64,000 bases of DNA, from contig NZ_CP047117.1 of assembly GCF_030440535.1 (NCBI RefSeq), positions 1,116,001 through 1,180,000 on the forward strand, written 5' to 3'. The stretch comes from Corynebacterium capitovis DSM 44611 (GTDB lineage: Bacteria; Actinomycetota; Actinomycetes; Mycobacteriales; Mycobacteriaceae). The translations under genes and the position numbers were made by a program. Shown here piece by piece: positions 1-64,000 of the stretch. The first letter of the stretch is position 1; each line of letters begins with the position of its first letter. The notes below the pieces were generated by a model that was given only the letters and a program-made list of their open reading frames with translations, did no database searches and was not told the DNA's origin.

Positions 1-865
1 CACCGTTGCCGTAAAACTCAACGAACTTCTGCACCACGCCATGCTGACGGAGCATCTCGGTGATGGTGAGCACAACGTCCGTGGCCGTGACGCCAACAGG
101 GATCTCACCGGTCAGCTTGAAACCGACAACGCGCGGGATCAGCATGGAAACGGGCTGGCCCAGCATGGCCGCTTCAGCCTCGATACCTCCGACGCCCCAG
201 CCGAGGATACCCAGGCCGTTTTCCATCGTCGTGTGCGAGTCGGTGCCGATACAGGTGTCCGGGTATGCGACCCCGTCGTTATCGAACACGACGCGGGACA
301 GGTACTCAATGTTGACCTGGTGAACGATGCCCGTTCCCGGGGGGACGACACGGAAGTTCGAGAAGTTCTCCGCACCCCAGCGAAGGAACTGATACCGCTC
401 CTCGTTGCGCTCGTACTCGATCTCAACGTTCTTATCCAGCGCCTCGGTCGACCCGAACGCCTCGATAATGACGGAGTGGTCGATGACCATTTCCGCAGGG
501 TTGAGCGGGTTCACCTGATCCGGGTTGCCACCCAGAGTGGACACGGCTTCACGCATCGTGGCCAAGTCAACGACACAGGGAACACCGGTGAAGTCCTGCA
601 TGAGGACGCGGGCCGGCGTGAACTGGATCTCAACGGACGGCTCGGCGTCGGGGTCCCAGTTGGCGATCGCACGGATGTGGTCTTCGGTGACGTTCTTGCC
701 GTCCTCCGTGCGGAGGAGGTTTTCGCCCAGAACCTTCAGGGAGTAGGGCAGTTTCTCCATGCCTTCCACTGCATCGAGGGCGAAGTAGTCGTAAGACTTG
801 CCACCAACCTCGAGAGTTTTCTTGGCATTGAAGGAGTTCTTGCTATCAGCCACAGTGAGCTCCAT
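1..865 (-). CDS. acn: Aconitate hydratase, N-terminal part (runs off window)
   Basis: Aconitase of the TCA cycle, interconverting citrate and isocitrate through a [4Fe-4S] cluster. About 288 N-terminal residues are visible, beginning MELTVADSK and including [29 protein letters not shown] and [15 protein letters not shown], the last carrying the first cluster-region Cys and the DSHTT motif. The stop lies beyond base 1. I chose the ATG at 865, which matches the N-terminus known for corynebacterial Acn. It is divergent from the Rv1476-type gene at 1180; the 314-base gap between them has a palindrome (956-975) that may control acn. In C. glutamicum acn is controlled by the TetR regulator AcnR, whose gene would lie past the window edge. 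Confidence 0.97.
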
Positions 866-1179
866 TTCTCGTCGTTAAACCAATCTGGGCGCGAGGACCC
901 AGCGGGTGGTCGTTGTCCAAGTGTATGGGAGGAAACGGGGGCCGACGGCATTCTTAACGTAACGATCGTTATGTTCAGCCTGTGATTTCGCTCTCACTCC
1001 AGCTTAAGACCTTTTCACCACCAAGGATGCCTGCTAAGGGAAGCCTTACTTGTCCCCCCTTTGGGTGTAGAGCGTCACCCACCCCGTTGCCATTCCCGTG
1101 ACGTAAACTGCCCATTCGAACGAAACTGGACTCGAGCGGTCCGGGCAGCCCGCGCAGACCCAATAAGAAAGGCAGAGCC
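866..1179. promoter_or_regulatory. Divergent intergenic region between acn and the Rv1476-type gene
   Basis: No gene is supported here. It must hold the acn promoter (minus strand) and that of the gene at 1180 (plus strand). The clearest element is the near-perfect palindrome at 956-975. An AAGAAAGG Shine-Dalgarno sequence stands at 1166-1172 for the rightward gene. The rest is GC-rich with no other signal I can support. Confidence 0.6.
956..975. promoter_or_regulatory. Palindrome, candidate TetR-type operator upstream of acn
   Basis: AACGTAACGATCGTTATGTT has a perfect 12-base core, TAACGATCGTTA (960-971), and further partly symmetric flanks. It lies about 90 bases before the acn start. The size and symmetry suit a TetR-family dimer, and acn is AcnR-controlled in C. 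glutamicum, but the motif does not match the AcnR consensus I recall (CAGNAC...GTACTG). The regulator is therefore not identified. Confidence 0.45.
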
Positions 1180-1680
1180 ATGATTCCCACCGATGTCGAT
1201 ATGGGGTCATTGGAAAGCCAGCTAGAGGAAGACGGAGTGGCGTTCGCCGACACTGCGCCAGTAAATACGGGAATCGAAGCCTCGGTCCTGCGTGCCCTCT
1301 CTAGCACCGACGTCTCCTCACTGGGATCTGTCGGTTTCGTTGCCCTCGCGGCGACCCCGGAACAACCCGCAGACATGCGCGATATCGCACACGACCTCTC
1401 GAGCGCGACAGGGCTGGACACCGTGGTGGTCCGGACCCCCGACGTTGCCATGGCGGTAAGTAGCAAGCTCACCCGAGCTCAAGTCGAGCGTGCCCAAGTA
1501 GCAATGGTCAAAGAGAAGGAATATGGAGCGAGCGTGACCGCCTTCGCGCAGGCCTCTCGCCACGAAACGACCCCGTGGGTCCCCCTCTCCATGCTCCTCG
1601 CCGTGGTGGTAGTACTCGCCTTCTTCTCGACGTTTAAACGCACCGCCCATGGGTTATATCAAGCTCGCATTCTTGACTGA
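1180..1680 (+). CDS. Rv1476-family membrane protein
   Basis: A 166-residue protein of unknown function, homologous by position and architecture to M. tuberculosis Rv1476, which also sits between acn and ripA. Residues 1-130 form a soluble region of mixed alpha/beta character. A single C-terminal membrane span (about 132-152, VPLSMLLAVVVVLAFFSTF) is followed by a short basic tail, so most of the protein probably faces one side of the membrane as a tail-anchored domain. The ATG at 1180 follows an AAGAAAGG ribosome binding site. The TPM-like domain seen in this family has been suggested but I cannot confirm it by eye. Confidence 0.85.
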   Translation: MIPTDVDMGSLESQLEEDGVAFADTAPVNTGIEASVLRALSSTDVSSLGSVGFVALAATPEQPADMRDIAHDLSSATGLDTVVVRTPDVAMAVSSKLTRAQVERAQVAMVKEKEYGASVTAFAQASRHETTPWVPLSMLLAVVVVLAFFSTFKRTAHGLYQARILD

Positions 1681-2040
1681 ATCGGCGTCTGTGACAGATT
1701 TCACACCTGGCACGCCGGCGCGCCTCTCCCCAGCGTGTCGCCCGCGTGAAGCGTGGGGCGAACTGATATCCGCGTGAAAAACGGTAAAGATTAAGACACG
1801 AATTAAATAAGTGACGTATGGTTCTTTCGTCGGCTCCAGAGTCGAAGGTAAGCACATCCTTCTCACCTGTTTTCGCGCTAGTTCCTAGTCAGCTCGGGCG
1901 CGATTGGTGGGCTACGTCAGGCCTGCGGGGAAGCACGTCCCGGCGGATGGGTCACCTTCACCGAGGGGCCGTGTCAGTAGTCAGCAGATGATCCGCATGT
2001 CAAGCCTCAAACCTTGATACGCGGTGTGAGGAGCTCCTCT
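1681..2040 (+). promoter_or_regulatory. Long upstream region of the NlpC/P60 gene
   Basis: This 360-base stretch has no supported gene. It starts with a perfect CRP/GlxR-type site (1690-1705). It then has an AT-richer section around 1775-1815 (aaaaacggtaaagattaag) that could be a promoter, and a GC-rich section with short inverted repeats before the start at 2041. Long structured leaders are common before actinobacterial NlpC/P60 and rpf genes, where c-di-AMP (ydaO) riboswitches occur. I see only fragmentary resemblance to ydaO and do not call one. Confidence 0.5.
1690..1705. promoter_or_regulatory. Candidate GlxR (CRP-family) binding site
   Basis: TGTGACAGATTTCACA fits the TGTGA-N6-TCACA consensus of C. 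glutamicum GlxR and M. tuberculosis CRP without a mismatch. It stands just after the stop of the preceding gene and about 335 bases before the cell-wall hydrolase start. That distance suggests a long leader or action at a distal promoter. Confidence 0.7.
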
Positions 2041-3672
2041 ATGGGCAACCCTTCCACGGGCATGCGAACGCGATGGTCTCGCGTCGTGATCAGCGTTGTG
2101 GCGTGCACCGCCAGCCTATCTATCGTTTCTACGGTTTCTCCGACCCCCTCGCGTGCGCAAGCTACCCCGGACGGCCAGGACAGCCAGGAGAGCTCGGTGA
2201 CCCGGCTCATCGCATCAGTGTCGGAAGCGCAGAGCCGTATCGACGAGTTAAACCGCAACTTCGGCGCCTTGCGCGAGGCGGCCAACAAGGCGCTCGTCGA
2301 TCTCGACGATGCGCAGTCGCGAGCCGAGCAGGCTCGCAGAGGCTCCCTCGACGCCAAGGACCAGTTAACCGAGGCACAGGCCGCCGTCTCTCAAGCGCGC
2401 GCGGCGCTTTCCGAGATTTCCCGCAGCACTTACCGCAACCAGGGAAACCCCTCCCGTGTGGCGGGGTTGACTGGGGGGAGTGCGCAGGAAGATCTCCTCG
2501 ACCGGTCTGTGTACCTGGATCAACAAACGGCGGAAAAACAACAGCGCCTCGCTGACGTAGAGCGTGCGCGAACCGCGGCGGCGAACGACGAGTCACTCGC
2601 GCGTCAAACCAGCCAGCTGGCCGAGCGAACAGCCTCCGAGGCGTCTGAAGCCGAACAGGACGCGCGCACCGCGCTCGAGGACAGTCAGTCGTCTCTCGAT
2701 TCCGCACTTGCCGACCGCACACAGGCGGAAGACGACCTCCGTAGCGCCCGACAGGCTCTTGCTAAGGCTCGCCCCGAGGCGGCCACGAGCGAGCAAACTC
2801 CGGGTGCGGGGGCCGGGGAAAACTACGCTCAGCAGAAGGCAATCCAGCCTGAATCTGTCTCCGCAGATGTCGTGGAACAGGTCCGTTCTCAGGTGGCCGA
2901 TGCTGCGCCGGACGTCCCGCAGCCAAGCGACGAGCAAATTGCGAACGCGATCGCTGTCGCTCGGACTGTCGCCGATGAATCGAGCGAGGAAGCGTCGGAC
3001 CCGGTTGCGCAGGCGTCGTCAATCGTCGCTGCCGCGGCGCACGTGGGCGCGACCCAGGCCGATCACGGCAAGCTGGACAACCCGTACGGGGACAGTACGA
3101 GCAAACTCATCGCCGCATTCTCCACCAGCCTCAGCGCAGCCCTTTCCGCGGGTGAGGCGTTGGAGGCCTCTGAGGCTTCCGACGCTAAAGAAGAATCGGG
3201 ATCCACCACTGTCGCTGACATCCTCCCGAAGGTTAATTCGGCCGAGGACGTGAGCAAACAGGTCAGCACCGCCACCTCCGGAGCGTCCATCGAAACGGTG
3301 ATCGCCCGCGCGGAGTCGATGATCGGCACCCCCTACGTGTGGGGTGGCGGAGACGCGAGCGGCCCCACCGCGGGCGTTGACGGTGGCGACCAGCTCGGGT
3401 TCGACTGCTCCGGGCTGGTCCTCTACGCGTTCGCTGCGGCCGGCATCTCCTTGCCTCATTACACCGGTTACCAGTACCTCCGCGGCACCCAGATTGACCC
3501 CAGCGAAGCGAAACGAGGAGACCTCTTCTTCTGGGGTCCGGAGGGCAGCCAGCACGTTGCCATCTACCTGGGGAATGGCAGCATGATCGAGGCCCCCCAA
3601 GCCGGCCAAAACGTGCAGATTTCTCCCGTCCGTTGGTCGGGAATGTCCGCGAAGGCCGTACGCCTGCTCTAG
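2041..3672 (+). CDS. ripA: RipA-type NlpC/P60 peptidoglycan endopeptidase
   Basis: Secreted cell-wall hydrolase that cleaves D-Glu-mDAP bonds in peptidoglycan stem peptides, needed for daughter-cell separation in relatives. From the ATG at 2041 (543 residues) there is a signal peptide (TRWSRVVISVVACTASLS, ending near SRAQA), a long Ala/Gln/Glu-rich coiled coil (about 45-250), a low-complexity acidic linker, and a C-terminal NlpC/P60 domain (about 415-543). Catalytic residues are Cys456 in GFDCSGL, His505 in SQHVAIYLG and a polar residue near Glu517. The ATG at 2041 follows GTGAGGAG; a TTG at 2014 in frame is less likely. Position after acn-Rv1476 matches M. tuberculosis ripA, but there is a single copy and no ripB. 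The coiled coil presumably autoinhibits the enzyme, as in RipA. Confidence 0.92.
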   Translation: MGNPSTGMRTRWSRVVISVVACTASLSIVSTVSPTPSRAQATPDGQDSQESSVTRLIASVSEAQSRIDELNRNFGALREAANKALVDLDDAQSRAEQARRGSLDAKDQLTEAQAAVSQARAALSEISRSTYRNQGNPSRVAGLTGGSAQEDLLDRSVYLDQQTAEKQQRLADVERARTAAANDESLARQTSQLAERTASEASEAEQDARTALEDSQSSLDSALADRTQAEDDLRSARQALAKARPEAATSEQTPGAGAGENYAQQKAIQPESVSADVVEQVRSQVADAAPDVPQPSDEQIANAIAVARTVADESSEEASDPVAQASSIVAAAAHVGATQADHGKLDNPYGDSTSKLIAAFSTSLSAALSAGEALEASEASDAKEESGSTTVADILPKVNSAEDVSKQVSTATSGASIETVIARAESMIGTPYVWGGGDASGPTAGVDGGDQLGFDCSGLVLYAFAAAGISLPHYTGYQYLRGTQIDPSEAKRGDLFFWGPEGSQHVAIYLGNGSMIEAPQAGQNVQISPVRWSGMSAKAVRLL

Positions 3673-3673
3673 C

Positions 3674-4732
3674 ATGAGAGCCATGGCTCTATACGACTAC
3701 GACGCGCTCCTCGTCCTTTCCTTCGGCGGCCCCGAAGGGGAGGACGAGGTCATTCCATTTCTTGAAAACGTGACGCGGGGCCGGGGCATTCCCCGTGAGC
3801 GTTTGGCGGAAGTGGGAGAGCACTATTTCCATTTCGGCGGGGTCAGCCCGATCAACGATCAGAACCGCACGATCATCGCGAACGTCGAAAAGGAGCTGGC
3901 CCGGCGGGGCCATGACCTGCCGGTGTACTTCGGCAACCGCAACTGGCACCCCTTCGCGGAGGACGCCGCCGCCAAGATCGTCGCTGATGGGCATCACCGG
4001 GTTCTCGTGTTCGCCACTTCCGCCTGGGGCGGGTACTCGGCGTGCAGGCAGTATGACGAGGATATCCAACGGCTGCGCGAGAACGCGCCGGAGCTGGAGT
4101 TCACGAAGCTCTGGCAGTTCTTCGGCCACCCGGAGTTCATCAAACTGCACGCTGATGAGCTGCGTGAAGCGTGGGAAAAAGAGGGCGGGGAAGGTACCAG
4201 AGTGTTATTCAGCGCTCACAGCGTCCCCACTGCAGCCGACAACGCCTCCGGCGGGCCCGAGGATGCACAGCTGTACTCGCGGCAGGTGGCGGAGGCGGCT
4301 CGCTTAGTCGCGGACGAGGCCGGCGTGAGCGATTACGAGGTCGTCTGGCAATCGCGGTCGGGCAATCCCGCTACCCCGTGGCTCGAGCCGGATGTCGTGG
4401 ACCGCGCTGTGGAGCTCGGTGATGCCGGTGCCAGCCACATCATCTGCGTGCCCATCGGGTTCATCACCGACCACATGGAGGTTATCTGGGACCTCGATAC
4501 CGAGCTGCGCGAGGCCGTTGAGGAACGCGGGATGACGCTCAACCGCCTCGCTACGGTCGGCCTCACGGACGAGTTCGCCGGACTAGTCGTCGATTTAGCG
4601 GAAAATGTCGCGCAGGGCGCGGAGCCAGCCAGCTTGTCGACGGTTACCGCCCAGGGCTGCACCGTCAACGGCGCCCCGTGCAGCCCGGAATGCTGCACGG
4701 CGTCCCGGCCTGCCCACGCGAACGCCAGCTAG
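3674..4732 (+). CDS. hemH: Ferrochelatase (coproporphyrin III ferrochelatase, CpfC)
   Basis: Inserts Fe2+ into a porphyrin in heme synthesis. In Actinobacteria the substrate is coproporphyrin III. The 352-residue protein has the family start LLVLSFGGPEG, the FHFGGVSPIND region, the ISVH-equivalent FSAHSVP, and a QSRSGNPATPWLEPD segment. The C-terminus has cysteines 329, 336, 340 and 341 (CTVNGAPCSPECC), which with an internal Cys can hold the [2Fe-2S] cluster known in actinobacterial enzymes. Only one base separates it from the stop of the hydrolase gene, so it is probably co-transcribed. An in-frame ATG at 3683 is an alternative start. Its end overlaps the convergent gene at 4729 by four bases. 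Confidence 0.96.
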   Translation: MRAMALYDYDALLVLSFGGPEGEDEVIPFLENVTRGRGIPRERLAEVGEHYFHFGGVSPINDQNRTIIANVEKELARRGHDLPVYFGNRNWHPFAEDAAAKIVADGHHRVLVFATSAWGGYSACRQYDEDIQRLRENAPELEFTKLWQFFGHPEFIKLHADELREAWEKEGGEGTRVLFSAHSVPTAADNASGGPEDAQLYSRQVAEAARLVADEAGVSDYEVVWQSRSGNPATPWLEPDVVDRAVELGDAGASHIICVPIGFITDHMEVIWDLDTELREAVEERGMTLNRLATVGLTDEFAGLVVDLAENVAQGAEPASLSTVTAQGCTVNGAPCSPECCTASRPAHANAS

Positions 4733-5484
4733 CGCTCCTGCCGAGCCCTCCAGTAGGACAAAACAGCCTCGGTCACCCCAACCATCCGCGCCGTGCGGAT
4801 GTAGGACCACAACCCGTTTAGCTGCGGGTCATAAGTATGATCACCCAGCGTGTCGGCCACTGTTTCGACGATGGCCGCCACTCGGTCCGCACGCGCAAAG
4901 AGCTTGGCTGCACGCGGGCTCACGTCGAGCGGAAGCCCTGGTGTGTCGTAAAAGTCGGCTAGGGTACCGACGGTCAATCGAGCGTTTGGTACGCGAGTGC
5001 TCACGCCTCCGCCGGACTCAATGAGCAGCGCGGCTTCCTCGGTCGCGCGCGCCAGCAGCCGGTCGGCCTCCCCGGGGCTCAACCATGACGGCTCCGGAAG
5101 GCGCTCCTCCTCCACGAACCAGCGCCAGGTGACGCCGTCGGTGGCATAAGCAGGAACGAGAATGTGGTTCAGCGCGTCCGTTCCCCTGATAGCGATGCAC
5201 CCGGCGGAAGTCAACGCCGCCGCGGCGTCCGAACCGGCAGGAAGCGCCGCAGCCTGGCCGGGCCCCGCCAAAATGAGCCGGAGCGCACCGGGCGCCGTGA
5301 GATCGGCGGCACGGCGGACGTCGCGAAGCAGGTGCGCAACACCCTCACCTGCGAACGAGTGATCCCCTCCAAGGTCGGTGAGGGCATCTAAAACCTCGTC
5401 CGTCGATTCGGCCCCGTAGAGCCACGCCGCGAGCCACACCGCGGTGTTTTGCAGGGGGGAATAGACCTGAGCGCGCGTATACAC
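4729..5484 (-). CDS. Conserved hypothetical protein next to hemH
   Basis: A 251-residue protein with no domain I recognise. It is rich in Ala and Leu, begins VYTRAQVYSPLQNTAVWLAA and ends with a helical YIRTARMVGVTEAVLSYWR region. A same-position gene is found beside hemH in C. glutamicum. The frame stays open further upstream, but that extension would run deep into the DUF3097 gene on the other strand. The GTG at 5484 is preceded seven bases away by TAAGAT (5492-5497 on the minus strand), a leaderless-promoter pattern, so I place the start there. It shares a 33-base divergent promoter with 5518. Confidence 0.75.
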   Translation of the reverse strand: MYTRAQVYSPLQNTAVWLAAWLYGAESTDEVLDALTDLGGDHSFAGEGVAHLLRDVRRAADLTAPGALRLILAGPGQAAALPAGSDAAAALTSAGCIAIRGTDALNHILVPAYATDGVTWRWFVEEERLPEPSWLSPGEADRLLARATEEAALLIESGGGVSTRVPNARLTVGTLADFYDTPGLPLDVSPRAAKLFARADRVAAIVETVADTLGDHTYDPQLNGLWSYIRTARMVGVTEAVLSYWRARQER

Positions 5485-5517
5485 CGCGGCTATCTTAGCG
5501 GATAGAATGGCACGACT
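5485..5517. promoter_or_regulatory. Back-to-back leaderless promoters
   Basis: The minus-strand -10 TAAGAT lies at 5492-5497, seven bases before the GTG at 5484. The plus-strand -10 TAGAAT lies at 5503-5508, nine bases before the ATG at 5518. The two hexamers are five bases apart, so each -35 region must fall at or inside the other gene's start. Confidence 0.6.
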
Positions 5518-6363
5518 ATGGCATACGACGATCGTTACTCGGGGGACATCCTTTCCGGCCACCGCCGCCGTGAGAAACCGGCTTACCCTCAGGTCCCAGC
5601 TGTTCCGGGCCGCGTCGTAGAGGTGTACGGCGGAAACTTCGTCGGTGCAGTGATCAATACGGAACGAACCTACGACGGCGAGTTTGTACGCCTCGAAGAC
5701 CGCTACGGAAACCAGCGACTCTTCAAGCTGCTTCCCGGGGCTTTTCTTGTCGACGGCACACGTTCCACCCTCACCCGTCACGCGGGTCAGCCACCCGCAT
5801 CCCCCCGAAAGTCCAATTCGGGGTCACGGCGCGTGGAAGACGTTCGGGCGCGGGTCGCGCAACCGAGCCGCATGTGGGTCGAGGGAATTCATGACGCGGC
5901 CATTGTGGAAAAGGTGTGGGGTCACGACCTGCGCGTCGAAGGCGTTGTCGTTGAGTACCTGGAGGGCCTAGACAACCTGCCGGACCGCCTACGCGAATTC
6001 CAGCCCGGCCCGGGCCGTCGCGTAGGGGTGCTCGCCGACCACCTTCTGGAGGGGACCAAGGAGTCGCTCCTCACCAGCAGTCTTGGCCCCGACGTCCTCG
6101 TGACTGGCCACCCGTACGTTGACATCTGGGCCGCGGTGAAGCCATCGAGTGTGCGGATTGCCCGCTGGCCGGAGGTCCCCTATGGGGAGGACTGGAAGAC
6201 TGGGGTGTGCGCCCGCCTTGGGTGGTCTGACACAAAGGAAGGATGGAATCGCGTATACGGTGCCGTGCGAACGTTCCGAGACCTAGACCACACGTTGATC
6301 GGAGCCGTCGAGCGCCTCGTTGACTTCCTAACAAACCCTGAACTGCGGAAAGAAGACGTGTAG
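5518..6363 (+). CDS. DUF3097 family protein
   Basis: A 281-residue member of an actinobacterial family of unknown function. Characteristic segments are VVEVYGGNFVGAVI, RVAQPSRMWVEGIHDAAIVEKVWG, VEYLEGLDNLPDRLREF and VLADHLLEGTKE. The WVEGxHDA..VEKVWG and GVLADHLLEGTKE blocks resemble Toprim-like nucleic-acid-binding folds, but this is only inference. An inserted Ser/Arg-rich stretch (about 85-110) looks disordered. The ATG at 5518 is preceded by a leaderless -10 (TAGAAT). Its TAG stop (6361-6363) is itself part of the TAGGGT hexamer of the next gene. Confidence 0.9.
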   Translation: MAYDDRYSGDILSGHRRREKPAYPQVPAVPGRVVEVYGGNFVGAVINTERTYDGEFVRLEDRYGNQRLFKLLPGAFLVDGTRSTLTRHAGQPPASPRKSNSGSRRVEDVRARVAQPSRMWVEGIHDAAIVEKVWGHDLRVEGVVVEYLEGLDNLPDRLREFQPGPGRRVGVLADHLLEGTKESLLTSSLGPDVLVTGHPYVDIWAAVKPSSVRIARWPEVPYGEDWKTGVCARLGWSDTKEGWNRVYGAVRTFRDLDHTLIGAVERLVDFLTNPELRKEDV

Positions 6364-6372
6364 GGTGGTCCC

Positions 6373-6801
6373 GTGGGCCCTCTCGTCTGGTTGATCTCAG
6401 CAGCTGTTCTTGCCGTTTTAGAGCTGGCGGCGGGGGAGTTCACGTTCCTCATGATTGCCGCGGGTGCCTTGTCCACCGCCGGTGCCGCCGCCTTCGGTTT
6501 ACCTCTGTGGGCCGAGGTCGCGGTCTTTGCCGTCTCCTCCGCAGCGTTCTGGTTCTTCCTGCGCCCATACCTGCACCGACGGTTTCTCGCGCCCGCTGCC
6601 TTCGACGACTCGCCACGAGCTCTTGTCGGGTCACCGGCTGTGGTGATCGAGGACATCACCCCCTCGGGCGGTCAGATCCGCCTAGAGGGTTCTATCTGGT
6701 CAGCCCGTTCGCTCGACCCGGCCGTCGTGATCCCTGCGGGTGGCCATGTAACCGTGTCAGCTATCGACGGCCCCGTCGCGGTCGTCTGGAAGGAAGGATG
6801 A
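6373..6801 (+). CDS. NfeD-family membrane protein
   Basis: A 142-residue protein of the short NfeD type. It has membrane spans at about 4-20, 28-45 and 48-63, then a cytoplasmic OB-fold domain (about 80-140) with the typical LVGSPAVVIEDITPSGGQIRLEG and WSARS segments. NfeD proteins partner with stomatin-like SPFH proteins in membrane microdomains, and here the next gene is exactly such a partner, overlapping its stop. The GTG at 6373 follows TAGGGT (6361-6366) by six bases and lacks a Shine-Dalgarno sequence, suggesting a leaderless transcript. Confidence 0.9.
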   Translation: MGPLVWLISAAVLAVLELAAGEFTFLMIAAGALSTAGAAAFGLPLWAEVAVFAVSSAAFWFFLRPYLHRRFLAPAAFDDSPRALVGSPAVVIEDITPSGGQIRLEGSIWSARSLDPAVVIPAGGHVTVSAIDGPVAVVWKEG

Positions 6802-7952
6802 TGGGCCCTATCGTCGCCCTCATAATCATCGCGCTTGTCGTGGCGGTGTTGTTCACCTCAATTAAGCTCATACCGCAGGGGGAGGCCGCTGTCGTCGAAC
6901 GTCTCGGGCGCTACACCCGCACCGTCTCGGGTGGGGTCACGCTGCTCGTGCCGTTCATCGACAGGGTGCGCGCGCGAGTGGACACCCGCGAGCGCGTCGT
7001 GTCCTTCCCTCCTCAGGCCGTGATCACCCAGGACAACCTCACCGTCGCCATCGACACCGTGGTGACATTCCAAATTAACGACCCTGCGAGGGCGATTTAT
7101 GGCGTCGATAACTACTTGGTCGGCGTGGAGCAAATCTCCGTGGCCACGCTGCGAGACGTCGTGGGTGGCATGACGCTCGAAGAGACCCTAACCTCTCGAG
7201 AGACAATCAATCGTCGGTTGCGCGGGGAACTGGACGCAGCGACGGGGAAGTGGGGGCTGCGAATTAGCCGAGTGGAGCTCAAGGCGATCGATCCGCCGCC
7301 GTCAATCCAGCAATCCATGGAAATGCAGATGAAGGCCGACCGCGAGAAGCGGGCGATGATTCTCACCGCTGAGGGAAAGCGCGAGTCCGACATCAAAACG
7401 GCGGAGGGTGAGAAGCAGGCACGAATCCTCTCCGCGGAAGGTGAAAAGCACGCCGCGATTCTCAACGCGGAAGCGGAGCGCCAGGCGACGATTCTCCGTG
7501 CAGAGGGCGAGCGGGCCGCCAAGTTCCTTGAGGCGCAGGGCGAGGCGCGCGCTATCCAGAAGGTCAACGCCGCCATCAAGGCGTCGGGGGTGACTCCCGA
7601 GCTGTTGTCTTACCAGTACCTAGAGAAGCTGCCGAAGATTGCGGAGAACAAGGCGGCGACCATGTGGATGATCCCCTCCGCTTTCGGCGACTCGCTAGAG
7701 CAATTCGCACGCGCCATGGCGAAGAAGGATGATGACGGTGTGTTCCGCTATGAGCCCTCCGGAGTCGACAAAGACACCCGGGATCTCGTCGGTCAGGAGG
7801 ACACAGATGAGTGGTTCGACACCTCCACTGACCCTGAGCTGGCCAAAGCGTTGGCCGAGGCGCGCGCGGTGGCGAACAAGCACGTCGACGACCCCGACCC
7901 CACCGCACAGCCAACTATTGAGCGGGCGACGGCGCCGCAGCCCGAGCGATAA
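6801..7952 (+). CDS. Stomatin/prohibitin-like SPFH (band 7) protein
   Basis: A 383-residue membrane scaffold protein. An N-terminal membrane anchor (LIIIALVVAVLFTSI) is followed by the SPFH domain (about 25-200: VVERLGRYTRTVSGG, PFIDRV, RERVVSFPPQ) and a long charged coiled coil with AEGEKQAR/AEGEKHAA/AEAERQAT repeats (about 200-260), typical of flotillin-like oligomers. The acidic C-terminus is probably disordered. The pairing with NfeD matches the Rv1487-Rv1488 operon. The ATG at 6801 has GGAAGG seven bases upstream; an ATG at 6798 is also possible. Its 3' end overlaps the convergent gene by 38 bases. Confidence 0.93.
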   Translation: MGPIVALIIIALVVAVLFTSIKLIPQGEAAVVERLGRYTRTVSGGVTLLVPFIDRVRARVDTRERVVSFPPQAVITQDNLTVAIDTVVTFQINDPARAIYGVDNYLVGVEQISVATLRDVVGGMTLEETLTSRETINRRLRGELDAATGKWGLRISRVELKAIDPPPSIQQSMEMQMKADREKRAMILTAEGKRESDIKTAEGEKQARILSAEGEKHAAILNAEAERQATILRAEGERAAKFLEAQGEARAIQKVNAAIKASGVTPELLSYQYLEKLPKIAENKAATMWMIPSAFGDSLEQFARAMAKKDDDGVFRYEPSGVDKDTRDLVGQEDTDEWFDTSTDPELAKALAEARAVANKHVDDPDPTAQPTIERATAPQPER

Positions 7953-8478
7953 GGTTAAGAACCAGTTTCCACCCAGCCTGCTCCGCACGCCACCCGGCGG
8001 CCTGCAGGCGCTGGCTCATCGCTTGTTTGGAGATGCCGAGCTCTTCGGCTGCCTCGTTTTGGTTATACCCGCCCCGCAAGAGAGCGGTGGCCTGCCGCCC
8101 TTCGAAGGTGCGCTTGTGTACAAGGTGCCCAAGCAAGGCAAGGGCGGCTGCAATATCCTCGGCGTCGGTTCCGGCCCCGCGTCCCTCCACTTTGACGGAT
8201 ACCACCCCCGCCCGGTGGCCTGCAGCCGCCGTCGCCAAGGGGAGGGCGTCGTTGGTGTCGGAGATGCCAAGGCCGACGGCCCAGTTGCCGTCGGCAAGCA
8301 AGGCCATAATGACGTTGAGAACAGCTTCGGGGCTGGACACGGCAGCGCGAATGTCCTCAACTCCGCACACCTCGAAGTCCTCGACACCCGGCAGCGTCGA
8401 TAACGCGCCGGCAGAGCGACGTACCAACTCCGCGCGGCGCCTCTCCCTACCTCGGTAGCGGGCATGAACGGCTATCAC
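7915..8478 (-). CDS. HTH-domain protein, function unknown
   Basis: A 187-residue protein. The N-terminal two thirds has an alpha/beta pattern (VLNVIMALLADGNWAVGLGIS) that resembles the SatD-like family. The C-terminal part holds a helix-turn-helix, GYNQNEAAEELGISKQAMS, at about residues 138-165. It is likely a DNA-binding regulator, but neither target nor ligand can be read from the sequence. The GTG at 8478 is preceded by TAGACT (minus strand, 8486-8491) at seven bases, a leaderless pattern. Convergent with the SPFH gene. Confidence 0.8.
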   Translation of the reverse strand: MIAVHARYRGRERRRAELVRRSAGALSTLPGVEDFEVCGVEDIRAAVSSPEAVLNVIMALLADGNWAVGLGISDTNDALPLATAAAGHRAGVVSVKVEGRGAGTDAEDIAAALALLGHLVHKRTFEGRQATALLRGGYNQNEAAEELGISKQAMSQRLQAAGWRAEQAGWKLVLNLIARAAAPSPAQ

Positions 8479-8488
8479 GTCTGAGAGT

Positions 8489-9181
8489 CTAGTTGTCTAC
8501 CCCTGTGCCTTGACTCGACACGCGGGCGGATGCTCGAGTGTCTGAGCGGGTGGGCAAGGCGGCATCCGCGATGAGCCCCCCGATCCCGCATAGCGCGAGG
8601 ATGACCGTGAGGGCTACGACCGCGGGGTTCGCCGTGCCGGTGAGCGTGTCGCCGAAAAAGACCGTGCCGACGGTGCCGGGGAGCGAACCCGCGAAGGTTG
8701 CCGCGGCGAAGGGGAGCACTGGAACGCGGGTGAGCGCCGCGGTGTAGTTCATGATGGAGAACGGAACCACCGCAATCATCCTCAGGCTCGCCACCGCCAG
8801 CCACCCCCGCTGCTCTAGGTGGCGGTTTACCAGCTCGACAGCCGGGTGTGTGAGGCGGGGAGCGATCCAATCCCGCAGCAACCCCCTCACGACGAGCAGG
8901 GAGACGACGGCTGAGGCGGTAGTCGCCGTGATGGCAAGCACCGCACCCCACACCCCTCCAAACAAGACCCCCGCGGAAATCGTCAGGAGGGTCCGGGGGA
9001 CGGGGAACTGGGTCACGAGGACGTAGAGCATCCAGAACAGCAACGGGAACCACTCACCGGCGTGCGCCGACCACTGTCGGAGACTGGACAGCGACGGGAT
9101 CTCGAGGGACCTCCACGCCACCAGAAAAGCGACGCCGACCACAATGAGCGCGATGACGCGCCAGATCGAGGATTTCTGCAC
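8489..9181 (-). CDS. TVP38/TMEM64 (DedA-superfamily) membrane protein
   Basis: Integral membrane protein of about 230 residues with several hydrophobic segments (ALIVVGVAFLVAW, FPLLFWMLYVLVTQF, GAVLAITATTASAVVSLLVV, and a C-terminal VVALTVILALCGIGGLIA). The SNARE-associated/VTT core includes FPVPRTLLTISAGVLFGG and FSIMNYTAALTRVP, the family's hallmark reentrant loops. Members act in lipid or undecaprenyl-phosphate traffic; no substrate can be assigned here. I prefer the GTG at 9181, which has GGAAGGG six bases upstream. The ATG at 9196 is in frame but lies only five bases from the T-tract of the tRNA terminator and has no Shine-Dalgarno sequence. Confidence 0.88.
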   Translation of the reverse strand: MQKSSIWRVIALIVVGVAFLVAWRSLEIPSLSSLRQWSAHAGEWFPLLFWMLYVLVTQFPVPRTLLTISAGVLFGGVWGAVLAITATTASAVVSLLVVRGLLRDWIAPRLTHPAVELVNRHLEQRGWLAVASLRMIAVVPFSIMNYTAALTRVPVLPFAAATFAGSLPGTVGTVFFGDTLTGTANPAVVALTVILALCGIGGLIADAALPTRSDTRASARVSSQGTGVDN

Positions 9182-9201
9182 CGGCGGCCCTTCCATTGCA
9201 A

Positions 9202-9238
9202 AGAAAAACCCGAGACACCGTGGAAACCGTGTCTCGGG
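9202..9238 (-). terminator. Rho-independent terminator of tRNA-Leu
   Basis: On the minus strand a perfect 10-bp stem, CCCGAGACAC with GTGTCTCGGG, encloses a 10-base loop and is followed by a T-tract (plus-strand A-run 9202-9208). It starts seven bases after the tRNA 3' end and ends just before the TVP38 gene. Confidence 0.92.
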
Positions 9239-9244
9239 AGACTG

Positions 9245-9330
9245 TGCCCGAGGGGGGACTTGAACCCCCACGTCCGTTAATAGGACACTAGCACCTCAAG
9301 CTAGCGCGTCTGCCATTCCGCCACCCGGGC
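9245..9330 (-). tRNA. tRNA-Leu (anticodon GAG)
   Basis: An 86-base class II tRNA read on the minus strand. The acceptor stem pairs GCCCGGG with CTCGGGC and is followed by discriminator A. The anticodon stem CTAGC/GCTAG encloses the loop TTGAGGT with anticodon GAG (codons CUC/CUU). A long variable arm and the T arm with GGTTCAAGTCC are present. The terminal CCA is not encoded. It has its own promoter and a strong terminator. Confidence 0.97.
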
Positions 9331-9368
9331 CGGGTAGTGTTTCAGCCTCTCGGCTGGGCACTTGGAAT

Positions 9369-9397
9369 ACTATAAGGTGGTGCGCCGCTCCTTACAA
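9369..9397 (-). promoter_or_regulatory. Promoter of tRNA-Leu
   Basis: On the minus strand -35 TTGTAA (9392-9397) and -10 TATAGT (9369-9374) are separated by 17 bases. This puts the start of transcription about 30 bases before the tRNA 5' end. Confidence 0.75.
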
Positions 9398-9459
9398 AAT
9401 CGCCAGGCCAGAGGGCACTTTGCCTGCGTAGTGGTGGAGGATTCGGTAGAACGGAGGGC

Positions 9460-9999
9460 ATGACTACTTACGACTACACTTCGGACGCCTTCCCCGGACC
9501 GGACCCTTATGCCCCGCTGCGGGAACTCCCAGCCTTTGAGCTAACCTCAACCGACCTAAGCAGCGGGGACAAGCTGGGCCCGAAGCTCGTCGGCGAGGCC
9601 GCAACCTCCCCGCAGCTTGCGTGGTCGGGCCTGCCGGAGGGGACGAAATCCCTCGCAGTGACCCTGTTCGACCCCGACGCGCCCACAGCTTCGGGATACT
9701 GGCACTGGGCCGCATTCAACATCCCAGCCTCAGTGAGTGAGCTCCCCTCTGGCTCGGGCGCCACACCTGATCTCGGGGTCGGCGCCACCACGCTGGTGGG
9801 GGACTCGGGACAGCGGGCATTTTACGGCGCGAACCCGCCCGCGGGCCACGGGCCTCACCGGTACATCGTGGCGGTGCACGCGGTGGACGTTGACACGCTC
9901 GACGTCCCGGATGACGCGTCTCCCGCGGCCCTCGGCTTCAACCTTTACTTCCACTCGCTGGGTCGGGCGATCCTGTGGGGTTGGTACGAGAACAACTGA
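9460..9999 (+). CDS. YbhB/YbcL-family (PEBP) protein
   Basis: A 179-residue phosphatidylethanolamine-binding / Raf-kinase-inhibitor-like protein, probably cytoplasmic since no signal peptide is visible. Family motifs are present: SPQLAWSGLPEGTKSLAVTL, FDPDAPTASGYWHWAAFNIP (the DPDAP ligand-pocket motif) and YGANPPAGHGPHRYIVAVHA (GxHRY). Its bacterial role is not established. GGAGGG lies just before the ATG at 9460. Only three bases separate it from the next gene, so they are probably one transcript. Confidence 0.93.
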   Translation: MTTYDYTSDAFPGPDPYAPLRELPAFELTSTDLSSGDKLGPKLVGEAATSPQLAWSGLPEGTKSLAVTLFDPDAPTASGYWHWAAFNIPASVSELPSGSGATPDLGVGATTLVGDSGQRAFYGANPPAGHGPHRYIVAVHAVDVDTLDVPDDASPAALGFNLYFHSLGRAILWGWYENN

Positions 10000-10002
10000 C
10001 GC

Positions 10003-10350
10003 ATGATTCCAGTTCAGCTTCGAGCCGGCGGGGCCTTCATGGTCCTCGCCGTCGTCTTTCTTCTCCTCGCGGCGCTCGCGTTCTTCCGCGGGGAGCACAT
10101 TGTCGCCATCACCGCGCGGGAGGCCGTGATTGCAGTCGCGGCCGCAATCTTTGGCGCCAACGCGACCTTCATCAAGGGGCAGGAGCGTACGCGGGGGCAG
10201 GTTGGCCTCCTCGGGGTCGCGGTCGCGCTCCTCGCGTGCGGGGCGTTTCTGCCTCGGGTGGTCCTGTTCTACGCGGAGCCGTTCTGGCTCATCTTGTGGG
10301 CGGTGGTCGCGGCGGTGTGCGCGCTTATTCTGCGTCGGAACGCCATGTGA
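10003..10350 (+). CDS. Small membrane protein, function unknown
   Basis: A 115-residue hydrophobic protein with about four predicted spans: [17 protein letters not shown], an amphipathic [34 protein letters not shown] and [18 protein letters not shown] do not recognise a family. It starts three bases after the PEBP-family gene and its last 26 bases overlap the convergent pyrD, so it is squeezed between the two. Codon use is like its neighbours. Confidence 0.75.
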
Positions 10351-11410
10351 GGCCGCTCCCCACGGCATCGCTAATCGACGTCAACCCGTGCGCCCTGACC
10401 TGCCGAGCGAGTCCCTGGTGTACGCCGCGGACCCACCCAAGGCCCCCGTAGATAAACGGGGTGTAACCCTGCAGCAAGCTCGCCCCAGCACTCACCCTTG
10501 CCCAGGCGCGCTCTGGTGTTGAGATTCCGCCCACACTCACGAGCACGAGCTGGTCTCCTACCCGCCCGTGCAGGCGCCGCAGCACTTCTAGGGATCGAGC
10601 GTTCAGCGGCTCTCCCGAAATCCCTCCGGGTCCCATCGCCTCGACGTCGGAGGCGCTGGTGCGCAGCCCGGCGCGCGAAACTGTCGTGTTGGTCGCAACG
10701 ATGCCGGCGAGGCCGAGGTCGACCGCCAGATCGGCGACGGCGTCGATGTCATCATCGCTGAGGTCGGGCGCGATCTTTACTAAGACCGGGGCGTCGGTGG
10801 CGCCCGTGACGGCCCGCAGAATGGGGCGGAGCTCGTCGACGGCCTGCAGATCCCTCAACCCGGGCGTGTTGGGGGAGGAGACGTTGACTACCAGGTAATC
10901 GGCGAGGGGACCGAGGACGGTGGCCCCGGATCGGTAATCGGCCACCGCGTCGGCCGCCGTCTTGTTCTTCCCGATGTTGATCCCGACCACGTCGGTGGCC
11001 CGCTTTGCTTGCAGGTTCTTGGCGACGTTCAGGATGCCGTCGTTGTTAAAACCCATTCGGTTCAGCAGGGCCTTGTCCTGGGGAAGCCGAAAGAGCCGGG
11101 GCGCGGGGTTGCCCGGCTGCGGAAGTGGAGTCACCGTGCCCATCTCGGCGTAGCCGAAGCCCACCGCGCCCCACGCCCGCAGGGCGCGGGCGTTTTTGTC
11201 AAAACCTGCCGCGAGACCTAGCGGGGCGGGAAAGTGCACGCCGAAGAGGTCCTGCTCTAGAACCGGGTCGTGCACCCGGAGCGCGCGCTCCATGGAGACA
11301 TTGACGGGGCCGAGGGTATGCAGGGCGCGCAACCCCCCGCTGACGATGCCGTGGATGCGCTCTGGAGGAAGGAGAAACATGGCCTTGAGTGCGGAATCGT
11401 ACAGCCTCAC
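10325..11410 (-). CDS. pyrD: Dihydroorotate dehydrogenase (quinone), class 2
   Basis: Oxidises dihydroorotate to orotate in pyrimidine synthesis and passes electrons to the quinone pool at the inner membrane. The 361-residue protein has the class-2 N-terminal helices (about 1-40), then [38 protein letters not shown] with the catalytic Ser region, [20 protein letters not shown] and VSVGGIST, the FMN-binding strand. It overlaps the lipoprotein gene upstream by four bases (ATGA-type), so the two are co-translated, an arrangement shared with M. tuberculosis lppL-pyrD. Confidence 0.96.
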
Positions 11411-12435
11411 GAGAGTGCTCCTTCAATGGTGGAGGGGGAAACTACTTGTATTCCGTCGCCGGCAGCCGAGGCCAGGACGAGGGTGCCGTCGTTCAGCGAG
11501 ATCATGGACTGCGCGTCGCGGACCGTCGGAAAGCTCGCTCGGCGCGATGGGACGCCCTTCGAGAGGTCATAACCCTCCGCCGTGTTCAGCGCCGTCGAAG
11601 CCGTCCAGGCGAGGCGGTGAGCGTCATCCCACGCGACAGCCCAGGGATTCGAGGCGACGGGGGCGCTCATTTGCAGGCGAATCACGTTGTCAACGAGGTA
11701 AACCAGCAGCTGGGACCCCGTCGCGTCCGACGCGAGAACGAGTCCGCCCGGCCCCGTCGCGATCGTGCCAATGCCCAACCCTGCGCGCAGCGTCCCGCCT
11801 TGGCGCCCGTTGGCGATGTCGAGGTTTTGGACGGTCGTGTCGAAGCGGTTGACGCGCACCGCCTGATCTGTCGAGTCTCCAGCGTCCCCGCGGGGCACCG
11901 CTACCAGAAGGTCGGTCTCCCTCGCCGCGGTAAATGAGTCCGCGACCTTTCCATCGCGGTAGACGTGCACGGTGCGATCCGCGTCGCTTGCGGCAAGCAC
12001 GTCGCCTGCCGACGTCACCGCGACCGCCGTGGCGTTTGCCTCCGCCGGAGTCTCCGTCTCCCCGCCGGGGGTGAACATCCGGATCGTGTCCCCACAGCCC
12101 GCGGCGAAGACGCCGGGGGAGGCGGAAACAGCACCACAGGAGTCATCCAGCGCGAACGAGCGCCCTGCACCGGAGACGATCTCATCGAGCGTTCCCACCG
12201 TGAGCGTGCCGGCAGATCGAACCGCGATCAATGCGCCGTCGGTTGCGAGCGACGTTACCGCGGGGGAGGAAGTGACCTCTCCCGCAGGTTCCACCGTGAC
12301 GTCGGGCGAGGCGGCGGGGGAGGCGTTGCCCATGTACTCGGCAGCGTCGCTGGGTTCACCCGAGGGGGTGGACTGACACCCGGCCACAACCGCCCCGAGG
12401 ATTAGGGCGGCGACCATTAAATTTGCTTTCCTCAC
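11407..12435 (-). CDS. LppL-like lipoprotein with propeller-type repeats
   Basis: A 342-residue secreted lipoprotein. The N-terminus [20 protein letters not shown] has a basic start, a hydrophobic core and the lipobox AGC, with Cys20 as the lipidated residue. The mature part consists of repeated beta-strand blades (for example [37 protein letters not shown]), consistent with a YncE/NHL-like beta-propeller. Gene order with pyrD matches M. tuberculosis lppL; the function is unknown. The GTG at 12435 is preceded eight bases away by TAGTCT in a perfect tandem repeat, suggesting a leaderless transcript. An ATG at 12417 with AGGAAAG upstream would leave a poor signal peptide. Confidence 0.82.
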
Positions 12436-12440
12436 AACGG

Positions 12441-12460
12441 CCCAGACTAGCCCAGACTAG
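12441..12460. repeat. Perfect 10-bp tandem duplication in a divergent promoter
   Basis: CCCAGACTAG occurs twice head to tail (12441-12450, 12451-12460). On the minus strand each copy contains TAGTCT; the proximal one sits eight bases from the lipoprotein GTG and can act as its -10. Confidence 0.85.
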
Positions 12461-12492
12461 CAACGCCCCAACCGGGGGTAGGGTGTGAACCC

Positions 12493-13356
12493 ATGACTGA
12501 CGCTTCTCCTCTGGCGGATTCCATGAGCTGGGTTCAGGTTTTGGTTCTCTCCGTGGTCCAGGGCCTAACGGAATTTCTGCCAGTTTCCTCCTCCGGGCAC
12601 CTCCGTATCGTTTCCCAGGCGTTCTGGGGTCACGATGCGGGTGCGAGCTTCACAGCTGTCATCCAACTGGGTACGGAAGCAGCGGTGCTCGTGTTCTTTG
12701 CAAAAGACATTTGGAGGATCGCGGTGGCATGGTTCGCCGGGTTGTTCAACAAAGACAAGCGCGACTACGACTACCGAATGGGGTGGATGGTCATCGCCGG
12801 CACCATTCCTGTTGCGCTCCTCGGTGTCCTTCTCAAAGACCTGATCCGAGACAACTTTCGCAACCTCTGGATCACAGCAACCGTGCTGGTGGTCTTTTCG
12901 CTCGTGTTCATCCTCGCGGAGCACCGCGGCACGAAGTCGCGCGGGTATAGAGACCTCACGATGAAAGACGCTCTGATTATGGGCGCGTGGCAGTGCCTCG
13001 CGCTTATTCCCGGTGTGTCGCGCTCCGGTGGCACGATCTCGGGCGGGCTTTTCCTCAACCTCGAACGCGAGGTAGCCACCCGTTTTAGCTTCCTGCTGGC
13101 TATCCCCGCGGTCCTGGCCTCGGGGTTGTTTTCCCTGCCGGACGCGTTCCACCCCGAGGATGGACAGGCGGCCACCGGCGCGCAGCTGGCGGTGGGAACG
13201 GGCATTGCTTTCGTCTTGGGCTACATCTCTATTGCATGGCTGCTGAAGTTTGTGTCGAATCACTCCTTCGCCTGGTTCGCCGCCTATCGCATTCCCCTGG
13301 GTGTCCTGGTCGCGGTACTCCTAGCCACAGGCATGATGAGCCCGGCGGTAGGGTAA
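12493..13356 (+). CDS. uppP: Undecaprenyl-diphosphatase
   Basis: Membrane phosphatase that recycles undecaprenyl diphosphate to the monophosphate for peptidoglycan and arabinogalactan synthesis; also known as BacA for bacitracin resistance. The 287-residue protein carries both family signatures: [16 protein letters not shown] (Glu-rich and SSSGH motif, about 15-30) and [13 protein letters not shown] (about 172-184). About eight hydrophobic segments are visible. The ATG at 12493 follows TAGGGT (12479-12484) by eight bases with no Shine-Dalgarno, a leaderless pattern. It is followed at five bases by mshC. Confidence 0.97.
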
Positions 13357-13360
13357 CGAC

Positions 13361-14575
13361 ATGCATTCTTGGCCCGCCCCCTCCGTTCCCGTTGTCGCCG
13401 GCACCCCAGTCGCCCTATCCCTTTATGACACCGCAGACCAAGCCGTAAAACCTGTTGACATCACGCCTGATCCCCGTGGGGAGGTGGGAATGTACGTGTG
13501 CGGGATCACCCCCTACGACGCAACCCACCTTGGCCACGCCGCCACATACCTCACGTTCGATCTCATTCACCGCCAATTGCTGGCTAACGGTCTCCGCGTC
13601 CACTACGTGCAAAACGTCACCGATGTCGACGACCCGCTTTTCGAACGCGCCGAGCGCGACGGCGTCGATTGGCGTGACCTCGGGGCACGTCAAGTAGACC
13701 TGTTCCGCAGCGATATGGAACTGCTCGGGGTCATCCCCCCACGCGAGTACGTCGGCGCGATGGAGTCCGTGGGCGAGGTCATCGAGATGGTCGCCTCGCT
13801 TCTCGACGCCAACGCGGCGTACCGGCTCGACCACGGCGACATCTACGCGTCGGTCAACGCCACGCCACAGTTCGGATACGAATCGAACTTCACCCGCGAG
13901 GACATGGAGCATTTCTTCGCGGAGCGCGGCGGCGACCCCGAACGAGAGGGAAAGCGCGACCCGCTCGACGCCCTCGTCTGGCGTGGTTACCGCGAGGGGG
14001 AGCCAGCCTGGGACGGCGCCCTCGGGCCCGGCCGACCCGGGTGGCACGTGGAATGCTCGGCGATTGCGACGAATCGGCTCGGCGCGTCCTTCGCTATCCA
14101 AGGCGGTGGTTCGGACCTTGCGTTTCCGCACCACGAGTTCTCGGCTGCACACGCCGAGGCCGCGTATGGCGTGCCGCGGATGGCGGGCCACTACGTCCAC
14201 GCCGGGATGATCGCCCTGAACGGAACGAAGATGTCGAAGTCGTTGGGCAACCTCGTCTTTGTACACAAACTCACCGGCGCCGGTCACGAGGCCTCAGCCA
14301 TCCGGCTCGCGCTCTTCGCGGTCCACTACCGCGCGGACCGTGACTTCTCGGAGACCGCGCTGGAGTTAGCTGGGCGGCGCCTCTCGTCGTGGCGAGAGAC
14401 GCTGTCCCGCGAGGTGACGCTGGAGGAGGCCACGGAGGTCGTCGACAAGATGCGGACCGCGCTGGCTGATGATTTGGACACCCCGCGGGCGCTGACATGC
14501 GTCGATGAGGCGCGCGGCGATCACGACGGGATTATCGCCGCAGCTCTCGACGGCCTGCTCGGCGTGCGCCTCTAG
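13361..14575 (+). CDS. mshC: Cysteine:GlcN-Ins ligase of mycothiol synthesis
   Basis: Joins cysteine to 1-D-myo-inosityl 2-amino-2-deoxy-alpha-D-glucopyranoside using ATP, the third step to mycothiol, the main low-molecular-weight thiol of these bacteria. The 404-residue protein is a paralogue of cysteinyl-tRNA synthetase: [17 protein letters not shown] has the zinc-ligand Cys and the HIGH-type motif, [11 protein letters not shown] and [13 protein letters not shown] hold further Zn ligands, and [11 protein letters not shown] is the KMSKS loop. It is shorter than CysRS because the anticodon-binding region is missing, as usual for MshC. TAGGGT stands six bases before the ATG. Confidence 0.97.
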
Positions 14576-14599
14576 GTTCTTTGACACACAATTGCGTAC

Positions 14600-14980
14600 A
14601 TGAGCATCCGCGAGCAGTTTCAGCCCGACGTCGACGAGTTCATCTCCGACCTGACCACTTTCGCCTCCGGTTCCTACCTCAGAGACGAGGAGCGGGAATC
14701 GTGGGACGAGCCCTTCGACCCCTCGGTGCTGCCGCAGCTGAAGGGTGAACTAGAGAAATTCCTCGACGCCCTCGAGCTCCTCGGTGACGACCCGGACGGG
14801 GAGGCGCTAGCTAGGGTGGTAACGCCTTTCTACGACAACCTGCAAGCCTTCAACCGCGCTCACGCCGATGCCGTTCTCGAACCCGAAGAAAAGGCAGACA
14901 TCGCGGAGCTCGTCTACCGAGCCGCTGCAGCGACCGGTGCCGATGACGAGGCGCTTGCCGCTGTACCCGAGCTGGAGTGA
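14600..14980 (+). CDS. Conserved acidic protein, function unknown
   Basis: A 126-residue acidic, helical protein (FQPDVDEFISDLTTFASGSY, LKGELEKFLDALELLGDD). No signal peptide, membrane span or metal-binding motif is seen, and I do not recognise a family. It sits between mshC and a HAD-phosphatase gene whose GTG starts one base after its stop, so the two are probably translated together. Codon use is typical of the region. Confidence 0.75.
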   Translation: MSIREQFQPDVDEFISDLTTFASGSYLRDEERESWDEPFDPSVLPQLKGELEKFLDALELLGDDPDGEALARVVTPFYDNLQAFNRAHADAVLEPEEKADIAELVYRAAAATGADDEALAAVPELE

Positions 14981-14981
14981 C

Positions 14982-15647
14982 GTGACACTCGACGCGATTT
15001 TCTGGGACATGGACGGCACACTCGTTGACACAGAGCCCCTGTGGGGTGTGGCCACCTACGAGCTTTCCGAACGCCTTGGCCGTCGCCTCACGCCCGAGCT
15101 TCGCGAAGCGACGGTAGGCGGCAGTTTTGCCAACACCCTCGCTGTGTGCGCACGGCACGCGGGGCTCACGCTTGACGACGCCGATAGCGCCCACTACAAG
15201 GAGTGGATGTACCAGCGGATGAGCGAGCTCATTGGCCACGATTTGCTGCCGAACCCCGGCATTGACGGACTACTCGCCGACCTGGCCGAGGCCGGCGTGC
15301 CCATGTACGTGACCACCAACACCGAACGCCGCCTCGCCGATGTCTGCATCAACGCCGTCGGGCGCGACTACTTCGCGGGGTCCATCACGGGGGATGAGGT
15401 GGCACACCCCAAGCCCGCCCCGGACATGTACGCCGAGGCTGCGCGTAGGGCGGGGGCGCGCCCGGAGCGCTGTTTGGTCTTCGAGGACTCCTGGGCAGGG
15501 ATGAGTGCCGCCGCCGCCGCTGGGTGCCGGGTCTTCGGTCTCGCGGAGGCGGTCCCGCGCGGAGTCACGCGATTTGATCCGGCTCGGTTCGTCGGCGCCA
15601 CGGCTCGCGATGTCGAGGCATGGTTCTCCGATGGCGACGCAGCCTAA
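14982..15647 (+). CDS. HAD-family phosphatase (beta-phosphoglucomutase-like)
   Basis: A 221-residue haloacid-dehalogenase hydrolase. Motif [12 protein letters not shown] carries the nucleophile and acid/base Asp pair near residues 8 and 10, motif II is the MYVTTNTE segment, motif III Lys lies in [11 protein letters not shown], and motif IV is [12 protein letters not shown]. The helical cap inserted after motif I (about 20-85) is of the C1 type, as in beta-phosphoglucomutase and phosphoglycolate phosphatase. The substrate cannot be told. The GTG at 14982 is coupled to the preceding stop; an open frame extends upstream inside that gene but is not needed. Confidence 0.9.
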
Positions 15648-15666
15648 TGGGATATTATGTGGCCTT

Positions 15667-15930
15667 GTGAAAACTTTCGATGAACTTTATGCCGAGTTGG
15701 CCACCCGTGCCCAGCTCCGCCCCGACGGCTCCTCCACCGTGGAAGCGCTGGACAAGGGCGAACATTTCATTGGCAAAAAGATCATCGAAGAAGCCGGAGA
15801 AGTCTGGATCGCCGCCGAGTACCAGTCCGATGAGGAGCTGGCAGAGGAGATGAGCCAACTGATGTACTGGACACAGGTCATGATGCTCAAGCGCGGGCTG
15901 ACCCCGGACGACCTTTATCGATACCTCTAG
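15667..15930 (+). CDS. hisE: Phosphoribosyl-ATP diphosphatase
   Basis: Hydrolyses phosphoribosyl-ATP to phosphoribosyl-AMP, the second step of histidine synthesis. The 87-residue all-alpha MazG-like protein has [15 protein letters not shown] and [15 protein letters not shown], the acidic helices that bind magnesium, and a Lys-rich GEHFIGKK before them. The GTG at 15667 is preceded eight bases away by TATTAT (15653-15658) and has no Shine-Dalgarno, so this is likely a leaderless promoter starting the hisE-hisG unit. Confidence 0.96.
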
Positions 15931-15938
15931 GAGCGCGC

Positions 15939-16799
15939 GTGAACGAACAGATCATCAAGATCGCTGTGCCCAACAAGGGCGCGCTTTCTGACCGCGCGGT
16001 GGAAGTGCTCACCGAGGCCGGGTACAAGGGTCGGAGCATGAACAAAGCCCTCAACGTCCTCGATGAGGACAACCGGGTCGAGTTTTTCTTTCTCCGCCCG
16101 AAGGACATTGCTATTTATGTGGCGCAGGGTCACCTGGACCTGGGCATTACGGGGCGTGACCTGGCCCTCGATTCCCGCGCAGACGTTGAAGAAGTAATGG
16201 CCCTGGGCTTCGGCGCCTCTTCTTTCCGCTTCGCCGCGCCGAAGGATGAAGCGTGGACGGTCGAACAGCTCGACGGCGCGCGGATTGCCACGTCGTACGC
16301 GAACTTGGTGGAGGACTACCTCGCGGCGCGGGGAATCACGCCCGCACAGGTCATCCGTCTTGACGGCGCGGTGGAAATCTCCATCAAACTCGGGGTGGCG
16401 GACGTGATCGCGGACGTCGTCTCCACGGGAGCCACGTTGAGGCAACAGGGCCTCGTGCCCTTCGGGGAGGCGGTGGCCAGCAGCGAGGCGGTCGTCGTCA
16501 CACGAAAAGGCTTGACCCTCGGCCCGGCGCACGACGTCGTCCTCAAGCGGATCCGCGGGATCCTCAACGCCCAGACGTACCTCATGATCGATTACAACGT
16601 TGCGCGCGCGGGGCTGGAGGCGGCATCGGCGATCACGCCCGGGATCACGGGGCCCACCGTCTCCCCCCTGTCGAGGGAGGGCTGGGTGGCCGTGCGGGCC
16701 ATGGTGCCAAAGGTCGACGCCAACAAAGTTATGGACGCGCTGGCGGGGGTAGGAGCAGAGGGTATCTTAGCCACAGAGCTACGCATCGCGCGCCTGTGA
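15939..16799 (+). CDS. hisG: ATP phosphoribosyltransferase, long form
   Basis: Condenses ATP and PRPP in the first, feedback-controlled step of histidine synthesis. The 286-residue protein is the long form: catalytic domains at about 1-210 ([48 protein letters not shown] as the PRPP loop) and a C-terminal ACT-like regulatory domain (about 212-286, [19 protein letters not shown]) that binds histidine. The GTG at 15939 follows GGAGCG, eight bases after hisE, so both are one operon. Confidence 0.97.
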
Positions 16800-16819
16800 G
16801 GGTGCGTAGTATTGCGCTC

Positions 16820-18241
16820 ATGACTACGCGCATCGAAGAGGATCTCCTCGGGACACTCGAGGTTCCTTCCGACTTGTACTACGGCGTGCACACGCTTCGT
16901 GCCGTCGATAACTTCCAGCTCTCCAAGAGCGCAATCAGTGACTTCCCGGACTTCATCCGGGGCATGGTGCAAGTGAAGAAAGCCGCCGCGATGGCAAACC
17001 GACGCCTCCACGCTCTGCCCCGTACGAAGGCCGACGCGATCATGTGGGCCTGTGACGAGATCTTGCTCAACGGCCGCTGCATGGACCAGTTCCCGATCGA
17101 CGTTTACCAGGGCGGCGCTGGCACCTCGGTGAACATGAACACGAATGAGGTCGTGGCCAACCTCGCGCTCGAGCACCTGGGCGAGGAGAAGGGTTCCTAC
17201 GACATCATCAACCCTAACGACGATGTCAACATGTCGCAGTCGACCAACGACGCGTACCCAACGGGTTTCCGTCTCGGTGTCTACTACGCCGTCCAGGGTC
17301 TGCTTGAAGAGCTCGACGAGCTGCAGTCGGCGTTCCGCGCCAAGGGCGATGAGTTCGCCGACATCATCAAGATGGGCCGCACGCAGCTGCAGGACGCCGT
17401 GCCCATGACCCTCGGCCAGGAGTTCACTGCTTTCGGAGCGAACCTGGGCGAAGAACAGCGCACGATTCGCACGGCAGCGGAAGCGCTCCTGGAGGTGAAC
17501 CTGGGTGCGACCGCGATTGGCACCGGGATTAACACCCCCAGCGGCTACCGCGATCAGGTGGTCGCCGCACTGCGCGAAGTGACCGGGCTGGATATCCAGG
17601 CCTCGCCGGACCTCATCGAGGCGACGTCGGACACGGGCGGGTACGTGATGATGCACTCCGCCATCAAGCGCGCCGCGATGAAGCTCTCCAAGATCTGCAA
17701 CGACCTGCGCCTGCTCTCGTCTGGTCCCCGCGCGGGCCTCAACGAGATTAACCTCCCGGAGCGTCAGGCGGGCTCGTCTATCATGCCGGCCAAGGTCAAC
17801 CCCGTAATCCCCGAGGTTGTCAACCAGGTTTGCTTCAAGGTTTTCGGCAATGACCTCACCGTCTCTATGGCATCCGAGGCGGGTCAGCTGCAGCTCAACG
17901 TGATGGAACCAGTCATCGCCCAGGCCCTATTCGGCTCGATTGGCTTGCTCCGCAACGCGGCGCGGACCCTCCGCGAGAAGTGTGTCACGGGCATCACCGC
18001 GAACAAGGAGGTGTGTGAGGGATATGTCACAAGCTCGATCGGCATCATCACCTACCTCAACCCCTACATCGGTCACCACAACGGCGACGTGATCGGAAAA
18101 GAGGCCGCGGCGACCGGCCGGAGCGTGCGCGATTTGGTGCTTGAGCGGGGGCTTATGACCGAGGCGGATCTCGACCGCGTCTTCTCGAAGGAGAACCTGA
18201 TGCACCCCGAATACCGCGGAAAGCTGTACCTCGACGACTAG
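16820..18241 (+). CDS. aspA: Aspartate ammonia-lyase (aspartase)
   Basis: Converts L-aspartate to fumarate and ammonia. The 473-residue protein has [38 protein letters not shown] and the fumarase/aspartase signature [15 protein letters not shown] with the catalytic Ser. Hallmarks that separate it from fumarase include [18 protein letters not shown]. The ATG at 16820 follows TAGTAT (16807-16812) by seven bases and suggests a leaderless transcript despite closeness to hisG. The next gene is a Dcu-type carrier, giving an aspartate-to-fumarate module as in enteric bacteria. Confidence 0.97.
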
Positions 18242-18275
18242 TCGCGGGTTTGCCGGAGTCGCCCTTTTCAGCGGA

Positions 18276-18296
18276 TACTTAACCTTGTCATAAGTA
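18276..18296. promoter_or_regulatory. Inverted repeat before the dicarboxylate carrier
   Basis: TACTTA-N9-TAAGTA is a perfect 6-bp-arm inverted repeat whose right arm ends 20 bases before the GTG at 18317. It is placed where a repressor or activator of the carrier could bind. No family is matched, and it is not an FNR-type TTGAT-N4-ATCAA site. Confidence 0.4.
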
Positions 18297-18316
18297 CCTC
18301 CTAGAGGGAGTCTCCG

Positions 18317-19627
18317 GTGTTACTAGCACTACAGATCGTCATCCTTCTCGGCGCCATTGTTCTCGGCGCACGCATGGGCTCCATTGCCATCGGCTTCGCC
18401 GGCGGCCTTGGGGTCCTTCTTCTCGGCCTGACCGGTATGAAGGTCACCGCCGATGACATTCCGTTCGACGTCATCGGCATCATCATGTGCGTCATCGCCG
18501 CCATCTCCGCGATGCAATTGGCAGGGGGCATGGATTACCTCGTCCAGCTCGCTGAGCGCTTCCTCCGCCGCAATCCCAGCCGGGTAACGCTGTACGCGCC
18601 AATCGTCACGTGGCTCATGACGGTGCTTGCCGGCACGGGCCACACCGCGTTTTCCACGCTTCCCGTCATCGTCGAGGTTGCCAAGGAAGGAAACGTCCGT
18701 CCATCGCGGCCCCTGTCCGTCGCGGTTATCGCCTCCCAAATGGCCATCGTCGCCTCGCCCATCTCCGCCGCGGTCGTGTTCATGGCCGCCACCCTTGAAC
18801 CCCTTGGAGTCGGTTACCTCCAGCTGCTAGCCGTCATGATCCCCGCCACGTTCTTGGCTATCTTCCCCACGGCGTGGTTGGCTAACCGTCTTGGAAAGAA
18901 CCTCCGGGACGACCCCGAGTATCAGAGGCGCGTGGAAGCGGGATTAGTTTCCCACCCGGCGCCGGCTTCCGAGTACGTCGCCCCGAAAGGCGCAAAGGCG
19001 TCGGTGCTCATTTTCGTCATCGCCATTGTCCTCGTGATGGCGTACGCCACGCTTATCTCAGATCAAGTGGGGCTGATTGCAAACCCAACCATCCCCCGCA
19101 ACGAAGCAATCATGGCCATCATGCTTGCGGCCGCTGCAGCGATCCTCCTAGTGACGCGCAGTTCGGCCGCCGAGATCCTCAACACCCAGGTGTTCCGTTC
19201 CGGCATGTCGGCGTCCGTGTGCGTGCTCGGTGTCGCGTGGCTGGGGACGACGTTCATCAACCACTACATCGCTCAAATCCAGGACATTTCCGGCGGCGTG
19301 CTCACCTCCCAGCCCTGGTTGCTTGCCGTTGTCCTCTTCTTCGCGGCGTCCCTGCTGTACTCGCAGGCCGCCACCGCAAAGGCCCTGATACCGGCCGCCC
19401 TTGCCATTGGGGTCAGCCCGCTGACGGCTGTGGCCGCCTTCCCGGCTGTGTCCGCGCTGTTCGTTCTGCCGACGTACCCGACGCTCCTCGCCGCCGTGGA
19501 AATGGACGATACGGGGTCGACGCGCATTGGCAAGTACGTGTTTGACCACCCGTTCATCCTGCCCGGTGTGGTCTGCATCGCGGTTGCCGTCATCCTCGGT
19601 TACGCGCTGGGAGCGATTGTAATCTAG
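18317..19627 (+). CDS. dcuA: Anaerobic C4-dicarboxylate carrier, DcuA/DcuB type
   Basis: A 436-residue inner-membrane antiporter for fumarate, succinate, malate and aspartate. It has about ten to eleven hydrophobic segments, starting LLALQIVILLGAIVLGARMG. Dcu family segments include RNPSRVTLYAPIVTWLMT, GTGHTAFSTLPVIVEVAKE, RPSRPLSVAVIASQMAIVASP and a C-terminal PTYPTLLAAVEMDDTGSTRIG. The neighbour aspA makes fumarate from aspartate, so aspartate uptake with succinate or fumarate export fits. AGAGGGAG before the GTG at 18317 is the ribosome binding site. A perfect inverted repeat lies at 18276-18296. Confidence 0.92.
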   Translation: MLLALQIVILLGAIVLGARMGSIAIGFAGGLGVLLLGLTGMKVTADDIPFDVIGIIMCVIAAISAMQLAGGMDYLVQLAERFLRRNPSRVTLYAPIVTWLMTVLAGTGHTAFSTLPVIVEVAKEGNVRPSRPLSVAVIASQMAIVASPISAAVVFMAATLEPLGVGYLQLLAVMIPATFLAIFPTAWLANRLGKNLRDDPEYQRRVEAGLVSHPAPASEYVAPKGAKASVLIFVIAIVLVMAYATLISDQVGLIANPTIPRNEAIMAIMLAAAAAILLVTRSSAAEILNTQVFRSGMSASVCVLGVAWLGTTFINHYIAQIQDISGGVLTSQPWLLAVVLFFAASLLYSQAATAKALIPAALAIGVSPLTAVAAFPAVSALFVLPTYPTLLAAVEMDDTGSTRIGKYVFDHPFILPGVVCIAVAVILGYALGAIVI

Positions 19628-19631
19628 ACCC

Positions 19632-21314
19632 ATGACTTCCGATGTTGAGATCGCACAGGCCCATGCTCTCGAGCCAATTACGGAGATTGCCCGCCGCGCC
19701 CATATCGCTGACGGCGCGCTGATCCCCATCGGGAGGCACATGGCCAAAGTCGACCCGGGGGAGGCCGGGCAGGCCGGGCAGGCCGCAGACACCGGAGCCC
19801 TACGACCGGGGAAGCTCATTCTGGTCACGGGTGTCTCGCCCACCCCGGCCGGGGAGGGGAAATCGACGGTCTTGATCGGGTTGGCTGATGCCGTCGCTAA
19901 GAAGGGCCTTAACGCTGTCGTCGCGATGCGGGAGCCCTCCCTCGGCCCCGTTATGGGGATGAAAGGCGGCGCGGCCGGTGGGGGATACTCCCAGGTCGTC
20001 CCGATGGAGAACATCAATCTTCACTTCACCGGTGATTTTCACGCCATTACCTCGGCCAACAACACGCTTGCCGCCCTCGTCGACAACCACATCCACCAGG
20101 GCAACCAGCTGGGCATCGACCCGCGGCGCGTGACGTGGCAGCGCTGCCTCGACGTCAACGACCGATCCCTGCGCAACGTCGTGGCGGGACTCGGGGGGCC
20201 GGCGCACGGGGTGCCCGCCGAGACTTCGTTCACCATCACCGCCGCCTCGGAGGTGATGGCGATCCTCTGCCTCGCCAAGGACCTGTCCGATCTGAAACGG
20301 CGGCTCGCATCCATCACGGTGGGGTTGACCTACGACGGCGACCCAGTGACGGCGGGTGATCTTGGGGCAGAGGGGGCGATGGCCGCGCTGCTCAAGGACG
20401 CCATCAAACCCAACCTTGTGCAAACCCTCGGAGGCACGCCGGCGTTCGTGCACGGCGGACCCTTTGCCAACATCGCCCACGGTTGTAACACCTTGGTCGC
20501 CACCCGCACGGCATTGAGCTGCGCGGATTACGTTTTTACCGAGGCCGGGTTTGGGTCCGACCTCGGGGCGGAGAAGTTCTTCGATATCAAGGCCAGGTGC
20601 GGCGACCTAGACGTGGCCGGTGCCGTGATCGTGGCGACGATCCGCTCCCTTAAGTACCAGGGCGAAGTACCCAAAGACCAGCTCACCCACGAAAACGTCG
20701 ATGCGCTCCGCGCGGGTCTGGTCAACCTCGAGCGGCACGTCGACAACGTGCGGAAGTTCGGCGTAACACCGATTGTCGCGTTGAACCTCTTCTCGGCGGA
20801 CACGGAAAACGAGCGGGAGTGCGTCCGGCAGTGGGCAGAAGACCGCGAGGTCACGTTCGCCGAAGTGACGGTATGGGCTGACGGCGGGGCGGGAGCGAGC
20901 GAGCTCGCCGACGTGGTCCTCGCCAACCTTGCCGAGGGAGCCTCACACCCCCTGTACGATCCGGCGGAAGGGGTGGAAAACTCCATTGCCACCATTGCGC
21001 GCGAGATTTACCGCGCCGGGGCGGTGCAGTATTCCGTCAATGCGCAGCGCGACCTAGCAACTCTGCGGAAAAACGGAATGGACACGCTGCCGGTGTGCAT
21101 TTCGAAAACGCAGTACTCCTTCTCAGATGACCCTGCGCGCTTGGGCGCCCCCGAAGGGCACGCGCTGCACGTGCGCAAGCTCATCCCCCGGACGGGGGCT
21201 GGCTTCATCCTCGCGCTCACCGGCGACGTGATGACCATGCCGGGCCTGCCGAAAAAACCTGCCGCGAATAACATCGACATTGACTCAGCCGGTGTCGTGA
21301 CCGGACTGTTTTAG
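19632..21314 (+). CDS. fhs: Formate--tetrahydrofolate ligase
   Basis: Makes 10-formyl-tetrahydrofolate from formate, ATP and THF, supplying one-carbon units for purines and fMet. The 560-residue protein has the P-loop TPAGEGKST, the GVSPTPAGEGK start, EPSLGPVMGMKGGAAGGGYSQ-like core and FTGDFHAITSANN, all family hallmarks. An Ala/Gly-rich insert near residue 45 comes from a duplicated nine-base unit (gccgggcag). The ATG at 19632 follows TAATCT (19620-19625) by six bases and no Shine-Dalgarno is seen. Together with the pyruvate formate-lyase genes at 48-51 kb it gives a source and a sink for formate. Its end overlaps the convergent nuclease gene by four bases. Confidence 0.96.
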   Translation: MTSDVEIAQAHALEPITEIARRAHIADGALIPIGRHMAKVDPGEAGQAGQAADTGALRPGKLILVTGVSPTPAGEGKSTVLIGLADAVAKKGLNAVVAMREPSLGPVMGMKGGAAGGGYSQVVPMENINLHFTGDFHAITSANNTLAALVDNHIHQGNQLGIDPRRVTWQRCLDVNDRSLRNVVAGLGGPAHGVPAETSFTITAASEVMAILCLAKDLSDLKRRLASITVGLTYDGDPVTAGDLGAEGAMAALLKDAIKPNLVQTLGGTPAFVHGGPFANIAHGCNTLVATRTALSCADYVFTEAGFGSDLGAEKFFDIKARCGDLDVAGAVIVATIRSLKYQGEVPKDQLTHENVDALRAGLVNLERHVDNVRKFGVTPIVALNLFSADTENERECVRQWAEDREVTFAEVTVWADGGAGASELADVVLANLAEGASHPLYDPAEGVENSIATIAREIYRAGAVQYSVNAQRDLATLRKNGMDTLPVCISKTQYSFSDDPARLGAPEGHALHVRKLIPRTGAGFILALTGDVMTMPGLPKKPAANNIDIDSAGVVTGLF

Positions 21315-22123
21315 TCCGCAGCGGACCCCGGCCAGCCGGGGTAAGCAGGCGGATGCCCGCCGAAGGCCGGGCACAGAGCTTGGAATGGGCACCACCCGCA
21401 CAGCTTCGAGGTGGTGGGGCGGAAGGTTCCCGAGGCGCCGTCGGCAAGGATCTTGTCCCACAGGTCGCCGAGGTCTCGCTCGAAATACTCCAGCTCCTCG
21501 CGCGAAGGGGCAAGGAAGAGCGAGTCCATCACCTTGAGGTACATCAGGCGAAGCTGGTTGGGGAGGACACCCGTTAGCCGCCAATACACGAGAGCATAGA
21601 ACCGCATCTGGAACTGCGCGGTTGCGGAGTAGCGGGGGGCGGGTTTCTTGCCCGTCTTGTAGTCAACGACCCGCACCTGCCCAGTAGGCGCGACGTCAAC
21701 CCGATCGATGAATCCGCGCACCGGTACGCCGTTGGGTAAAACGGCGTTGACGTACATTTCCTGCTCGGCTGAATCGAAACCCGCGGGGTTTTCCATGAAG
21801 AAGTAGCCGCGGATAAGTTCCCGGGCGGCGACGAAGAGCTCCATCTCATCGGCGATGGGGTCCGCGCACGTCGCGTCTTCGGCGCACATCTTCTCCCACG
21901 CGGGGCGAATGCGCTTCACCGCGGCTGGGTACGTGCGCTCGTCGCGCCGCCAGCCGTGCATCTCTTCAAGAACGGCGTGAACAAGGGTCCCCTTGACCTG
22001 AGCTTCGGTCTTATCCTCCGGAAGGCGGTCGATTGCCCGGAAGCGGTACAGCAGCGGGCACTGCTGATAGTCGTTTGCTCGAGAGGGTGAAAGCGCGAGA
22101 GGGCGGGGAAGCGGCGTAGACAT
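21311..22123 (-). CDS. RecB-family PD-(D/E)XK nuclease
   Basis: A 270-residue single-domain nuclease of the Cas4/RecB-C-terminal type. Active-site motifs are seen in order: a His in GTLVHAVLEEM, Asp in VRGFIDRVDV, and VVDYKTGKKP (the D-x-K core). One Cys near residue 22 (YQQCPLLYRF) and CGWCPFQALC at the C-terminus form the C-x(n)-CxxC-x5-C set that holds a [4Fe-4S] cluster in AddB and Cas4. No CRISPR array or cas genes are near, so a DNA-repair role is more likely. The M18 aminopeptidase gene is divergent from it. Confidence 0.92.
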   Translation of the reverse strand: MSTPLPRPLALSPSRANDYQQCPLLYRFRAIDRLPEDKTEAQVKGTLVHAVLEEMHGWRRDERTYPAAVKRIRPAWEKMCAEDATCADPIADEMELFVAARELIRGYFFMENPAGFDSAEQEMYVNAVLPNGVPVRGFIDRVDVAPTGQVRVVDYKTGKKPAPRYSATAQFQMRFYALVYWRLTGVLPNQLRLMYLKVMDSLFLAPSREELEYFERDLGDLWDKILADGASGTFRPTTSKLCGWCPFQALCPAFGGHPPAYPGWPGSAAD

Positions 22124-22148
22124 GTCCTTCTCATCTTAGAGTGGGGGC

Positions 22149-23342
22149 ATGAACCCGCGCGATTTCATCTCCTTCCTCTCAGCTAGCCCCAGCGCGTTCC
22201 ACGCGGCGGACGTTGTCGGGCAGACGCTTGTCGACGCCTCCTTCGCCCCCGATTCCGCCCTCACCCCCGGGGGACACGTCCTCGTCCGCGGGGGTGCGGT
22301 GCTCGCGTGGTGGGTGCCCGACAACCCACGCCCCCGCCTGCGCGTGGTCGGTTCGCATACCGATTCCCCGGGGTTCATGGCCAAACCCGACCCGCAAATG
22401 CAGCGCGAAGGGCTCAATCAGGTCGCGGTGGAGATATACGGCGGCCCGATCCTACACTCGTGGTTCGACCGCGACCTTGCCTTTGCCGGGCGGATTGCCT
22501 TAGCCGACGGCTCGCTACGCCTCGTTCATACCGACCCCGTCGCGCGGATCCCCAACCTGGCCATCCACCTGACGCGGCCGGATTCTGCGCCGCTGAACCG
22601 GCAGACCCACACCCAGCCCGTGCTGGGCACGAAAGAGCCCTTCCTCGAGGTGGTTGCGCGGGCGGCGGGCGTGGATGCGGGGGACATCATCGCGCACGAG
22701 CTGGTTTCCGCCGACACCCAGCGAGGTGAAATGCTTGACGAGCTGCTCGCCGCGGGGCGGTTGGATAACTTAAGCAGCGTTTGGGCGTCGTTAAGCGCGC
22801 TGCTCTCGGCGAAGGACTCTGCGCGTGACGTGCTCGTCCTCGCCGCGTTCAATCACGAAGAGGTGGGCTCGGCGTCACCGACGGGCGCGGGTGGGCCGCT
22901 CCTCGAGAGGATTGTGACGAAGCTGGCCGCATCCCTCGGGGACGTAGACGACGTTCTTTCTGATTCGCTACTCGTTTCCGCGGACGCCGCGCACGCGGCG
23001 CACCCGAACTACCCTGAGAAGCACGACCCCACCCACCGCCCGCGCTTGGGAGGCGGCCCGGTGGTGAAAGTCAATGCGAACCAGCGGTACGCCTCGGACG
23101 CTGCGACGGAGGCTGCGTGGATCCGGGCGTGCCGGGCCGCCGGCGTTCCGCACCAAACGTTCGTGGGAAACAACGACGTTGCCTGCGGTTCGACGATCGG
23201 GCCGATAGCGGCCACGCGCCTCGGGATTCCCACCGTGGACGTGGGCATTGCTCTGTTATCAATGCACTCCGCCCGCGAGCTGTGTTCGGTGCAAGACCTC
23301 GGGTGGTTCACAGATGCGCTGACGGCCTTCTACGCGGAGTAG
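22149..23342 (+). CDS. apeB: M18-family aminopeptidase
   Basis: Zinc-dependent cytoplasmic exopeptidase for acidic or neutral N-terminal residues; a 397-residue protein. Metal ligands are visible in VVGSHTDSPGF (His/Asp), ALLSAK...AAFNHEEVGS (Glu-Glu) and the C-terminal MHSARELCSV with the final His. RLDNLSSVWA and GNNDVACGSTIGPI are typical of the family. The ATG at 22149 has TAGAGT (22137-22142) six bases upstream and no Shine-Dalgarno, a leaderless pattern in the 25-base gap to the divergent nuclease gene. Confidence 0.94.
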   Translation: MNPRDFISFLSASPSAFHAADVVGQTLVDASFAPDSALTPGGHVLVRGGAVLAWWVPDNPRPRLRVVGSHTDSPGFMAKPDPQMQREGLNQVAVEIYGGPILHSWFDRDLAFAGRIALADGSLRLVHTDPVARIPNLAIHLTRPDSAPLNRQTHTQPVLGTKEPFLEVVARAAGVDAGDIIAHELVSADTQRGEMLDELLAAGRLDNLSSVWASLSALLSAKDSARDVLVLAAFNHEEVGSASPTGAGGPLLERIVTKLAASLGDVDDVLSDSLLVSADAAHAAHPNYPEKHDPTHRPRLGGGPVVKVNANQRYASDAATEAAWIRACRAAGVPHQTFVGNNDVACGSTIGPIAATRLGIPTVDVGIALLSMHSARELCSVQDLGWFTDALTAFYAE

Positions 23343-24218
<876 letters not shown>

Positions 24219-24227
24219 GAATAAACC

Positions 24228-25751
24228 ATGAACGACGCCGATTCCGCCTCCACCCAGAGCGGAATGGAACGGGAAATCCAGCGCGAAAACGCAGCTCTCC
24301 GGTCCCGAAACAAGAAGCTCGCCGAGCTGCTCAAAGCGAGCAGGGATAAACTCAGTGACCTCACCACACAGCTGCAGCAGCTCGAGGAGCCGGCGTCGAC
24401 CTACGGCGTGTACCTCGCCGCGGCGCGCAACCCCCACGAGGCGGATGTGTTCACGTCCGGCAGGCGCATGCGGGTCAAAGTGTCGCCCCTTATTGACCCC
24501 GGTGAGCTCCATCCCGGCATGGTGGTGCGCCTTGGCGATGGCACCGTCGTCGTCGAGCCCTGCGGTTTCGAGCGTTCGGGCCAGCTCGCAACGGTCGTAG
24601 AAAGAATCGGCGCCGACCGGGCAGTCGTCGCAGACCAGCAGGGCGGGGAGAGCCTCGTGTTGCTCGCCCAGCCGCTGCTGTCCACAGCCCGGGCCGGGGA
24701 CACCGTCGTGGTTGACACCCGCTCTGGGTTCGCCTTCGAGCGGGTTGACAAGACCGAGGTCAACCAGTTGTTTCTCGAAGAAGTACCGGACGTCACCTAC
24801 GCCGACATTGGCGGCCTCGACTCGCAGATCGAAACTATCCGCGACTCCGTGGAGCTGCCCTTTAGCAACCCGGAGCTCTACCGAGCGTACGACCTCACCC
24901 CGCCAAAGGGCCTCCTGCTCTACGGGCCTCCCGGGTGCGGCAAGACACTCATCGCGAAGGCCGTAGCGAACTCTCTTTCCGCGCAGATTGGCAGCGGCGG
25001 CACGACCCACTTCATCAACGTCAAGGGCCCAGAGCTTCTGAACAAATTCGTCGGGGAAACCGAAAGACGCATCCGCCTCATCTTCGAGCGCGCCCGCGAG
25101 ATGGCCTCGGATGGCCGCCCGGTCATCGTGTTTTTCGACGAGATGGAGTCCATCTTCCGCACCCGCGGCTCAGGCGTGTCCTCGGACATGGAGACGACGG
25201 TGGTGCCGCAGCTGCTCACCGAGATCGACGGCGTGGAGGGCATCGCCAACGTCATCGTCATCGGCGCGACGAACCGCGAGGAGCTCATCGACCCGGCGAT
25301 CCTCCGCCCAGGCCGGCTCGACATCAAAATCCGCGTCTCGCGGCCCACTCGCGAGGAGGTCCGCGACATCTTCTCCCGCTACCTCACCGATTCCGTCCCG
25401 CACGCGGAGCCCATCGCGGCGCTTATCGACGCCGCCGTCGACGCCCTTTTCGCACCTCGCCCTTTCGTCCGCCTCGAGCTCGTCGACGGCACCGCCGAGG
25501 TGCTCCACTACCGCGACTTCGTCTCCGGTGCGATGATCGCCAACATCGTCGATCGCGCCAAGAAGCTCGCTATCAAGGACCACATCGCGGGGGCGTCGAC
25601 AAGCGGGGTGACTGTCGAGCACCTGCGCGCCGCGGTGCGTGCCGAGCAGGACGAGAGCGAGGACCTGCCCAACACCGCGAACCCCGACGAGTGGGCGCGG
25701 ATCACTGGTCGGCGGGGTCGGCGCGTCGTCGCGGCGGAGGTGCTGGGGTAA
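24228..25751 (+). CDS. arc: Proteasome-type AAA ATPase ARC (Mpa)
   Basis: Hexameric AAA+ unfoldase that recognises Pup-tagged proteins. The 507-residue protein has an N-terminal coiled coil (about 10-60) that binds Pup, tandem OB folds (about 70-190), and the AAA domain with Walker A GPPGCGKT, Walker [10 protein letters not shown] and the second region of homology [18 protein letters not shown]. The C-terminus reads VVAAEVLG and lacks the QYL (HbYX-like) tail that docks mycobacterial Mpa onto the 20S core. This agrees with the absence of prcBA here. It is separated from dop by a 3.7-kb segment containing the pdx genes. Confidence 0.96.
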
Positions 25752-26074
25752 CGAATCAGAACGTGTAACGGTGTGCCGTTTACGACAATCGTTTTCAACT
25801 ATGCCTTGACATGACCCCCAAAAAAGAGTTGGCGTTAGGACATGAGGAAGTTCACACCGCTTTTTATTGATACCTGCCTGTCGTTTACACGGGCATCCGA
25901 AGCTGCAGCAGACGAAATCCCTGAATGTAACTGTCATTGACCTGCTAACTGGCGCAACAACTAACGCGGAGCGCCTGCAAGCGGGGCTTGACGCAGCCGG
26001 CGCTACTGCATCCGAACTTCTAGGGATTACTGCAGTTAGAGAAAACTGTGCTTAACGTGCACTGAGGAGGATTA
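25752..26074 (+). other. AT-richer intergenic stretch after arc
   Basis: 323 bases without a supported gene. A small hairpin (AACGG-TGTG-CCGTT, 25767-25780) follows the arc stop but has no T-tract. A TTGACA-like hexamer near 25805 and an A-run at 25818-25824 could belong to a promoter for the small gene at 26075. A 62-codon frame from a TTG (25867-26055) ends just before that gene; no ribosome binding site supports it. Base composition is visibly more AT-rich than the flanking genes. Confidence 0.5.
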
Positions 26075-26395
26075 ATGCGTAATAAGCTTCTAAAATCGTT
26101 TGTCGTTGTTCTTATAGTGGGAAGCCTTTGCGTAGCACTTTCCGACGGCCCGAGTAGTGCACTTGCGATCATCGGGTTTATCAGCATTGGCTTTTCGCTC
26201 GCATTGCTTGTCTTCGGTCTATCATGGCGGTCAGGCGAAAGCGTAGAAAATGTCGTACTGCCAGAAGAGGAACAACTCATCCTCAAGCGAGTTAAAGCGG
26301 AAGAGGGTCAGACTGCAGCCATTCGGGCTCTCCGCGAAAGCCGGCCAGGAATCAGCATCGTACAGGCCCACACTTTGATTGGCACCTTGCATTAA
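26075..26395 (+). CDS. Small membrane protein with helical C-terminal domain
   Basis: A 106-residue protein with a strong GAGGAGG ribosome binding site (26063-26069) and ATG at 26075. Two hydrophobic segments (about 9-25 and 28-50, ALAIIGFISIGFSLALLVFG) are followed by a charged region, VLPEEEQLILKRVKAE. The tail, TAAIRALRESRPGISIVQA, resembles the helix that ends the C-terminal domain of ribosomal protein L7/L12 (xxIKxLRExTGLGLxEAK), found in several small actinobacterial membrane proteins; that is a resemblance by eye only. Codons ending in A or T are frequent, unlike the neighbours, which suggests acquisition. Function unknown. Confidence 0.75.
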   Translation: MRNKLLKSFVVVLIVGSLCVALSDGPSSALAIIGFISIGFSLALLVFGLSWRSGESVENVVLPEEEQLILKRVKAEEGQTAAIRALRESRPGISIVQAHTLIGTLH

Positions 26396-26563
26396 TTTGT
26401 GTTGCTTGCGGCGACATGGCGCAAAAATTGATTACGTCGGCCGGTGGCACTGAAACATGGCGCTCGGTAAATGATAACTAGGCTTCAAGTCATTTCCTGC
26501 GAGCGCCGGTCCGCTTTGTTAATTAATTGCCGTTCGCATGCCTCCTACGCAATCGATGGAGAG
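26396..26563. other. AT-richer gap between the small membrane protein and pdxR
   Basis: 168 bases between two converging genes. It contains AATTAATT-type runs (near 26520) but no stem followed by a T-tract and no gene I can support. It continues the AT-rich composition of the stretch from 25752. Confidence 0.4.
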
Positions 26564-27919
26564 CTATCCCTCGCCTGGTATCTTCCTTATCGCGCCCATC
26601 GCGGCGTCGAATTCCCGCTGGCTCAGGTGCCCGAAGCTGATCAAGATCCCCTCCGGTGACTCGGCGTCGACGTGGCCGCATTCGAACCCTCCTGCATTGA
26701 GCCGGTTTTCGAACTCTTCCTGCGCTGCGCCGTCGCCGAACCGAACGAGCAGGTCGACGCCGAGGACCTCCTCTCGCTCGATTTCGGTGGCCCCATTCCG
26801 GCGCAACGCGGGCACAACCTGCGCGCTGACGATGTCTTTTCGCTCTGCAAGCCGCCTGTGCATGGCCCTGGCGTTGCGCCGCACGTGCCCGCCTTCGAGG
26901 AGGTTAGCGATGGCGTGTTGGGTGACGGGGGAGACCGGCATGCCGAGCATCTCTCGCGTCCGGCGCAGCGCCCCTACCGCCGTGGCGCCGGCAACGACGT
27001 AGCCCGCGCTGAACTGCTTGCTCAACAGCGTCGTGAACGTGCCCAGCGTGATCACGGTGGCGTCGGTGGAAAGCGTGGCCAAGGGCGGCTGCGGGGAGAT
27101 GCGGTAGCGCAGCTCGCTGTTGAAATCATCTTCGATGACAACCACCCCGCGGCTAGCCGCCCATTCGAGCAGTTCAGCGCGCCGCGGGGCCGGCATCGCC
27201 CCGCCGAGCGGGTAGAGGTGCGAGGGCGTTACCAACAGGGCGTCGAGGTCGTCCGGAAGCGCCTCGACCACAACCCCACGCGCGTCGGTGCGGCACGTCA
27301 CGGGCGTGTGTCCCGCGAGGGGGATGATCGTGCGCAGCCCGGGGTGGCCTGGGTCCTCCACACCCACGCGCAGGCTGCGGCCCAAGGACATGAGGATGAG
27401 CAGTAGGCCGTCGCGTGAACCGCCGGTCACGAGCACGGTGCCCGGGTCGACGGTGAGGCCGCGGGCGAGCCGGAGGTGCTCCGCGATGGCGCTGCGCAGC
27501 CTCGGCTCTCCCGACTTGTCGATGTCCCGAGCCGGGGCATCCGCGGCCTCCCGCCAGGCACGGCGCCACGCGGCGGTGCCGATCGTTCCGGCATGTCTGG
27601 AGGAGGGGCGCAAGGAGATTGTCCTTTGCTGCGAGGGGCGTGCGGGCGCGGGGGAGTGGGGCGCCACCGCTGCGCGGCGGGGCAGGCAGGGGTGCACGAC
27701 GGTCGGCGCGCCCTGCGCCGAGAGGAGGAAGCCCTCGGCGACGAGCTGGTCGTACGCGGCCACGACGCTGCCGCGCGAGACCCCGAGCTGGCGGGCGAGC
27801 TCGCGGGTGGAGGGCACCCTGTCGCCGGCGGCGAGCTTCCCGGAGCCGAACAGCGCGCGCATGCCGGTCGCGATCTGGTTCGGCAAGGAGGTTGGAAGGG
27901 AGCGATCGACGGTAAACAT
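26564..27919 (-). CDS. pdxR: PdxR, MocR-type regulator of PLP synthesis
   Basis: A 451-residue transcription factor with an N-terminal GntR-type winged helix (about 1-75: PSTRELARQLGVSRGSVVAAY) joined to a fold-type I aminotransferase-like domain (about 110-450). The PLP-site Lys is in LLSKQFSAGY, and GVVVIEDDFNSELRY holds the PLP-ring Asp. It is divergent from pdxS, the arrangement known for C. glutamicum and Listeria PdxR, which senses PLP and activates pdxST when vitamin B6 is short. I chose the ATG at 27919; a TTG at 27931 is in frame. Repeats in the shared promoter are probable operators. Confidence 0.93.
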   Translation of the reverse strand: MFTVDRSLPTSLPNQIATGMRALFGSGKLAAGDRVPSTRELARQLGVSRGSVVAAYDQLVAEGFLLSAQGAPTVVHPCLPRRAAVAPHSPAPARPSQQRTISLRPSSRHAGTIGTAAWRRAWREAADAPARDIDKSGEPRLRSAIAEHLRLARGLTVDPGTVLVTGGSRDGLLLILMSLGRSLRVGVEDPGHPGLRTIIPLAGHTPVTCRTDARGVVVEALPDDLDALLVTPSHLYPLGGAMPAPRRAELLEWAASRGVVVIEDDFNSELRYRISPQPPLATLSTDATVITLGTFTTLLSKQFSAGYVVAGATAVGALRRTREMLGMPVSPVTQHAIANLLEGGHVRRNARAMHRRLAERKDIVSAQVVPALRRNGATEIEREEVLGVDLLVRFGDGAAQEEFENRLNAGGFECGHVDAESPEGILISFGHLSQREFDAAMGAIRKIPGEG

Positions 27920-27921
27920 AA

Positions 27922-27968
27922 ACTGGTCCAAAATATTCGCGTCTTACTGGCCCTTGTAATCTACCAGT
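27922..27968. promoter_or_regulatory. Candidate PdxR operator between pdxR and pdxS
   Basis: Direct repeats ACTGGTCC (27922-27929) and ACTGGCCC (27946-27953) are 24 bases apart, and an inverted copy, CCAGT, stands at 27964-27968. MocR-type regulators such as PdxR bind spaced direct repeats in this position. A TAATCT -10-like hexamer for pdxS overlaps at 27957-27962. Confidence 0.5.
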
Positions 27969-27989
27969 TGCACATGCACCCTGGAAGGC

Positions 27990-28874
27990 ATGACCGATAC
28001 CACCGTGAAATCTGGACTGGCCCAAATGCTCAAGGGCGGGGTGATCATGGACGTCGTCACGCCCGAGCAGGCTCGCATCGCCGAAGATGCCGGCGCCGTG
28101 GCCGTCATGGCGCTCGAGCGCGTGCCCGCCGACATCCGCGCCCAGGGCGGGGTGGCCCGCATGTCGGACCCCGACCTCATCGAAGCGATCACCTTTGCCG
28201 TGGATATTCCCGTCATGGCCAAGGCCCGCATCGGCCACACGGTCGAGGCCCGCATCCTCGAGCACCTCGGCGTCGACTACATCGACGAGTCCGAGGTGTT
28301 AAGCCCCGCCGACTACGTCAACCACATTGACAAGCGCCCCTTCACCGTGCCCTTCGTGTGCGGGGCCACCAACTTGGGCGAAGCTTTGCGACGCATCAAC
28401 GAGGGCGCCGCCATGATCCGCTCCAAGGGCGAGGCCGGCACCGGGGATGTCTCCGAGGCCACCAAGCACATCCGCACCATCAAGGCGGAGATTGCCAAGC
28501 TCCAGTCCCTGTGGAACTCCAGCCGCGATGAGCTCTACGTCGCCGCCAAGGAGCTCCAGGCGCCCTACGACCTCGTCGCATACGTTGCCGAGCACGGAGA
28601 GCTGCCGGTGGTGCTGTTCACCGCGGGCGGTGTGGCGACGCCTGCCGACGCCGCTTTGATGATGCAGCTCGGCGCCGACGGCGTCTTCGTCGGCTCCGGC
28701 ATCTTCAAGTCCGGCGACCCGGCCGCCCGCGCGGCGGCCATCGTGAAGGCCACCGCCGCCTGGGACGACATTGAGGCCGTCACGGAGGCCTCCCGCGGCC
28801 TCGGCGAGGCCATGGTGGGCATCAACGTCGCCGATGTCCCGGCGCCGCACCGCCTGGCGGAGCGCGGATGGTAA
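27990..28874 (+). CDS. pdxS: Pyridoxal 5'-phosphate synthase subunit PdxS
   Basis: Synthase subunit of the DXP-independent PLP pathway; makes PLP from ribose 5-phosphate, glyceraldehyde 3-phosphate and ammonia supplied by PdxT. The 294-residue beta/alpha barrel has [29 protein letters not shown] with the Schiff-base Lys78, [26 protein letters not shown] with the second-site region, and [12 protein letters not shown], the phosphate-binding loop. GGAAGG lies before the ATG. Its end overlaps pdxT by seven bases, so the two are co-translated. Confidence 0.97.
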
Positions 28875-29425
28875 GGATCGGCGTCCTCGCACTACAGGGC
28901 GGGGTGCGCGAGCACGCAGAGATGCTTGAATCCCTTGGCGCCGAGGTTGTGCTGCTGCGCCGCTTCGAAGACGTCGACGGCCTGGTCATCCCGGGAGGCG
29001 AGTCCTCGACAATCGATCGGCTACTGCGCATCTTCGGCCAGCGCGAAACCTTCGCCGCAGCGCTGCGTGACGGGCTTCCGGTGCTCGGCACGTGCGCGGG
29101 GCTTATCGCGCTGGCCACCGAGATCGAGGACCCGGCGCCGGGGCAGGAGGGCCTGGGCGTGATCCCGATGCGAGTGCGCCGCAACGCGTTCGGGCGTCAG
29201 GTCAAGAGCGCGGTCGAGGAGATCGATACCGCCTACGGCACGGTGCGCGCCGCCTACATCCGCGCGCCGGAGGTCTTAAGTGTCGGCGACGGGGTCGAGG
29301 TCATCGCCACCAAGGGCGTGCGGATCGTGGGCGTCGAGACGCACAGCGCTCTGGCGGTGAGCTTCCACCCGGAGCTGACGGGGGATACGACGATCCACGC
29401 GAGGTTTGTGGAAAAGGTAGCCTGA
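28868..29425 (+). CDS. pdxT: PLP synthase glutaminase subunit PdxT
   Basis: Class I glutamine amidotransferase that releases ammonia into PdxS. The 185-residue protein begins [15 protein letters not shown], has the oxyanion [10 protein letters not shown] motif, nucleophile Cys76 in GTCAGL, and His167/Glu169 in VSFHPEL, which complete the triad. It overlaps the 3' end of pdxS. Only five bases separate it from dop, so pupylation genes downstream may receive read-through from the pdx promoter. Confidence 0.97.
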
Positions 29426-29430
29426 GGCGC

Positions 29431-30921
29431 ATGGCGCGCTACATGGGCACAGAGACCGAATACGGCATCACCTCGCCGAACGACCCGACTTTGAGCCCGA
29501 TTGTCACCTCGACCCACGCCGTCGTCGCCTACGCCGCGATGCGGACCACGGCGCGCTCCCGCTGGGACTACGAGGCCGAGCACCCCTTGAAAGACGCCCG
29601 CGGGTTCGACCTCAAGCGCTACCACACGGTGCCCGTAGTCGACGCCAATGCGATGGGAGTGGCCAACGTCGTCACGGCTAGCGGTGCCCGTTTCTACGTC
29701 GACCACGCGCACCCGGAGTACTCCTCGCCGGAAGTGTCAAACGCGTGGGACGCGATGATCTACGACGTCGCGGGGGACGTTGTGCTGGGCCGCGCCGCAA
29801 CCACCATCGCGGACCTGTATAAACAGGGCGCGAGCGTGTTGAAGGACACGGCCCCGTGCCCGCCGCTGACGTTCTACAAGAACAACGTGGACGGCAAGGG
29901 GGCGTCGTACGGCAGCCACGAGAACTACCAGTACTCTCGGCACACTGATTTCGCCGTGCTCACCCGGTCGCTCATACCTTTTTTCGTCACGCGCCAGGTC
30001 ATCATCGGTGCGGGGCGCGTTGGGATCGGGCAGGAGGGGGAAAAAGAGGGCTTCCAGATCTCGCAGCGCGCCGATTACTTCGAACAGGAAGTGAGTCTCG
30101 AGACGACGCTCAACCGCGGCATCGTCAACACCCGCGACGAACCCCATGCCGACGAGCGCGAATACCGCCGCCTTCACGTCATTGTTGGCGACGCGAATAT
30201 GAGCCAGCACGCGATCTTCCTCAAGCTCGGCATGACCAAACTCGTTCTCGATGCCATCGAAGACGAGGTCGACTTCCGAGACCTCTCGCTCGTAGATGCC
30301 GTCGCGGACATCAAGCGCGTCTCTCACGACCCGCGCTGCACGCGGGAGCTTGTGCTTGCCGACGGCAGGAGGCTCACCGCCATCGCCATCCAACGCGAAT
30401 ACCGCGCCCGGTGCCGGGCGCGCGATGACGTCGACAAGCGAGTGCTCGAACTATGGGGTGAGATTCTCGATGACTTGGAGCGCGACCCTCTGTCCACAGC
30501 CGACCGGCTTGACTGGACAGCGAAGTGGGCACTGATTCGGGGGTTTACAGCTCGCGGTGTGGACATTGGCGACCCCAAGTTGAAAGCGCTAGACCTGCGC
30601 TATGCGGACATCGACCCAGCTTCTTCCCTTTATCACGCGCTCGTGCGGCGCGGCCGAATGCGTACCCTCGTCGATTCCGCCACGATCGAGCGGGCCGCCG
30701 ATACGCCCCCGGCTGATACCCGCGCGTGGCTTCGCGGCACCCTGAGTAGGAACTACGGGGAACACATCATCGCTTCGAGCTGGCAGTCCATCCTGTTCGA
30801 TACCGCTGGCGGGCCGCGCCGGGTGAACATCGACGACGTTGGCGGCTACACGCGCGAGCGGATAACGCTGGGCGACAACATGTCTGTCGAGCAGCTCATC
30901 GCCACCATAGAAGCCGGTTAG
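29431..30921 (+). CDS. dop: Depupylase/deamidase of Pup
   Basis: Removes Pup from tagged proteins and, where Pup ends in Gln, deamidates it. The 496-residue carboxylate-amine-ligase fold starts MARYMGTETEYGITSP with the nucleotide-binding ETEYG. Catalytic Asp91 is in FYVDHAHPEYSSPE, the counterpart of Asp95 in M. tuberculosis. ENYQYSR and NTRDEPHAD are further family blocks. Because Pup here already ends in Glu, its role should be depupylation. TAGCCT (29418-29423) lies seven bases before the ATG, so a separate leaderless start within the pdxT-dop junction is possible. Confidence 0.96.
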   Translation: MARYMGTETEYGITSPNDPTLSPIVTSTHAVVAYAAMRTTARSRWDYEAEHPLKDARGFDLKRYHTVPVVDANAMGVANVVTASGARFYVDHAHPEYSSPEVSNAWDAMIYDVAGDVVLGRAATTIADLYKQGASVLKDTAPCPPLTFYKNNVDGKGASYGSHENYQYSRHTDFAVLTRSLIPFFVTRQVIIGAGRVGIGQEGEKEGFQISQRADYFEQEVSLETTLNRGIVNTRDEPHADEREYRRLHVIVGDANMSQHAIFLKLGMTKLVLDAIEDEVDFRDLSLVDAVADIKRVSHDPRCTRELVLADGRRLTAIAIQREYRARCRARDDVDKRVLELWGEILDDLERDPLSTADRLDWTAKWALIRGFTARGVDIGDPKLKALDLRYADIDPASSLYHALVRRGRMRTLVDSATIERAADTPPADTRAWLRGTLSRNYGEHIIASSWQSILFDTAGGPRRVNIDDVGGYTRERITLGDNMSVEQLIATIEAG

Positions 30922-30930
30922 GGTAGGAGT

Positions 30931-31113
30931 ATGGCGACACAACAACAGCAGCACACCGCCGGAGGCGGCGACGACCGCGGTGAAGCAACCGAGGCGGGTC
31001 AAGCGCAGCTCGACACAACTGAAGCAGTCGACTTGCTCGACGAAATCGACTCGCTGTTAGGCGAGAACAGCGAGGAATTCGTCCGCTCCTACGTGCAAAA
31101 AGGCGGGGAGTAG
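30931..31113 (+). CDS. pup: Prokaryotic ubiquitin-like protein Pup, Glu-ended
   Basis: A 60-residue disordered modifier attached by PafA to lysines of target proteins. The N-terminal half is Gln/Gly-rich; the C-terminal half holds the helix that contacts ARC (EAVDLLDEIDSLL) and the end SYVQKGGE. The last residue is Glu, not Gln, so it can be conjugated without prior deamidation, as reported for C. glutamicum. TAGGGT (30919-30924) is six bases before the ATG. pafA follows at five bases with no prcBA between, in contrast to mycobacteria. Confidence 0.97.
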   Translation: MATQQQQHTAGGGDDRGEATEAGQAQLDTTEAVDLLDEIDSLLGENSEEFVRSYVQKGGE

Positions 31114-31118
31114 CCAGC

Positions 31119-32486
31119 GTGCCCGCCGTATACCTGCGCCGCATCGCCGGGGTGGAGACCGAGTTCGGAGTCACCGCGATGCGCGACGGCAAAGCCGTAC
31201 TCAGCCCGGAGGAAATCGCGCGCTACCTCTTTCGGCCGGTCGTCGCTCAACACCGAAGCTCGAACGTGTTCCTGCCCAACGGGTCGCGGTTATACCTCGA
31301 CGTGGGGGCGCACCCCGAGTACGCCACCGCTGAGTGCGACTCGGTCGCCCAGCTCGTCGCCCAAGACAAGGCGGGGGAGGTGATCTACGACCGACTGGCG
31401 CGCCGCGGCGAAGAGACGTTGGAAGCAGACGGCATCGGCGGATCCATCTATCTGTTCAAAAACAACGTCGATTCGCGCGGAAACTCCTACGGCGCGCACG
31501 AAAACTACCTCATCAGCAGGGAGCTAGCGCTCAAGAACCTGTCCCGGCAATTGCTGGCGTTTTTGATTACCCGCCAGCTCGTTTGCGGCGCCGGCCTGGT
31601 TAAAGACGGCACGTTCCTCCTGTCCCAGCGCGCGGATCAAGTATGGGAGGCCGTCTCCTCGGCCACGACGCGGACTCGGCCAATTATCAACACGCGCGAC
31701 GAACCGCACGGAGATTCGCACCGTTTCCGTAGGATGCATGTCATCGTTGGGGACTCGAACATGTCGGAGACGACGTGTGCGCTGAAAATGGGCTCCACTC
31801 AGCTTGTTCTGGAGATGCTCGAGGCCGACGTGGACCTGCCGGATTTCGAGTTGGCCGACCCCATCTCGCACATCCGCGATATCGCTGCAGACCCCACGGG
31901 GGGCACCGTACTGAACTTGAAGCGCGGTGGCACGGTTAGCGCCGTCGAGGTGCAGCGCGCCACTGTCGACGCGGCTCGAAGCTGGCTCGGCGACCGAGGA
32001 GGCGAACTCGAGCGCGTCGTCGATTTGTGGGACAGGGCGGTGACAGCGGTGGAGACCCAGGATTTCCGCGGAGTGGAGACCGACATTGACTGGGTGATTA
32101 AACGCAGGTTGCTGGATCAGTTTCGGACGCGCCTCGGGTGCGACTGGGACCACCCGAAACTCGCCCACCTTGATCTCGCCTACCACGACATCCGTCGAGA
32201 CCGGGGGTTGTTCTATCTTTTGCAAAGCCGTGGCCGCGCGGCGCGGTGGGTGAGCGATGCCGACATCGAGCACGCTGTCGAGCACGCGCCAGACACGACC
32301 CGCGCCCGATCGCGTGGCCGGTTCGTCTCTGCCGCTCAAGCGAAGGGTGCCGAGTACAACGCCGACTGGGTGCGCCTCAAGCTCAACCGACCCGAGCCCC
32401 GCACAGTCGAGCTGCTCGACCCGTTTGAGTCGCACAACGAGAGCGTGGACCGGCTCATCGAGGACATCGAAGCGGGGCACCCGTGA
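31119..32486 (+). CDS. pafA: Pup ligase PafA
   Basis: ATP-dependent ligase that joins the C-terminal Glu side chain of Pup to substrate lysines. The 455-residue protein is a paralogue of Dop: RRIAGVETEFGVTA start, catalytic Asp61 in RLYLDVGAHPEYATAE, KNNVDSRGNSYGAHENYL and NTRDEPHGDSHRFRR blocks. It lacks the Dop loop. The GTG at 31119 fits the M-x-R-R-I-x-G-x-E-T-E start of the family. It overlaps pafB by four bases, part of a tight operon. Confidence 0.97.
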   Translation: MPAVYLRRIAGVETEFGVTAMRDGKAVLSPEEIARYLFRPVVAQHRSSNVFLPNGSRLYLDVGAHPEYATAECDSVAQLVAQDKAGEVIYDRLARRGEETLEADGIGGSIYLFKNNVDSRGNSYGAHENYLISRELALKNLSRQLLAFLITRQLVCGAGLVKDGTFLLSQRADQVWEAVSSATTRTRPIINTRDEPHGDSHRFRRMHVIVGDSNMSETTCALKMGSTQLVLEMLEADVDLPDFELADPISHIRDIAADPTGGTVLNLKRGGTVSAVEVQRATVDAARSWLGDRGGELERVVDLWDRAVTAVETQDFRGVETDIDWVIKRRLLDQFRTRLGCDWDHPKLAHLDLAYHDIRRDRGLFYLLQSRGRAARWVSDADIEHAVEHAPDTTRARSRGRFVSAAQAKGAEYNADWVRLKLNRPEPRTVELLDPFESHNESVDRLIEDIEAGHP

Positions 32487-33436
32487 ACACACGCCCGGCG
32501 GGAGAGGACGCCGCGATCCGGAGACTGACCAACCTCACATTCGCCCTACTGGGTTCGCCCCGGCCCCGCGACTTCGCGTGGATCCAAGCCCACGTCGAGG
32601 GTTACGAAGGCCGCGGGCCGGGCGCTCTCCAACGCCAAATCGCCCGAGACGTCAAGACGATCCGCCGTGCGGGTGTGCCCGCGCGCGCCGACGGGGGGCT
32701 CGTATGGGTGGATAAAGATGCCTACGAGCTGCCCGCGATTGCGTTTACCGACGAGGAGGCGACGGTCCTCGGCCTCGCCGGGGAATTGGGGCAGGGAACG
32801 AGCCTCGGGGCTTTCGCTCGATCGGGCTGGGTCAAGCTGGCGGCCTCCGGAGTCACGCGCTCTTTCGATAGTCCCGCACTCGCCTCCGCCGACAATGACG
32901 TCCTTCGCCTCGACGCCACCGTCGTGCGTGACGTGACTGCCTGCGTGCGCGGCCAGGAGCGAATGGTATTCGACTACGCCCCAGCCGCAGGAGCACCCAC
33001 CCAGACCCGAGTGATGGACCCCTGGGGCATTGTCGCGCTGAACAACCGGGCGTACGTCGTCGGGTTCGACCCGGAGCGAGAGCAGGTGCGGGTATTTCGT
33101 GCCAAACGTGTCACCAACGTGCGGCGAGCCGGCTACTCGGGGCCATTCCATCAGCCGAACCGTCCCCTCGCCGAGATTGTGCGAGAGACGCTGCGTGGGC
33201 CGGTCACCGACGCGCGCCTCACCCTCGCCCGGGTCGATGCGGAGCTCGGGGAGCTATCAGAGCGCGGGCGCCGGGAGGGCAGCGAAGTCGTGTTCACGTC
33301 AGTGGAGCGCGACTGGCTTGTGCGGACCGTTGCGAGCGTGGCCACGGACATCGCCGCGATCGAGCCAAAGGACGTGCGCGACGACGTCGTGACGCTGCTT
33401 AGCCACGCCCGCGGGACCTCCGAAGGGGTGAACTGA
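32483..33436 (+). CDS. pafB: WYL-domain regulator PafB
   Basis: One half of the PafB-PafC transcription activator that runs the LexA-independent DNA-damage response in mycobacteria. The 317-residue protein has an N-terminal HTH (about 10-75: ALLGSPRPRDFAWIQAHV, QRQIARDVKTIRRAGVP), a WYL domain (about 150-230, ending RVFRAKRVTNVRR) and a C-terminal WCX region. The GTG at 32483 overlaps the pafA stop, and its own TGA overlaps the ATG of pafC, so all three are translationally coupled. Confidence 0.93.
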   Translation: MNTRPAGEDAAIRRLTNLTFALLGSPRPRDFAWIQAHVEGYEGRGPGALQRQIARDVKTIRRAGVPARADGGLVWVDKDAYELPAIAFTDEEATVLGLAGELGQGTSLGAFARSGWVKLAASGVTRSFDSPALASADNDVLRLDATVVRDVTACVRGQERMVFDYAPAAGAPTQTRVMDPWGIVALNNRAYVVGFDPEREQVRVFRAKRVTNVRRAGYSGPFHQPNRPLAEIVRETLRGPVTDARLTLARVDAELGELSERGRREGSEVVFTSVERDWLVRTVASVATDIAAIEPKDVRDDVVTLLSHARGTSEGVN

Positions 33437-34374
33437 TGGATAGCCCCAAGAAGCTCGAAGGGCTGGTGCGCTCACTCAATCTCATCCCCTATCTGCGCAC
33501 CCACACCGCGGCGACGCCAATGGAAATCGCGCGCGACCTGGGATCGACTCATCAGCAGGTGATGGACGACCTCTCCCGCCTCAGCCTGTCGGGGGTGGGC
33601 AGGGGCCCGGGGGAATTGATCGATCTCGTCGCTTCGTGGACGGGCATCACGCTTATCGACGATCAAGGCCTCAACCGGCCACTTCGGCTCACACCCACCG
33701 AGGCCAACGCTTTGCTCCTCACGCTGGAGTCCTTAGAGACAATGCCCGGCCTCGTCGATACGAAGGCTGTGACGTCCGCGGCGGAGAAGATTCGGAAGGT
33801 AGTCGCTGGGTCCGGGGTATCAGATGCCGTCCATCCGGCGGAGCCCGGCCCGGCAGCCGCCGTGGCCGAGGCGGTTGCGGTGAAGCACAAGCTTGAGTTG
33901 GTGTATTACTCCGCGTCGTCCGACACGACCTCCACACGAAGAGTTACGCCTGTCAACCTATTTCACCGGGATAGTGAGACGTACCTGAGAGCTGTTGAGG
34001 ACGATGTGGTCAAAACTTTCCGCCTTGACCGCGTGCGGGCGGCGACTGTCCTGGATGCCCCGGCACCGCCTGAAGTGATATCCCGCGCGGGCGGTTTTGA
34101 CGCGCGTGATCCGTTTGGTTTCTCCGACGCGGCACGCGCCCGCGTCGAGGTGCGTCGCGAGGCGACGTGGCTGGCCGATTATTGGGAGATTGACCTGGAG
34201 GTTTCCGCACCTGCTCGCGAGGGATGGGTAAGCGCCGAGATTCCCTACGGCACCGTCGAATGGCTTATCAGGTTTTGCCTCGCTCAGGCTGACCGCGTGG
34301 TTCTTCGGCACCCCGCAGACGTCGCGGAAGAGGTTGCGCGTCGGGCGCGGTTGGCGGCGGAGAGGTTAAGATAG
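33436..34374 (+). CDS. pafC: WYL-domain regulator PafC
   Basis: Partner of PafB in the heterodimeric damage-response activator. The 312-residue protein has an N-terminal HTH (about 8-60: SLNLIPYLRTHTAATPMEIA), a WYL domain (about 145-215: LELVYYSASSDTTSTRRVTP and KTFRLDRVRAATVL) and a C-terminal WCX domain. In other actinobacteria the WYL domains bind single-stranded DNA or similar ligands to switch the regulator on. The ATG overlaps the pafB TGA by one base. Confidence 0.93.
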   Translation: MDSPKKLEGLVRSLNLIPYLRTHTAATPMEIARDLGSTHQQVMDDLSRLSLSGVGRGPGELIDLVASWTGITLIDDQGLNRPLRLTPTEANALLLTLESLETMPGLVDTKAVTSAAEKIRKVVAGSGVSDAVHPAEPGPAAAVAEAVAVKHKLELVYYSASSDTTSTRRVTPVNLFHRDSETYLRAVEDDVVKTFRLDRVRAATVLDAPAPPEVISRAGGFDARDPFGFSDAARARVEVRREATWLADYWEIDLEVSAPAREGWVSAEIPYGTVEWLIRFCLAQADRVVLRHPADVAEEVARRARLAAERLR

Positions 34375-34414
34375 GTCGATGCAACGCCGGACGGCGCCCG
34401 CAGAAAGGAAAATT

Positions 34415-34693
34415 ATGGCGAACCTAGGTTGGACCGAGATTCTCATCATCTTGGCCATCATCCTGCTTCTTTTCGGAGCAAACAAGTTGCCGGACCTCGC
34501 GCGGTCTATGGGACGCTCCGCGCGGATTTTTAAGTCCGAGGTGAAGGAAATGCGCAACGACGATGCCGTGGTTGAGGCCGCAGCGCCTACCGATCGCCCG
34601 GCGGAGCTCCCGAAGAGCGAGGTGCCTCAGACGAACCAGGAGACAAAGAGCGCCGAGACTTTTTGGGACCGGCCTGAGAACCAGCCTCGCTAA
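34415..34693 (+). CDS. tatA: Sec-independent translocase protein TatA
   Basis: Pore-forming subunit of the twin-arginine protein export system. The 92-residue protein has one N-terminal span (ILIILAIILLLFGANKLP), the FGxxKLP hinge and an amphipathic helix (DLARSMGRSARIFKSEV), then an acidic, disordered tail. I use the ATG at 34415, which has AGAAAGGA upstream; an earlier frame start at 34379 would put a basic extension before the membrane span. tatC follows at three bases. The position downstream of pafABC matches M. tuberculosis. Confidence 0.97.
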   Translation: MANLGWTEILIILAIILLLFGANKLPDLARSMGRSARIFKSEVKEMRNDDAVVEAAAPTDRPAELPKSEVPQTNQETKSAETFWDRPENQPR

Positions 34694-34696
34694 GCA

Positions 34697-35635
34697 GTGA
34701 GCACACCGACGCGCAAGCGGTGGACGCTCAAGCGGAAACCCAAAGACCCCGAGGGAAACATGTCCCTCGTCGAGCACCTGCAGGAGCTGAGACGGCGCGT
34801 TGTCATCTCCATGCTCGCCCTGCTCGCGGGCACCGTAGTCGGGTTCGTGTGGTATCAATCCGCGCCCGCGGGGTTGTTGCCGTTAGGAGAGATCATCCGT
34901 GGGCCGTATTGTAATCTCCCTGCTGACCTGCGGGCGGATTTCACGGGTGACGGGGAATGCCGGCTGCTAGCAACGACTCCGTTTGAGATGTTCATGCTCC
35001 GCCTCAAGGTCGGGTTCCTTGCCGGCATCGTCATGTCTTCACCGATCTGGTTAACCCAGATCTGGGCGTTTATTACGCCCGGCTTGCACCGCAACGAGAA
35101 GCGCTACACGTTCAGCTTTGTCACGCTGGCGGTGACGCTCTTTGTTCTCGGAGCGATGCTCGCGTACTTCGTCCTGGACAAGGGCCTCTACGTGCTCATG
35201 TCGATCGGTTCCGAGGTTCAAGTCGCGGCTCTGACGGGCCACGAGTACTACAGCTTCATGCTCAGTTTGATCGTCATCTTCGGCGTGAGCTTCGAACTTC
35301 CACTGGTCATCGTCATGCTCAATCTCGCGGGCCTCCTCCGCTACGAGCACGTTCGCGACAAACGACGCATGATCTCGGTAGGGCTGTTCATCTTCGCCGC
35401 GTTCATCACTCCTGGCCAGGACCCGTTCTCGATGATCGCCCTGGGTGCTGCGATGTCCCTGTTGGTCGAGTTGGCCTTCCAGTTCTGCCGCATCCGCGAC
35501 AAGAAAAAGTCCGCGCAGCGGCCCGCGTGGATGGATACCGACGACGAGTCTGCTTCCGGCCCCATCGCCGCGCCGGAGCCTGTCCAAGCGAGCCCACGCC
35601 CCGTACACGCCGACTATTTTCGAGACGTACTCTAG
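34697..35635 (+). CDS. tatC: Sec-independent translocase protein TatC
   Basis: Twin-arginine signal receptor of the Tat pathway, a polytopic membrane protein with six spans. The 312-residue sequence has MSLVEHLQELRRRVVIS, the conserved N-terminal recognition site, PFEMFMLRLKVG, the SPIWLTQIWAFITPGL block with the Pro-rich loop, and GVSFELPLVIVML. The C-terminal 60 residues are charged and probably cytoplasmic. The GTG at 34697 is three bases after tatA, forming a two-gene unit. Five bases after its stop comes helY. Confidence 0.96.
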   Translation: MSTPTRKRWTLKRKPKDPEGNMSLVEHLQELRRRVVISMLALLAGTVVGFVWYQSAPAGLLPLGEIIRGPYCNLPADLRADFTGDGECRLLATTPFEMFMLRLKVGFLAGIVMSSPIWLTQIWAFITPGLHRNEKRYTFSFVTLAVTLFVLGAMLAYFVLDKGLYVLMSIGSEVQVAALTGHEYYSFMLSLIVIFGVSFELPLVIVMLNLAGLLRYEHVRDKRRMISVGLFIFAAFITPGQDPFSMIALGAAMSLLVELAFQFCRIRDKKKSAQRPAWMDTDDESASGPIAAPEPVQASPRPVHADYFRDVL

Positions 35636-35640
35636 GGGGC

Positions 35641-38412
35641 ATGTCTGCCTCTTTTCCGACGGCCACTTCGAATTCCCATTTCGCGCACTTTAGGGCGTCG
35701 ATAAGCTTCGAGCTCGATGATTTTCAGGTGCGGGCCTGCCAGTCGGTGGAGAAGGACCGCGGGGTGCTGGTGTGTGCCCCGACCGGTTCAGGCAAAACGA
35801 TTGTGGGGGAGTTCGCGGTCTCACTAGCCCTCAGCCGAGGGACGAAGTGCTTTTACACCACGCCCATCAAGGCGCTGAGCAACCAGAAGTATCACGATCT
35901 TGTGGGTCAGCACGGCGCTGACGCTGTGGGGTTGCTCACCGGGGATGTGAGCATCAACGGGTCGGCCGAGGTTGTCGTCATGACCACCGAAGTCCTCCGC
36001 AACATGATTTACGCGCAGTCACCGCAGCTCGACCGGCTCTCCCACGTTGTGATGGACGAGATTCACTACCTCGCCGACCGCGACCGCGGGGCCGCGTGGG
36101 AAGAAGTCATCCTCAATCTGGATGATTCCGTGTCTATCATCGGCTTGTCCGCCACGGTGTCCAACTCCGAGGAGTTCGGCGAATGGCTGGCCACGGTCCG
36201 GGGTGACACCGACGTCATCGTCTCCGAGCACAGGCCTGTCCCGCTCAGCCAGTACATGATGGTTGGCCGCAAGGTCTTCCCGCTGTTCGAACCTGGATCC
36301 GACGGTGCCGTCAACCGCGATCTGGCCCGCGCGATCGAGAGAGCGGACGCGGGCGCCGCCGACGACGGCAGGCGAGACTTCGAGTCGGGGCGTGGGTTCC
36401 GCGCCCGGGCGGAGGGTCGCCGCTCTGGGCGGGATCGAAGCCAGGACCGAATGAGACCGGTTGGACGGCCGGAGGTGATTTCGGCACTGCAGGGCCGCGA
36501 CATGCTGCCTGCGATTGTGTTTATTTTCTCACGGGCGGGGTGCGACGGTGCGGTGATCCAGTGCCTGCGCTCCCGGCGAGAGCTCACCTCACCGGAGGAA
36601 CAAGAGCGCATCGCGACGATTATCGACGACGGCGTGGCCGACATTCCCGCCGAAGACCTGGCCGTGTTGAACTACCGTCACGTGCGGACCGCCTGGTTGC
36701 GCGGGTTCGCGGCGCACCATGCGGGCCTGCTACCTGCTTTCAAGCACATTGTGGAGAGGCTCTTCGTTGAGGGCTTAGTCAAAGTCGTCTTCGCTACCGA
36801 GACGCTCGCACTGGGCATCAATATGCCGGCCCGCACGGTGGTCTTGGAAAAGCTGGTCAAATTCAACGGCGAGGCACACGTCGACCTCACTCCCGGGCAA
36901 TACACCCAGCTCACGGGACGAGCTGGGCGTAGGGGTATCGACCACATCGGAAACGCCGTCGTGCAGTGGGCGCCGGCCGTGGATCCGCACGAGGTCGCGG
37001 GATTGGCCTCCACACGCACCTACCCGCTTATCTCTCCCTTCCAACCTGGGTACAACATGGCCATCAACATGGTGAAGATGAATGGCTACGACAATTCCAT
37101 CCGGCTCATCGAGCAGTCCTTCGCCCAGTTCCAAACCGATCGTTCCGTCGTCGGGGAGGTTCGTGACGTTGAGCGCAGGCGCGCGAAAGTGGATAAGCTG
37201 CGCGCTCAGCTCGAGCGGGACATCGCGAGCTTCGCGCCGCCCTCCGCCGACCCCAGCGGGGATCTACTGGAATATCTCACCCTCCGCCGGAACTTGCGCG
37301 AGGCCGAGCGGGAATCCCGCGCTCGGGCCATGGAGGAGCGTGCGGAAGAAACGCGGATGATTCTCAGCCGCCTGCAGGTCGGCGAGGTTATTGCGCTTCC
37401 TGGTAAGAAACGGCCAGAGCTGGCCGCGGTTGTGCAGGTTGCGGGCCGAGATCGGCCGTGGATCACTACGGAGCGCGGGTGGTCGGGGAGAGTCGACGCC
37501 TCCGCCTTCCGGAACCCACCCGTTGTCGTAGGACGTATCAAAATCCCGCGCCACATGCAGGACCAGCCGCGCAAACACGCCCGGAAAGTGGTGAGCTTGC
37601 TTGCCTCCGGCACCTTTCGCGCCCCCCGGAAACTGCGCGTGGAGGCGCGAACCCGCCCGAATAAGAAGGTCTCCGCGTTGCGCGAGGCCGTGAGCAGCCA
37701 CCCCGTGCACTCCTGGCCCGCCCCGGACCGAGAGATGCTCGCGCGAGTGGGGGAGGAGCTCGCGCGAGAAACACGCAAGCTGGAAGGGGTCCAAGGCAAG
37801 CTCGATTCGGACACCGACTCCCTCGGCCGCACGTTTGAACGCATCATTGGTCTGCTTGCTGAGATGAACTACGTCGACATCGAGGGTGGCGACGTGACCG
37901 TCACCGACGAGGGTGAGCGGCTGGCGGCCATACACAGCGTCTCCGACCTGCTCGTCGCCCAATGTCTTAAGAGGGGCGTGTGGGAAGAGCTGGACCCCGC
38001 CGAGCTAGCGGGCGTCGTTTCCCTGTGCGTGTTCGAAAACCGTAAGGCCACCGGGGGCAGCCCGCAGGCGCCAACCGAAAAGATGGCCGAGGCGATCTCC
38101 CACACGATGCGGATTTACGACGAGCTAGTGTCCGACGAGCGCCGTCACCGGTTGCCCCCCACGCGGCTTCCGGACCAAGGCTTTGCCTTGTCGGTTCATC
38201 AGTGGGCAGCGGGCGCCCCACTCGGGTATGCGCTCGCTGCGGCAGCGCAATCGGGGGCCGAACTGACGCCCGGTGACTTCGTGCGGTGGTGCCGGCAAGT
38301 GATCGACCTGCTTGAGCAAGTTGCCACGACGGGGTACGACTCAGCCATTCGCCGCACCGCGCACCGGGCCATTGATGCCATTCGCCGTGGGGTTGTCGCG
38401 ATCGGCGCGTAA
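35641..38412 (+). CDS. helY: Ski2/Mtr4-like DEVH-box helicase HelY
   Basis: Large superfamily II RNA helicase of 923 residues. Motifs in order are Q-like FELDDFQVRACQ, motif I CAPTGSGKT, motif II DEIH (MDEIHYLADRDRG), motif III GLSATVSN, and motif VI QLTGRAGRRGID. An Arg/Asp-rich insertion at about 225-265 (RARAEGRRSGRDRSQDRMR) is common in actinobacterial HelY. The C-terminal half (about 480-923) carries the helical DSHCT domain. Its role in RNA turnover is presumed. The ATG at 35641 sits five bases after the tatC stop and gives a compact N-terminus. Confidence 0.94.
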   Translation: MSASFPTATSNSHFAHFRASISFELDDFQVRACQSVEKDRGVLVCAPTGSGKTIVGEFAVSLALSRGTKCFYTTPIKALSNQKYHDLVGQHGADAVGLLTGDVSINGSAEVVVMTTEVLRNMIYAQSPQLDRLSHVVMDEIHYLADRDRGAAWEEVILNLDDSVSIIGLSATVSNSEEFGEWLATVRGDTDVIVSEHRPVPLSQYMMVGRKVFPLFEPGSDGAVNRDLARAIERADAGAADDGRRDFESGRGFRARAEGRRSGRDRSQDRMRPVGRPEVISALQGRDMLPAIVFIFSRAGCDGAVIQCLRSRRELTSPEEQERIATIIDDGVADIPAEDLAVLNYRHVRTAWLRGFAAHHAGLLPAFKHIVERLFVEGLVKVVFATETLALGINMPARTVVLEKLVKFNGEAHVDLTPGQYTQLTGRAGRRGIDHIGNAVVQWAPAVDPHEVAGLASTRTYPLISPFQPGYNMAINMVKMNGYDNSIRLIEQSFAQFQTDRSVVGEVRDVERRRAKVDKLRAQLERDIASFAPPSADPSGDLLEYLTLRRNLREAERESRARAMEERAEETRMILSRLQVGEVIALPGKKRPELAAVVQVAGRDRPWITTERGWSGRVDASAFRNPPVVVGRIKIPRHMQDQPRKHARKVVSLLASGTFRAPRKLRVEARTRPNKKVSALREAVSSHPVHSWPAPDREMLARVGEELARETRKLEGVQGKLDSDTDSLGRTFERIIGLLAEMNYVDIEGGDVTVTDEGERLAAIHSVSDLLVAQCLKRGVWEELDPAELAGVVSLCVFENRKATGGSPQAPTEKMAEAISHTMRIYDELVSDERRHRLPPTRLPDQGFALSVHQWAAGAPLGYALAAAAQSGAELTPGDFVRWCRQVIDLLEQVATTGYDSAIRRTAHRAIDAIRRGVVAIGA

Positions 38413-38422
38413 GCTCGACGCC

Positions 38423-39139
38423 ATGGCAGACGGAACCCTCCTCATACTCGGGGCTACCAGCGATATTGGCCAGAACATCGCTCTCCGTTTGTGCGCTGGC
38501 AGGCACGTGGTGCTCGCGGCGCGTGACCTGGAGCGGGCGGCGGGCGTCGAGAAGCGACTGCGCGATGGGGGAGCTGCTTCTGTCACAGTGACCCCCTTCG
38601 AGGCGACCGACCTCGCTTCTCACCGGCGTGTCATCGAAGACGCTGGCCCGGTCACCACCGCGGTGGTTTCCTTCGGGATTTTGGGGGATCAGGCGTTGGC
38701 CGAGCGCGACGAGCGCGAGGCCGCGCGCATCGCGGAGGTGGACTACCTCGCACAGATCAACGCGCTGACGGTGCTAGCACACGTCATGACGAGCGGTGAC
38801 ATCGTCGCTTTTTCCTCCGTCGCCGGGTGGCGCGCCCGCCGCGCGAACTACGTCTATGGCTCAACCAAAGCGGGCCTCGACGCGTTCTGCCAGGGCCTGA
38901 TGGACAGGCTCCACGGTTCGGACGTCAACCTGGTACTCGCCAGGCCGGGTTTCGTTATCGGCTCGATGACCAGGGGGATGAAACCCGCGGTACTCTCCGT
39001 CACGCCCTCCGACGTCGCAGACGCGGTCGTGGCCGCGCTTGGACGCAGCCGGACGGTGTGGGTTCCGCGCCGACTGGCTCTTCTCGCGGCCGTGATGCGC
39101 ATTGTCCCGCGGCCGATCTGGCGACATATGCCGCGCTAA
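38423..39139 (+). CDS. Short-chain dehydrogenase, DprE2-like
   Basis: A 238-residue NAD(P)-dependent oxidoreductase. The nucleotide site is LILGATSDIGQNIALRL, the catalytic Ser lies in VAFSSVAGWRARR and the YxxxK pair in YVYGSTKAGLD. LARPGFVIGSMTRGMKPA resembles the DprE2 group, which reduces decaprenyl-phospho-2-ketoribose to the arabinose donor, but this is a lone gene with no dprE1 beside it, so another substrate is possible. The ATG at 38423 follows TAAGCT (38410-38415) by seven bases; the TAA is the helY stop. Confidence 0.88.
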   Translation: MADGTLLILGATSDIGQNIALRLCAGRHVVLAARDLERAAGVEKRLRDGGAASVTVTPFEATDLASHRRVIEDAGPVTTAVVSFGILGDQALAERDEREAARIAEVDYLAQINALTVLAHVMTSGDIVAFSSVAGWRARRANYVYGSTKAGLDAFCQGLMDRLHGSDVNLVLARPGFVIGSMTRGMKPAVLSVTPSDVADAVVAALGRSRTVWVPRRLALLAAVMRIVPRPIWRHMPR

Positions 39140-39141
39140 AA

Positions 39142-40344
39142 ATGCTCAGCGCTTTCGCGAGGGCCACCGTACCCCTTCTTTTCGACGCCACGCGCGCGCA
39201 CCCTGGAACAGACCCAGAGTTCGGCCACGCGACGTGGTTGGTGGGGACAACGCCCGGCCAGCTACTCCAGTCCCACTGCGTACGAGCCATCGGGTTGGGG
39301 TCGCGGCTTAACCCCGCCCGCGCATGGCGCATCGATTACGCCACCTCCGACGCCCAGCGGCGCGTCGTGAGCGCAACGGGCGCCGTGTTTCGCTCGTTGT
39401 GTCCCTGGCGGGGTCATGGGCCGCGTCCCACAGTTGCTTTCGCGCCCTCGACACAGGGGGTCGCCCCCAGGTGCGACCCGTCCTATTCCTGCACGGTGGG
39501 TGTCGCGCTGCGCCGCCAGCCCCTCGACCTCATCGCGTCGTACGAACAACCCACCATCAACCTCTTCCTCGCCGCCGGGTGCAACGTGGTCCTCACGGAT
39601 TACCCGCGAGAGCCGGAATCGGGGGTGCAGTTGTACTGTGATCACCTCTCGGCGGCTCGCGCGCTCGCCGACGCGCTGCGCGCCGCGGCCGAGCTCGGCA
39701 TCGGGTCCGATAACCTGGGCCTCTGGGGGTTTTCCCAGGGAGGTGGTGCTATCGGCGCGTGGCTGGAAAACTCCCACTACGCCCCCGAACTGCAACCGCT
39801 GGCGGCCGTGATTGGATCCCCGCCTGCCAATCTCGCCGAGGTCTTAGACCACGTCGATGGTTCGCTTCCCTCGACCGTAATCCTCTATGCCGTGGCGGGC
39901 ATGATGGCGGCGGACCCAGGCATTGCCGCAGAAATCGCCGCTGTCCTCAGCCCCTCCGGTCTCGCGGCTATCGAGCTCGGAGAGCGCGTTTGCGCCGTAG
40001 GTGCAGTCGCGCACACCCGCTGGCGGAGCACCCGAGAGTGGACGCAAAGCGGGCTGCGCATGAGCGATACGCTGGAGCATCTCCCGCGAACCCGCGATTA
40101 CCTTGACCGAAACGTGCTGGGGCGGCACGCCATTCCGGACATTCCTGTCCGATTTTGGGCCGCACTGCACGACGATGTCGTACCGTTTAGCAGTTCGCTG
40201 AGCCTCGCGCGCGCGTGGGGCGTGAAGCTAGCAGAGTCGCGCATTCCCCGAGTTCCCGGCCGGAGCGGTTTTAACCATTTCGCACCTTATTACCTGCGTC
40301 TACACCGGGACGCTCGATGGTTGGTAAGCCAATTGGGCGGGTAA
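39142..40344 (+). CDS. Lipase-family alpha/beta hydrolase
   Basis: A 400-residue protein of the secretory-lipase family (PF03583 type). The nucleophile Ser198 is in GFSQGGGA; likely acid and His partners are in RFWAALHDDVVPF and SGFNHFAPYY near the C-terminus. Family segments AWRIDYATSDAQRRVVSATG and LTDYPREPESGVQLY are seen. No signal peptide is evident at the N-terminus (MLSAFARATVPLLFDATR), so it may stay cytoplasmic or leave by another route. I start it at ATG 39142, just after the dehydrogenase stop; longer frames run into that gene. Confidence 0.85.
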   Translation: MLSAFARATVPLLFDATRAHPGTDPEFGHATWLVGTTPGQLLQSHCVRAIGLGSRLNPARAWRIDYATSDAQRRVVSATGAVFRSLCPWRGHGPRPTVAFAPSTQGVAPRCDPSYSCTVGVALRRQPLDLIASYEQPTINLFLAAGCNVVLTDYPREPESGVQLYCDHLSAARALADALRAAAELGIGSDNLGLWGFSQGGGAIGAWLENSHYAPELQPLAAVIGSPPANLAEVLDHVDGSLPSTVILYAVAGMMAADPGIAAEIAAVLSPSGLAAIELGERVCAVGAVAHTRWRSTREWTQSGLRMSDTLEHLPRTRDYLDRNVLGRHAIPDIPVRFWAALHDDVVPFSSSLSLARAWGVKLAESRIPRVPGRSGFNHFAPYYLRLHRDARWLVSQLGG

Positions 40345-40353
40345 GCTATCCCC

Positions 40354-40860
40354 ATGCCGCTCGTCCTCGTTGCTTACGTTCTTATCGAAGCCCTGGCCTA
40401 TGTCGGGGTCGCTCAACTCCTCGGGTGGGGGTGGGCGTTTCTCGCGCTCGTGGCGGTGATGGCTCTTGGTGGCGCCGCTGCGGGCCTCTCGCTACGGGGA
40501 GTGCTAGCGCGAGCCGCTCATGGGCAGGGGTCCATCGGCCAGGTGGCAGGGGACACGGCCTTGCTGGCTGCGGGTTGGGCCCTCTGCGTCGTTCCCGGGT
40601 ACGTCACGTCCATCCTCGGTGTGGCTCTTGTGGCAGGGCCGACCCGCGGCGCGATTCGTCGCATCCTCACCACTCGCGTCAAGGACACCGTCGAACACTT
40701 CGGGGCTCGTGTTTATTCCGCATCGCCCGCTGGGCAACAGCACACGAGCTACGGCACGTTCCGGTCCGAACCGGGAGTGATCGATGCCACCGAGCTCGAA
40801 CGGTGGTACCACGCCGACAGCGCAGGGGATCAGGACCGACGCCCGGGCGAGTCGAGCTAG
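40354..40860 (+). CDS. FxsA-family membrane protein
   Basis: A 168-residue membrane protein of the FxsA (phage T7 exclusion suppressor) family. Spans are seen at about 3-20, 24-43, 66-86 and 90-105 (LLAAGWALCVVPGYVTSILG holds the conserved P-G-x-x-x-D-like loop). The C-terminal third is hydrophilic. The function in Actinobacteria is not known. The ATG at 40354 follows TAAGCT (40342-40347) by six bases, a leaderless pattern. The next gene starts directly after its stop. Confidence 0.9.
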   Translation: MPLVLVAYVLIEALAYVGVAQLLGWGWAFLALVAVMALGGAAAGLSLRGVLARAAHGQGSIGQVAGDTALLAAGWALCVVPGYVTSILGVALVAGPTRGAIRRILTTRVKDTVEHFGARVYSASPAGQQHTSYGTFRSEPGVIDATELERWYHADSAGDQDRRPGESS

Positions 40861-42411
40861 GTGGGTGCACTCCTTCGCCTCGCACTCGCAGCCGTTTCGG
40901 GTGCACTCGTCTTTACGTCGTACGAGCCGTTAGGACTGTGGCCCCTCGCCGTCGTCGGAATCGGTGCCTTTTATGCCGCACTGATGCCCTGGCCTGCAGG
41001 GGTGGGGAGTTGGGCCCGGTCGAATCCTTCGGGCCGCTTCGGCGCGCTGCTGGGTTTCGTTCACGCTTTAAGCCTCTATCTCCTCCTCCTCCCGTGGGTC
41101 GGGGAGTTTGTGGGGCCCGCGCCGTTTGTGGCGCTGTCGATAACGTTGGCTTTGTTCTCCCTGCCGGTGGGTGCGTTCGGTGTCCTGCTCGGACGCGGCA
41201 GATGGGGGTTCGCCGCGTTTCCTTTCCTCTACCTTGCCTGCGAATACGTTCGATCCTCGGTCCCCTTCGGTGGGTTCCCGTGGGTCCGTCTCGCCTGGGG
41301 GCAAATAGAAGGCCCGCTCGCAGGGCTCGCCGCGTGGGGAGGGCCAGCTCTAGTCACCGCCGCGACGGTCGCTGTCGCGAGCAGCGCCGCCAGCATGGTT
41401 CTACGAACGCATCGCTTTTCGACGTCCCTTTTCGCCCTGGTCCCTCTTAGCCTCGGTGTGGCGGCCAGCGTGGTTGTCAGTTTGCCGGAAGATTCGGCTC
41501 ACCCCGCCCCGCACGAAGTAGGCAAGGTCACTGTTGCGGCGGTCCAGGGGAACGTCCCGCGGATGGGTTTGGATTTCAATGCCCAACGAAGGGCCGTGCT
41601 AGCCAACCACGTTGCACAAACCGAGGCCCTCGCTGACTCAGGCGTGCTCGCCGACTTCGTCGTGTGGCCGGAAAACTCCTCCGACGTCAACCCATTTAGC
41701 GATTCGGAGGCCTCGCGCCTCATTGATCGCGCCGTTGACGCGGTGGATGTTCCAATTTTGGTGGGAACAATCACCCGCGATTCCGTTGGCGCACGCAACA
41801 CCATGGTTGTGTTCAACCCGGACGGGCAGGCGGGGGACTACCACAATAAGAAATACCTCCAGCCATTCGGGGAGTACATGCCCTGGCGCGGTTTTTTCCG
41901 GCGGTTTTCGCACTATGTGGACATGGCGGGGGATTTCAAGCCAGGGGATGGAACGGGAACCGTGCGGATCGGCGGGGCGACGCTGGGGATTGCGACCTGC
42001 TATGAAGTGGCCGTCGACGCGGCGTACCGCACAGCGGTCAATTCAGGAGCCCAGATCCTAGCGACCCCCACAAATAACGCGACGTTCGGGTTTACGGACA
42101 TGACATACCAGCAACTTGCCATGAGCCGCATGCGGGCGATAGAGACTGACCGTGCCGTTGTCGTGGCCGCGACCTCGGGGGTGTCCGCAATCGTTAACCC
42201 AGACGGCACCGTCGCGCAACAGACCTCCATCTTCGAACCCGCCTACCTCGTGCAGACGCTGCCCCTCAGGGATTCCATCACCCCGGCTGTGCGCTACGGC
42301 GCATACGTCCAAGGCTTTCTTGTGGCAGCGGGCGCCGTCGTCACGATGTGGGCGGGTATGCTGCGTTGGGGACGTCGGCGGGCATCGCTTGGCGCCGATA
42401 TCGAAGCGTAA
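40861..42411 (+). CDS. lnt: Apolipoprotein N-acyltransferase
   Basis: Adds the third acyl chain to the lipidated N-terminal Cys of lipoproteins. The 516-residue protein has six to eight N-terminal membrane spans (about 1-210), a nitrilase-like domain (about 220-480) with the Glu in VVWPENSSD, Lys in YHNKKYLQPFGEYMPW and the nucleophile Cys in GIATCYEVAVD, and a final span. In M. tuberculosis Lnt and Ppm1 are one fused protein (Rv2051c); here, as in C. glutamicum, they are separate adjacent genes. The GTG at 40861 directly follows the FxsA stop. Confidence 0.95.
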   Translation: MGALLRLALAAVSGALVFTSYEPLGLWPLAVVGIGAFYAALMPWPAGVGSWARSNPSGRFGALLGFVHALSLYLLLLPWVGEFVGPAPFVALSITLALFSLPVGAFGVLLGRGRWGFAAFPFLYLACEYVRSSVPFGGFPWVRLAWGQIEGPLAGLAAWGGPALVTAATVAVASSAASMVLRTHRFSTSLFALVPLSLGVAASVVVSLPEDSAHPAPHEVGKVTVAAVQGNVPRMGLDFNAQRRAVLANHVAQTEALADSGVLADFVVWPENSSDVNPFSDSEASRLIDRAVDAVDVPILVGTITRDSVGARNTMVVFNPDGQAGDYHNKKYLQPFGEYMPWRGFFRRFSHYVDMAGDFKPGDGTGTVRIGGATLGIATCYEVAVDAAYRTAVNSGAQILATPTNNATFGFTDMTYQQLAMSRMRAIETDRAVVVAATSGVSAIVNPDGTVAQQTSIFEPAYLVQTLPLRDSITPAVRYGAYVQGFLVAAGAVVTMWAGMLRWGRRRASLGADIEA

Positions 42412-42431
42412 GAGACAAAGGAGAACGTGCC

Positions 42432-43427
42432 GTGGCCAACACCACCGTGGTCATCATCCCGACGTACAACGAGGTTGAGAACCTTTCACGCATCGTGGAG
42501 GGTGTGCTCACCGCGGCGAAGGACGCCGGCCGCGGACTTGACATCCTCGTCGTGGACGACAATTCGCCGGACGGGACGGGGCAGCTCGCCGATGAGCTCG
42601 CCACCCAGCACGACGAGGTTCACGTCGTCCACCGCGCGGGAAAGGAGGGGCTCCTAGCCGCGTACCGCGAGGGCTTCCGGTGGGCGCTGGAGCGCGACTA
42701 CGAGGTCGTCGTTCAAATGGACGCAGACGGTTCTCACGCGCCGGCTGACTTGCCGAAGCTACTGGCCGAGATCGACCGGGGTGCGGACCTTGTAATCGGA
42801 TCCCGCTACGTTCCGGGCGGCGTGGTGAAGGATTGGCCCGAGAGCCGCCACCAGCTGTCTAAGTGGGGAAACCGCTATATTGGCCTCGCGCTGGGCGACC
42901 ACGTGAACGACATGACCGCGGGCTTCCGCGCTTTCCGCCGTGAGGTCCTCGAGACAGTCGACCTCAACGCCCTCTCCCCGAAGGGCTACATTTTCCAGGT
43001 TGACCTTGCCCACCGTGCTATCGCGGAAGGCTTCGATGTCCGAGAGGTCCCCATTACCTTCGTTGATCGCACCGCGGGGGAATCCAAGCTGGACGCGGGC
43101 TTCGCTGGGGAATCGTTCGTTGAGGTAACCAAGTGGGCCGTCGCCGAAAAGAGCGAACTTATCGGTGAGGCTGCGAAGGAGGGGCTCAAACTCGCCCAAT
43201 ACGAGGCGAACCACGCGGGGCTGTGGAAGCTCAACCGCACGATCGGTACAGTCCCAGAGAAGGTTGTGGAGGCCCTCTCCGAGGGCTCCCGCCTCGTGGC
43301 GTACGAGTTGAAGCGCTCGCCGCTTCACGGGCTTACCCGACGGGCAGCTCGGGTGGCCGATGCCGCGGTTGATATGGCCCGCGCCGGCATCAGCCTCGGC
43401 TCGTACGAGCTGACAAAGCGGGGTTAG
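42432..43427 (+). CDS. ppm1: Polyprenol monophosphomannose synthase with C-terminal extension
   Basis: GT2 glycosyltransferase that transfers mannose from GDP-mannose to polyprenyl phosphate, feeding lipomannan, lipoarabinomannan and protein mannosylation. Residues 1-235 form the catalytic domain: VVIIPTYNEVENL, VVDDNSPDGTG, MDADGSHAP (metal-binding DxD) and GSRYVPGG. Residues from about 238 to 331 are an extra Ala/Leu-rich helical region with repeated amphipathic helices not usual for the family. The GTG at 42432 has AAGGAG eight bases upstream. The previous gene, lnt, is its fusion partner in mycobacteria. Confidence 0.95.
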   Translation: MANTTVVIIPTYNEVENLSRIVEGVLTAAKDAGRGLDILVVDDNSPDGTGQLADELATQHDEVHVVHRAGKEGLLAAYREGFRWALERDYEVVVQMDADGSHAPADLPKLLAEIDRGADLVIGSRYVPGGVVKDWPESRHQLSKWGNRYIGLALGDHVNDMTAGFRAFRREVLETVDLNALSPKGYIFQVDLAHRAIAEGFDVREVPITFVDRTAGESKLDAGFAGESFVEVTKWAVAEKSELIGEAAKEGLKLAQYEANHAGLWKLNRTIGTVPEKVVEALSEGSRLVAYELKRSPLHGLTRRAARVADAAVDMARAGISLGSYELTKRG

Positions 43428-43798
43428 CGGGAAGCGTCCTGCTGTTCTTTCGCCATGCGGGCGGCGGTGCGCCGGCGCTTCCGCAACTGCTCCAAGCGCT
43501 CCTCGAGGAGGACATCCAACTCCTCGATGGTGCGACGCTCCCGCAGCATGTCCCAGTGAGTGCGCGGGGGCTTCGTCGGCTTCGCCTCAACCCCGTCGCC
43601 CTCCATGAGAGTTCCGACCTGGCCGTTCTTGCACATCCACTCTTCGGGTAGCTCCGCATCGTCGGCAAAGGGGACGTCGAAAACTTCGCCGTCCGGCGTC
43701 CGATACTTCGCCATGCGGCGCGGTGCGAGATCATGGTCGCGGTCCGTTTCGTAGCTCACGGCGCCCATGCGGCTACCACGCAAAACACGATCGGCCAT
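43424..43798 (-). CDS. rbpA: RNA polymerase-binding protein RbpA
   Basis: Actinobacterial RNA polymerase factor that binds sigma-A/B and stabilises the open complex. The 124-residue protein shows the usual order: N-terminal tail (MADRVLRGSRMGAVSYETDR), core RbpA domain with RTPDGEVFDVPFADDAELPEEW, a basic linker and the sigma-interaction helix (TIEELDVLLEERLEQL). The Cys pair that binds zinc in some relatives is reduced to a single Cys here, as in M. tuberculosis. The C-terminus overlaps the end of ppm1 by four bases. Confidence 0.96.
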   Translation of the reverse strand: MADRVLRGSRMGAVSYETDRDHDLAPRRMAKYRTPDGEVFDVPFADDAELPEEWMCKNGQVGTLMEGDGVEAKPTKPPRTHWDMLRERRTIEELDVLLEERLEQLRKRRRTAARMAKEQQDASR

Positions 43799-43932
43799 TC
43801 AGTGTCCCTCCTACGTTTGCCTTATGCCCCGGCCGGTGGAGGGCCGGAGACAGTCGATAAGTGTAACGCTTGGCCCCGCTCGATTGTTCCCGGGTCGCCG
43901 GCGGCGACCTCGCCCGGTGATAGGCTGTCACC

Positions 43933-44277
43933 ATGCCAGCCCGCGGAGTCCGCCTTCCCACCTGTCAGTGGTGCGGGGCCGAATTGATGCAGCCACAGGG
44001 GAGGGGCCGGCGTAGGAAGTATTGCAGTGACTCCTGCAAGCAACGCGCGTATGAGCACCGCCTCAGCGTTGGCGGGGGACGCTCGCCCCAGCAGACGGCA
44101 GATGCGGTGATCATGAGCCCGGAACGAGTTGCGACACTGCGCGATCAGTTATTCCAGGTGAGGTGCGCTGCCGAAGATATCGCGACCGCATATGAGGATG
44201 GCGCGGATAGCGAAGAAATTCGTCACTTGTGTGACGAATTAATAGTTCTAACCAAGACGGCAGAAGGGTTAGGGTAG
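43933..44277 (+). CDS. Small zinc-finger protein
   Basis: A 114-residue protein. Residues 11-35 form a C4 finger, CQWCGAEL...RRKYCSDSCKQRAYEHR, a pattern found in a group of short actinobacterial proteins; the basic loop between the Cys pairs suits nucleic-acid contact. The C-terminal half is acidic and helical. The role is unknown. The ATG at 43933 follows TAGGCT (43921-43926) by six bases. It is divergent from rbpA across 134 bases and precedes the YceI gene, with which it may be co-expressed. Confidence 0.82.
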   Translation: MPARGVRLPTCQWCGAELMQPQGRGRRRKYCSDSCKQRAYEHRLSVGGGRSPQQTADAVIMSPERVATLRDQLFQVRCAAEDIATAYEDGADSEEIRHLCDELIVLTKTAEGLG

Positions 44278-44282
44278 CAAGG

Positions 44283-44987
44283 GTGAATGAATCTACGGCT
44301 CGAGCCAAGAAACCGATCGTGATCATCGGTGCTGTGTTTATCGCGATGGCAGCGTCCGTCGCAATCGTCCCGTTGCTCCTCGCACTCATTTCTGGCGGCC
44401 ACGGGGTGAAGACCGAAGGTATCGACGCCGCAAAGCTCAAGCCCGCTACGGCGGATCTCGACGGCACGTGGACAGTCTCGTCCGCGCCCGGGTCCAATCA
44501 CACGTCGGCAGGTTTCACCTTCTACGAGATCCTGCCCGGTGAGAAGAAGGTTACTTCCGGATCTACCCGCGACGTCACCGGGACCGTGGCCGTCGACTCA
44601 GGCACACTCGTCTCCGGTGACATCCACGTGGACGTCGCCAGCGTGACTACAGACAGCGACGTGCGCGACTCGAACGTCCGCCGTTCCATCTTGCACACCG
44701 ACGAGTTCCCAGAAGCGACGTTCGTGCTCACGCAGCCCGTCGACGTGTCCCAGTTACCCGGCGACGGTTCCGTGGCTTCCGTCGATCTCACTGGGGATCT
44801 CACCATCCACGGCCAGACGAAGTCTGTCACCCAGCAATTCTCGGTCGCGCGATCCGGGGACTCCGTAATTGTTGCCGGGTCGATTCCGGTCAAGCGCTCC
44901 GATTTCGGAGTCGAGTCACCCGACTTCGTTGCCGCCAAGATCGCCGAAGAAGGCAGCGTCGATATCCGGCTCAACCTCTCCAAGTGA
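44283..44987 (+). CDS. Membrane-anchored YceI-family protein
   Basis: A 234-residue lipocalin-like protein. An N-terminal signal anchor (about 11-38: IVIIGAVFIAMAASVAIVPLLLA) precedes the YceI beta-barrel (about 60-232) with DLDGTWTVSSAPG, the RDSNVRRSILHTDEFPEATFV block and LTIHGQTKSV. YceI proteins bind isoprenoid-like lipids; no enzyme activity is implied. The GTG at 44283 follows TAGGGT (44270-44275) by seven bases. It faces the methyltransferase-like gene with an AT-rich palindrome between them. Confidence 0.92.
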   Translation: MNESTARAKKPIVIIGAVFIAMAASVAIVPLLLALISGGHGVKTEGIDAAKLKPATADLDGTWTVSSAPGSNHTSAGFTFYEILPGEKKVTSGSTRDVTGTVAVDSGTLVSGDIHVDVASVTTDSDVRDSNVRRSILHTDEFPEATFVLTQPVDVSQLPGDGSVASVDLTGDLTIHGQTKSVTQQFSVARSGDSVIVAGSIPVKRSDFGVESPDFVAAKIAEEGSVDIRLNLSK

Positions 44988-44994
44988 TTGTCCG

Positions 44995-45008
44995 ATAATG
45001 TACATTAT
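44995..45008. repeat. Perfect 14-bp AT-rich palindrome between convergent genes
   Basis: ATAATGTACATTAT is an exact palindrome in the 36-base gap between two stops. Convergent placement argues against an operator for either gene. It has no T-tract and weak stem energy, so it is a poor terminator. Confidence 0.6.
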
Positions 45009-45023
45009 GTCAAGTAGCTCCTC

Positions 45024-46352
45024 TTAGCGGCTCCCCGCCCGCCGGCGCGCGGTGAAGGTGATCTGCACGACGTCGAGCATCCCCATCCGCGCCAGCGCCT
45101 CCCGCACCGCGAATTGCCACCGCCACAATCTGCGGTACACGGGGTCGTAGCCGTCGGCAGCGGCCTCGCGCAGATGAGCGTCGAATAACTCGCGCTGCAG
45201 ACGCAGCGATTCGGCCAGGTGGCCGGGCGCGTGAGTACACGCCACCATGCGAAGCGGCGTCGCCCTGTCAACGATCTGGCCTATGTCTTCTACTGCGCAA
45301 TACGACAACGCGGGCCATACATATGCGCGCAGCGAATCGACCGCCGCGTCCGCGGCCTTGGTGTAGCTCGGGGTCTGCACGATCGTTTGCAGCGCCACCC
45401 GCCCTCCCGGGCGCACAAGGCGGCCGATTGACCGCAGATAGGCTTCCTTGCTCTTGTCTGACAGAGTCTCCAGCTTCTCTGCGGCCACAACAGCGTCGTA
45501 GGAGCCCACCCTGCCGCCGTGCGAACCGCCGAGCTCGACACGAACGGCGTCGTCAACCCCCTCGTACACTAAGTGCTCCGCCAGGGAGCGGGCCATCGCG
45601 GGGTCGGTCGTAAGGGAGTCGACCGTTCCCCGGCGGTGCGCTGCGAGCACGGCGAGCGTCCCGCCGGACGACGGGTATTCAATGAGGTGCGTTCCGGGCC
45701 CGGCCCCGCAGGCGTCGAGAAGCATCTCGGCCGAGCGACGCTGGGCGTCCCCCAAGTCGCCTCGTTCGGGCCCCACGGGGTCACTATAATTCGTCACGTC
45801 GACGAAATAAGCCGCCGGTTCACCGCGTCGACCCGCACCCGGAGTGTGTGAGCGGAACTTGACACGCTCGCTCGTCGCCACGCCCGTCGCAAAATGCCCG
45901 GCGAAACTGCTCGTCCCGTCGCCGGCGTAGTGCTGGACTAGGTCCGGCGGAATGTCACCGCTCGGGCGAGCGTGCTCGCATGAGCTCAGGCTCCAACGCG
46001 GGGTCGCGCGCGGTCTGTACCCGGCGGATATGAGGGCCACGATGGCGTCAACAAGCGACTGCGTACTTGGCGTGGCCCACTCGGCAGCCATATAGCTTTC
46101 GGCGAGCCCGACCCAGCCCGAGACGGCGAGACGAGGAAAGAGCTCGGCCCTTTCAACTGTGAGATCCGCTCCTTCCCCTTCGCCTACTTCCAAACCCGCG
46201 GACGAGCACGCGCGGGCGAAGGACATTTCGGCGACGCGGGCACGCAACCCGGTACATGGTCCGCGCGGGGGGCGAGCGACTCCAGGCCAGGCGGTGGCAT
46301 CGACGGCGTCAAGGTGCGGGGGAACAGTCCGGTTTGAGGCCACGTTCTTCAC
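45024..46352 (-). CDS. Cyclopropane-fatty-acid-synthase-like protein (UfaA-type)
   Basis: A 442-residue protein of the CFA/UfaA methyltransferase group, next to ndh as in C. glutamicum. The N-terminal helical region (about 70-130: VSGWVGLAESYMAAEW) and the YFVDVTNYSDP substrate-loop counterpart fit the family. The SAM motif I, usually E/DxGxGxG, reads LIEYPSSGGTLAVL here and lacks the acidic-Gly-Cys-Gly core. GGRVALQTIVQTPSY is the usual late strand. Activity is therefore in doubt, though structure may be kept. GTG at 46343 (AAGGTG six bases upstream) is an alternative start to 46352. Confidence 0.85.
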   Translation of the reverse strand: MKNVASNRTVPPHLDAVDATAWPGVARPPRGPCTGLRARVAEMSFARACSSAGLEVGEGEGADLTVERAELFPRLAVSGWVGLAESYMAAEWATPSTQSLVDAIVALISAGYRPRATPRWSLSSCEHARPSGDIPPDLVQHYAGDGTSSFAGHFATGVATSERVKFRSHTPGAGRRGEPAAYFVDVTNYSDPVGPERGDLGDAQRRSAEMLLDACGAGPGTHLIEYPSSGGTLAVLAAHRRGTVDSLTTDPAMARSLAEHLVYEGVDDAVRVELGGSHGGRVGSYDAVVAAEKLETLSDKSKEAYLRSIGRLVRPGGRVALQTIVQTPSYTKAADAAVDSLRAYVWPALSYCAVEDIGQIVDRATPLRMVACTHAPGHLAESLRLQRELFDAHLREAAADGYDPVYRRLWRWQFAVREALARMGMLDVVQITFTARRRAGSR

Positions 46353-46481
46353 CTTAAGACGTATCGCGGGCGCAGCGGTTCAGGCGCGACGGGGTTCAAA
46401 TAGACGCATCCGCCCGACGGCGTATGATAGCTGCGGTAGCCCGAGCTAATACCACAAAGAACCATTAAAGGAAGGTACTCC

Positions 46482-47879
46482 ATGGCTGATACGGTCGTAC
46501 GCCCCGCAGGCAACCGCCATCACGTCGTCATCATCGGCGCTGGTTTTGGCGGGGTCTTCGCAGCCCGCGAGCTCGCTGGTGCCGACGTTGACATCACCAT
46601 CATCAACCGCACGAACCACCACCTCTTCGCCCCGCTGCTTTACCAAGTTGCCACCGGCCTTCTCTCCCCTGGGGAGATTGCGACGTCCGTTCGCCAGATT
46701 TTCGCCCACCAGGACAACATCAACGTCGTTCGTGGAGATGTCGTCGATATCAACGTTGAGTCGCAAACCGTCACCTCCGTCGAAGGCGAGTACACGCGGA
46801 CCTACGGTTACGATTCGCTCATCGTTGCGGCGGGCGCTGGCCAGTCCTACTTCGGCAACGACCATTTTGCGGAGTTCGCCCCGGGCCTGAAGACTTTGGA
46901 CCATGCGCTCGAGATCCGCTCCCGCATCATCAGCGCTTTCGAGCGCGCGGAGGTCGCAGGGACCGCCGAGGAACGCGAGCGCCACCTCAATATCGTCATC
47001 GTCGGCGCCGGCCCAACCGGTGTTGAGCTGGCGGGGCAGATCGCCGAGATGGCGCACCGCTCCTTCGACGGCTTGTACTCCAACTTCGTCCCCTCGCAGG
47101 CGCGCATCACGCTTATCGACGGCATGCCGCAGGTCCTTCCGCCTTTCGGCAAGCGCCTGGGCCGGAAGGCGCAGCGTGAGCTGGAGAAGAAGGGCGTCAC
47201 GGTCGTTCTCAACGCCATGGTCAGCAACGTGGACGCGACGTCCGTGACCTACAAGGACACCAAGTCCGGCGATGAGGTCACGATCCCGACGACCACGAAG
47301 ATTTGGTCCGCCGGTGTTCAGGCGTCCCCGCTTGGCACCCTGGTCGCCGGCCAGGTCGGTGTCGAGGCAGAGCGCAACGGCAAGGTGCCGGTCAACGCGG
47401 ATCTGACCGTCGGCGACAGGTCCAACGTGTACATCATTGGTGACATGATGAGCCGCGACCGCCTCCCGGGCGTTGCCCAGGTGGCTATCCAGTCCGGCGA
47501 GTACGTGGCCCGCATCATCCGCGAGCAGGTCGAAAACGATGTTGCCCCCGCTGAGCGCGACCCCTTCAGCTACTACGACAAAGGTTCGATGGCCATCGTC
47601 TCCCGCTTCGACGCGGTGGTCAAGATGGGCAAGGTCGAGATTTCTGGCTTCCTCGGGTGGATCATGTGGCTTGTCGTTCACGTGTCCTTCCTCGCCAGCC
47701 AGCGAAACCGCCTCGTCTCTCTGTTTACCTGGACGCTGAACGCGGTGACCCCGGAGCGCTACAACCTGGCCACCACCCTGCAGCAGATGCACGGCCGCAC
47801 CGCGTTGGAGAAGCTTCGCGGCGTCTCGGGCGAGGGCGACCAGCTCCAGGAAATTCGCGATACTAACGGGGAGAACTAA
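46482..47879 (+). CDS. ndh: Type II NADH:quinone dehydrogenase
   Basis: Single-subunit, non-proton-pumping NADH dehydrogenase that feeds menaquinone at the inner face of the membrane. The 465-residue protein has an FAD-binding start HVVIIGAGFGGVFAARELAG and a NADH-binding VIVGAGPTGVELAGQIAEMA near 170. NVYIIGDMMSR is the second FAD motif. A hydrophobic C-terminal stretch near 385-405 (FLGWIMWLVVHVSFLA) anchors it to the membrane. AAAGGAAGG stands nine bases before the ATG. A strong terminator follows at 47898. Confidence 0.97.
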   Translation: MADTVVRPAGNRHHVVIIGAGFGGVFAARELAGADVDITIINRTNHHLFAPLLYQVATGLLSPGEIATSVRQIFAHQDNINVVRGDVVDINVESQTVTSVEGEYTRTYGYDSLIVAAGAGQSYFGNDHFAEFAPGLKTLDHALEIRSRIISAFERAEVAGTAEERERHLNIVIVGAGPTGVELAGQIAEMAHRSFDGLYSNFVPSQARITLIDGMPQVLPPFGKRLGRKAQRELEKKGVTVVLNAMVSNVDATSVTYKDTKSGDEVTIPTTTKIWSAGVQASPLGTLVAGQVGVEAERNGKVPVNADLTVGDRSNVYIIGDMMSRDRLPGVAQVAIQSGEYVARIIREQVENDVAPAERDPFSYYDKGSMAIVSRFDAVVKMGKVEISGFLGWIMWLVVHVSFLASQRNRLVSLFTWTLNAVTPERYNLATTLQQMHGRTALEKLRGVSGEGDQLQEIRDTNGEN

Positions 47880-47897
47880 CCCCCTGCTCGCATGCCA

Positions 47898-47925
47898 ACC
47901 CCATCCCCCTAGGGTGGGGTTTTTT
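47898..47925 (+). terminator. Rho-independent terminator of ndh
   Basis: A stem with ACCCCA and TGGGGT as outer arms, extended inward by GC pairs, is followed by a run of six Ts (47920-47925). It lies 18 bases after the ndh stop and separates ndh from the pfl genes. Confidence 0.92.
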
Positions 47926-47952
47926 CGTCCGCGGAGCGTGGTGGCGATTGCC

Positions 47953-48004
47953 CTAACTGGGCTTATAATCGAAGGTGAAAGTGGCAGACGCCCAAAGCTA
48001 ACTG
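47953..48004 (+). promoter_or_regulatory. Upstream region of pflB with TATAAT and repeated CTAACTG
   Basis: CTAACTG occurs at 47953-47959 and 47998-48004, each followed within a few bases by GCTT, and a perfect -10 hexamer, TATAAT, is at 47964-47969. No good -35 stands 17 bases upstream, which would suit an activated promoter. This predicts a leader of about 95 bases before the pflB GTG at 48070. Confidence 0.45.
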
Positions 48005-48069
48005 TTGAGCTTCGCCCGGAGCGTTCGCCGCTGGTGCCCCTACTCCGATATTCAAGGATCGGTGACATA

Positions 48070-50145
48070 GTGACTTCTTCTACTGCGCCATGGGAAGGGT
48101 TTGCTGAAGGCCCGTGGATGGATAACATCGATGTCCGAGACTTCGTTCAGCGAAACTACTCGCCCTTCGATGGTGATGCCTCCTTCCTGGCGGGACCGAC
48201 CGAAAAGACTCTCCGGCTTTGGAACCACTTGGACTCCACGTACCTAGCTGCGGAGCGAGAGCGCCGTGTTTTCGACGTTGACACCGAAACCCCCGCGGAC
48301 ATTGACGCCTTTGGCCCCGGGTACATCTCCGAGGATGACGACGTCATCGTCGGCCTTCAAACTGACGTGCCGACGAAGCGCGCGATGATGCCCAATGGCG
48401 GGTGGCGCATGGTTGAACAGGCGATCCGTGAGGCCGGGAAAGAGCCCAACCCGGAGGTTAAAAAGGTATTCACCAGGTACCGCAAGACCCACAACGACGC
48501 GGTCTTTGACATCTACACGCCCCGCATCCGCGCGGCCCGTTCCGCGCACATCATCACCGGATTGCCCGACGCCTACGGCCGTGGCCGGATCATCGGTGAC
48601 TATCGCCGGGTGGCCCTCTACGGTGTCGACGCGCTCATCGAGCAAAAAGAGCAAGCCAAGGACGCCTGCCTGGGACAGGAGTTCTCGGAGCACTGGGCCC
48701 GCTACCGCGAGGAGCACTCCGAACAAATCAAGGCGCTAAAGAAGCTTAAAACGATGGCCCAGAGCTACGGTTTCGACATCTCGGGGCCAGCCACGACGGC
48801 CCGGGAGGCGGTGCAATGGACCTACTTCGGCTACCTCGCATCCGTCAAGAGCCAGGATGGTGCCGCAATGTCGATCGGGCGCCTGTCCCCCTTCCTCGAT
48901 ATCTACTTCGAGCGCGATGTGGCCCGCGGGATTCTCGACGAATCCTCCGCGCAGGAGATCATTGACGCGCTGGTCATCAAGTTGCGGATCGTGCGATTCC
49001 TCCGTACCGAGGACTACGACCAGATCTTCTCCGGCGACCCATACTGGGCCACCTGGTCGGATGCCGGCTTCTCCGAGTCGGGCCGCCACCAAGTGACGAA
49101 GACGTCGTTCCGTCTTCTCCAAACGCTGCGTAACCTCGGGCCCGCCCCTGAACCCAACATCACCATCTTCTGGGACCCCTCTCTGCCCCAGGGTTACAAG
49201 GAATTCTGCGCGGCAATCTCGATTGAGACATCCTCGCTCCAGTACGAATCGGACCGCCAGATCCGCGACAAGTGGGGAGATGACGCCGCGATTGCCTGCT
49301 GCGTCTCTCCCATGCGCGTGGGCAAACAAATGCAGTTCTTCGGCGCCCGAGTCAACGCTGCGAAGGCGCTACTCTACGCCATCAACGGCGGGCGCGACGA
49401 GGTAACGGGGAAGCAGATAACGACCGGTCACACACCGATCGAGGGTGACGGCCCGCTTGATTTCGACGAAGTCTGGCAAAAGTACGAAGAAATATTGGAT
49501 TGGGTGGTGGGCACCTATGTCGAGGCGCTCAACATCATCCATTACTGCCACGACCGGTACGCCTACGAGTCCATTGAGATGGCGCTCCACGATTCGGACA
49601 TCCTCCGCACGATGGGGTGCGGCATCGCGGGCCTGTCGATTGTGGCCGACTCCCTCTCTGCCATCAAGTACGCGAAGGTCACGCCAGTGCGCGATGAGAC
49701 CGGCCTCGTCGTCGATTATGTCACCGAGGGCGACTTCCCCTTCTACGGCAACGACGACGACCGAGCCGATGACATCGCCGCGACCGTCGTTCACACCGTG
49801 ATGGACAAGATCAACCACCTGCCGATGTATCGCGACGCGATGCCGACTCAGTCCGTGCTGACGATTACCTCCAACGTCGTTTACGGCAAGGCGACCGGCG
49901 CCTTCCCCTCCGGGCATAAGGCCGGCACCCCATTCGCGCCCGGCGCCAACCCGGAAAACGGACGCGATACCCACGGCATGGTCGCTTCCATGCTCTCCGT
50001 GGGCAAGCTGGACTACAACGACGCACTCGACGGTATCTCGCTGACCAATACCATCACCCCGTCTGGCCTGGGTCGGACGAAGAACGAACAGGTGACCAAT
50101 CTCGTCGGCGTGTTGGACGCCGTCTTCATCATGGACGACAACTGA
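48070..50145 (+). CDS. pflB: Pyruvate formate-lyase large subunit, without glycyl-radical domain
   Basis: Catalytic part of pyruvate formate-lyase, which splits pyruvate with CoA into acetyl-CoA and formate. The 691-residue protein starts at GTG 48070 (AAGGA upstream) with [20 protein letters not shown], matching the start of E. coli PflB (760 residues). The active-site pair Cys410-Cys411 is in [13 protein letters not shown]. It ends at [15 protein letters not shown], which aligns with E. coli NLAGLMDGYF, just before the glycyl-radical domain. RVSGYAV is absent and is supplied by the next gene in another reading frame. The protein cannot work alone. Confidence 0.95.
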
Positions 50146-50156
50146 GGAGGATCCCC

Positions 50157-50411
50157 ATGTCACGCACCCCAACTTTCGATGAGCGTCTTGCCGATATGAA
50201 GGCATCGCGCAGCAACCACCACATGGACTCTGGGCTCTATCACGCCAACATTAACGTGTTGGACGAGACCACGCTGGTTGACGCGATGGAACACCCCGAG
50301 AACTACCCCAATCTCACGGTGCGCGTATCGGGTTACGCCGTGAACTTCGTCAAGCTCACCCGCGAGCAGCAGCGCGACGTCATTTCCCGCACTTTCCACC
50401 AAAACGCCTAA
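50157..50411 (+). CDS. Detached glycyl-radical subunit of pyruvate formate-lyase (GrcA-like)
   Basis: An 84-residue protein equal to the C-terminal glycyl-radical domain of PFL. Residues 28-84 match E. coli PflB (NVNVMNREMLLDAME... RVSGYAV... QQDVITRTF): [20 protein letters not shown], then RVSGYAV with the radical Gly59, and [16 protein letters not shown]. Residues 1-27 are not found in PflB. It has its own GAGGAGG site overlapping the large-subunit stop and a clean ATG. It resembles the rescue protein YfiD/GrcA but here is the only radical domain available. pflA follows within two bases. Confidence 0.94.
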
Positions 50412-50412
50412 C

Positions 50413-51276
50413 ATGACGCGCGACGGTACAACGGGGATCGTCTCGATCGCCCCCGAGCAGGGCGAGCGCGTCCGCGGGGTCGCCGCGGGCTTAGGCGGCA
50501 CCGAAGACTTCGCCAGGCCAGAGCTTCTCGACGCCCGTCGCGCCGGTGAAATCGGGTTAGTCCATTCCTGGGAACTGGTTACGGCGGTAGACGGCCCCGG
50601 GACGCGAATGACGGTGTTCATGTCCGGCTGCCCGCTGCGCTGCCAGTACTGCCACAACCCCGACACCATGGAGATGCGGGAAGGGACCGTCGAGCGGATC
50701 GACGACGTCGTAAAGCGAGTGCTGCGGTATAAGCGCGTTTTCGATGCGTCCGGCGGCGGGTTGACCGTGTCGGGCGGCGAGCCCCTGTTTCAAATTGAGT
50801 TCACCAGGCGCCTGCTTCGCGCCGTCCATGACGCCGGCGTCCACACCGCGGTGGACACGTCAGGGTTTCTCGGCTCACGGTTAACCGACTCCGACCTTGA
50901 CGTTGTCGACCTCTTTCTCCTAGACGTGAAGTCAGGCAGCGAAGAGACCTACCAGTGCGTCACGTCGCGCACGCTGCAACCCACGATCGACTTTGGTGAT
51001 CGGCTCCGCCGCGCGGGCAAGCGCGTTTGGGTGAGGTTCGTGCTTGTCCCAGGTTTGACGGACGCTCCGGACAACATTCGCGGGGTCGCCGATATCGTGG
51101 CCCGCTGGTCGGATAACGTTGAACGGGTTGAGGTGCTCCCCTTCCACAACATGGGGGCCGACAAGTGGCACCGGATTGGAATGCCCTACACATTGACGGC
51201 AACCGCTCCCCCTTCAGCGCAGGCAGTTGAGGACGCACGGAACGTTTTCCGCTCCCGCGGCCTGCAGGTGTTCTAA
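50413..51276 (+). CDS. pflA: Pyruvate formate-lyase activating enzyme
   Basis: Radical-SAM activase that abstracts hydrogen from the PFL glycine. The 287-residue protein has the cluster motif CPLRCQYC (CxxxCxxC) in MSGCPLRCQYCHNPDTM, TVSGGEPLFQ for SAM binding, and LLDVKSG. It carries about 40 extra N-terminal residues relative to the 246-residue E. coli enzyme, ahead of the conserved GLVHSWELVTAVDGPGTR. The ATG at 50413 begins one base after the radical-subunit stop (TAAC-ATG), so the operon pflB-radical subunit-pflA is tightly coupled. Confidence 0.96.
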   Translation: MTRDGTTGIVSIAPEQGERVRGVAAGLGGTEDFARPELLDARRAGEIGLVHSWELVTAVDGPGTRMTVFMSGCPLRCQYCHNPDTMEMREGTVERIDDVVKRVLRYKRVFDASGGGLTVSGGEPLFQIEFTRRLLRAVHDAGVHTAVDTSGFLGSRLTDSDLDVVDLFLLDVKSGSEETYQCVTSRTLQPTIDFGDRLRRAGKRVWVRFVLVPGLTDAPDNIRGVADIVARWSDNVERVEVLPFHNMGADKWHRIGMPYTLTATAPPSAQAVEDARNVFRSRGLQVF

Positions 51277-51343
51277 GCGTTCGCCTGCGGGGCATGGGGC
51301 GTACTATGTCGACAGTCTGAATCAAAGCGAAGGGAGGCCGTTC

Positions 51344-52414
51344 ATGCCGCCACGTATCCCGCTGCCCCGTCAGCGCGCGAAGCAGCCAGCTGCCGTGGAG
51401 CCGGCGGTGCCGGTCCCGATCGAAAGATCCGCGGACTTTTGTCGGGTCTTTGTCGACGGCAAACGCCTCCCAGGTGATGCCCGGATCAACCACGCGTTGC
51501 AGATCACGGAGCAGCATGATAACGCCTTCGTCTGGTTGTCATTGCGAGAGCCCACGCAGCAGCAGATGATGCGAATTGCGGAGATCTTTGACCTCCACGA
51601 CCTCATTGTCGACGACGTGGTTGACGCCCATCAGCGCCCGAAGGTGGAGCGGTACGATGACCAGTTGTTTATGGTCGTTCGCTCGGTGTACTACCGAGAT
51701 GACGAGGAAGTCGACGATGCCCGCGAGATCATCTCGACGGGTGAAGTGCAGATCGTGGTGGGACCGACCTTCGCCATCACCATCCGCCACAACGCTCCCC
51801 TGCCCGATCTCACCGCTGAGCTCGAGGAGGACGAGGAGCTGGCTATTCTCGGACCGCCGGCGGTCGCGTGGAAGGTCTCCGACTACGTCGTCGACAACTA
51901 CCTGCGCGTCACCCAGTTACTCGGCGCGGACGTCGACGAGCTGGAAAACGAGGTGTTCACCCCGCGCCGCGCGATCAACATCGACAAGATCTACATGTAT
52001 AAGCGTGAGATTCTCGAGATGCGCCATGCGATCGACCCTCTCGCCCCCGCACTGCGCAACGGTCTGACGAACAACAAGGACCTGCTGCGCAAGTCGCTGC
52101 GCTCGTACTTTCGAGACGTCCAAGACAACGCCACGATCGTCAGCGACAGCGTCTCCGGTTACGACGAGCGGCTCTCCTCACTGCTCGACGCCTCCGTAGC
52201 GAAGGTGAGTATGCAGCAAAACAGCGACATGCGCACCATCTCGGCAGTTGTTGGAATGGCCGCCGCACCCACGATGCTCGCAGGTATTTACGGCATGAAC
52301 TTCACCTACATGCCGGAGCTGTCGTGGAAGTGGGGTTATCCCGTCGTTCTCGCAGCCATGGTCGCAGTCATGGCGCTCATGTATTGGTGGTTCCGACGCA
52401 ACAACTGGCTTTAA
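51344..52414 (+). CDS. corA: CorA-type magnesium/cobalt transporter
   Basis: Pentameric Mg2+ channel of the inner membrane. The 356-residue protein has a large cytoplasmic N-terminal domain (about 25-290) with long acidic and basic helices (YMYKREILEMRHAIDPL), then two C-terminal membrane spans with the signature YGMNF (IYGMNFTYMPE, the GMN loop) and a basic tail (RRNNW). AGGGAGG seven bases before the ATG at 51344 sets the start; a longer frame into pflA is not needed. It ends four bases into the convergent thioesterase gene. Confidence 0.96.
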   Translation: MPPRIPLPRQRAKQPAAVEPAVPVPIERSADFCRVFVDGKRLPGDARINHALQITEQHDNAFVWLSLREPTQQQMMRIAEIFDLHDLIVDDVVDAHQRPKVERYDDQLFMVVRSVYYRDDEEVDDAREIISTGEVQIVVGPTFAITIRHNAPLPDLTAELEEDEELAILGPPAVAWKVSDYVVDNYLRVTQLLGADVDELENEVFTPRRAINIDKIYMYKREILEMRHAIDPLAPALRNGLTNNKDLLRKSLRSYFRDVQDNATIVSDSVSGYDERLSSLLDASVAKVSMQQNSDMRTISAVVGMAAAPTMLAGIYGMNFTYMPELSWKWGYPVVLAAMVAVMALMYWWFRRNNWL

Positions 52415-52848
52415 CGGGGCCGGAGAATCATAAGTTTGAGGTTTGTCGTGGCCAGCAGCTTGTCACCGGCCCGCATCTCCACGCGCCACAAGTGGGTTGT
52501 TCTCCCGACGTGTACGGGAACTGCCACGGCGTCAATCCTCCCCTCGGAGACACTGCTCAATAAGTCAGTGTTGTTATTCATCCCCACCGCGGGCACCCCG
52601 GCTGCCGCAACGGCGGCTATCGAACCCAGTGTCTCCCCGATCGAGCAGTACACCCCGCCGTTGACAATGCCCGTGAACTGGTGGTGCGAGGGCTGAACGT
52701 CAAGGTAGCCTTCCACCTTATCCCCAGAAACGTGGGTGACCGCGATGCCCAGGGTCCTCGACAACCCCGTGTTGAGAGAATTGAATTGCTCAAGTTCGGC
52801 GGCGTCGAGTGGCGTCTTAAGGACTTCTGATCCAAATCGATGTGTCAT
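52411..52848 (-). CDS. PaaI-type hotdog thioesterase
   Basis: A 145-residue single-domain hotdog protein of the PaaI/YdiI group. Family marks are HHQFTGIVNGGVYCSIGETLGS (long helix with the Asn-Gly-Gly and Glu active-site region) and VPVHVGRTTHLWRVEM. It probably hydrolyses aryl- or acyl-CoA thioesters. I start it at the ATG 52848, which has TACCCT (minus strand, 52857-52862) eight bases upstream; an ATG at 52854 is in frame. It is divergent from gnd. Confidence 0.9.
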   Translation of the reverse strand: MTHRFGSEVLKTPLDAAELEQFNSLNTGLSRTLGIAVTHVSGDKVEGYLDVQPSHHQFTGIVNGGVYCSIGETLGSIAAVAAAGVPAVGMNNNTDLLSSVSEGRIDAVAVPVHVGRTTHLWRVEMRAGDKLLATTNLKLMILRPR

Positions 52849-52899
52849 GTTCATGCAGGGTACGCCACACCGCGCCGGGTGTCCCTTATTATGTTGACC

Positions 52900-54402
52900 A
52901 TGACCAACCCCGAAAACAGGCCTGGCACAAGCCCGAACGCTCCGAACTCCGCCCCAAACTCCCTCGCCCAGATCGGCGTCGTCGGCATGGCTGTCATGGG
53001 CTCAAACCTCGCGCGGAACTTCGCTTCCAAAGGCCACACCGTAGCTATCTTCAACCGCTCTCCGGAAAAGACCCGCGCGGTGATGGAGCAGTTCGGTAGC
53101 GAGGGGGCGTTTATCCCGTCGGAGTCGATCGAGGACTTCGTCGCCTCCCTCGAGCGGCCCCGCAAGGCAGTCATCATGGTTCAGGCCGGCCCGGCGACGG
53201 ATGCGGTCATCGCCCAGCTTGTCGACGCCATGGACGAGGGTGACATCATTATCGACGGTGGTAACTCCCTGTTCACGGACACCATCCGCCGCGAGCACGA
53301 AGTGGCACAGCGCGGGCGCCACTTCGTCGGCGCCGGCATTTCAGGCGGCGAGGAGGGCGCTCTTCGGGGCCCGTCAATCATGCCGGGTGGGCCACAGGAA
53401 TCCTGGGAAACACTCGGCCCTCTGCTGGAGGATATCGCGGCGAAAGTCGACGGCGTGCCGTGCGTTACCCATATCGGACCGGACGGAGCCGGGCACTTTG
53501 TCAAGATGGTCCACAACGGCATCGAATACGCCGATATGCAGGTCATCGGTGAGGCATACCACCTCCTACGCTACGCTGCGGGGATTGCGCCCGACGAGCT
53601 CGCCGAGATTTTCACCGAGTGGAACGCCGGAGACCTTGACTCCTACCTCATCGAAATCACGGCTGAGGTGCTGAGGCAGAAGGACCGCAAGACCGGCAAG
53701 CCTTTTATCGACGTCATCGTGGACGCCGCGGGCCAGAAAGGCACCGGACGGTGGACCGTTAAGGAGGCCCTTGACCTCGGTGTTCCCGTGACAGGCATCG
53801 GTGAGGCGGTATTCGCTCGAGCCCTGTCTTCGGCTTTGGCCCAGCGCCAGGCTGCCCAGGACGGCGATCTTCCCGCCGGAGAGCTCTCGACCCTCGAATC
53901 GCTCGGCGTCGACCGCGATTCCTTCGTCGAGGACGTGCGCCGCGCCCTGTACGCCTCCAAGCTGGTCGCCTACGCTCAGGGATTTGATGAGATCAATGCG
54001 GGCTCCCAGGAGCACTCGTGGTCGATTCGGCCCGGGGACCTCGCGCGAATTTGGCGTGGGGGGTGCATCATCCGCGCGAAGTTCCTCAACCGCATTACAG
54101 AGGCCTATGAAAACGACCCGGATCTACCATCCCTCCTGCTCGACCCGTACTTCAAGTTGGAGCTGGCAGGGCTGGTGGATTCGTGGCGTCGCGTGATTGT
54201 TATCGCGACCCAGCTGGGACTGCCAGTCCCCGTCTTCGCATCATCCCTGTCGTACTACGACTCGCTGCGGTCGAAGCGGCTTCCCGCGGCCCTCATCCAG
54301 GGCCAGCGCGATTTCTTCGGGGCACACACGTATAAGCGCGTCGACATGGAAGGGACGTTCCACACCTCATGGTCCGGTGACCGTGAGGAGCTGGACTACT
54401 AG
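52900..54402 (+). CDS. gnd: 6-phosphogluconate dehydrogenase (decarboxylating)
   Basis: Makes ribulose 5-phosphate, CO2 and NADPH in the pentose phosphate pathway. The 500-residue protein has a 20-residue Pro/Asn-rich N-terminal tail, then IGVVGMAVMGSNLARNF (NADP-binding Rossmann motif), IIDGGNSLFTDT, FVGAGISGGEEGALRGPSIM (active-site signature) and KMVHNGIEYADMQ. The C-terminal helical domain has RGGCIIRAKFLNRI. TATTAT (52887-52892) stands seven bases before the ATG 52900 and supports that start and a leaderless transcript. Confidence 0.97.
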   Translation: MTNPENRPGTSPNAPNSAPNSLAQIGVVGMAVMGSNLARNFASKGHTVAIFNRSPEKTRAVMEQFGSEGAFIPSESIEDFVASLERPRKAVIMVQAGPATDAVIAQLVDAMDEGDIIIDGGNSLFTDTIRREHEVAQRGRHFVGAGISGGEEGALRGPSIMPGGPQESWETLGPLLEDIAAKVDGVPCVTHIGPDGAGHFVKMVHNGIEYADMQVIGEAYHLLRYAAGIAPDELAEIFTEWNAGDLDSYLIEITAEVLRQKDRKTGKPFIDVIVDAAGQKGTGRWTVKEALDLGVPVTGIGEAVFARALSSALAQRQAAQDGDLPAGELSTLESLGVDRDSFVEDVRRALYASKLVAYAQGFDEINAGSQEHSWSIRPGDLARIWRGGCIIRAKFLNRITEAYENDPDLPSLLLDPYFKLELAGLVDSWRRVIVIATQLGLPVPVFASSLSYYDSLRSKRLPAALIQGQRDFFGAHTYKRVDMEGTFHTSWSGDREELDY

Positions 54403-54433
54403 CGAGACAGGGGCGGCAGGTAGAGTGCCACTA

Positions 54434-55699
54434 ATGACAACGTTCACCGACCTCGGCCTGCCCCGCCCCATAGTCCAGGTCCTGGGCCGCCAAGGAATCA
54501 CCGAGGCATTCCCCATCCAGGCTGCGGCCATTCCCGATGTGATGTCGGGAAAGGATGTTTTGGGAAGGGGCCCCACCGGGTCGGGGAAAACGTTCACGTT
54601 CGGCCTGCCCATGCTGGCCCGCCTCGCCGGTGCCCCGTCCAGGCCGGGCCACCCGCGCGGCCTCGTGCTCGCGCCGACCCGCGAGCTTGCGTCGCAGATC
54701 CGTGAGCGACTCGATGAGCCGGCCGCTGCCCTCGGGCTTCGGGTCTTCGATGTCGTGGGCGGGGTAAACATCAACACCCAAATTCGCTCGCTCGCCCGGC
54801 CGGTCGACGTCCTCGTTGCCACCCCGGGCCGCGCGCAGGACCTGATCAACCAGCGCAAGCTCGATGTAAGCCAGGTGGAGATTACGGCCCTTGACGAGGC
54901 CGATCAGATGGCCGACATGGGCTTCCTGCCGCAGGTGCGCAAACTGCTCGATCTCACCCCGCGGGGCGGCCAGCGGCTTCTTTTTTCTGCCACGCTCGAC
55001 GGTGATATCCAAAAACTGGTGGACCGCTACATGCGCGAACCGGTCACGCACTACACCGCCCCCGCCGAGGCCTCGGTGGACACAATGGAGCATTACATCT
55101 TCCTCATTGGCGGTCGCGATGAGCGCAACGAGGTCGTCGCCCGGGTCGCGGCACGAGAGGGAAAGACCATCATGTTTATGCGCACCAAACATGGTGTGGA
55201 CCGCCAGGTGAAGAAGCTGCGCCGCGTCGGTATCAATGCCCAGGGCCTACATGGCGACAAGGGGCAAGGGGCGCGGACTCGCGCGCTCGAGGATTTTGCG
55301 AACGGCACGACCCCTGTCTTAGTCGCGACAGACATCGCGGCACGCGGCATCGACATTGACGACGTCTCCCTTGTTCTCCACGTCGATCCGCCGGCGGAGC
55401 ACAAGGCGTATCTGCACCGTGCCGGGCGGACCGCACGAGCTGGAATGGCGGGCACGGTTGCGACGTTGGTGATGGACGAGCAGCGGGGTGACGTCGATAA
55501 GCTGCTGCACAAGGCTGGGGTTTCCGCAACTCCGCTGCGGGTAACTCCCGACTCCGCGGAGTTGGCTAAAATCGCAGGGGCGCGCACTCCGAGTGGGGTG
55601 CCTCTGCCACCGCCGGGCCAACAGCCCTCACGCGGCGGCGCGAAAAAGACCGGCCAGCCCACCGCGGCGCGCCGAAAACGAAGGAGTAACGGGCGCTAG
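54434..55699 (+). CDS. DEAD-box RNA helicase
   Basis: A 421-residue superfamily II helicase. Motifs in order: Q motif (FPIQAAAIPD), motif I GPTGSGKT, PTRELASQ, TPGRAQDL, motif II DEAD in ALDEADQMADMGF, motif III SATLDG, motif V VATDIAARGIDI and motif VI HRAGRTARAG. The C-terminal 50 residues are basic and Pro/Gly-rich (ending RRKRRSNGR), a probable RNA-contact tail. The ATG 54434 follows TAGAGT (54421-54426) by seven bases with no Shine-Dalgarno. It lies downstream of gnd. Confidence 0.94.
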   Translation: MTTFTDLGLPRPIVQVLGRQGITEAFPIQAAAIPDVMSGKDVLGRGPTGSGKTFTFGLPMLARLAGAPSRPGHPRGLVLAPTRELASQIRERLDEPAAALGLRVFDVVGGVNINTQIRSLARPVDVLVATPGRAQDLINQRKLDVSQVEITALDEADQMADMGFLPQVRKLLDLTPRGGQRLLFSATLDGDIQKLVDRYMREPVTHYTAPAEASVDTMEHYIFLIGGRDERNEVVARVAAREGKTIMFMRTKHGVDRQVKKLRRVGINAQGLHGDKGQGARTRALEDFANGTTPVLVATDIAARGIDIDDVSLVLHVDPPAEHKAYLHRAGRTARAGMAGTVATLVMDEQRGDVDKLLHKAGVSATPLRVTPDSAELAKIAGARTPSGVPLPPPGQQPSRGGAKKTGQPTAARRKRRSNGR

Positions 55700-55710
55700 T
55701 TCCACTCACG

Positions 55711-57096
55711 ATGGACATCTTCATATCTGTTTTAGCTCTTCTCGGGTTCATTCTGCTCACGGCCTCGACGGGGTTGTTTGTCGCGATCGAGTTTGCGATG
55801 ACCGGCCTTGAACGCTCGGCAATCGAAGCGCACGTGCGCGACAAGGGCGACGACACCGCGCGGGCGCTCGCCCGAGATCACGCGAACCTGTCCTTTGTGC
55901 TCTCCGGTGCCCAGGTGGGCATCACCGTCACGACGCTCGCTGCCGGCTACCTCGCGGAGCCGGTCCTCGGTCGCTTCTTCGGGCCACTGCTTGCGCTAGC
56001 CGGGTTGAGCGAGTCCGCCGCCACCCCCACCGCGCTCATTCTGGCCCTCGTCGTCGCGACGTTCCTTTCAATGGTTTTCGGGGAACTCGTGCCGAAGAAC
56101 ATGGCCATTACAGAGCCGCTTGGGGTTGCCCGCTTTGTGGTGCGCCCCGTGAACGCGTTCAACACCGCGCTGAAATGGTTCATCGTCTTTCTCAATCGAT
56201 CTGCAAACTGGGTTGTGCGAAAGCTGGGCTTTGAACCAGCCGATGAGCTCGCGTCCGCACGCTCGGCCCAGGAGCTGGGGTCGATGGTGCGCAGCTCGGC
56301 GGAAGCCGGGGGTCTCGATGCGGATACGGCCCGGGTGATCGACCGCTCGCTGCGCTTCGGTGACACCACGGCCGAGGACGTCATGACCCCGCGATCAAGG
56401 ATCTCCTCGCTCGACGTCAACGACACCATCGCCGATCTCATTGCAATGGCGCGGGAAACCGGTTTTTCGCGCTTCCCCGTGCGCCGCGGGGACCTCGACG
56501 ACACGGTGGGAGTCGTCCACATCAAAGACGCGTTCTCCGTGAACAAGGAGGATCGGGCCACCACACGCTTGGGAGAGATCGCGCGGCCTGTCCCCTTCGT
56601 CCCCGGCACGCTCGACGGGGACGCCGTGCTTAACCGCGTCCGCTCCGCTGGCTCCCAGGTGATTCTCGTCGCCGACGAGTACGGCGGGACGCAAGGGCTC
56701 GTGACCATCGAAGACGTCGTCGAGGAGATTCTCGGCGAAGTCTACGACGAGTACGACGACCGCGAATCCGAACGCGATATCCAGCGCTTCGGTTCGTCGT
56801 GGGAGATCTCTGGGCTGGTCCGCTTGGATGCGTTAAGCGCCCGACTCTCCTATACCGCCCCGGATGGGCCGTACGAGACAATCGGCGGGTTGGTCATGTC
56901 CTCGCTGGGTCGAATACCCCGTGTAGGAGACAAAGTCCTCCTCCCGGAAACTGCGGGTGACTTTCAGCAGGAGTTCGCGGCGGGTAATGCCGGCAGGTGG
57001 ATGGCGCGGGTGACTGTGATGGACGAGCGACGGGTGGACCGGGTCATCCTCACCCCGGTGCCGGCCGAAAAAGCCAGCCAGGAAGCGGGAGTCTAG
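55711..57096 (+). CDS. HlyC/CorC (CNNM) membrane protein, full length
   Basis: A 461-residue member of the hemolysin-C/CNNM divalent-metal transporter group. It has a DUF21 membrane domain (about 1-200) with three to four spans and VFGELVPKNMAI, a CBS pair (about 215-345: EDVMTPRSRISSLDVND, ILVADEYGGTQGLVTIEDVVEEILG) and a C-terminal CorC_HlyC domain (about 360-450: GDKVLLPETAGDF). It is followed at two bases by a second, shorter family member, the usual actinobacterial pair. Confidence 0.93.
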   Translation: MDIFISVLALLGFILLTASTGLFVAIEFAMTGLERSAIEAHVRDKGDDTARALARDHANLSFVLSGAQVGITVTTLAAGYLAEPVLGRFFGPLLALAGLSESAATPTALILALVVATFLSMVFGELVPKNMAITEPLGVARFVVRPVNAFNTALKWFIVFLNRSANWVVRKLGFEPADELASARSAQELGSMVRSSAEAGGLDADTARVIDRSLRFGDTTAEDVMTPRSRISSLDVNDTIADLIAMARETGFSRFPVRRGDLDDTVGVVHIKDAFSVNKEDRATTRLGEIARPVPFVPGTLDGDAVLNRVRSAGSQVILVADEYGGTQGLVTIEDVVEEILGEVYDEYDDRESERDIQRFGSSWEISGLVRLDALSARLSYTAPDGPYETIGGLVMSSLGRIPRVGDKVLLPETAGDFQQEFAAGNAGRWMARVTVMDERRVDRVILTPVPAEKASQEAGV

Positions 57097-57098
57097 CG

Positions 57099-58154
57099 AT
57101 GAGTATTGTGGTAGCAGGGTTGCTCGTGGCGTTTCTTCTCGGAGTGAACGCGTTCTTCGTTGCCTCCGAATTCGCTCTCGTTTCCTCGCGCCGGGATCGT
57201 TTGGAGTCAATGTTGGCGCAGGGTCGACGGGACGCCCAAGGCGTGCTCGATGCCCTGGAGCATCTTTCGATCTACCTGGCAGGCGCGCAGTTCGGCATTA
57301 CGATCGCGTCCCTCGTCCTTGGCAAGGTTGCGGAGCCGGCCGTGGCTCACTACGTCGAGATGCCGTTCACAGCCCTCGGCCTGCCTGCGGAATACCTCCA
57401 TCCGGTTTCTTTCGTGATCGCCTTGGCGCTCATTTCCTACCTCCACATCATTTTCGGGGAAATGGTGCCGAAGAACATCGCACTCGCCGGCCCGGAAACC
57501 CTGGCGCTATGGCTTACTCCGGTGATGACTGTTTGGGTCAAGGCGACGAAGCCCATTCTCGCGTTTTTGAACTGGATTGCCCGTCTCACTCTCAAGGCCT
57601 TCGGGCTCGAGCAGAAAGACGAGCTTGACTCCACCGTGGACCAGGCGCAGCTGGCCACGATGATCCAAGAGTCTCGGGAGGAGGGACTCCTCGACGCGGA
57701 AGAGTCGGTCCGTTTGGCCAACGCGCTGCGTCTGGATTCGCGCAGTTTGAGGGAAGTCATGATCCCTCTGCCCGAGGTGAAGACGATCCCTTATTCCCCC
57801 GCGGGTATTCCTGTCTCCGTCGTGGAGGACGCGGTACGGGCCACCGGTTTCTCCCGTTTCCCCGTTGAGCGCCAGGAGGGAGCGTTGGTGGGGTACATCC
57901 ACGTCAAAGACATCCTCGATCTCATGGATCAAGACGACCCCGCGACGCCACTTGTTCCTGTCTCTCGAATCAGGGCGCTGAGCACGGTAGACGGCGACGG
58001 CAGCCTCGACGACGCCCTGACGGCGATGCACAGGCGCTCAGCTCACATGGCCCAGGTCCGGCAAAATGGCGAGCTGGTCGGCGTTCTTGCGCTGGAGGAT
58101 CTGATCGAGGAGTACGTGGGAACAGTGTCAGACTGGACGCACGAGAGCTCCTAG
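57099..58154 (+). CDS. HlyC/CorC (CNNM) membrane protein, short form
   Basis: A 351-residue second member. It has a DUF21 domain (about 1-195) with NAFFVASEFALVSSRRDRLE and FGEMVPKNIALAGPE, and a CBS pair (about 205-345: ATGFSRFPVERQEGALVGYI, GVLALEDLIEEYVG). It ends there and lacks the CorC_HlyC domain of its neighbour. The two may form a heteromer for Mg2+/Co2+ export, by analogy with related pairs. The ATG at 57099 follows the preceding TAG by two bases. Confidence 0.93.
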   Translation: MSIVVAGLLVAFLLGVNAFFVASEFALVSSRRDRLESMLAQGRRDAQGVLDALEHLSIYLAGAQFGITIASLVLGKVAEPAVAHYVEMPFTALGLPAEYLHPVSFVIALALISYLHIIFGEMVPKNIALAGPETLALWLTPVMTVWVKATKPILAFLNWIARLTLKAFGLEQKDELDSTVDQAQLATMIQESREEGLLDAEESVRLANALRLDSRSLREVMIPLPEVKTIPYSPAGIPVSVVEDAVRATGFSRFPVERQEGALVGYIHVKDILDLMDQDDPATPLVPVSRIRALSTVDGDGSLDDALTAMHRRSAHMAQVRQNGELVGVLALEDLIEEYVGTVSDWTHESS

Positions 58155-58244
58155 CACCCCGGCTTGTCGCGCCCGTCCGGTGGCGCACCGGGCAGTTAGG
58201 ATTTCCTATGAACGTCTCTCGCGATCTGAAGGTGGTCCCCTGAT

Positions 58245-59618
58245 ATGGCACGGCATGCAAGTGGCAAGAATAACTACAGGCTTTCTGCAGGGTTACTTAC
58301 CGCGCTTGCCGCCGTCGCCGTGCTCGCCATCGCTGTCGCGGCGATCGTCGTCACCCGGTCCGTCCGAGACCAGCCGGGGGGCGCGGCGGATGACGCGGCG
58401 CGGTGCGTCTCCGGCGAGCTGGTTCTTCCGGTCGCGGCCTCGAGCAAAGTCATCGCACAGAAGCTTGTCGACGACTACCGTTCCGCCAACTCCGTCGTTC
58501 GCGATTACTGCGTGAATCCAACGGTGGTGGACTCCCTCAGCGATGCTGCCGTGTACGTCGCGGCGGAATCCCCCCAGACAACGTGGGCGATCTCTGACGC
58601 AGGACGCAGCACCGCGAGCGAAACTCCGACGAGCGTGGCCTCCGTAGAAGTGGGCCTGGCTGGTCGGACTCCCCCTGCCGATGCCAAGAGCGTTCCGCTT
58701 TCCGACGTCGTCTTCCCGACGGATGACAGCGTCGCTTCGGCCGCCGTCGCAACCCGGTTGTCGAATGACGAGGCGGCAGCGGCCGCGGCCGTGACCAATC
58801 AGCGGGTTGCCACCGCGAAAGATGCCGACACATACGCGGCGGTCCAGCGCGACACCGTCCCAGACGGATTCAGTTTCTTCCCGCTAGATGCATCTGTCGT
58901 GTTCGGCGCGTATCCCCTCAATCAGGCGGGTTCTGTTACTGAGGACCAGGCACGCGCCGGTCAAGATTTCGCGCGCCGGAGCGGCGAGAGCTTTAGCGCC
59001 CCAGCGAACTCGATCAGTGTCTCCGATGCAGCGTGGGCCGCCGCCGAGGCCGCGCCCTCTCCTCCAACCGAGGCAGCGCCCGCTGCGGAGATCACCGACA
59101 CTCTCTTCCTCGTGGACACGTCTACCGAGATGGCGCCGTACTACGACGCCGTCGCTCAGGGTGTCGCCTCCGCATCGCAAGAAGCGGTGTCCGCGGGCCA
59201 CAGGGTTGGTCTGTGGAACTACTCGTCGCCCTTAACGGCGGGCGTGACAAAGGGATACCGCCAGAATGTCAACTTAACTGACAGCGCCGCCGATATCGGC
59301 ACGGCCCTCGGCCGATTCGGCACGGGCGGCCAACCACAGACGCGGGAAGCGGTAAACGCCGCGCTAGAGTACGCGCTGGCTCTTGGTGCCCCCTTACGTA
59401 TCGTAGTTATCACCACGGGCACGTCTGACGGTGGCGATGACGCGGCATGTGCGGATGCCATCCGTGCGGCCGAAGCGGGTGGCGTTACCCTGTCCGTAGT
59501 CCACGTCGGTTCGGCCCCGCGGGACGGGGTATTGGCCAACACTGCTACCCAGTCGGCTTCGGAGGCCGATGCCGACGCAGCAAAAATAGCCGCGGCGATA
59601 ACCGCGGCCACTACGTAG
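58245..59618 (+). CDS. Membrane-anchored extracellular VWA-domain protein
   Basis: A 457-residue protein. A short basic start and one span (about 15-37: LTALAAVAVLAIAVAAIVV) anchor it. Residues 45-250 resemble the extracellular solute-binding fold often fused to VWA (the segment CVSGELVLPVAASSKV, and FSFFPLDASVVF). Residues about 280-455 form a von Willebrand A domain: TLFLVDTSTEMAPYYD, RIVVITTGTSDGGDD. The MIDAS, normally DxSxS, reads DTSTE. AAGGTGG precedes the ATG. A tandem repeat follows the stop. Function unknown. Confidence 0.85.
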   Translation: MARHASGKNNYRLSAGLLTALAAVAVLAIAVAAIVVTRSVRDQPGGAADDAARCVSGELVLPVAASSKVIAQKLVDDYRSANSVVRDYCVNPTVVDSLSDAAVYVAAESPQTTWAISDAGRSTASETPTSVASVEVGLAGRTPPADAKSVPLSDVVFPTDDSVASAAVATRLSNDEAAAAAAVTNQRVATAKDADTYAAVQRDTVPDGFSFFPLDASVVFGAYPLNQAGSVTEDQARAGQDFARRSGESFSAPANSISVSDAAWAAAEAAPSPPTEAAPAAEITDTLFLVDTSTEMAPYYDAVAQGVASASQEAVSAGHRVGLWNYSSPLTAGVTKGYRQNVNLTDSAADIGTALGRFGTGGQPQTREAVNAALEYALALGAPLRIVVITTGTSDGGDDAACADAIRAAEAGGVTLSVVHVGSAPRDGVLANTATQSASEADADAAKIAAAITAATT

Positions 59619-59632
59619 GTCCCAACGCAGAA

Positions 59633-59682
59633 CCCTACGGGGCCCTACGGGGCCCTATAAGGCGGTACGAGGCCCTACGAGG
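59633..59682. repeat. Five-copy degenerate 10-bp tandem repeat
   Basis: The unit CCCTACGGGG occurs twice exactly (59633-59642, 59643-59652), then as CCCTATAAGG, CGGTACGAGG and CCCTACGAGG, followed by five Ts. It sits between two converging stops; the last copy overlaps the MerR-gene stop codon at 59675-59677. It could vary in copy number or help terminate transcription. Confidence 0.85.
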
Positions 59683-60226
59683 TTTTTAGGCGGCGGCGCG
59701 CTGCGAGTTCGTCGACACCGACGTCGACGATGCCATCCTCCGAGATCCTCTCGGAGGGAAAGGACGAGATCGTCCCGGTCAGCTCGCGGACAATCTGAGG
59801 AACGGCGATACCGAAGACCCCCTGGCCTCCGCCGAGAAGGTCGATAATTTCCTCATTGCTGCGACATTCGTAGACCGTTGTCCCGTCAGAGACAAGGGTG
59901 ATCTCAGCGATGTCGTTCACCCCGCGATCACGCAGCTTGTCGACGGCAAGACGAATGTTCTGGAGCGAGATCCCCGTATCCAATAAGCCCTTGACAATCT
60001 TGAGGACGAGGATGTCCTTGAACGAGTACAGGCGCTGAGACCCTGACCCCCGCGCGCCGCGGATCGAAGGGCGGACCAGGTTCGTGCGGGCCCAGTAATC
60101 CAGCTGGCGGTAGGTGATTCCCGCAACCTGGCACGCGATGGGGACGCGGTACCCCACCTCATCGGAGGGCCCGACATCGAAGAGGGACTCTTGGACAGCG
60201 ACCTCGTCGGCTATGTACTCGCTCAC
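59675..60226 (-). CDS. MerR-family regulator (Rv1830-type)
   Basis: A 183-residue regulator. The N-terminal winged helix is VGYRVPIACQVAGITYRQLDYWARTN in outline with helix-turn-helix and wing (about 22-95), followed by a coiled dimerisation helix (SLQNIRLAVDKLRDRG) and a C-terminal effector-like region. Gene order ftsR-bifunctional nuclease-MerR matches M. tuberculosis Rv1828-Rv1829-Rv1830, where the last is a MerR regulator of growth genes. The GTG at 60226 has GGGAG eight bases upstream. A perfect 8-bp inverted repeat lies about 95 bases before it and is a likely autoregulatory site. Confidence 0.9.
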   Translation of the reverse strand: MSEYIADEVAVQESLFDVGPSDEVGYRVPIACQVAGITYRQLDYWARTNLVRPSIRGARGSGSQRLYSFKDILVLKIVKGLLDTGISLQNIRLAVDKLRDRGVNDIAEITLVSDGTTVYECRSNEEIIDLLGGGQGVFGIAVPQIVRELTGTISSFPSERISEDGIVDVGVDELAARRRLKTS

Positions 60227-60261
60227 GTAATTACTCCCATGCAGTTTAGAAATGGGCCTAT

Positions 60262-60290
60262 GCGGCTATTTAAAGACAAGGATAGGAGTT
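60262..60290 (-). promoter_or_regulatory. Promoter of the MerR gene
   Basis: On the minus strand TTGACC and TTAAAT are separated by 17 bases in the gap before the MerR gene, a fair sigma-A promoter. It lies downstream of the inverted repeat at 60321-60343. Confidence 0.5.
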
Positions 60291-60320
60291 GGTCAAGCCT
60301 CATGGCCTCAGACACACCGT

Positions 60321-60343
60321 AAGTCTAAACCAATACTTTAGAC
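60321..60343. promoter_or_regulatory. Inverted repeat, candidate MerR operator
   Basis: AGTCTAAA-N7-TTTAGACT has exact 8-bp arms. It sits between the bifunctional-nuclease gene stop and the MerR promoter. MerR-family proteins bind such spaced dyads; the neighbour MerR gene is the obvious candidate. Confidence 0.55.
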
Positions 60344-60888
60344 TAATCGACCCCGTCACCCCGCAGGTCATCTTCCTCCACTCCCAAACTGCGCAGGAAC
60401 TCACCGAAAGACTGGGCGTCCGGATCCGAAACAGCAGAACCCGACGGGTCCTCCTCCGGGGCAATCTCCAAATCGAAATACTTCTGGGCATCCTCCGCGG
60501 CGAGGCGAAGGGAGCTCTGCGCTAGCACGGATTCGTCGGCTTCGACAGTGGCGTCGAGAAGAAGAGCAAGGATGAGGGCATCGGACGCCGTCGCATCGAG
60601 CTCCTGGCCGTCATTCAAGGACACGGTAGCAAGGAACACGCCCTGGTAGTAACTCGATAGTTCAATTGAGTGCAAGCCGGTCGTCGACTTCGAAATCACC
60701 TCCGCCAGCATCTCGTGCGGGCTCGGCCGTTCGGGCGTCCAGCCGTTAAGCCGCTGCGCGAGCTCGCGCCCTCCCGCAGGCGAGAGCCACACCGGGATAT
60801 ACCGCCCGCTGCCTTCACACTCAAGCAACGCGCACTGGTACCCCTCGGGTCCAATCGGGTACACGCCAACAAGCGCAACGGGAACCAT
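60343..60888 (-). CDS. Bifunctional nuclease-domain protein (Rv1829-type)
   Basis: A 181-residue protein of the BFN/DUF151 family. Core segments: PIGPEGYQCALLECEGSGRY, LNGWTPERPSPHEMLAEVI, YYQGVFLATVSLNDG and ATASDALILALLLDA (about 1-135). The C-terminal 45 residues are acidic and probably disordered. Plant relatives have DNase and RNase activity, but the bacterial role is not established. The ATG at 60888 lies 10 bases downstream of the ftsR stop region, so the two are likely co-transcribed in the order found across Mycobacteriales. Confidence 0.92.
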   Translation of the reverse strand: MVPVALVGVYPIGPEGYQCALLECEGSGRYIPVWLSPAGGRELAQRLNGWTPERPSPHEMLAEVISKSTTGLHSIELSSYYQGVFLATVSLNDGQELDATASDALILALLLDATVEADESVLAQSSLRLAAEDAQKYFDLEIAPEEDPSGSAVSDPDAQSFGEFLRSLGVEEDDLRGDGVD

Positions 60889-60898
60889 GGGAAACCTG

Positions 60899-61636
60899 CT
60901 ACTGGCCGAGCTGGCCGCGCAGCTCAGCCTTCATCACCGAAGTATGCAGAGAAGCCACCAACGCAGTTAACTGGCGTCCTAGCTCCTCCGCCTGCTGCGG
61001 AGCGCCCGATTTCCCCGACCGAGCCACGGGCCCCGTTACCTGTCCCACCAAGGCAGCTTGACGCGCCGCACCTGTACGTATGGTCTTCAGGTGGCGAATA
61101 TCCAACCCGAATTCCATTAGTGCAAGAGCAGTCGTGACGGTGCGCACGTCGTCCGAAGTAAAAAAGCCGGCGGGGTCGGGCGTGATCAAACCGGCCTTGA
61201 TGAGCTCGTCGACTGTGTCAACCTCGGCACGAGCCTGGTCCGCGACATCGAGGTCGCTCAAACGCGTCGCGGCGGATGGCCGCAGCGTGCCTGGTGAAAC
61301 GATAGGCTCGCCGCTCGACACCGAGACGAGTGCGGTGACCTGCCCCGAGTCCATGGACTCGAGCTGCTCGCGAATGACCTTGAGAGGCAGGTAGTTATCG
61401 CGCTGGGTGACCAGGATGTAGCGCAAACGGTCGACATCGTCGTCTGTGAAGCGGCGGTACCCAGAAGCGGTGCGCTGAGGCGTGATCAACCCCTCCGACT
61501 CAAGGAACCGAATCTTGGACACCGTGACATCCGGAAACTCCTCGCGCAGCCGGTTGAGGACCACGCCGATGGACATTGTCTTACTACCGGCGCGGGGGGC
61601 CGGCTGCTGCGGGGAGGTTTGACGAAGGGCGCTCAC
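60899..61636 (-). CDS. ftsR: MerR-family regulator FtsR
   Basis: A 245-residue MerR-type activator, homologous to C. glutamicum FtsR and M. tuberculosis Rv1828. In C. glutamicum FtsR activates ftsZ. The N-terminal winged helix starts at about 20 (SIGVVLNRLREEFPDVTVSK, IRFLESEGLITPQRTASGYR, then RFTDDDVDRLRYI). A second helical dimerisation and effector region runs from about 125 to 225. The GTG at 61636 is chosen; an in-frame ATG at about 61576 (MSIGVVLNRL) is a shorter option. It is downstream of odhI. Confidence 0.93.
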   Translation of the reverse strand: MSALRQTSPQQPAPRAGSKTMSIGVVLNRLREEFPDVTVSKIRFLESEGLITPQRTASGYRRFTDDDVDRLRYILVTQRDNYLPLKVIREQLESMDSGQVTALVSVSSGEPIVSPGTLRPSAATRLSDLDVADQARAEVDTVDELIKAGLITPDPAGFFTSDDVRTVTTALALMEFGLDIRHLKTIRTGAARQAALVGQVTGPVARSGKSGAPQQAEELGRQLTALVASLHTSVMKAELRGQLGQ

Positions 61637-61667
61637 GGGCTCGGATTTCCTCTAGTCCTAGGGTGGT

Positions 61668-62096
61668 TTACTGCGCGTCGGAAATAAAGACGAGACGGAA
61701 CTTTCCAATCTGGATTTCGTCGCCGGACGCCAGTGTCTGCGAATTGCGCGGTTCGCGGTTGACGTAGGTGCCGTTGAGCGACCCTACATCGACAACTTCG
61801 AAAGACCCCTCATTGCGCCGGAACTCGGCGTGGCGACGGGACACGGTGACGTCGTCGAGGAAAACGTCGGCCTCGGGGTGGCGTCCTGCAGTGGTGGTGT
61901 CCTGGTCGAGGAGGAAGCGAGCACCCGCGTTCGGTCCACGCTTGACAACGAGAAGCGCAGCCCCTTCCGGAAGATTATCGATACCCTTCGCCGCATCCGA
62001 AGCGGCCGCGCCCGTCTCCATTTCCTTCAGCAGATCGGCGCGGAAAACCGACGTGGTTTCTACCTGGGTTTCCGGAATACCAGAGTTCTCGCTCAT
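61668..62096 (-). CDS. odhI: FHA-domain inhibitor of oxoglutarate dehydrogenase, OdhI
   Basis: Small phosphoprotein that in its unphosphorylated state binds OdhA and inhibits 2-oxoglutarate dehydrogenase; homologue of mycobacterial GarA. The 142-residue protein has the N-terminal phosphorylation motif VETTSVFRADLL with Thr14 and Thr15, targets of PknG and PknA/B in C. glutamicum, and an FHA domain (about 45-135) with GRHPEADVFLDDVTVSRRHAE and VGSLNGTYVN. ATG 62096 has AGGAG upstream; a TTG just before it is in frame. A TACTAT -10 lies on the minus strand at 62143-62148. Confidence 0.97.
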   Translation of the reverse strand: MSENSGIPETQVETTSVFRADLLKEMETGAAASDAAKGIDNLPEGAALLVVKRGPNAGARFLLDQDTTTAGRHPEADVFLDDVTVSRRHAEFRRNEGSFEVVDVGSLNGTYVNREPRNSQTLASGDEIQIGKFRLVFISDAQ

Positions 62097-62180
62097 CAAC
62101 TTCTCCTGACGCTGGCTAGGAATTTCGAATCAACTGCACGCTATAGTACCGGTTCGCCTCTGCAGACGGGGACAAGGCAG

Positions 62181-64000
62181 CTAGCGGAATATGCTCGCGA
62201 CGCCCGAAGCGAAAGAACGACCGCTCAGCGGATTATCGGAGACCATGTAGGTCCACGTTGCGCTTGGCCGGGACCATCCCTGCTGTGCCAAGTGGACCCC
62301 GTCGCCATCAATCGTGGCGGCCCGGAACGTTGCCACAGCCTGATCGACAGCCCGGTTAGCCAAGTTCTTAAATTCGCGCACAGCGATCCGGTGAAACTCA
62401 TCGATCGGGGTTTCTCGTGCAATCGCTCGAAGGTGGATGGACTCGCGCACGTCCTCCATGAGGGCGAGGTACTGCGACCACTCGTCGTCGAGGTGGAATA
62501 GCGCGATCTCGCGCGCGGCCTGTTTGGCAACGGCACCCAGCTTTTCGACGTCAGCGGCCCGCTCCGGCGCCCGCTCCGAGAGCTCCTCCCACGCCGTGTC
62601 GGTATCGAGAATGTCAGCGCGCCGGCGATCCAAGATTTCCCGGTGGTCCGAAATCAGTTTGTTGTACTTCCAGGTCTGGGAGTGGATCTCCAGTAGTTGA
62701 CCTTCCGTGACGCGCTGGCAGTGCTCAATAAAACCGCGTACCCGGGCCGATTCGATACGTCCATCTGGGCCGGGATGCGCCGTTACCTCCTCGTCCGCTC
62801 CGCCGACTGCTACGATGTCGTCCTCGAGAGATACGAAAAACACACTGGAACCGGGGTCGCCTTGCCGGCCAGCGCGACCGCGTAGTTGGTTATCCAGGCG
62901 CACCGTCCTGTGCCGCGCGGTGCCGATGACCGCAAGCCCTCCTAGCCGGACTACCTCCTCGCGATCTTTCTCATCCGCGCCCCCCAGACGAATGTCGGTG
63001 CCTCGGCCCGCCATTTGGGTCGAGACTGTAACCCGTCCCACGTCGCCCGCCTCGGCAATAATTCGAGCCTCCTCACTATCGTTTTTGGCGTTGAGTACCG
63101 CGACGTCGATCCCGCGGGCTATGAGATCTGCAGCCAGGGCTTCGGACTCCGCGACATCGTGGGTCCCGACGAGCACGGGCCGCCCGCTCGAGTTCAGGTG
63201 TTCGATCTCGTCCGCAATGGCCCGTGTCTTCTCGCCCGTCGTCGCATAGATGCGGTCAGGCTCGTCAATCCGGCGCAGCTCCTTTTCCCTGTCGATGACG
63301 GAAACGTGCAGGCCGTAAAAGGAGCGGAGCTGGTCAGTCGCCTCAACCGCGGTACCCGTCATCCCGCACACAGACGGGTATCGACGGATCAGAGCCTGCA
63401 GCGTGATCGAATCCAAGATTCGCCCGCCCTCGGAGACAGTGAGTCCTTCCTTCGCCTCCACCGCCGCCTGCAAGCCGTCGGGCCAGCGCTGGAGGTCGGA
63501 GACGCGGCCGCGGGACGCGTCGATAAGAAAGACTTTTCCCTCGTCAACGATGTAGTGGACGTCCTTAGTCAGCAAGACCCGAGCGTGCAGCGCCACGTTA
63601 ACGCGAACGAGGGTCGTGCCGACGTGCTCGTCGGAGTAAAGAGAATCAATCCCGAGCAGCCGCTCTACCTTCTCCGCCCCGGCGTCGGTAAGAAAAACGT
63701 TGCGACCCTCCGCGTCGGTCGAGAAATCCGCCGATTCCCGCAAGTGGGCGACGACATTGGTGATGGAGCCAATCGTCTGGGCGCCGGGTTGCGAGCCAGC
63801 GAGAACGAGCGGCGCGAGGGCCTCGTCGACCAGGACGCTGTCCGCCTCGTCGACTAAAGCGACGTCGGCGGGAAGCTGCACCGCGTCTTCTCGGCGAGTG
63901 ACTTGGTTATCGCGTAAGTGATCGAATCCGATCTCGGCGACTGGCGCGTACACCGCGTCGCACCGGTAGGCGTCTCTGCGCTCCTCCCGCGTCGAAGCGC
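62181..64000 (-). CDS. secA2: Accessory Sec ATPase SecA2, C-terminal part (runs off window)
   Basis: Motor of the accessory Sec export pathway. About 606 residues are visible, open at the window edge. The visible part includes YRCDAVYAPVAEIGFDHLRDN (NBD1), VDEADSVLVDEA (Walker B DEAD-like), the preprotein cross-linking region, SVCGMTGTA, STQMAGRGTDIRLGG (NBD2) and QLRGRAGRQGDPGSS, then a helical scaffold. It lacks the C-terminal zinc tail of SecA1, consistent with SecA2. Neighbouring odhI as in C. glutamicum supports the assignment. Confidence 0.95.
   Translation of the reverse strand, partial: ASTREERRDAYRCDAVYAPVAEIGFDHLRDNQVTRREDAVQLPADVALVDEADSVLVDEALAPLVLAGSQPGAQTIGSITNVVAHLRESADFSTDAEGRNVFLTDAGAEKVERLLGIDSLYSDEHVGTTLVRVNVALHARVLLTKDVHYIVDEGKVFLIDASRGRVSDLQRWPDGLQAAVEAKEGLTVSEGGRILDSITLQALIRRYPSVCGMTGTAVEATDQLRSFYGLHVSVIDREKELRRIDEPDRIYATTGEKTRAIADEIEHLNSSGRPVLVGTHDVAESEALAADLIARGIDVAVLNAKNDSEEARIIAEAGDVGRVTVSTQMAGRGTDIRLGGADEKDREEVVRLGGLAVIGTARHRTVRLDNQLRGRAGRQGDPGSSVFFVSLEDDIVAVGGADEEVTAHPGPDGRIESARVRGFIEHCQRVTEGQLLEIHSQTWKYNKLISDHREILDRRRADILDTDTAWEELSERAPERAADVEKLGAVAKQAAREIALFHLDDEWSQYLALMEDVRESIHLRAIARETPIDEFHRIAVREFKNLANRAVDQAVATFRAATIDGDGVHLAQQGWSRPSATWTYMVSDNPLSGRSFASGVASIFR

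Follow-up and report, generated by a model that had tools for sequence, protein, structure and literature searches.

The pyruvate formate-lyase (PFL) of E. coli, PflB (TIGR01255; PDB 1H16, 2PFL), is a single chain; at the locus described here its parts are distributed over two genes. E. coli YfiD/GrcA and phage T4 Y06I (TIGR04365; PDB 6OWR) are free-standing glycyl-radical domains able to complete a PFL from which this domain is missing, a capacity that the small protein described below would share. GrcA acts as a repair part in cells in which full-length PFL is made as well, and its first 60 residues are disordered (PMC8683613), whereas the Corynebacterium partner of the small protein lacks the domain in all but one of the genomes read. 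According to the same report, E. coli PFL cut after residue 695 and supplemented with YfiD has an activity equal to that of the wild type once it has been activated. Binding of YfiD to this cut protein (1-695) was not measurable by ITC, and activation was 32-fold less (PMC8683613). The report counts 2142 sequences annotated as GrcA, of which only YfiD and Y06I are given as characterised, and uses the term 'putative spare parts' (PMC8683613).

The PFL locus of Corynebacterium capitovis and its neighbourhood

The locus lies in a 64,000-nucleotide stretch of the Corynebacterium capitovis DSM 44611 genome, referred to here as the window. Its features are as follows.

48070..50145, plus strand: large PFL subunit, 691 aa, from open reading frame analysis, with the GTG taken as the assigned start
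49297..49302, plus strand: codons of Cys410-Cys411, equivalent to E. coli C418-C419, from sequence reading and alignment
50145..50150, plus strand: AGGAGG, the ribosome-binding motif for the small gene, which overlaps the stop codon that ends the large gene, from sequence reading
50157..50411, plus strand: small subunit, 84 aa (NCBI name GrcA2), comprising an extension and a glycyl-radical domain, from NF008341 and PF01228
50157..50231, plus strand: N-terminal extension, residues 1-25 of the small subunit, with R10, M14 and R18 invariant and a predicted helix at 7-20, from alignment and AlphaFold2
50331..50333, plus strand: codon of Gly59, the predicted radical site, equivalent to E. coli G734, within VSGYA, from alignment
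50413..51276, plus strand: PFL-activating enzyme PflA (radical SAM), 287 aa, from TIGR02493 and PF04055

The frame of the large gene extends from the assigned GTG start at 48070 to the TGA at 50143-50145 and encodes 691 residues. Residues 18-606 match the PFL barrel profile PF02901 with a score of 653 bits, and residues 622-686 correspond to positions 1-65 of the Gly_radical profile PF01228. Against TIGR01255, the large protein alone scores 972.5 bits over residues 8-687, below the cut-off of 994.2, and the match ends at position 679 of the 744 in the profile. With respect to this family, the barrel and the adjacent cysteine pair are present in the large protein; a single chain that carries the radical motif and reaches the cut-off is not. 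Residue 686 aligns to residue 693 of E. coli PFL and is followed by five further residues, so that the chain ends close to where E. coli PFL was truncated in the engineered 'tPFL' (1-695). Two PDB chains named formate acetyltransferase, 38la (687 aa) and 38lb (739 aa), match the large chain and are absent among the matches of the small chain.

The small gene begins at an ATG with AGGAGG just upstream, in a reading frame different from that of the large gene and separated from it by 11 nt. The 106 positions of the Pfam Gly_radical profile are divided cleanly between the two proteins: positions 1-65 fall in the C-terminal part of the large protein, positions 65-106 in the small one. Residue 25 of the small protein aligns to residue 700 of E. 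coli PFL, and the split site on the E. coli protein falls at about position 694-699. The profile NF008341 ('autonomous glycyl radical cofactor GrcA2') scores 164.7 bits against the small protein, over its cut-off of 145, and all 44 small proteins that we aligned match it at E up to 0.001. The GrcA profile TIGR04365 gives 82.2 bits, short of the 170 that define that family, and the full-length partner that a GrcA would repair was found neither in the same genome nor, one fused strain excepted, in 242 Corynebacterium genomes. An initial sequence-only reading of this DNA had proposed a two-gene split, with the cysteine pair at 410-411 and Gly59 on a separate protein of 84 residues, and this is confirmed by the reading frames and the profiles. 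It had also proposed that the small gene lies in another frame with a ribosome-binding site of its own, which is borne out by the AGGAGG at 50145-50150. In its account the first 27 or so residues of the small protein had no match in PflB; an extra segment is indeed present, but its length is about 24-25 residues, as residue 25 already aligns with position 700 of the E. coli enzyme.

The product of the adjoining pflA gene scores 290.9 bits with TIGR02493 (cut-off 231.75) and contains the PF04055 radical SAM domain, which places it in the PflA family. No further PFL was found with PF02901 in the 1.98-Mb single-contig genome, and no further glycyl-radical protein, of the NrdD type or other, was found there with PF01228. 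The sequence-only reading had reported no full-length copy in the window; the absence of an intact pflB extends to the genome searched with these two profiles. A search of the genome for a FocA-type formate channel was negative; acetate kinase was found. A pflA gene is located within 600 nt downstream and on the same strand in 45 of 50 split loci, the window included. The others comprise L092 and L102, both split loci of Cellulomonadaceae, in which no pflA was found in the 4500 and 1229 bases examined downstream; L081, where pflA is about 1.8 kb away; L079, where its projected start overlaps the small gene; and L082, where just 147 bases remain downstream. In our view it is very probable that PFL is encoded here by two genes, one for a barrel protein of 691 residues and one for a radical-bearing protein of 84 residues, which likely form one enzyme with the small subunit activated by the neighbouring PflA.

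Split and fused junctions in Corynebacterium and other genera

A Gly_radical match was obtained in 123 of 242 Corynebacterium genomes, 118 of which have the PFL radical half and five an NrdD-type match only; the PFL barrel was found in 117 of the 242. The one genome with a radical half that is absent from the barrel list, G557, has junction DNA identical to that of C. phocae (L087). In C. phocae (L087:3820-4743; L153 from G557 is the same DNA) the small gene is kept and the large gene is degenerate, with two remnants detected by tblastn. Class III ribonucleotide reductase NrdD is encoded at the Corynebacterium loci L006, L007, L142-L146 and L148.

All 118 junctions were read, and the call of fused or split was made from this reading rather than from the length of the open frame, as the search itself read through stops. 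The gene pair, sought in other members of the genus as the sequence-only reading had suggested, proved to be split in 117 of the 118 genomes with a radical half and fused in one. In the 117 split junctions the gap has a median of 40 nt and a range of 3-287 nt, the three relative frames are represented 48, 39 and 30 times, and the small gene starts with ATG in 114 cases and GTG in three. A ribosome-binding motif of four bases lies within 18 nt in 115 of these 117, compared with 21% of 18-mers drawn at random from these loci. These differing gaps and frames exclude an assembly error at the junction and, together with the ribosome-binding motifs, uphold the earlier opinion that the split is not a simple frameshift. 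The fused case is Corynebacterium sp. Marseille-P4321 (L154, the same DNA as L065), in which the stop codon of its relatives is replaced by a tyrosine codon. This strain has retained both the ribosome-binding motif and the start ATG of its small gene (L065:3750-3900). Unless the fusion is a sequencing error, Marseille-P4321 could make both the fused protein and a free small chain. As to fused genes in related strains, one was found among the 118, the remaining 117 being split; ordinary full-length PFLs occur in other genera.

With the exception of this fusion, no single-chain PFL was seen in the 242 Corynebacterium genomes. The best Gly_radical match outside the fusion, at 5.3e-23, is of the NrdD type, compared with about 3.6e-35 and 1.6e-34 for full-length PFLs. 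Because no single-chain enzyme was found, the small protein is better read as an obligatory subunit than as a spare part. At the level of genomes, the earlier claim that the radical domain is obligatory is supported by the counts of barrel (117 of 242) and radical half (118 of 242), with the fusion as the only full-length match seen.

Among the 80 named loci closest to the small protein, which are the most similar ones and not a random sample, 49 are split (L087 being counted as such despite its degenerate large gene), L065 is fused and carries the extension, and 30 are ordinary full-length genes. The split was found in Corynebacterium and in 13 other named genera: Actinomyces, Schaalia, Trueperella, Arcanobacterium, Actinotignum, Varibaculum, Brachybacterium, Helcobacillus, Dermabacter, Zimmermannella, Rothia, Pseudactinotalea and Propionibacterium. 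Full-length PFLs are found, for example, in Bifidobacterium, Streptomyces, Sanguibacter and Cellulomonas. In a sample of 394 genomes drawn from the class, 44 had a match, and in three of these it was over the GrcA2 cut-off. The 149 genomes in the family of genome G141 gave nine matches, four over that cut-off, and the junction at L034 is split. An actinobacterial-type PFL was also seen in a record labelled Oscillospiraceae (Bacillota; L114), which reflects either horizontal transfer or a wrong label.

A tree was calculated from 66 concatenated rows, 49 of them split (with L065 labelled split) and 17 full-length; it omits 13 of the 17 Bifidobacterium, L066 and L087, whose large part is short, and L123, in which the motif was not found. 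On this tree there are two changes of state, against a mean of 15.3 when states are shuffled. The best tree found in which all split rows are placed together has a log-likelihood 12.84 higher than that of the free tree (p-AU 0.712), and a single origin is therefore not rejected. A single origin is also favoured because the extension is common to the split lineages. The arrangement probably arose once in the Actinomycetota, when a full-length PFL was divided where its radical-bearing part begins.

Over the 55 positions compared, the radical domain of the window has 41-46 identities with actinobacterial full-length PFLs (29 compared), 36 with E. coli GrcA and 35 with E. coli PflB. E. coli GrcA has 44 of 55 identities with the best split small protein, 44 of 55 with E. 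coli PflB and at most 40 with the actinobacterial full-length PFLs. In a tree of the 55 columns E. coli GrcA and E. coli PflB group together with an SH-aLRT of 99. The suggestion that GrcA2 and E. coli GrcA may be separate inventions is weakly supported, because E. coli GrcA is as near to the best split small protein as to PflB.

The N-terminal extension of the small protein

T6, R10, M14, K15 and R18 show little or no variation in the alignment of 44 small proteins, and R10, M14 and R18 are present in all 44. When 97 distinct extensions were counted without gaps, a set that omits one small protein lacking the search motif, 96 had R, M and R at positions 10, 14 and 18; in the single exception, L103, one extra residue shifts the register. 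A helix at residues 7-20 is predicted by AlphaFold2 with modest confidence (pLDDT of the whole protein, 69.5), and the spacing i, i+4, i+8 would place the three residues on one face of it. In the 97 small genes pN/pS is 0.36 for the extension helix, 0.57 for the next seven codons and 0.16 for the radical domain. The codons of the extension are under purifying selection, which is laxer than that on the radical domain.

In full-length relatives (e.g. L122) about three residues bridge the two halves. The split proteins carry extra sequence in comparison, a short tail on the large chain and an extension of 22-25 residues on the small one. The extension has a weak resemblance to the last helix of PFL: the junction ranks fifth of 727 positions for the full-length proteins and fourth of 674 for the split ones. 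The score is reached by 34 and 18 of 5000 column-permuted profiles, respectively, but also by 35 of 721 and 28 of 668 protein stretches at seven offsets. Duplication of the 3' end of a PFL gene, with this last helix, is no more than a possible source of the small protein. A structure model of the L065 fusion has a pLDDT of 28-54 over residues 701-740, where the junction is poorly aligned; in the alignment behind this model MAFFT put the last PFL helix, as present in large and full-length proteins, opposite the extension of the small ones, and residues of about 680-720 were covered by one row.

The N-terminal helix, with R10, M14 and R18, is a candidate for an element that docks on the large chain. 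This conjecture would answer the difficulty that a bare split is expected to work badly, as suggested by the unmeasurable YfiD binding and the 32-fold loss of activation of the E. coli 1-695 protein.

Alternative explanations, proposed mechanism and comparison with known systems

The small protein might instead be a spare part that repairs oxygen-damaged full-length PFL, in the manner of E. coli YfiD/GrcA. Its match to the 'autonomous glycyl radical cofactor GrcA2' family over the cut-off, its weak match to GrcA (82.2 of 170 bits) and the identity of E. coli GrcA with some split small proteins, which reaches 44/55, are all in keeping with this. However, without a full-length PFL in the genome, or in any of the 242 Corynebacterium genomes bar one fusion, there is no radical-bearing part that the large chain could lose, and the radical domain of the window is nearer to the actinobacterial full-length PFLs (41-46/55) than to E. 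coli GrcA (36/55). We consider this explanation very unlikely. A second enzyme that the small protein might also, or mainly, serve is another glycyl-radical enzyme such as NrdD. An NrdD-type Gly_radical match is present in 15 of the 242 genomes, ten of which have the PFL pair; nine of these 15 matches were scanned, and eight of the nine proteins, those of the NrdD loci listed above, are NRDD; the ninth, L147, gave no match in the frame scanned, which was not that of the hit. Against such a role, the window genome has no NrdD-type match, nor do 108 of the 118 genomes with the PFL pair, and the small gene is placed between the gene for the PFL barrel and pflA. It appears highly improbable.

Joining of the two frames in translation, through programmed frameshifting or stop readthrough, would also yield a full-length PFL. 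Many split pairs are close together, and L065/L154 is a single open frame, but gaps of 3-287 nt and frames distributed 48/39/30 over 117 junctions leave no constant slippery site or readthrough geometry, and the small gene has a ribosome-binding motif in 115 of the 117. The pair could likewise be a decayed or misassembled pflB peculiar to the window genome, since split genes are often frameshifts or sequencing errors; in C. phocae the large gene is degenerate. This reading is countered by the recurrence of the split, which is found in 117 of the 118 Corynebacterium genomes with a radical half and also in 13 further named genera, and by the pattern of substitution in the small gene, which is that of purifying selection. 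Both of these explanations are exceedingly improbable. Programmed frameshift, readthrough, pseudogene and assembly error were ruled out as candidates by the junction readings across genomes.

For the two-gene enzyme we infer assembly of two chains, PFL activity, and replacement of the small chain after damage by oxygen. In the mechanism that we propose, the small chain would contribute the strand and loop found at residues of about 700-759 in E. coli PFL and so complete the barrel, while its N-terminal helix (R10, M14, R18) would dock on the large chain. PflA would then abstract a hydrogen from Gly59 of the small chain, and catalysis would, as in E. coli, proceed through Cys411/Cys410. A catalyst made of two chains is credible because the natural split is at about the same point as the tPFL cut. 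Oxygen would cleave the chain at Gly59, so that the small chain alone would be spent and a new copy would take its place; that the damaged part alone is renewed is a reasonable inference. More speculatively, the radical cofactor may have been turned into a disposable subunit, docked by a helix, activated, burnt by oxygen and swapped while the barrel is reused, which would allow facultative Actinomycetota to run a glycyl-radical enzyme at the edge of oxygen. We give this wider picture slightly less than an even chance of being right.

If the proposal is true, the covalent link between the barrel and the radical domain is dispensable, and the split PFL would offer a clean system for the study of docking, activation and post-oxygen replacement of a glycyl-radical domain. 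The arrangement is not peculiar to the window genome, and NCBI already lists the small protein under a family name, GrcA2. There are also consequences for annotation. The large protein resembles a shortened PFL and its partner carries the name of a spare part, yet together, in Corynebacterium and likely also in the other split genera, they would be the only PFL of the cell.

No account of a split PFL or of GrcA2 was found in the open-licence literature of PubMed Central, a body of text in which most subscription journals are not included. PFL and the free glycyl-radical domain are both known kinds; the obligatory two-gene form is a variant for which no description was found in that literature. 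The name of NF008341 implies an autonomous spare, whereas the Corynebacterium partner lacks the radical domain in all but one of the genomes read. The closest likeness is to the engineered tPFL (1-695) with YfiD, for which the split PFL would be a natural counterpart: the cut point is nearly the same and the two-chain idea is shared (PMC8683613). The pair of tPFL and YfiD is laboratory-made and shows poor binding and activation (PMC8683613), whereas in the natural pair the small chain brings a conserved, predicted N-terminal helix of its own.
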